This document shows, one piece after another, positions 1 through 27,818 of a DNA stretch of 27,818 bases. The notes beneath the pieces are model-generated. The model saw only the letters and a program-made list of their open reading frames with translations, did no database searches and was not told where the DNA came from. Source of the stretch: Zoopage sp. CT-All. Taxonomy: Eukaryota; Zoopagomycota; Zoopagomycetes; Zoopagales; Zoopagaceae. The stretch's first letter is position 1; the number at the start of each line of letters is the position of its first letter. The position numbers and the translations under genes were made by a program. The DNA is taken from NCBI GenBank assembly GCA_004114245.1, contig QZWS01000088.1:1-27818 (forward strand). The letters are read 5' to 3'.

Positions 1-108
1 GCCGCGCTTCTCGGCGGTGACCCAATAAACGAGCGACAGGGTGTCGACGGCATGCAGCGGTATGCGGCGCAGCAGCGTGGAGCGGGCGGGGATGCTAACT
101 TCGTCCAT
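1..108 (-). CDS. 5' end of an unidentified gene (cut by window edge)
   Basis: An ATG at 108 on the minus strand opens 36 codons with no stop up to the window edge. The peptide begins MDEVSIPARSTLLRRIPLHA and continues with a hydrophobic stretch (VDTLSLVYWVT). I do not recognise a family from this fragment. The start lies only 45 bp downstream of the stop of the bHLH gene on the same strand. That spacing is tight but matches other spacings in the window. It could be chance reading frame, since only 108 nt are visible; sequence to the left would decide. Confidence 0.4.
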   Translation of the reverse strand, partial: MDEVSIPARSTLLRRIPLHAVDTLSLVYWVTAEKRG

Positions 109-153
109 GCAAAATCGGAGGTTTGGATAAAAACACACTGGATATTCATTCGC

Positions 154-969
154 TCACAGATTCATGGGGAAGAGAGAGTGTGCAGCACCGTCATTGGCCG
201 CGCCGTACTGCTGCCGCAGCCGCGAATTCTCCTCGCGCAGCTGCTCGACCTCCTGCTGCAGCTGCATGGCGTGGGCCTTGACCTGGCCGAGGTAGGTGGT
301 GGTGCGGGCGAGGATGACGGCCTTGGAGAGCTTCTTGGAGTGGCAGTTGGGCAGCTGGCGGCGCAGCTCTTCAAAGCCGTCCTTGATCTGCGCGCGGCGC
401 TTCTGCTCCGACTGGATGTGAATCTGGCGCCGCAGCTCTGCCTGGTGCACGGGATCGAGGTTCGCGGCAGTGGCGAGCAGGGCGGGCGGGATGGACGAAG
501 GCAGGTTCGAGAAGTGGCGGCCGACGTCCCCATCGTCGTCCATATCCTCGACGGACGAGGCAGGCATGAAGCCGGAGAGGGAGGTGGCCAGCGAGTTGAG
601 GCGGTTCTGGCGCCGCATTTCGGGGTTTGTGGCGAGCGCATACTGGCGCTGGTCATACTCGTGGAAGTTGGGCAGGTAAAAGTCGTCGGGCAGCGACATT
701 GCAGAAGCAGGCACATGCTGAAACGGGTCGGCCATGGCGGCCATGGCTGCATGGGTGATTGCGGCGGTGCAGGGCGACACGGGGTGCAGCTCGCCGGGCG
801 ACGGCAGCATGGCGGAGCGGGGAAGCAGGCCGGCGGCAGGCGAGTTGAACGAAAAGAAGGCGTAGTCGGAGGCAAGCATGGGGTCCGCGGAGCGCGACGC
901 GGCAGACAGCGGCGACGGGTAAGCCTCGGAGGCGGCGTCGGGAGCGGCAAGCACGTCGATTGAGAGCAT
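154..969 (-). CDS. bHLH-leucine zipper transcription factor
   Basis: A single exon of 271 aa. The C-terminal part carries a basic region and helix-loop-helix at about residues 180-231, followed directly by a heptad-rich zipper (QLQQEVEQLREENSRLRQQ) at about 232-256. The basic region reads HIQSEQKRR, so the H-E-R residues at 184, 188 and 192 are the set that contacts a CACGTG-type E-box in class B bHLH proteins. The N-terminal two thirds is rich in Ala, Ser and Pro with an acidic patch (EDMDDDGD) and looks disordered. It should be a nuclear, dimerising DNA-binding regulator; its targets cannot be read from sequence. I chose the ATG at 969; an in-frame ATG at 1062 would add 31 unconserved-looking residues. 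The long plus-strand ORF over this region is its antisense shadow. Confidence 0.85.
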   Translation of the reverse strand: MLSIDVLAAPDAASEAYPSPLSAASRSADPMLASDYAFFSFNSPAAGLLPRSAMLPSPGELHPVSPCTAAITHAAMAAMADPFQHVPASAMSLPDDFYLPNFHEYDQRQYALATNPEMRRQNRLNSLATSLSGFMPASSVEDMDDDGDVGRHFSNLPSSIPPALLATAANLDPVHQAELRRQIHIQSEQKRRAQIKDGFEELRRQLPNCHSKKLSKAVILARTTTYLGQVKAHAMQLQQEVEQLREENSRLRQQYGAANDGAAHSLFPMNL

Positions 970-1190
970 GTATGTAGAGGGCGGGGGATGGAGGAGATGG
1001 TAGGTCGTTAGGTGGGCTAGGCGGTAAGAAAAGAGGGCTGAGCCAGCACGAGGAGTGTGCACTGCGACCTTGTAGCAAATATAGCCGTGGCTATTGTCCG
1101 ACGCAGACCGTCGCGGGGGTGAAGGCTTCCAATGCCGCTGGCCGCTGGCCGCTGGTCGCGGGTACCGGCGTTCATGCTGGCTACATTATG

Positions 1191-1198
1191 TATAAATA
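1191..1198. promoter_or_regulatory. TATA-like element upstream of the bHLH gene
   Basis: The sequence TATAAATA lies in the 237 bp between the prolyl hydroxylase stop and the bHLH start. It is 222 bp from the bHLH start codon and reads TATTTATA on that gene's strand. It is the only clear TATA match in this spacer. Assignment to the bHLH gene is inferred from position alone. Confidence 0.3.
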
Positions 1199-1206
1199 GC
1201 GCCCTG

Positions 1207-2254
1207 CTAGTACGCATGGTTGTCTGCGCCTGGCGCCGACACGCCCGAGTCCCATCCGGGGATCTTCTTACGCTGGGCATATAGCGTCAGCAATGGCACA
1301 AGCAGCATGGTCAGCTCACCTGCCAGATATTGATTGCCCACTTCTCGCCCGATTCCACCACCATGCCCCCGTGCAGCGTGCGGTGGTCTTCCACCTCCTG
1401 CAGGTTGACATTGTGCCAAAATACTGCCGCGTCCCGCTTCGGCTTTACCACTAGTCCGAGCTTGGGAAACTCCGTCCCGCCGCCCTGTATGTCGTCGTTG
1501 ATGTACGCAAGGATCGTGACGTAGCGCTGTCCCGACCGCTGGCTCCAGTAATCCTTCAGATCCTTGCGCGGGAAATAGCTAGACAGCGTTAGCACGCATC
1601 AGCACGCATCAATGCCGCTCCGGCTGCATACTCGAGGTGCGGGTTGTATTTCTGGCCCTTGGTGTACCACACGACCTGCAGCGGCTCGCAGTCCGCGATT
1701 GGAATGCCCGAGAGCGCAGCGGCGCGCCGCTCAACGCACGAAACAACCGCATCCTCATCCTTGTCCAAAAACGCCGACGACGACGTTCTAACCTGGCTCT
1801 CCGCATAGTAATTATCTGCAGACTCGGCCACCGAGCTACGCTGCATGCGGGGCGAGCTGATGTTGCGCAAATAATCCCCCTCTCCCGGCTGTAAAAAGTT
1901 CTCCACAAACATGATCAACGGGTCGCGGCTCAGCACCTTGAGCGAGTATCCGCCGCGGCAGGTGTAGCCGCGCAGAAAGGACTCCTTGTTGGTCCACCAA
2001 ACGGTGTCGTGGCTCCCAGCTGTCATGCTGGTCTCTGCGGCGCCGCCCATTTCGCCCTCTAGGCCCGAGAGCCACGACACGAGCTGGGCACCCGCATTCA
2101 ACGCATCGCCACGCATCGCCAGCTGCAGCAGGGTGGTGACGGATACTGAAAGAACGGCAATGAGCACGGCAAGCGCAACGAAGGAGGCAGTCGGCAGCAG
2201 CGGCGAAGACCGCGCCGCGCCGTCTCGGGCCTTAGCGGGTTCGGGAGACGCCAT
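1207..2254 (-). CDS. membrane-anchored prolyl 4-hydroxylase (2-oxoglutarate/Fe(II) dioxygenase)
   Basis: Three exons on the minus strand, 2254-1632, 1578-1320 and 1272-1207, give 315 aa. The introns are 53 nt (GTATGC...CTAG, branch TGCTAAC) and 47 nt (GTGAGC...CCAG). An N-terminal transmembrane segment at about residues 18-45 suggests a type II anchor in the ER or Golgi. The first join restores the iron ligands H206-L-D208. H277 completes the Fe(II) triad and K287 (GEKW) is the expected 2-oxoglutarate ligand. The motif YTKGQKYNPHLDYF matches the family pattern. The enzyme would hydroxylate prolyl residues of secretory proteins; the substrate is unknown. The start codon is 55 bp from the divergent TFIIA gamma start, so the two share a promoter region. 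Confidence 0.9.
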
Positions 2255-2309
2255 GTGCAATGGGCCGGCTCGGCTGGGATGCGCGGTGACTGCCCGCTCC
2301 CAACATCGC
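2255..2309. promoter_or_regulatory. 55-bp bidirectional promoter, P4H / TFIIA gamma
   Basis: Only 55 bp separate the start codons of two divergent genes. I see no TATA box. Core promoter elements and both 5' leaders must fit here or extend into the opposing coding sequence. The role is inferred from gene arrangement, not from a motif. Confidence 0.5.
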
Positions 2310-2734
2310 ATGTCCGAGCACTACCAGAACAGCACGATCGGCTACGCGCTGACGGAGGTGCTCGACGACATGATAAAGGACGGCCGCATCAACCCGCAGA
2401 TGGCCAACCGCCTGTTGCTGCAGTTCGACCAGGTGCTGGCGGACACGCTTGCCGCGAACGTCAAGACAAAAGTAGCCGCAAAGGCACGCTGTCCCTCCGC
2501 CGCCCACCGAATGATGCCACTGCTTGCTTAGGGCCGTCTGGACACTTACCGGTAATGCCTTGTCATGTCGTGCTGTGTTCCTCATCCACTATCCACTCCC
2601 GGGCGTCTAGCTTCTGCGACGACGTGTGGACGTTTCTGCTGCGCGACGGCACGTTCAAGTTTGACGGGGAAACGGTGGCGGCCGAGAAGGTGAAGATCAT
2701 CGCTACAAACGCCAAGCGGGCGGGAGAGCCGTGA
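2310..2734 (+). CDS. toa2: transcription initiation factor IIA gamma subunit (TOA2)
   Basis: Three exons, 2310-2483, 2532-2551 and 2611-2734, give 105 aa, the usual size for the family. Residues 1-48 form the N-terminal helical part (YQNSTIGYALTEVLDD, MANRLLLQFDQ). The rest is the beta-barrel part ([27 protein letters not shown]), which contacts TBP and DNA in the TFIIA-TBP complex. The family alignment [16 protein letters not shown] requires a 20-nt middle exon. It also requires a GC-AG first intron (AAG|GCACGC...TTAG, 48 nt). The second intron is a normal GT-AG of 59 nt. The gene shares a 55-bp promoter region with the prolyl hydroxylase and converges on rpn1 with 110 bp between stops. Confidence 0.93.
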
Positions 2735-2844
2735 GCGGCGGAGGGACGTGTACCAATAGCAACGATGTTCGCTGTGCTTTTGCACCATGCTACCATCCAT
2801 CACGCATACAGGATGATCGCTTCATTTTTACCGCATACACCCAC

Positions 2845-5619
2845 CTATACCACCTTTTCCGCCTCATAGTCTGGGTTCTTGCGCAGGATGACGACGCCTT
2901 CAAAGTCCGGCGCCAGCGAGATATCTAAAGGCGTTGGTTAGCGAGGACAGGCACGAGACACAGCCGCTCACATTCAGACGTCGCCAGCTCGGCTCGCTCA
3001 TTGTACGCCAGTAACACCGGCGTCGTGTGCGTCTGGAAGCCAGTAATGGTTTTTGGGCGACCAGCCTGACCAACAACGTCCACCGCCTGGCCTACTCGAA
3101 CCTGGACCGCGATCTTTTCTAGCTTCTCGTCCACAGTGATCAAAAACCGAGGCGATACGGCGGGAGCCAACGAGAACAGCATCTGCGGCGACGTTCCCAA
3201 TATGACTAAACAAGATGCTAGTAATCAAACAGGAGACAGCGCACGCATACTCTCTTTGGCCTCCGTGAACGACATGACGCAAGTGAGGAGGCCGGCGAGC
3301 GCAGACGGCAGCAGTATCTGTCGGTTGCCGTAGTATGGATTGAGCGAGACAGTGCCCTTGGAAAAGTGCAGCAATCCCTGTGAGATCCGAACAGCCAGCA
3401 GGCACTGCGCATCCTTGTGGTAGTACATGGCCAGCTGGCGGAGCATTTGCGCCAATCGGGCATTGTTCGTCCCGGCACCGACGAGCCCCATGGCAAAGAT
3501 GGCATTCACCGCAACGTGCCCGTCATTGTCGTGCGAATACTTGGAGAGCGTGTCGAGAAACGAGAACTCTGGGTTCGAAGCGCAGAGCAGTCCCAATGCA
3601 AGCGGGACTGCCTTGCGCACAACTGCGTCGCCATAATGCATCTAGCCAGACTCGGCATAACGAAACAACGCGTTGTAACATACCAAATGATTGAAAGTCC
3701 GCAGAGACATCTCAGCGCCGACATCCTCGCCCATAGCAATGAGGGCAATGCCAATCACCGCAAACGTCTGGAATGTCGCGTCCTCCTTTTCTACATCGAG
3801 ATGATCGCTGCAGAGATGCATCATTTGCTGGATTTTAAGCACATTTCCAGTTCCCGCGTAGGCACACATTTCGACGAGAACACACGCCTGCTTGCCAATC
3901 GGATGCTCAATTGCTTTGAGCGTTTCCAGTGTAGCCTCCGAGTCGTCTTTGCGCCCAACAAAGAGCAGCGCGAGACCAAGGGCTAGGAAGCGAGCATGCT
4001 TAGCACTGAGCGAAGCGTCGTCCCGCTCCATCATTGCCTGCAAAATACTGCTAGTTATCTCGCCATTCGCCGAGCCAACGAAAACTTGTCCTAGCGCGAG
4101 CGCAGCAGTTGCCGAAAGCTCCATCGTAATGCCGGTATCGCTGACTGTGCCAATGAGCAGATCAAGCACCACGCTGTTTCCTGATCCCGCGTACGCGATA
4201 CCAAGCCTGTTGAGGCAGTAGTCAATGCGAGTACAGGGCAACAGCAACCCACCCCATGATGGCTGACGCACGGATGGTCGGGTTCTCGGATGTTACATGC
4301 TCGCAGAGAAGGGCAAGGGCCGGATCCGCCTCATTGCGCACACCGGTGTTCAGGATGCCGATTGCGAGCAGAGCACCGGCCTTGACGTGATCGTCCTCCG
4401 AGTACAGATACTTGTCCACATACGATAAGCCCATGTCGACATCCCAGAGCGTGATCATGCCGACAGACGCGGTGGTCACTAGCGCGGTTATACCTTTATT
4501 CTTCGCCATCCACGCGGAACTTTCCTCGCTGTTGACGATGAGCTTGTCGCTGCTAAATCCAGCATTGAGCATAGCATTGACAAGGGCAAGGCCAATGTTT
4601 TGCTTGCCCACGTCCATGCTACCAGCCAACCCTGTGCGCGTTGTTTCCAAATGGCTCTTAAAGACGTCCTCGGGCACTTTTGGCGCAACTATGTCCAGCT
4701 CTTTGGCGAGAGCATTGAAGTGCTGCGTGAGGCTATCATTGTTCATGCAGGCAACGAGATCGTCCTCTTCGACGTTGGGAATAGCAAGACGGTGGCGACC
4801 AAGCATGATGGCAAATTGACGGCACATCGCTAGTTCCATACATGAGTCCCAGTCGCGAGTAATGGCCTCGACGTCGTTGGTCAAAATGGCAATACGAAAG
4901 GCTTCGGCTGGCTTGCTGAACTTGATGTAAATATTGCGGGCGGTTTTCAGGCACATGGCGTCATCGGGGGCGGTCAGATAGCTCGCGCAGCTGATGACAT
5001 ATAGACACACTCGGCTATACGTATTGGCGTCGACCAGAGCGGCGATCTCTTCAATCGACTCAATTTCCAGTAGCAAATCCACGGCTTCAGCCTCTGCGTT
5101 ATGCGAGAGAAAGTAGGGCGCGATGGAAAGCGCCAGCTGCTTGATATCAGCAGTGTCCAGGGGCGGATCCTGTTCAATGCGCGTGGTATACTCTAGCCCA
5201 ATCTCTGCTGCGAGGTGCCTGACATACTCGTGTCCCCATGCGCCGGCATCGTTTTGTGTGCCAAACATGCGGAACTTGAGTGTGTTGCGTGAATCATCGT
5301 CAGCATCGGCAACCGCCAGAACCGACAGGATGTCGGCGAGCTCAGTCCGATGCGCATGCGATGCTGACCATGACTCGTACACCGCCTTCAGCTTCTCCAT
5401 ATGCGGAAGCAAAAACTTGAGCGGCTTTGGTACCGCAGTCATGGACGATGTCGCGGAGAGGATACGTGTTCGAAGCGCGAGCAATGCGGCCGGGTGCAGC
5501 TCGACGCTTGCCTCGCACAGCCGTTCGACCAGCATATCCAGCTCCTCCTGCAGCAGTCGGTCTTCCTCGGACAGCGCCGGCGGCGATGCCGGCGCAGCTT
5601 TAGTGGGCGTCGGGGACAT
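2845..5619 (-). CDS. rpn1: 26S proteasome regulatory subunit Rpn1 (PSMD2)
   Basis: Five exons on the minus strand (5619-4253, 4206-3684, 3641-3251, 3205-2972, 2924-2845) give 864 aa, close to the family length of about 900. Introns are 42-47 nt. Rpn1 is the base scaffold that binds the Rpt ring and docks ubiquitin, shuttle receptors and Ubp6. The middle carries proteasome/cyclosome repeats ([60 protein letters not shown]). The C-terminus has the near-invariant [20 protein letters not shown] and ends [15 protein letters not shown]. Every intron removal restores these blocks. I chose the ATG at 5619 ([10 protein letters not shown]); an in-frame ATG at 5667 would overlap the 58-bp gap from pet127. 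Located in cytosol and nucleus. Confidence 0.95.
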
Positions 5620-5677
5620 GGCGAGAAGGTGGGCAAGCAATGATGACGTTTCAGCATCGATGCACATTTTCCTGACT

Positions 5678-7442
5678 CTACTCGCCCTCGTACTTGGCAC
5701 TTATTCGTCGCAGAATATTCACCAGGCCGCTCTGCTTCCGCGAAGCGTCTGGCTTGGTACGCGACTTCCACTCGGCCATACGAACGCGGATCTTGCGATA
5801 CTCTTCCCGGAGCGTTGCCTGCTTGGCTGTCGATGCGCGGAACGCGTACTGCAACTTGACATCGTCGCAGGGCGAGATTCGCAGCTGAGAAGTTGGTGGC
5901 ATTGCCGTGCCATTGATGACTGGTTCTGCCAGCACTACGAACTTTTGAAGAGCATCGCCCGCAGGGGCTATATCGAGATCTGCGAGCTCAGAGGGTTGCT
6001 TGGCCATGAAGAACGACGATGGATCCTCAGGAACAGTGCCACCCGTTCCACCCGTGCCAGTCGTGCCACCCGTGCCACCCGTGCCACTGGTACCAGTCGC
6101 TTCCTCTCGCGGGTCGATCTGCTCTACATATACTCGCAGATGCCTCGCTGCAGTGTACTGCATTGTTAGTCTGACATCCTTGTGAATGGGAACATCCTTG
6201 ACAGCATGATCAAGGACTTCGCCAAATAGCTGCATGGTCATAGCAAAAGATGTATCGCCCTGGTCGGATGAGCCAAAAAGACGAGCGTCCATTTCTTCGC
6301 GTGACAAATAGTGGAAACCAAACATCGTCTTGGTGTTGTGGTACGCAACAAATATCCCGTCCATGCAGCCGAGGCGCACTTGGAAATTGTACTTGAGCAT
6401 GAGTGAACGAACCATATCGTACATTTCTCGCTCAAAGGATTCGAGCAGACCGTGCGAGTGCCTTATTTGATATCCTTGGTGAAGCTAGCGAGGATTGTAT
6501 CAGAACACGCGCAGCGCACACCCAGGTGCTCACCAGATAATTTTCAATATCAAGACGTGTAGCAATGACTCCGCGCGACTTGAGGTCAAACGTGACCCGC
6601 GGCAGCTCAGGGTGATGGCAGTCAATTTGCGAGCGGACCAGAAACCGATCCATCGTTGCATAATGATATGCATTATCCTCCATTTCCGAGCTACCAAGGA
6701 GTTGCTCGCTCGTACCTGTTCGCAGGAAGGCGTTGAACTCTGTCGGCTCCATTGTCAGCATTCGCTCAATAACATGACCAAGCAGCATCAGCACCGTGCT
6801 TGAATCCTCTGAATCGCCCTCGTCGTCGACATCGATCGCGAACTGCTCAGGAGACGCAGGGATTCGCCGCAGCTGGACAGTAACGGGACGATCGAGATAC
6901 CCGACAAACGAGGTGGGCTCCTTGGCAAAGGCCATGGAGAGTGGGGAGAGGTCGAGTGCCCGTTTGCCCGATACAAGGAAATAGATATGCATCATAGAAC
7001 TTGTAAGCGATGATGTAGACCCGGTATACTTGTTCTTAAGGCCCACTGCCATCTGCATCAGTCGCGGATCGCACGACGAGGGACGGAAAGGCGGCAGGGC
7101 ATCAAATCTAAAGTCGTCCACCGCCGGAATGCTGCAAACGAACGGGTGAAAATTAATCCTGCCCGTGCGCGGGCATGAAGCGTAATGCACATTTGGGCTA
7201 AAAAGGACACGGTCGAGGTTGTGACGCAGCACCGGGAACTTGGCCTCGATGTTCAGCGGATTGATGCTGAATGATGCTGGGCTGGACTCGCGCCAATCCT
7301 CCACCACACGTTTCCTGGCAAGACGCAGTGCGGTTCGATGCATGCGATGTAGAACGGCAAGTCTTTGGCGGCAAGTCTTTAGAGCAGATCTAAAGCGATG
7401 TCGAAATTTTGGACAAAACGTATTTCTTGCAAAACACTGCAC
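5678..7442 (-). CDS. pet127: mitochondrial RNA turnover protein Pet127
   Basis: Two exons, 7442-6534 and 6484-5678, give 571 aa; the 49-nt intron (GTGAGC...CTAG) joins DIENYL to LHQGYQIR in phase 0. Diagnostic Pet127 blocks are FPVLRHNLDRVLFSPNVH, DFRFDALPPF, KYTGSTSSLTS, YHYATMDRFLVRSQ and QVRLGCMDGIFVAYHNT. The family has been assigned to the PD-(D/E)XK nuclease fold and acts in mitochondrial RNA 5' processing or decay; the FDLKSRG segment fits its catalytic motif. The N-terminus is rich in Arg and Lys without acidic residues, as in a mitochondrial presequence. A Gly/Thr repeat lies at residues 434-454. The ATG at 7442 is only 10 bp after the kinesin stop; an ATG at 7343 is an alternative start. 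Confidence 0.9.
6032..6094 (-). repeat. coding minisatellite (GTGG-type tandem repeat) in pet127
   Basis: Short GC-rich units of about 9 bp (CCACCCGTG and variants on the plus strand) repeat here. They encode a GTGG-like run of about 21 residues, rich in Gly and Thr, within Pet127. The unit length is a multiple of three, so changes in copy number would stay in frame. It lies in a poorly conserved linker of the protein. Confidence 0.8.
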
Positions 7443-7452
7443 GACTTATATC

Positions 7453-9969
7453 TTACAGGAGCCCTGTTGCACCCCCAAGCAGCTGCGCCAGGCTAAGCTC
7501 CGTCTTTGTCAGACTCAATTCAGCCTCTAATCCTGCAATGCGTTCGGCATTCTTGCGCTGCATATGCTTTTCGCGTTCAAGGGCCATCTCAAGCTCTCGA
7601 ATCCGCACCTGGTTCGTATCATTTGGAGAAGGTCCGCTTGGGAGAGACAGCGCCAGGCTGCGTGCCTCCGAGCGAGGGGTATCGCTGTCGAAAACCGTAG
7701 ACTGTGCCATGGACTCGGTCAATTCAAATTGGGTCAGTTCCAGCTTGCGAACTTGGCTTCTCAGCTCAGAAACGGCAGCGCGGGCCTGCCGTCGGTCTTT
7801 CTCGAGCTCCTCAATAAACTCCTTCTGCTCTTCCAACTCTATGAGCATCTCCGAATACTCTGGATACTCTATGGGGCTCTGTCGGCAACAAAGGATGCCA
7901 GGGTCAGCTTACCTGATATGCTCTGAGGCGCGGCCTTTCGGGCCTTTTCCTCCTCCAGACTCCGCTCAAGCAGTGCCACGCGCGTCAAAAGTTCCTGTTC
8001 ACGGGCTTGGAGAGCGACAACTTGCGCAGCCCTTTCATGGTCCTCGGCGTAGTCCGCATTCTCCGACTTTTGGATACATTCTTTGTATAGCTCGGCCTCG
8101 GCTTCGAGCGTTTTGATATGAGCATCGTTGAGGACGATTTGACTTTCGAGTCGGGCCACTTCCGCGGTGGCCTTTTTCGCATTTTCCTCGTTAGTGCGAG
8201 CCTAGAAAGGGCTTCATATTGAAGGCTGGTCGGCGTTGAATTACCAAGTCAATCAGAGCCATCTAAAAATGCTTAACAGACCATTGTGCATCCAGACTGC
8301 AGACCTCATCAACATTGACCGACTGTGGAGTGAGAATCAGTGCAGTAAGACGACTAATCCGCTCGCGCAAATAGGATCTCATGACCTGCAGCTCGATCAA
8401 CTCGTCGCTAGCCTGGCCTTATCAGTCGCGACCTTGACCTATGCCTAGACAGACCTTGGATGCTGGTGCAGCTCCCGTCGCCTCGCCTGGCACATCAGAA
8501 GCCTGAGCGTTGTTGAGTGCTTTTGCCGCCAACGTATCATTTGTGTAAATCAACTTCGTCTTGTGCTCCATGATCTCAAGCTTATATTTCTGAATCAGCG
8601 CTTGATCGTCAGCAATCTGCATCATGGCTGTTAAATCCCCGGCCAAATTAAGCAGAAATTATAATACCATGACGGTCTTGCTGTTTGTTACAACGCGTCT
8701 GATTCTATGCCCAAACCTGAGCGTATTATACGCTTGATCAAAGGAAGATTCGGTGGAATCTAGACAGCATATTACAGAGATGCGGGCATTTCCAGAGAGT
8801 GCGGATTGAAGTAGTCTGGTAAGTATAGAGTCGTGGAATGGCACGTTAATCCTACCGTCCCGTGGATAGTAAGAGCTCAGCGATGTTTAGATACTTACGG
8901 ATTTTTATCAGCAAGCTTGGTAACGACATTTTCGAGGTTAGCCAGGCTACTATTGATGTATTCGGCTTCTGCCTGACGCTCAGGGTCGGCCAGCGCGCGG
9001 TGTTCGATGGCGGCGAGATCAACAATATTGAGCTGTGAAAGGCGTACACTACCACTGCTGATGACGGAGCCAGAGCTGGATGCACGGTACTTTTTGGAGA
9101 CAAACGAGGCACTGCGCTCTCTGCTTTCAATAGCAATGGACAAGATGGCATGAGATCGAGAGCTGTGCGCGTTGTACTCGGTCGGAGACGTTCGCCGATG
9201 CAGGCTGCCCTTTTTGACAGCGTTCACAATCTGCGCCGGTGTCGTGACCACCTCTTCCGTCAGCGGTGCCAAATATACGCCTCGCTTCACGTCGTTGACG
9301 TCAGTGCGGACGATGGAAAGGATTGACGGGAGCTACCTTCTTGCTTTCGTAAATGCATGGCTCTTGACCGTTCACCGCGAGAAGATCTCGCATCGTCTCG
9401 TTGTACACCTCAACATAGCCGACCCGAACGATAAACTCCCTATTCGTCTTGATCTAGAAAGGCTCGGTCAAGGTATAGACGCAGCGCAGACCTGCCTCAT
9501 GGATAGACTGAAATATATCCCGTGCAGCCAGCGCAATAAAGCCCAGTTGCCCATCTTCACCGTTCTGCACCATCATTCCATCCGGCGTCAGCACCACGGC
9601 AGACACGCAGTGCACAGTACTCACCAGCATGCGTGACTTGCCGGTCGCAGTCTGCCCGTATGTGAGCACCGTAGCATTTAGCCCATCAGCAACGCTTGAC
9701 CGCACCAAGTCCCTGCAGCTCAGCGCATACAACTTCTGCGCGTCGACGCGCTCCGATACGCAATCAAAGTGGAACGCGGCAGTAGATTTGCCCGTTTTGG
9801 CAGCATAAGTCTCGCTCAGTCGCACAGCGCCCTGCCCCGCAGCACCCTGCCCCGCATCCGTCACCCAAATGCTCTGCGAGTTGGGTGGTGCAAGGCGTAG
9901 GGCGACGCGAACCGTTTCGATGTGGCGCTCCGAGGTGACCGAGTCCGCGCGGTCGTGGTGGGGTTGCAT
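7453..9969 (-). CDS. kinesin motor protein, kinesin-7-like, with altered switch II
   Basis: Ten exons on the minus strand (9969-9625, 9564-9496, 9453-9337, 9284-8899, 8851-8668, 8616-8455, 8412-8305, 8262-8245, 8201-7913, 7868-7453) give 697 aa. The motor domain is N-terminal: P-loop GQTATGKS at 105-112, switch I NAHSSRSH at 215-222, then ELxxINxSLxxL-type segment and HDSILTRLLQSALSGNAR. Switch II reads DLAAIE (266-271) in place of DLAGSE. The post-motor segments DDQALIQKYKLEI and RISRLTALILT resemble kinesin-7/CENP-E relatives; a coiled coil of about 300 residues follows. Intron 2 is GC-AG (GAG|GCAGGT), intron 1 is 60 nt with an open frame, and exon 8 is only 18 nt. The last intron has two usable acceptors 9 nt apart. 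It would act on cytoplasmic or spindle microtubules. Confidence 0.87.
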
Positions 9970-10013
9970 GTGGGAAGGCAGTCACAAATTGCCTTATCCA
10001 GCCCAACAAACCC
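9970..10013. promoter_or_regulatory. 44-bp bidirectional promoter, kinesin / spt5
   Basis: The start codons of the kinesin (-) and spt5 (+) are 44 bp apart. I see no TATA element. Promoter function for both genes is inferred from the arrangement. Confidence 0.5.
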
Positions 10014-13000
10014 ATGTCCTCCGCTGACGAGGAGCCCCGCGCCACCGCCGCCGCGTACCCCGACGAGTACGATTCGGAGGAGGACGAGGATTTTGCCGAC
10101 GCTGCGGCGCCGGCCAAGCAGAGTGTAAGCCGCATGCTGGACCGCCTGCATGTGCTCTACGCCGGCGTGTTTTGTGCCTCGCCCTCCGTGGTGGAGTACA
10201 ACTCCGACGACGATGGGGCAACGCTTATGGATGGCACTGAGTGTACTACATCTGATGCGGATGAATAGCGCATGCTGTTGCCTCGAGTCTCCGCCGTCCC
10301 TTCACATTGCAGACCATCCTGACTGATCTGCCCCGCCTGCTAGGACCGCCGTAAGAAGCGCCCGCGCAACAAATACATCATCGAAGAGGCTGAGGTGTCG
10401 GAGGGCGACGATGAAGATGAGGAGGATGAGGATGAGGACGATTTCCGCGAGTTTGCGCGACATGCTGCCCAGACACAGTTGCGAGACCGTGCCGCTGCTG
10501 GACTTCCGCTCGATGGCGATGCGGACTTTGGCGACAATCGCGACCACCTTGCTTTTGACCAGCAGCACAGGGATCGCGAGGTAGAAAAGGCTCAGCTCGC
10601 AGCGCTGGAGTACAACCGCCGATACCGTCAGCAGGACTATGCCGCCAACAACGGATATACAGATGACTATGGTTCGCTCTCGGGAATCGACATCAGGCTT
10701 ATGCTTCCTGACGTCAACGGCCCGAAATTATGGCTTATACGGTGCCGTCCCGGAAAGGAAATGGACGTCCTCGTCGATATTTTGCGAAAGAAAGACGCCG
10801 ATGTCCGTGCCCAGGCCGCAGGCACCACCGCTCTCCGCACCCCGGTCGACATCCTGTCCGCCTTTACCAGGGATCACATCAAGGGATACATATACATTGA
10901 ATCGCTGTCAGTTGACTCGGTGCGTTCCGCCATCGAAGGCGTCGACAATGTATTCCACTCGAAGCCTCCTCAGCTTGTCGAGGTCGCCGAGATGGCAGAG
11001 ACTCTGCGTATTCGAAAAGACCCTCGCGCGGCCCTACTCCGTACGGGCATGTGGGTGCGATGTCGTCGCGGAAAGTATCATGGTGATCTCGGCCGTATTA
11101 TGGACGTGGCCATTGACCGTGAATCCTGCACGCTCCAGCTTGTCCCGCGCCTCGAGTACCGCGACCGTTCACTGGCTTTTGTAGACGACAACGAGGATCC
11201 ATCTCGTAAGCGGAAGCCCCGCGAGCGGCCACCGCAGCGCCTTTTTGATCCGATGCTCGACAAGGACCGTCTTGACGCATCCAAGCCATTGTCCATCCGC
11301 GACAACTACCACTACATTGGCAATGAACGCCTTAAAGATGGCTACGTCATAAAAGACGTTCGTGTCGATCATCTCGATCTCGAGAACCTTAATCCTACCC
11401 TCGACGAAATATCCCGCTTCGCTGGGTCTTCTGCCGACGGCGCCATCGATGACTCGGAGGCAATGAATCTGTCTGTTCTCGCTGGACCCCTCTTGATGGC
11501 CGAGCAAGGCAAGCAGATTGCCGACGTCCATGCCGGAGATCACGTCGAGATCATGGAGGGCAACCTCAGGGGAGTGTTTGGCACTGTCCAGGGCGTATCC
11601 GGGCCTACTGCCACTGTCCAGCTGCACACCGACCTCGGAGACACAACCCTCACATTCCCTGTCCGTATTCTTCAGAAGCGCTTCAGAAGCGGCGATCACG
11701 TACGCGTCGTCCATGGTACAACGCACATTGGTCAGACCGGGCTTGTCGTCAACGTCGCGGGAAGTGTCGTCACCATCATCAGTGATCGCGATCATAGCGA
11801 AATTCAAGTCTTTTCAAAGGATCTGCGCGATGTTGGTGAAAGTGCAGCAGCGTCCGGGGCAGGTACTGCGCAGCAGCAGCGCCAGGCATCAGACGGAGCC
11901 GCAGGCAAAAAGCTCTTTGATTTTGTCGAGCTCGTCGAGTAAGCCGCATGCTTCGCCTACGTTTGCCAGACTAACGTCGTTCGCAGTGGCACAAACGTGG
12001 GCGTTATCATTCAGATAGGAGGCGACGACATGTCCATATTGACTCAGGACGGCAAGATCATGCCCGTCAAACCGCAGCAGATTACCGTTAGCCGCCGCGA
12101 TCCCCGTCGAGGGCAAGCTGCAGACGCAAACGGCGTGCCTATAAATGCAGGCGATCGGGTCCGTGAGACCATGTACCCACACCGCGAAGGCACCGTGCTC
12201 TTTGTCCATCGTCAGCATGCATTCATTCGTGGCTCGGGAGTCATGCTTGCCCAGGGCGGAATCTTTGTTTGTGTTGCCCGCGACCTCATAAATTTGTCGA
12301 CAACCAAGCAAGCGTCGTCCGCAGCAAGAGGCCCAGCGCCTGCGCGGGGCGGGTATGCACGGGGCGGCTTTTCTGGTGGTCGAGGCGGAGCCCGGGACCG
12401 TCTCGTCTCGCAGACCGTCTCCGTTCGCCAGGGCCCACACAAAGGCAAAATTGGAATCGTCAAGGAGTGTCAGGACGAGTCCGCCCGCGTGGAAATGCAT
12501 TCAACCGCCAAGATCATCACGTTCCCCAAAAATATGCTCATCGTGAAATTGTAAGTCGACGCTAGTCTCATCTTGAATGCGATGACCTTTCTAGTCCCGA
12601 CGGTTCCTCACAGCCTGCGGTCGACTTTTCACCCTCTATAACTGCCGGCAATGTCCCGCCCCGTATGGCCACTGGCCTTGGCCCAGTGCCATTTGGCGGA
12701 TCCTCACAGCTTCCAGCGCACCAGCAACCATATATGGGCTACAGTGCTGGCCCCTCTGCTGGCCTAAGCGGATCCAAAACTCCCCATTATTCGGGATCCA
12801 AGACCCCTATGCATCGTTCAAGTCTTGGCGCGGCAACGCCATTTGGAGCCGGCGCCAGTGGAACCCGGGGCTCGGCCTGGGATGCTGGCAGCAAAACACC
12901 ATTTATCTCATCCGGGGACGGCGATAGGACGCCGGCGCCCAGCTCGTGGACCATGGACGGTGATTCGGAGAGACTGGGCAGTGCCTTGGACTCACAGCCA

Positions 13001-13675
13001 GTGTCCACCACTGCGACATGGACCCGTGCTGCCAATGAGGGAATGGGACAAAGTGACCCCTGGGATAGTGCACCGCCGACAAGCGCTTCTGGATGGAGTG
13101 AGCCAGCGAAGCTCTCGGAATCGGCATGGAGAACGGCAGAATCGGCGCCGGCTCCTCAAGCAACGCAAGCGAGATGTATACTACGGCAAGTTCTGACCTG
13201 TGCTCTAGATTCAATCAGGCAGCGGATGCACAGGCAGCGCATACGACGTTGCCATCAGCCTCTCATTCATCCGCGATGCTGCGATCTGAAGACGGTAGCG
13301 TATAGCTGTCCATCTATCTTGCGCCTGATCCAGTTAGAAAATATTGTGCTGCCGTCAGACTGGCCTATCCCCGACGTCATCGTGTCGCTTACAGACGGCC
13401 CGCAATCCGGAGAAAAGGCTGTTGTGGAGCGGCATGTCAGTGGTGCCAGCTACATGGTGCGGCTTCTTGTCGGCGGCGAATCGGTGCAAGTCGGCTGCGA
13501 TTCCATCGAGCCTGTCGTGCCCTCCAAACAGGACCCAGTCGTCATCCTTGCCGGTAATCTCCGAGGCAAGAAGGGCACATTGGCGGGCATCAACAACACC
13601 GTGGGCGTCGTGCAAGGCTCAGGGTTTGATATGATCAAGATGCGGGTTCTGGGAAAGTTGTCTCGGACTATGTAG
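10014..13675 (+). CDS. spt5: transcription elongation factor Spt5 (DSIF large subunit)
   Basis: Six exons (10014-10124, 10344-11938, 11987-12550, 12595-13175, 13223-13294, 13338-13675) give 1086 aa, the normal size. Spt5 with Spt4 clamps RNA polymerase II during elongation. In order: an acidic N-terminus (DDEDEEDEDEDD), the NGN domain from about residue 165 (KLWLIRCRPGKEMDVLVDIL), several KOW domains (RTGMWVRCRRGKYHGDLGRI, AGDHVEIMEGNLRGVFGTVQ), a basic GGYARGGFSGGRGG linker, a C-terminal repeat region with GSKTP units at about 815-880, and a final KOW (VILAGNLRGKKGTLAGI). The acceptors at 13222 and 13337 were chosen to restore frame into ENIVLPSDWPIPDV. The first intron is 219 nt, unusually long here; the other four are 43-48 nt. 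Confidence 0.92.
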
Positions 13676-13688
13676 CTTGTTTGACTTC

Positions 13689-15496
13689 ATGTCGCCGCTG
13701 CACATCATCGCCTGGCTTGTCGCCGCCGTGTGTGCTGGTTATTGGCAGCTTCATGCTAGTTCTCTTCCAATTTGGCCGATCCCACAGATAATCAAGACAG
13801 ACGGCTCCATGCTTGTGCCACTGGCCTCTCGGCCATCGCTCGGTATCCGCATCCTGACCACTGACCCGTCCGCGACTGAATTCCTCCGCGCCGCTATCCA
13901 CCGAACTCTTGATCGCGTCTATAGCAGCTTGATTGTTCCCTCAAGCGATATGCCTACGCAACAGCCAACACATACAGCCGTCATCTCCATGTTATCTGTT
14001 GCTGCAGCCAACGAGAGCTTGGTTCTCACGCAGGATATGGATGAACAGTATAATGCCACCATTACAGAAACTAGTGTAAGGATCGATGGAAACTCCATAT
14101 TTGCGGCTTTACGTGGCCTCGCGACGTTTACACAGCTTGCAGCAAATAGCAATGGTACGGCACACGTCCTAGCCCCGGTTGCTATCATGGATCGTCCGCG
14201 ATTCAAGCATCGTGGCCTGCTACTGGACACTTCTCGATCTTTCATCGCAGTGCCAGATATTTTGCGCATTTTGGATGCTTTGAGCGACGTTAAAGGCAAC
14301 GTGTTCCATTGGCACATTGTCGATTCCCAGTCTTGGCCAATTGCAAGTAGTGTTGCTCCTGAACTTGCTATTTCGGCGGCCTATTCCTCCACAAGCGTGT
14401 ATACTAAAGCGGACGTATCCACTGTGGTGGACTATGCACATGCCGTATTATTGATGTGGACGTCCGTACTTTTAATGCTATTGCTAGCGTGGTGTTCGTG
14501 TCATTCCGGAGTTCGATACACCTGCGCACACCTTTGCGATGTCGCATGCTTACCCCTCGCTCGTTCTCTGTGCCAATGTTCAGCCACGCTGGGATTTATA
14601 CGCTGCCGAGCCTCCGTCGGGCCAATTGGACCCATCCAATCCGCGTTCTCGTATTCTCGTCAACAAGGTCCTCAGGGAGTGGTCGGAGTGGTTCCCTGAT
14701 GCGCAGATCCATATCGGTGGAGACGAAGTCAATATCCGATGCTACGAGGAGCAACTGGGTGATTTTCTCCGTTCGTACAGCCTCACTGCTGCAAATGTCA
14801 CCGGTCGTTGGGTCAAGGATACCGCGCAATATGTCCTCAGTCTTGCAAAGGCCCCCATCGTTTATGAAGAAGCTCTGCTTGAGTATGGTGTCGACGCCAT
14901 GGTTAACACAACACGCATCACCGCCCAGGCCTGGAAAGGAAGCGGCAGTATTGTTGAGCTCGTCAAGCGCGGTGCCTTTGTTATTGATAGCAGCAGTGAG
15001 GCTTTCTACCTTGATTGCGGTCGTGGCGGCTGGGTCAATGACCACAAGCCTATCAACTCCTGGTTTTACATGTCTGATATCCGCGCAGACTCACCAAACC
15101 CTTTGTAGGTGCGATCCGTACAAGTCGTGGCGGCATATTTATCTCCATGACCCTGTGGCTAATTTGACGCAAACTGGCTCAGGCTTGGGTGGCATCGAAG
15201 CATCTCAGGAAAACTTCTTTTCCCATCCTTTTGTGGTGGGAGGCGAATTAGCCCTGTGGACTGAGACTGTGGACAAGCACAACCTGGATGTGGCACTCTG
15301 GCCTCGCTTGGCTGCTGGAATGGAGTTGTTGTGGAGCGGCAGGCGCGACATCCATGGCAAGGAGCGCACTATCAAGTCAGCATTGCCGAGGATACTAGCG
15401 TACCGTCGATGGCTTGTCGCCCATGGCTATGGTGCAGAAGTGATTCAGATGCGTTGGTGCGAGCAGCACCCGGGCGATTGCGAGATGCCTGCATAA
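13689..15496 (+). CDS. GH20 beta-N-acetylhexosaminidase, secreted or vacuolar
   Basis: Three exons (13689-14444, 14488-15062, 15109-15496) give 572 aa. It would hydrolyse terminal GlcNAc/GalNAc, for example chitobiose from cell-wall chitin turnover. A signal peptide (residues 1 to about 28, LHIIAWLVAAVCAGYWQL) is followed by the GH20 N-terminal domain and the catalytic barrel. Landmarks are RPRFKHRGLLLDTSRSF, GNVFHWHIVDSQSWP, RGVRVIPEFDTPAHT, the catalytic D331-E332 in IHIGGDEV, and SWCDPYKSW. Introns of 43 and 46 nt restore these blocks; the second donor (GTTTTA) is weak. Several N-glycosylation sequons are present. The start codon is 13 bp after the spt5 stop on the same strand, so the promoter must lie in spt5 or transcripts may be shared. 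Confidence 0.92.
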
Positions 15497-15595
15497 TGTC
15501 GCAATCGATAGATGCCGAGTGATTGCCATTTTTGCTTGAACGCTTAAATACATCTAGCAACATGCGCGTACATTGCGATTCCAACAAGAAGCATA

Positions 15596-18500
15596 TCATC
15601 CGTGTGTCAACGTTGACTGGTTACGTTCTGGGTCGCTTAGCCGAATCACCTTGTCATGGCTCGGATCCAGATTGATAGAACTAACGGTGTCGTCAAACTA
15701 TTTCAATGTACAACACATCTCACCTCATATCCTGCGGAGTAATCAGAATGAATTGAGTGCTCTCGGACTCTTTCGCACAGTCAATCATCAGCTTCATCGA
15801 TGTCCTGCGATTTACTGCATCCATGAAAACGTCGAACTCGTCCAGACTAAATATTATTTTATACAATGAACTATCGCAACAGCACTCACCATCGAATGGG
15901 CGAGCCCATGGCTTCCCAGAGCGACAGTAACATGCAAATAGTAGAAAACGACTTTTCTCCCCCGGAAAGCGACCTTGCGTCCTTGTCGCATGTACCCGGC
16001 TCGGCAACATCATCTGTCTGGACACGCGGATTGAGACTGCGCTTTTCATGGTCAAACTCCAAACTTCCAGCATAGCCGCGTTGAGCTAAATACCACTGGA
16101 ACTGTCGCTGAGCACGCTGGCCAATGCTCAGACGGAAGAGTGTTAGACGGCGCATCCTTTCCCGGAGCGATGTAAGAATGGCCTAGTAACTGTCAAGATG
16201 CCGTAGAGCAGAGAGTCATGTTACATGAGTCTCGGATATCATGCTCGTGAGCTCGTGGCGGACCCGAATAAAGGCTTCGGTCTTGGCTTTCAAATCGGTT
16301 TCAACCTCTTCTATCGTACATCCAAAGCTATGTCTGGTTAGGCAAGTATAAGATGCTTTGAGCCAACCCTCGTTCGGCCTCCTGAATGCGCTTCTGAACG
16401 TGTCTGATCTCCATATCAAGTTTGTCGCATGTCTTGGACGGTTTAACGCGCTCAGGGCAGTAGGATATCGCCTTGGCTTGGGCGCCCTATTGACACTATA
16501 AGGAGACGGAAGGGAGGGAACGGCATACCGCAACTCTTTCTGCTGATGCTGCGAGCTCCTCGCGAATATGCTCCAGCTTGTCCACCGCATCAGCAAGCCT
16601 TCTTTGCGTTGTTCCGTGTTTCCCTTCCCATCCAACACGCTCTTGAATGGCCGCATTTAGCTGATTCTATATCAACGCAATGAGTCAATCGTAGGGAGCA
16701 CGCTGAACGAGCCTGGGCCTCTCTGACACGAGAAAAAGCGTCGTTGACAACTTTCGTCGCTTCCTGCACTTCGCTGCTCTTGGCAGTGTGTTCATCGCTC
16801 AATCCGCGGTGAATTCGAGATGCCTCAAGGAATTGTGCTTTGACAGTGTCAAGCTCCGTCTCTGTTTCGCGAAGAACCTCCTCCATGGCTGCAATATTCG
16901 CAGGCTCATCCACTTGCAGGCGCAAGCGAAGTGTCTGGATCTGGCCTTTTCTACGGCTCATATTCTGTGACAAATCCGCAATCGTATTCTATACATGCAT
17001 GTAGGATATCGAAGGCCGCTATTTCATACTCACTCGAATGGCCCTCGCACGATCTTCTGCATCATGGAGCGTCTGGGTGACAGTGTGCTCGGTTTGCTTC
17101 AGCTTGTGCAGTCGTGCCTCGCAAGACTCCAGATCTGCTTGGAGAGCCATTATGCGGCTTTCGACGCTGCCAGAAAGACGTGCTGGTCCGTTACGGGTTG
17201 ACTCCAAGGCGATTGTCGATCGACCAGCACTAGTTACACGTCAAGATGGATAACGTCGAGCTAGTCATACCGACTTCCAACTTGATAGCCACTCACGGTG
17301 TAGCAAGCGCAGACATTTCTTGGGAATCCGCGTCCATCATTGTGCATGATGCGCTCGGCCTCTTCGCGCCCTTCAACAAGTATCGACTGCTCGATGCGAA
17401 AGCTATTGATGAACTGTCGTTTGACGTGTTCATCGTCAAACTGGAAATGGTCAACGACAGCAAGTGGATGCGGCCAAAAACCTCGAGGCATCGAAAAATG
17501 GTGAGAAAACGCGAATCTGGCTCCCCCAACGAGTAGTCAAAGAGATCTTCTGCAGCAACGTGGACCCGAATCTTGGAGCTGCCACTAAAATGGCGGATCG
17601 CTTACTTTGTCTGGATTGACGTTCAAAACAACGCACCGTGCATGGCGCTCAATGATGGAGAAGAGTAATTTGCGATCGTCATGGTTTCGAACCAAGAAAT
17701 CGCTTAAACCCGAGCCAATAAGGGATTCCACAATTGACGCCCATTTTTGATTCCGGAGCTTGACGTGCATTCCTATAAGCATTGTCAAAGAGGCGAATAG
17801 AATACCTCATTACCTAATGGGCCGATAGGGCGCTCATGAAATCGACGCTCGGCGTGGATATCGCGAATAATCCCAGGCATCTCTGCGCCATAGAGCGCCA
17901 GCTTGTTGGTACGCTGGCCTTGGGTTGACGCGAGATCTCGTCGAAGACGCGCCAATTCTGAATTCTCCCGGCCAATCTCGGCCTTGACGTTGCGGATAGC
18001 ATCGCGATGACTTCGTACTTCTGCTTCAATAATGATTTCCTTACCACGTTCCTATCCAGCCGTCAATAACTCGAATGGACGAACACACATGCTTGCCTGG
18101 TCCATTCGCAGTGAGATGTCGTTCATTTCTCCCTCTAGCCTAACCACATCCTCCCCAACTTGTTGGAGCGCCTCGCTTAGGAGTATGCAAATAAAGATGT
18201 CAGGAGACAGAATTAGAAACGACAAATAAACTGCACCTGCTATTTTTTGCCGCAGCGAGTTTTTCCTGCGCGATCTTACTTTTATAGTCGGCTGCCTTGG
18301 CTCTTACCGCCTTGAACACCGTGTCGATTTCTCTCTCCTCGGTCTAGATGCGATGCCGCAGTTAGCCAATATTTGAGCCACGGAAATGCAACCTTGATGG
18401 CGTTGATCTTGACTTTGACAGCACGCTCATCTTCTTGCAGCTTTTTCAGCGCATTCTGCTGCGGGGCACTCTCCGTCGCAATGGTCTGCAGTTCCGCCTC

Positions 18501-19625
18501 GAGAGCGACAACGGCATCTGATTTCTCCTTGATTCGATCGACTTCTTCGGCGATCTGCAGCTCCAGAGCGGGAATCTTCCCTTCGGCTCTGGCTAGCTTG
18601 GAAGCGACCTCGCCGTGGTCCTTCTCGATCTCCTCGACTTGACCCCAGGCCATTTGATCCTTGAGCTGCTCAAGACGACCCGCGAGCTCGCGTGCTTGCT
18701 GCATATCGACGCGTTTGGCCTTTAGATCGTTGACCTTCTTTAGCATGTCTGGGATTACGGACTGCTTGCGCCTGATGATGTCTTTGGTGCTTTCATAGTT
18801 TGCGCGAACGGTGTTGTACTCTTCGTTCAGCTGGTCGAGCTGGGTGCCTTTGAGAAAGAACTGATACTTTTGCTCGGGAGTCGAATTGCTGAGAAAGGCA
18901 CGGGCTAGATCCTGCGTAAGGACGTTCAGGGGGTTGGAAACTTGGATGGAGAACTGGTCGAGTATTGCATCGAGATCATCGCGTTTCTTGGACACGACCT
19001 TGCCGGATGCATTTTTGAGCTGGTACTGGGAGCCGCCATCGCGGTGAATTCGGCGCTCGACGATAATGCAGTCTCCGTATTTCTCATGCTGGAAGGCCTC
19101 GTCGCCGCGGTTGCGAAGCTTGCAGGTGATTTGCGCAACGGCAGCGCCTTCGCGAATGAGGCCCTTGAGCGAGGTTGCGCGCTGTGTCGCGGACGCTTTC
19201 CCGCCGAGACAAATAGTAATTGCCGTTAGAATCGCACTCTTTCCGCTCCCGTTGTGCCCGATGATGAAATTGAGGCGCGGGGAGAGGCTGACGTGGAGGT
19301 GGCGATGGCACATGAAGTTGACCAGGTCCACAGACTCGAGGACGCCGCTCTGCGCCGCTCCACCATGCACCAGCGTGGGCCTCGGAATTGACTGTGCCGA
19401 ACTATCTTCGAAATCCATGCCTTCGCTCTCGCTATCCTCGTCATAGTCCAGATCGCCGAGCATGGCGTCGGATGCCAGCGCGGTGTCCTGGTCCAGGCCA
19501 TCGTCGCAGATCACTCGCCGCTGCTTCGCGCCTATCCGCTGCTCATCACCGCTGTTGGCTTCAAGGTCGCCATCGATCGACTGGGATGACGCGCCGAGGT
19601 TTGAATGGGGGCGTTTTGGCGGCAT
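15596..19625 (-). CDS. smc6: SMC6, structural maintenance of chromosomes protein 6
   Basis: Fifteen exons on the minus strand give 1132 aa: 19625-18393, 18343-18237, 18175-18097, 18051-17814, 17772-17637, 17584-17482, 17440-17271, 17229-17034, 16988-16713, 16666-16529, 16486-16368, 16327-16225, 16182-15890, 15846-15724, 15680-15596. Smc6 pairs with Smc5 in the DNA-repair and restriction complex. Walker A GHNGSGKS is at 123-130, NPLNVLTQDLAR follows, then long coiled coils with a hinge near the middle. The ABC signature LSGGEKSFS starts at about 1038 and Walker B CLDEFDVFMD is at about 1064. The end, LITPQDMSS then VIRLSDPERNQSTL, matches Smc6. Introns are 40-61 nt; intron 3 is GC-AG (CAG|GCAAGC). 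Intron 9 is either GC-AG (CAG|GCTCGT) or starts 15 nt earlier at CGT|GTCAGA. The acidic N-terminal 90 residues look disordered. Confidence 0.93.
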
Positions 19626-19871
19626 GGCTGTGGCAGTGTCGAAAATGCTTTCACGCGTCTGAGGCGAAGATGCGCCCAAAACAGAGTCTGGCAGCGCACA
19701 GTGCTGGAGCTCTTCCATTTGAATACATGGGAAATGGATTTGCATTGCTTCTCCATTTGAATACACACGCATGCCCCATCAGGCCATCAGATAACAGAAA
19801 AGTGTACAGCGGTGCCTGGACGGGCCTGCAATCCCCTCCCACTCACACCAACTTGTGCTCGCCGCCCCAAC
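19626..19871. promoter_or_regulatory. spacer upstream of smc6, with a 14-bp direct repeat
   Basis: This spacer separates divergent smc6 from the first secreted-protein unit. TCCATTTGAATACA occurs twice in direct orientation, at 19714-19727 and 19752-19765, spaced 38 bp apart. The duplicated block shared with the second unit begins at about 19769, just after the second repeat. The repeats could be regulatory for smc6 or scars of the rearrangement; sequence alone does not tell. Confidence 0.4.
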
Positions 19872-20063
19872 ATGGCCATCCAGAAGCAGGTCAAGCAGTT
19901 GAGGAAAGAATTGGCTGTGAGGCAGCGCACATGTGGCTTTTATCGCCTGTCCCTTGTCAAGAGTAGTCCGCTGCTGTCGTTTTTTTTGCACACCACCAAT
20001 CCGCTACATCCCATTTGCTGCGCCCATTCATCACGCAGCAACACTCTCAAAAATCCTCTATAG
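19872..20063 (+). other. upstream mini-ORF of unit A (conserved 5' part)
   Basis: An ATG opens 63 codons beginning MAIQKQVKQLRKELAVRQ and stops 4 nt before the main start codon. The first 18 codons are conserved in unit B as MVIQKQTKQLRKELVVRQ; after that the frames diverge and unit B stops at codon 23. The conserved part is a short amphipathic Lys/Leu/Gln helix followed by GTGAGG, which could be a splice donor. It may be a translated uORF, or a captured first exon of an unrelated gene (it faintly recalls the start of G-protein gamma subunits). Neither can be proved here. Confidence 0.45.
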
Positions 20064-20067
20064 AATC

Positions 20068-21144
20068 ATGAAGTCCCTGCTTCTTCTCGCTCTTGTTGCT
20101 CTTGCCGCCTTTACCCCTGATGCCCTTGCTTCACATGGCAAAACACTTGAGAAGATCAAAAGGGATCCCAATACTGCCCTCCCCTTTGAGCTTCGCCAAA
20201 CTTTGATGAGCTATCTTACTGAAAATGACCGGAGAAAATATGCCCAGGCCAGCTCTGCATCCTATAAAACTGTTATGCAACTCAACCACGGGTTTGTTTT
20301 CTATATGCTTCTGAGAGCGTTCGAGAAATACAAAATGAGTATTCCGGAGGACACAGTTTGGTCCATTGTCGCAGCAATGAAGTTTTTAGACTACAGGCAA
20401 ATTATTTCCCTTGGTCGCTTGATCAGTGAGATCGGTTTCGACAAGTTGCAAAGCGATTATAATTTGACAGCAAAGCTTGCAAGCCTTACAATATGTTCAC
20501 CAGATTCGAACGCTAGATGGAAAGGCATAGTGGTCACCACAGACCCGCATAGCCTCATTCAATTGGCGCGTGCCGCTGACGGTTTGGGGTTAACGCGCAT
20601 TGCTGAGCCACACGATATAATCACCGCACTTTTCCTGGCAAATACTGAGCAGTTAAGCAACGGCCTCAAAATTGATGAGAAGTGGATTAACGATGGCTCC
20701 CTGGCTTGGCTTGTGGAATCGCTTACTCACAGGAAACCAAGGCCACGTCCTGGCATTCGATTCTCTCGCGAAGATATATCTGCGATATTTGGTTCAATAA
20801 TCTACTCGATGATCAGTCCACAGGTGCTTGCTCGTAAATCCCCATTGACTCTGGATGTCTTCACTGCAATCATTGACTGGATGAAAGTAGTGTTGAATGC
20901 TATACGATCACTCTATGATCATAATTCAATTGAAGTGCCAATTATGTCTGAGTCGGGACGGGTTGTGGCCACTCCAATTCCATATGATATTACAGTGGGA
21001 GGGATCAAAAAATTACTTGTACTGCACCCAAGCATCATGGCACTGGTCGCTGGCTTGGTCAAGCTACTTAGTCGCACAGATAGCTACCAGCCTATACATG
21101 GCCTCGAGGACATCATCAAGTGGTCTGCGCGCATTGTAGGTTAG
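20068..21144 (+). CDS. secreted F-box-like protein, copy A (C-terminally shortened)
   Basis: An intronless gene of 358 aa. I do not recognise a named family. Residues 1-21 form a clear signal peptide (MKSLLLLALVALAAFTPDAL, cleavage near ALA|SHG). Residues 38-70, LPFELRQTLMSYL...ASSASYKTV, match the spacing of an F-box helix bundle (LPxEL...L..YL...D). The rest is mostly helical with few cysteines and no repeat I can see. It is about three-quarters identical to copy B by eye, but stops after ARIVG. A one-base difference (GGTTAG here, GGTATAG in B) creates a stop; the downstream DNA still resembles the last 24 codons of B. Codon usage is AT-richer than in the neighbours. An F-box is normally nucleo-cytosolic, so its presence behind a signal peptide is odd; divergent sequence could make the F-box match fortuitous. 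Confidence 0.85.
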   Translation: MKSLLLLALVALAAFTPDALASHGKTLEKIKRDPNTALPFELRQTLMSYLTENDRRKYAQASSASYKTVMQLNHGFVFYMLLRAFEKYKMSIPEDTVWSIVAAMKFLDYRQIISLGRLISEIGFDKLQSDYNLTAKLASLTICSPDSNARWKGIVVTTDPHSLIQLARAADGLGLTRIAEPHDIITALFLANTEQLSNGLKIDEKWINDGSLAWLVESLTHRKPRPRPGIRFSREDISAIFGSIIYSMISPQVLARKSPLTLDVFTAIIDWMKVVLNAIRSLYDHNSIEVPIMSESGRVVATPIPYDITVGGIKKLLVLHPSIMALVAGLVKLLSRTDSYQPIHGLEDIIKWSARIVG

Positions 21145-21207
21145 ATCCTGAGGATGCGTGGTGGATAGAGAGTTGGGAAAAGGTGTTGGGAGCTGAGCTT
21201 GCAATAA

Positions 21208-22220
21208 GTTGGGTTGACAGCTAAGAAATTTACTTCATTGGAATATCTTATGACTAAGTTGATCACCAACCAAGTTCAGGTATCTGAATTACAATATGCG
21301 GAATTTGCTAACTAGGACCAACACAAAGATTTTCTCAACATGGCATTCATTATTGTGGAGCAGATGGATGGCTAAAGAGCAGTCTCTTTTTTGTTTACAA
21401 CAATACATTAAGTTCCGCAGATCCTTGGTCCCCCCTCCACCTTCTCCGCCGCTCTCCTCTTCACCATCCCCTCAATTATAATTGGATCTCTAGTAGAGTA
21501 GTTTTATCTTTTCTTGTCTTGAGAATACAGGTTATTCCTACCTTCCTTGTGCTTGACTTCACTCTGTCTACCTCTGGGCCTCTCTGTGGTGTGGTGTGAT
21601 AGTGGATCTTATAGAATACAATGTAATTGAAAGTGACTATTAATTTCTACTGCTGCACCATACTCCCTGTAGAGGTGTAGGGATAGTGTGAGTACAATGC
21701 ATCTGCGGTGCAATGTGGGATGATTGTAGATTAATTACAAACTTTAACTACTAGCTAAATTACTACTACTTACTCCATACTCCCAACTAGGTAGGCATAA
21801 TACTACTACCACATACCACAGTTTTACATTAAGTTTCTATATGATTATCTCCTAACATCATTATGGATATTTGAATAATAACTACACCTTGTAGTAAATG
21901 GAAAGCATAAACAATATCCATTTGAGGACAAGATATATAGCCCAAGTGTGATATTAGCTGATAAGGAAACAAAATGCATTTGATAATATTCAAGCACTTA
22001 GATGGCAACCTTAGGACATTTTGTCCCTTTGGGAGGGTACTCAAATGTATAGGAGGATTATAGTTCAACTATAATCAGTCTGTATAGTACCCAATGTTAG
22101 GCCCATGTGGCAATTAAAACCCAATAAAACAGTTTTGGCCTTAATTTAGGCGCATTCGAAAAGTTAATATAGGCAAAAGTAGGCGTTTTATGGCAAAATG
22201 CTTAAAATAAGCACCCCTGT
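21208..22220. other. AT-rich spacer between the duplication units; no supported gene
   Basis: About 1 kb of AT-rich DNA holds no convincing gene. A pyrimidine tract at about 21429-21474 is followed by a segment to about 21600 that looks like leader or LTR sequence. There are also tri-nucleotide TAC/ACT runs (about 21760-21810) and short TAGGC-containing repeats (about 22145-22190). A minus-strand frame of 79 codons at 21829-22068 lacks any recognisable motif. The composition suggests decayed mobile-element DNA, but I found no terminal repeats or target-site duplication to prove it. Confidence 0.4.
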
Positions 22221-22323
22221 GCATGCCCCATCAGGCCATCAAATAACAGAAAAGTGTACAGCAGTGCCTGGATAGGCCTGCAATCCCCTCCCATTCACAC
22301 CAACTTGTGCTTGCTGCCCCAAC

Positions 22324-22392
22324 ATGGTCATCCAGAAGCAGACCAAGCAGCTGAGGAAAGAATTGGTTGTGAGGCAGCACAAGCCACTTTAG
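22324..22392 (+). other. upstream mini-ORF of unit B (22 codons)
   Basis: This is the counterpart of the mini-ORF in unit A. It begins MVIQKQTKQLRKELVVRQ and ends at a TAG after 22 codons, about 130 nt before the main start. Conservation with unit A stops where the reading frames diverge, next to a shared GTGAGG that could be a splice donor. It could act as a translational uORF or be a leftover exon. Confidence 0.4.
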
Positions 22393-22523
22393 TGCCTATC
22401 TCTTGCAAAACAGCAATCCGCTGCTTTTGTTTTTTTGCACTGCAGCACACCACCAATCCGCTACATCCCATTGCTGCGCCCATTCATCACGCAGCAACAC
22501 TCTCAAAAATCCTCGATAGAATC

Positions 22524-23672
22524 ATGAAGTCCCTGCTTCTTCTCGCTCTTGTTGCTCTTGCCGCCTTAACCCCTGATGCCCTTGCTTCGCATGGCAAAAC
22601 ACTTGAGAGGGCCAAAACCGATCCAAATACTACACTCCCCTTGGAGCTTCGCGATACTTTGATGAGCTATCTTACTGAAAATGACCGAAGTGAATATGCC
22701 CAGGCCAGCTCTGCATCCTATAAAACTGTTATGCAACTCAACCACAAGTACAGGTCGGTTTTCAATATGCTTCTGAGAACGTTCAAGGAATACAAAATGA
22801 GTATTCCGGATGACACAGGTTGGTCCATTGTCGCAGCAATGAAGCATTCAGGTGGCAAGCACGTTATCTCCCTTGGTCGCTTGATCAGTGAGATCGGTTT
22901 CAACAAGTTGCAAGACGATTACAATTTGATGGCAAATCTTGCAAGATTTGCAATAGACTCGCCAGATTTGGGCACTAAATCTAATGGCATAGTGGTCACC
23001 ACAGACCCGCATAGCCTCATTCGATTGGCGCGTGCCGCTGACGGTTTGGGGTTAACGCGCATTGCTGTGCCGTACGATATAATCACTGTGCTTTTCCTGA
23101 AAAATACTGCGCAGTTTAGCAACAGCCTCAAAATTGATGAGAAGTGGATTAACGACGGCTCCCTGGCTTGGTTTGTGGAATCGCTTACTCACGGGACACT
23201 AGGGTTACGTCCTGGCATTCGATTCTCACGCGAAGATATATCTGCAATGTTCTGTTCAATAATCTACTCGATGATCAATCCACAGGTGCTTGCTCGTAAA
23301 TCTCCATTGACTCTGGATGTCTTCACTGCAATCATTGACTGGATGAAAGCATTGCTGAATGCTATAGGATCGCTCTATGATTCTGAATCAGTTCAAGTAC
23401 CACGTATAGCTGTGTTTAAGCTGGGACGGGTTATGGCTGCTCCAGTGCCATATGATATTACAACGGGAGGGATCAAAAAGTTCCTTGCACTGCACTCAAG
23501 CACCATGGCGCTGGCCGCTGGTTTGGTCATGCTACTTGGTGACGCAGATAGTCGCCAGCCTATGTATGGCCTTGGGGACATTATCAAGTGGTCTACACGC
23601 ATTGTAGGTATAGATCCTGAGGATTGGTGGTGGGCTACCAATTGGCAAAAGGTGTTGGAGCTGAACTTGTAA
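22524..23672 (+). CDS. secreted F-box-like protein, copy B (full length)
   Basis: An intronless gene of 382 aa with the same architecture as copy A: signal peptide at residues 1-21, F-box-like segment LPLELRDTLMSYL at about 38-50, then a long helical domain. It continues past the truncation point of A with a Trp-rich tail (EDWWWATNWQKVLEL). It has two extra residues near position 75 (NHKYRSVF) and a few more in the loop before the conserved ITTGGIKKF. No catalytic motif or transmembrane helix beyond the signal is evident. A secreted or vacuolar protein from a lineage-specific family is the safest description. As the intact copy it is the better reference for the family. Confidence 0.88.
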   Translation: MKSLLLLALVALAALTPDALASHGKTLERAKTDPNTTLPLELRDTLMSYLTENDRSEYAQASSASYKTVMQLNHKYRSVFNMLLRTFKEYKMSIPDDTGWSIVAAMKHSGGKHVISLGRLISEIGFNKLQDDYNLMANLARFAIDSPDLGTKSNGIVVTTDPHSLIRLARAADGLGLTRIAVPYDIITVLFLKNTAQFSNSLKIDEKWINDGSLAWFVESLTHGTLGLRPGIRFSREDISAMFCSIIYSMINPQVLARKSPLTLDVFTAIIDWMKALLNAIGSLYDSESVQVPRIAVFKLGRVMAAPVPYDITTGGIKKFLALHSSTMALAAGLVMLLGDADSRQPMYGLGDIIKWSTRIVGIDPEDWWWATNWQKVLELNL

Positions 23673-23839
23673 TGCCTGTATTGGGCCTTTAGCATCAATA
23701 AGAGTTAAGCAAAATACCATAAGCATCCCTGCCACCCGCCAGACTCTAGGGAATACAAACCAGGTCTCACTTGAAGTATTATATGCAGAGGGCTGATCGA
23801 GGGGTCTTTACTTCAGGAAGTACAGTCCCTACTCAGCCC

Positions 23840-24457
23840 CTAAGACGCAGCAACGACCCCATTCAAATCCTGCAAGCCACTTGCACTCGCATCCATCGCT
23901 TTCACCACTTTGGCTTCCTCCTTGGCCACAAATGCTGTGCGCCATCCGCACTTGTCTCGTGCTAGCCTAATGGCTTCTTGGGCAACCTCTTTCCGTAGAC
24001 CGATGCCACCAACCTCCACCAGCACCCGCCCAGGCCCGACCCACGTGGCCCAATACTCAAACGCACCCTTTCCCTTGCCCATTCTCACCTCGTTGCCCTT
24101 GCGCGTGACAGGTCGGTCGGGAAACACACGTAACCAGACAGAGCCACCGAGATTTCTGCCGCCGCTTCCGCTGGGTGCTGCGCCCTTTGCACTCGCTCTC
24201 AGCTTTCTCTTGATGGTGGTGACAATGCAAGTGAGCTGTGCGGCTGTGACCCGCGCGGGATGCAACAGCTTGAGGCCGTACTCGCCATGCACAAGGGTTG
24301 TGCCAGCGGTGCTCTGGCCGAGCGGGCACGGCGGACGACCCTTATGCGCCTTGCGGTACTGCGTTCTCCGCGGGGCCATGCTGCTCGCGAACCGCTGGGT
24401 CGTGCCGGGCGCGGGGCTGGCGCCGAGGCGATGCAGATGCAGGCCAAGTCGCAGCAT
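23840..24457 (-). CDS. mrpl16: mitochondrial large ribosomal subunit protein uL16m
   Basis: A single exon of 205 aa. Blocks of the L16/L10e family are clear: RRTQYRKAHKGR, EYGLKLLHPARVTAAQL, KLRASAKG, VWLRVFPDRPVTRKGNEVRMGKGKGAFEYW and VGPGRVLVEVGGI. The uL16 protein lies near the peptidyl transferase centre and tRNA sites of the large subunit. I chose the ATG at 24457 because the first about 30 residues (MLRLGLHLHRLGASPAPGTT) are basic and free of acids, as in a mitochondrial presequence. In-frame ATGs at 24493 and 24559 would overlap the divergent transporter gene. The usual fungal gene is of similar size. Divergent from the SulP gene with 27 bp between start codons. Confidence 0.93.
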   Translation of the reverse strand: MLRLGLHLHRLGASPAPGTTQRFASSMAPRRTQYRKAHKGRPPCPLGQSTAGTTLVHGEYGLKLLHPARVTAAQLTCIVTTIKRKLRASAKGAAPSGSGGRNLGGSVWLRVFPDRPVTRKGNEVRMGKGKGAFEYWATWVGPGRVLVEVGGIGLRKEVAQEAIRLARDKCGWRTAFVAKEEAKVVKAMDASASGLQDLNGVVAAS

Positions 24458-24484
24458 TTGGGTGTCAGAAGTCGCCTTCCCGCG
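24458..24484. promoter_or_regulatory. 27-bp gap between divergent mrpl16 and SulP start codons
   Basis: Only 27 bp lie between the two chosen start codons. This is too little for two independent core promoters with leaders, so transcription of each gene probably begins inside the other gene or from a shared start region. This is inferred from start-codon choice; internal starts would widen the gap. Confidence 0.4.
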
Positions 24485-25966
24485 ATGACCCATCCGTCGC
24501 GCCGACAATCCTCTCTTGCGATTCAGCGCTGGCTGCCGGCGTATTCGCCGCGGACGCATCTCGCCGCGGACGCGCTCGCCGGCCTCACTCTGGCTGCAAT
24601 TACAATCCCGCAGTCGTTGTCTTACGCCATCCTCGCCGGTCTGCCGCCGGTGTTTGGGCTGTACACCTCGCTCGTCCCCGTTGTCGTGTATGCCTGCATC
24701 GGCACGAGCGGGAGGATGAGCGTGGGTACGTTTGCGCTAACATCGCTTATGCTGGGCCATGCTACGCGGTACATCCTGGATGTGGAACTCGCGGGCGAGT
24801 ATCATGATGACCATCCGGATGTGTTTGCACACACCGCGCTGCAGATAACGTTCCTCGCTGGAGGCCTCCAGATTCTGCTCTCGTACCTCCGTGTCACCTG
24901 GCTCCTCTCCGCCGTCATCACGCCGACCCTGATTGCCGCGTTCACCTGTGCAGCGTCCATCCATATCATCACCTCCCAGATGCCGCCTTTTCTGGGCATC
25001 TCAATTCCCGCAGAATATGGCACTGGTGCTGTGCTCAGACGGTGGCAAAGCATCTTTGGAGTAGCCTTGGATGGGGGCGTGCACATGCCGACTGCCTTGT
25101 TTGGTTGCGCATCCGTGCTGCTCATTCTTCTTGTCCAATCGTGCGTTCGCTCGCTTCATAATTAGCGCAGATTTGACTTTGCATCTAGACTCGAGCGTCT
25201 ACGACGCGTCTCGCAGTCTCCTGCTCCAAAGCAATCTTCGGAGGCTGCTCCCCAGCGACATATTCCTCTCCCTGACGTTCTCCTCACGCTCATCCTTACA
25301 TCCCTCGTGACCGCTGCATTTCGTCTCGACGCACCACCATTTGCCATCCATGTGCTGGGCCACATTCCCTCGGGGCTGCCGCATCCAACCCTTCCTCCAA
25401 TCGGCATCGATACAATTGACAACATTGAGCTCTTGCTCCCCTCTGCCACCCTCCTTGCCATCATCGGCTATATCGTATCCATATCCATCTCGCGCTCATT
25501 TCCCCCATCTTCCACCGCCGCTGCTTCCGGCTCTCTCATCAACAGCGATACGGAGATGTTTGCTTTCGGCGTTGCAAACACTGTTGGCCCGTGCTTCTCC
25601 GCCTATTTTTCCTGCGGCTCACTCACCCGCTCTGCTGTACTGGTCGCTGCTGGTGGTCGTACGCACATTGCCTCGCTCATCGCCTCACTCGTCGTCGTCC
25701 TTACCCTCGCCTTCCTGACCCCTGTCTTTTATTATCTGTCCCACACCACGCTCGCTGCTGTCATCCTGGTTGTGTGCTCGTCGCTCCTGCTGCGATTCCG
25801 GACGGCCGTGAGTCAGTATTATGCGCGGCAGTACCAAGAGCTGAGTGTGTGGTGTGTGACATTCGCTGCCGTGGTGCTGCTGGATGTCGAGTTGGGCATT
25901 GTCATAGGCATGGCAGGCGTAACGTTGTCAAAAATCTACACAGAATACACCGCATTGCATTTGTAA
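24485..25966 (+). CDS. SulP/SLC26-type anion transporter without a STAS domain
   Basis: Two exons, 24485-25140 and 25189-25966, give 477 aa; the 48-nt intron (GTGCGT...CTAG) is phase 2. The SulP signature follows the N-terminus: LAGLTLAAITIPQSLSYAIL, GLPPVFGLYTSLVPVVVYA, GTSGRMSVGTFAL. The second half has the family block FSCGSLTRSAVLVAAGGRT and several hydrophobic helices. It is a plasma-membrane or organelle carrier for an oxyanion such as sulfate or molybdate; the substrate cannot be read. Typical SulP proteins are 550-800 aa and end in a cytosolic STAS domain. This one stops shortly after LDVELGIVIGMAGVTLSKI and has no STAS. No frameshifted STAS remnant is seen in the few bases before the convergent YEATS gene, whose stop is 5 bp away. 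Confidence 0.9.
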
Positions 25967-25971
25967 TTAAT

Positions 25972-26862
25972 TTATGATTTGCGTATGCGTTTGGGAATGC
26001 GTGGGAGGGCAGGCGATGGCGGTGACTCCATTCTATTGCTAGCGTGCGACGGCGACTGTGATGCACGATATGGCAGCGGCTCTTGTCGCTTTGCGCTGAG
26101 GTGATGAAGAGGGGCAGCGACAGGCTTTGACTGCTTAGCAATCACCTCGCGTAGGTCTAGCGTCAACTCGGGATCTACACACATCAGGCTTGCCGCGATG
26201 GAGTTGAACCCACCAGCCTGGCATGCCTCAAGGAGATTCTCGACGGTTCGCGGCTTCCATCGCGGGTCTACGGTCCGTAGCACCGCCAGCACCCGCTGTG
26301 GCGACACCACCATCTCGCCGTTAACAGCCTTGGACGTTTTGAACATGCTCTGATACGATCCAATACAAGCGGCAATGGTGTCTGCGTTCGATGACACAGC
26401 CGCCGGTACCTTGGCCTCTGCAGAATACCTTACTCTAAACGGCAACGACACCACCGACTCATATGCTGGTCGCTCCAGCTCCAGGTTATGCTGAAAAGTG
26501 AACAGAACGCCGCCATCGCCTTCAACGCCTCGACCATCGTCCACCACGGCCTCGGCCTCGAACACCACGGTGATGGGAATGAAGAAGCCACCCCACCCAA
26601 TCTTTCCGACTCCGAACGGGGCCTTTCGCAGTTCGGTCAGCTCGGCCGGCTTTCCAAACGCGTGGTGCAGCCGTAGCCGCACCACAGCCACCCCGGGACA
26701 AGCTGGATCGGCATATGCGCCGCTGTCATCGCCGTCGACGAGCGCCAGGATGTCCACGCGCCAGGAGCGCCAGCCCTGGTCGGGATCTGCCTGCGCGGCC
26801 TTCTCCGCGGCGGTGGCAGGCCGCGAGCGGGTGAGGATGCATAGCTGATTGTACGACTGCAT
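25972..26862 (-). CDS. YEATS-domain chromatin protein (Taf14/Yaf9/AF9-like)
   Basis: A single exon of 296 aa. The YEATS domain spans about residues 28-150, with WRVDILAL, VVRLRLHHAFGKPAEL, KAPFGVGKIGWGGFFIPITV and LPFRV. The HHAF and GWGGF segments form the acyl-lysine reading pocket in this family. A C-terminal helical module (TVENLLEACQAGGFNSIAASL) is followed by a basic, Pro/Ser-rich tail ending RIPKRIRKS, probably a nuclear localisation signal. YEATS proteins are subunits of TFIID/TFIIF/SWI-SNF, NuA4/SWR1 or elongation complexes; which one cannot be fixed. A Gly-rich insertion (EAVVDDGRGVEGDGG) interrupts the end of the YEATS fold. The stop is 5 bp from the convergent transporter stop. 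Confidence 0.85.
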   Translation of the reverse strand: MQSYNQLCILTRSRPATAAEKAAQADPDQGWRSWRVDILALVDGDDSGAYADPACPGVAVVRLRLHHAFGKPAELTELRKAPFGVGKIGWGGFFIPITVVFEAEAVVDDGRGVEGDGGVLFTFQHNLELERPAYESVVSLPFRVRYSAEAKVPAAVSSNADTIAACIGSYQSMFKTSKAVNGEMVVSPQRVLAVLRTVDPRWKPRTVENLLEACQAGGFNSIAASLMCVDPELTLDLREVIAKQSKPVAAPLHHLSAKRQEPLPYRASQSPSHASNRMESPPSPALPRIPKRIRKS

Positions 26863-27335
26863 GCGGCAGGCCTTGCAGGGGCAACATAAGGCTCCTCACC
26901 ATCCTCTGACGACCACCAGTTATAAAACCTGGCAGAATATATTTCTTCAATACTGAAGTATTTATTATTATAAGTTCTGGAGTGAGTATTCTTTATTTTG
27001 AAATATAATTATATTAGGAAGCTCTTGGACTACATTATAAGCTATATTCACTATTAACCTCAGCAATGAAGTGCCAATATTGCTGGTGTAATTAAACAGA
27101 TGATTAAGCTTGCAGTGGAGATCAAACTGAAATATACTAGTCACTAGTCTACTAGTAATCTCTGACCCATATAAGGGTAGCTCCTCAACATATAGTACAA
27201 TAAAGACATCTAATAGAATGAAAGAGTATAGCTATAAATAGCCTACAAGTGCAAATATTTTGTACCACACTTAGAATAGTTCTAATCATGATAGTCATCT
27301 CCACAAGCGCATTCATTTTTGGAAAAAATATCACT
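26863..27335. other. AT-rich spacer beside a tRNA; possible mobile-element remnant
   Basis: About 470 bp of AT-rich DNA holds no gene. It contains an imperfect palindrome CCAGTTATAAAACCTGG (about 26920), an ACTGAAGTATTTATTATTAT stretch, and three copies of ACTAGT within 21 bp (27136-27156). Solo LTRs often sit next to tRNA genes in fungi, but I could not match TG...CA ends with a target-site duplication, so this remains a suspicion. Confidence 0.35.
27323..27328 (-). terminator. RNA polymerase III terminator (T6)
   Basis: A run of six T residues on the minus strand starts 8 nt after the 3' end of the tRNA-Ala gene, the usual position and length for pol III termination. Confidence 0.8.
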
Positions 27336-27408
27336 TGGAGAATGGGGGCATCGATCCCCCTACCTCTCGCATGCTAAGCGAGCGCTCTACCATCTGAGCT
27401 AATTCCCC
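27336..27408 (-). tRNA. tRNA-Ala (anticodon AGC), no intron
   Basis: The full cloverleaf folds on the minus strand. The acceptor GGGGAAT pairs with ATTCTCC (one G-U) and the discriminator is A. The D arm is GCTC/GAGC and the anticodon arm CTCGC-TTAGCAT-GCGAG has anticodon AGC. The T arm is GGGGG-ATCGATG-CCCCC. Length is 73 nt including the discriminator. The A box (TAGCTCAGATGG) and B box (GGATCGATGCC) are near consensus; the first T-loop base is A where T is usual. A T6 terminator follows and AT-rich DNA precedes it. Confidence 0.95.
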
Positions 27409-27603
27409 TTTAAATATGAAGTGTCACGTTAGTAAATAGTCTTTTATCCGTAAAAAAGCAATTTTTTCCTCGAATTTTTCCGCGCTGTGCTGGCAGCACA
27501 TCTCTCCCGCCGACGCGTGAGCACATCCCGACATCCAGGACTGTGCTAACTCCCACCCTATCTCCCGCCTCGACGGTACGGTTACAGACTTGGCAGTCAC
27601 CAG

Positions 27604-27818
27604 ATGCCAGGTGTTGTAAAGTTGCCGCGCAGAGATGCCACTGCTCCATCAAACATGCAGACTAGCAAACAACGCCAAGCTTACGCTAGTGTTGCGTCTG
27701 CCGGCCCTCATGCCGCTGCCATCCCTGTGCCTAGCGAAAGTATGGTAACAGCGGCAGAAAATGACAAGACGATCGAAGGAAAGGCGCGGGCAGCGCAGGA
27801 TGCCCGCGCCGACATGCA
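27604..27818 (+). CDS. 5' end of an unidentified gene (cut by window edge)
   Basis: The ATG at 27604 opens 71 codons and 2 nt with no stop up to the edge. A second in-frame ATG at 27655 (MQTSKQRQAYASVASAGPHA) is an alternative start. The visible part is rich in Ala, Ser and charged residues and looks like a disordered N-terminus; the later part (EGKARAAQDARAD) is helical and charged. I do not recognise it. A competing minus-strand frame at 27410-27652 overlaps the start and is less likely because it would end almost on the tRNA. Confidence 0.5.
   Translation, partial: MPGVVKLPRRDATAPSNMQTSKQRQAYASVASAGPHAAAIPVPSESMVTAAENDKTIEGKARAAQDARADM

Follow-up and report, generated by a model that had tools for sequence, protein, structure and literature searches.

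Copies A and B, two neighbouring genes, are by sequence comparison recent tandem duplicates within a large superfamily that is evolving fast, and a segment near their N-termini is, as judged by profile tests, homologous to the F-box. The F-box normally works inside cells, where it marks proteins for destruction. Since a predicted signal peptide precedes this divergent F-box, a normally intracellular part, the proteins may leave the cell and act within another organism. F-box homology, the signal-peptide-like N-terminus, family size and divergence were all computed. The explanation we prefer, tentative and a little short of an even call, is that A and B belong to an exported F-box superfamily that would dock on the Skp1 of another cell, with the C-terminus choosing the ubiquitination target.

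The gene pair and its surroundings

The two genes form a direct tandem in the analysed window, a stretch of 27,818 nucleotides (Table 1). Each is intronless, as the initial annotation had described, with one open frame from the first in-frame ATG. The proteins are 76% identical, and the duplicated unit extends about 300 nt into the 5′ flank (87% identity over 307 nt). The frame of copy A stops 20 codons short of that of copy B, with a small length difference at that place.

GC content is 46–47% within the genes and falls to about 40% in the spacer, versus 54% for the whole window. The low-GC gap that holds the pair has an SMC gene on one side and the gene for an L16-type ribosomal protein on the other, in agreement with the earlier description of a lower-GC island amid housekeeping genes. 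The left neighbour frame matches the SMC_N profile and is presumably SMC6; further left lie family matches to Spt5, GH20 hexosaminidase and Rpn1/Rpn2. Right-hand frames match the L16-type ribosomal protein, sulfate permease and YEATS families. An inner stretch of about 110–120 nt of the A–B spacer is repeated near two other family loci (L038 and L029).

Table 1. Coordinates of the gene pair and its parts within the window.
Feature	Position	Strand	Remarks
Copy A, 358-aa F-box-like protein with predicted signal peptide	20068..21144	+	single open frame
Copy B, 382-aa F-box-like protein with predicted signal peptide	22524..23672	+	single open frame
Copy A signal peptide, residues 1-22	20068..20133	+	by inspection; conserved family-wide
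Copy B signal peptide, residues 1-22	22524..22589	+	by inspection; conserved family-wide
Copy A F-box-like segment, about residues 36-76	20173..20295	+	profile comparison
Copy B F-box-like segment, about residues 36-76	22629..22751	+	profile comparison, PDB profile search
Copy B C-terminal region with conserved family core; no known domain	22752..23669	+	mostly helical, low-confidence model
Copy A 5′ flank, part of duplicated unit	19769..20067	+	
Copy B 5′ flank, part of duplicated unit	22221..22523	+	
Spacer between copies A and B	21145..22220	not assigned	about 40% GC

Several marker genes were examined in the genome. One DHC_N2 match to dynein heavy chain and five Zn-cluster matches were found. 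Chitin synthase gave seven match pieces on five contigs (best 900 bits); the family was also matched in 4/14 control genomes. The hexosaminidase is at most 51% identical to any of the 120 matches listed. An exact TTAGGG x4 was not found, nor was a 5.8S pattern at up to 2 mismatches; the genome is possibly incomplete, and these absences count little. The marker genes suggest a non-flagellated, probably early-diverging fungus. A mycoparasite similar to Piptocephalis was weighed as a candidate and found no support: none of the 120 hexosaminidase matches listed, many of which carry no species name, is labelled as Zoopagomycotina, and the family of A and B has no match in that collection.

A large and divergent superfamily

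The initial annotation had stated that many paralogues would support its proposal, and many were found elsewhere in the genome. The A/B family comprises about 39 merged loci, and two divergent groups comprise about 29 and about 16. From the divergent groups 4 of 45 loci were read; L060, L061 and L069 have a similar layout, as does L062 except that it lacks a clear signal peptide. The family alignment contains 26 rows, A and B plus 24 of 35 frames from fetched loci. Of the 11/35 frames left out, one was masked in part; the others were truncated at contig ends, incomplete, broken or lacking a clear start.

dN/dS is 1.0 for the A/B pair and 0.52–1.04 in other pairs with dS<1, which agrees with the duplicated, divergent and fast-evolving family first proposed. 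Copies A and B lack a C-terminal region of about 100 residues that 24/24 other aligned members have, and so may be specialised or decaying copies. The dN/dS near 1 and the shortened C-termini also fit relaxed constraint on A and B. No LRR or other Pfam domain was found in the C-terminal region of the members scanned. Copy B had no match in the PDB or in a very large protein collection. The family was also said to be lineage-specific; this is supported only to the extent that the candidates scored, from a single protein collection, included no relative.

Predicted N-terminal signal peptides

The N-termini of A and B read MKSLLLLALVALAA(F/L)TPDALAS and by inspection resemble a classical signal peptide, as had been claimed. 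A Met with a signal-like hydrophobic stretch stands at the start of both proteins and of 28/35 other family frames from fetched loci, where the start Met was chosen by hydropathy; the remaining 7/35 are cut, broken or without Met. The signal peptide is the best conserved of the compared blocks, and the remainder of the protein diverges. Mean identity is 62% in the signal peptide versus 24–36% elsewhere for the 21 main members, and 51% versus 21–30% for all 26.

F-box homology of the N-terminal segment

Downstream of the signal peptide, both copies carry the F-box-spaced segment LP(F/L)ELRxTLMSYLTENDR (residues 38–55) that the initial annotation had pointed out. The Pfam F-box models PF00646 and PF12937 were used for comparison. 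Copies A and B matched 0 Pfam families even at E≤10, so they lie below the curated F-box cut-offs, and for the two on their own the earlier statement that no family is recognised is right. A minority of paralogues do exceed the PF00646 cut-off. Scanned alone, L034 reached 22.3 bits against PF00646 (cut-off 20.5, E 1.2e-4, residues 39–67). PF00646 or PF12937 matched 6/26 aligned members at E≤1, always inside residues 32–86; most F-box scores were under the curated cut-off. Searching the whole genome with PF00646 gave 17 over-cut-off rows that included 7 superfamily genes, 3 of which exceeded the cut-off only with their neighbours in frame. The same search with PF12937 gave 13 over-cut-off rows and no superfamily gene. 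An NCBIfam scan produced only three hits, each in a single member.

Family profiles were then compared with a further 12 F-boxes from this genome, 11 of which exceed a Pfam F-box cut-off. The best N-terminal block scored 34.5 (probability 94.5) and the whole family alignment 33.9 (probability 70). Blocks outside the F-box-like segment scored ≤12.8, as did the shuffles; 0/200 column shuffles reached the real score for either of two blocks tested. A small HMM built from the 12 local F-boxes performed poorly on family members (best 3.6 bits) and is too weak for single members. Against 1256 open frames, a set enriched for F-box loci, the N-terminal profile had F-box segments as its top five rows outside the family (four genes). 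A profile search of the PDB returned 11 rows, of which the top two were FBXO4 (E 0.02) and others included CDC4 and FBXW8; 7/11 rows were not F-box proteins and no E-value was <0.01. The full-length family profile had no match in the PDB. Members are only 20–30% identical to one another, and despite this the family consensus retains the F-box pattern LPxEI...I...L...D...A.VS.....V. Several of these profile tests bear out the suggested relatedness to the F-box.

Alternative explanations

The F-box likeness could have arisen by chance, or by convergence, in an unrelated family of helical secreted proteins. Such a reading would account for the lack of a Pfam match in A and B alone and for the absence of superfamily rows over the PF12937 cut-off. 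It would also suit the low-confidence AlphaFold models, both made from window sequences only: mean pLDDT was 38 for the full-length A+B alignment and 50.5 for the N-terminal fragment, and Foldseek returned 0 matches with the latter. However, the profile-profile score lies far beyond those of shuffles and non-overlapping blocks, the F-box matches of the paralogues all fall at one place, and the best non-family rows of the N-terminal profile in the F-box-enriched frames are F-box segments. We regard chance or convergence as very improbable. A second possibility accepts the F-box and supposes that the hydrophobic N-terminus does not export. The proteins would then be internal, acting in ER-associated quality control, the vacuole or self/non-self recognition, and expanded as F-box families often are. 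The available part of a report on Choanephora describes an orphan F-box family of 31 members and states no secretion there (PMC5238444), and L062 has no in-frame Met ahead of its hydrophobic stretch. Against this, the N-terminus looks typical of a signal peptide and is the best conserved of the compared blocks, and a KDEL/HDEL-like terminal tetrapeptide occurs in 0/26 aligned members (last six residues examined). Internal proteins seem improbable.

A further reading keeps both the F-box ancestry and the secretion. Skp1 binding would have been lost, and the segment would now be a helical structural cap in extracellular or cell-surface proteins, which might take part in adhesion or contact with non-self, for instance. 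The F-box block has the lowest mean identity of the compared blocks (24%, versus 25–36% in other mature blocks), 20/26 aligned members have no match at E≤1 to the Pfam F-box models, and an F-box that is secreted but has no way into a cell would meet no Skp1. Yet the F-box pattern is still visible in the consensus of so divergent a family, and one member alone, L034, still exceeds the Pfam cut-off. Cysteines are also few (1–7 per mature protein), which is unusual for proteins that remain extracellular. A structural cap is unlikely in our view, yet the likeliest of these alternatives.

For the preferred explanation, export to another cell, we infer real secretion, entry into that cell, Skp1 binding and substrate recruitment. 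The signal peptide would send the protein out of the fungal cell. The F-box, which follows the signal peptide closely in a protein poor in cysteine, would dock on Skp1 of the other cell, and the long C-terminal part would select a protein for ubiquitination by that cell's SCF ligase. Counting against this explanation are the lack of Pfam matches in A and B, the mostly sub-cut-off F-box scores of the other members, the non-F-box rows in the PDB search and the low confidence of the structure models.

Comparison with known exported F-box proteins

Exported F-box proteins are already known from bacteria and a gall midge. The SSGP-71 family is very large and is secreted by a signal peptide. In the sections available, these effectors of the Hessian fly, Mayetiola destructor, are described as interacting with host Skp proteins; the family is eukaryotic, and in its members a target-binding part follows the N-terminal F-box (PMC4617103). 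The likeness of the present superfamily to them is one of architecture, with a putative target-binding part. A signal peptide also stands ahead of the F-box, by inspection or hydropathy, in A, B and 28/35 other frames, and the family is likewise large and rapidly diversifying (39, 29 and 16 loci). In contrast to the insect proteins with their LRR C-terminus, the fungal proteins have a C-terminal region without LRR or Pfam domain.

Legionella AnkB carries an ankyrin partner domain. It is, as far as the available source text goes, an exported F-box protein acting with the host SCF system. The same is described, in the accessible parts of the sources, for the GALA/RipG type III effectors of Ralstonia solanacearum and for VirF of Agrobacterium (PMC4617103, PMC4312480). 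All of these depend on bacterial injection systems, whereas the predicted signal peptide here indicates the ordinary secretory route. The partner domain of RipG is an LRR, which is absent from the family members scanned.

By profile comparison, the remaining F-box proteins of this genome share the domain with the A/B family; in contrast to that family, no signal peptide was seen ahead of the F-box in the frames inspected, which covered the over-cut-off rows except C405 at its hit. Some of them presumably carry WD40, LRR or JmjC parts. From the mycorrhizal fungus Rhizophagus clarus, the available text describes NLS_30765, an effector candidate with the F-box-like domain PF12937 (PMC4746824). 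That protein is one isolated candidate and matches Pfam clearly, whereas the present proteins form a superfamily with divergent F-boxes. The literature search, in the portions of the sources available, yielded one single fungal F-box effector candidate and no expanded secreted F-box family from a fungus.

We raise as a possibility, on balance doubtful, that a probably early-diverging fungus carries an F-box arsenal of up to about 84 loci that plugs into another organism's SCF ubiquitin ligases. A new target-selecting domain would replace the LRR or WD40, and the superfamily would be an independently evolved fungal counterpart of SSGP-71. If so, a fungus has evolved large-scale hijacking of SCF ligases in another cell, using a substrate-binding part matched by no library scanned here. 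A Skp1 pulldown would then provide a direct handle on the means by which a fungus that has been little studied controls its partners.

Locus and tandem pair

The window is the whole of contig C336 (27,818 bases), in a genome of 8.62 Mb in 419 contigs. The tandem pair described in the initial annotation, copies A and B, is real. The two proteins are 76% identical, and the duplicated unit begins in the 5′ flank, where the flanks are 87% identical across 307 nt. The low-GC island among housekeeping genes was likewise borne out: GC is 46–47% in the genes and ∼40% in the A–B gap versus 54% in the window, and the neighboring frames match SMC_N (which we take to be SMC6), Spt5, GH20 hexosaminidase and Rpn1/Rpn2 on the left side and an L16-type ribosomal protein, sulfate permease and YEATS on the right.

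A short frame starting MxIQKQxKQLRKEL occurs in both 5′ flanks, out of frame with gene A; it could be a leader, or a piece of a captured gene. A repeat of ∼110–120 nt, 87–93% identical, lies near three family loci and is perhaps a mobile element remnant.

Features of the tandem pair and associated repeats (L038 and L029 are fetched loci of the same genome)
Feature	Position	Remark
Copy A	20068–21144	direct tandem duplicate with copy B
Copy B	22524–23672	direct tandem duplicate with copy A
Short frame, first 5′ flank	19872–19928	
Short frame, second 5′ flank	22324–22380	
Repeat, window	21353–21474	
Repeat, L038	3260–3370	
Repeat, L029	2193–2314	

Family size and layout

Further copies were sought in the same genome. 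Copy B identified 38 places at E≤0.001 and a second query added two, giving a main family of 39 merged loci on 35 contigs, larger than first reported. Apart from A and B, 24 members were aligned; they are 419–617 aa long and comprise a signal peptide, a linker and an F-box-like segment, followed by a region containing a conserved core and by a C-terminal part not present in A and B. On 17/33 contigs matched by copy B the family match is <2 kb from the contig end, and some contigs start within a family gene; either the assembly breaks at these repeats or the position is subtelomeric.

A genome search with Pfam F-box PF00646 added four divergent proteins (L060, L061, L062 and L069), in which the F-box match follows an N-terminal hydrophobic stretch; that of L062 has no preceding in-frame Met. 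L060 and L062 have the family core outside the F-box in common, and L061 and L069 are weakly related to the family. L061 and L060 used as queries generated 29 and 16 further merged loci, respectively, with signal peptide and F-box read in 4/45 (the four proteins named). Several members of the L061 group (C252, C332, C338, C386) have stop codons within the match, which points to birth-and-death evolution.

Probable export signal

Of 35 family frames taken from the fetched loci, 28 open with a Met, chosen by hydropathy, and a hydrophobic core resembling that of a signal peptide, and A and B do likewise; the remaining seven are cut, broken or without Met. The 26 aligned rows were selected for a clear start. 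Mature proteins contain 1–7 cysteines. The family proteins are very probably secreted.

Probable homology to the F-box

Taken singly, the pair belongs to no recognized family, as first stated: neither A nor B matched Pfam at E≤10. Copy B had no match among PDB sequences or among 7997 scored candidates from a collection of 5.8 billion proteins, and the 26-row alignment had no hit there at E≤1 either (7997 candidates scored). A minority of paralogues did match a Pfam F-box. Single-protein scans found F-box or F-box-like at E≤1 in 6/26 aligned members (20/26 lacked such a match), 1/5 partial pieces and 4/4 divergent proteins, always coinciding with the F-box-like segment; one protein scanned singly, L034, passed the curated cut-off. 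Genome-wide, 17 rows exceeded the PF00646 cut-off, seven of them superfamily genes (three only with neighbors in frame), and 13 exceeded that of PF12937, none a superfamily gene.

Profile-profile comparison used 12 other F-boxes of the same genome, 11 of them above a Pfam F-box cut-off. The best N-terminal family block scored 34.5 (probability 94.5) and the whole family alignment 33.9 (probability 70). Just seven of 54 sliding blocks scored >12.8, all overlapping the F-box-like segment, and in each of the two blocks subjected to column shuffling 0/200 shuffles came up to the real score. In a PDB search with the N-terminal profile the top 2/11 rows were FBXO4 (E 0.02); CDC4 (E 0.34) and FBXW8 (E 1.1) also appeared, and the other seven were unrelated proteins. 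When 1256 open frames, a set enriched for F-box loci, were ranked by this profile, F-box segments from four genes took the five highest places outside the family. A simple HMM built from the 12 local F-boxes scored family members weakly. Two AlphaFold runs with window sequences only gave low confidence. An N-terminal fragment was modeled with helices at residues 18–26, 30–37 and 44–50, an arrangement that an F-box could have, although a pLDDT of ∼50 gives it little weight; Foldseek with the fragment model returned no matches. The F-box-like N-terminus noted initially holds, and the segment is very probably homologous to the F-box.

Divergence and selection

Among 21 main members mean identity is 62% in the signal peptide, 24% in the F-box block and 25–36% in the remaining blocks; over all 26 rows it is 51% in the signal peptide versus 21–30% elsewhere. 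In the tree A and B are sisters on a long branch, the C282 pair are sisters, and the C299 pair groups with C268. For A and B dN is 0.137 and dS 0.139 (dN/dS 1.0); other pairs with dS<1 gave 0.52–1.04. Because neutral substitutions would leave A and B stop-free with a chance of only 0.026 in a crude simulation, some coding constraint is suggested.

Source organism

One dynein heavy chain match, seven chitin synthase pieces on five contigs (a family that also matches in 4/14 control genomes), few Zn-cluster proteins and distant hexosaminidase relatives together suggest a fungus that lacks flagella and probably diverged early. The best named relative of the GH20 hexosaminidase L048 (C352) is from the amoeba Planoprotostelium fungivorum (44%), followed by early-diverging fungi; gene transfer, or contamination in the amoeba record, is possible.

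Reported F-box families and proposed mechanism

Earlier papers describe an effector candidate with an F-box from Rhizophagus clarus (PMC4746824), an orphan F-box family of 31 members in Choanephora, for which secretion is not stated (PMC5238444), and fungal proteins that have an F-box-resembling LPxE motif but no predicted signal for secretion (PMC3914424). For a nematode-trapping fungus, one table row lists infection-regulated F-box genes, again with no statement on secretion (PMC3828140). A 2014 review, in the part consulted, describes F-box effectors only under bacteria (PMC4312480). A search of openly accessible journal papers turned up none that describes an expanded family of secreted F-box proteins in a fungus.

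The established role of F-boxes is Skp1 binding. The F-box-like segment would bind Skp1, and target selection would fall to the C-terminal region. Since the protein is apparently exported, its partner would be the Skp1 of another cell. Homology, layout, family and divergence come out of the sequence analysis itself, and real export, entry, Skp1 binding and target recruitment are steps that we infer. The same pattern is proposed for the F-box effectors SSGP-71 and RipG7 in PMC4617103. That this family acts as such effectors is a tentative reading, somewhat short of probable.
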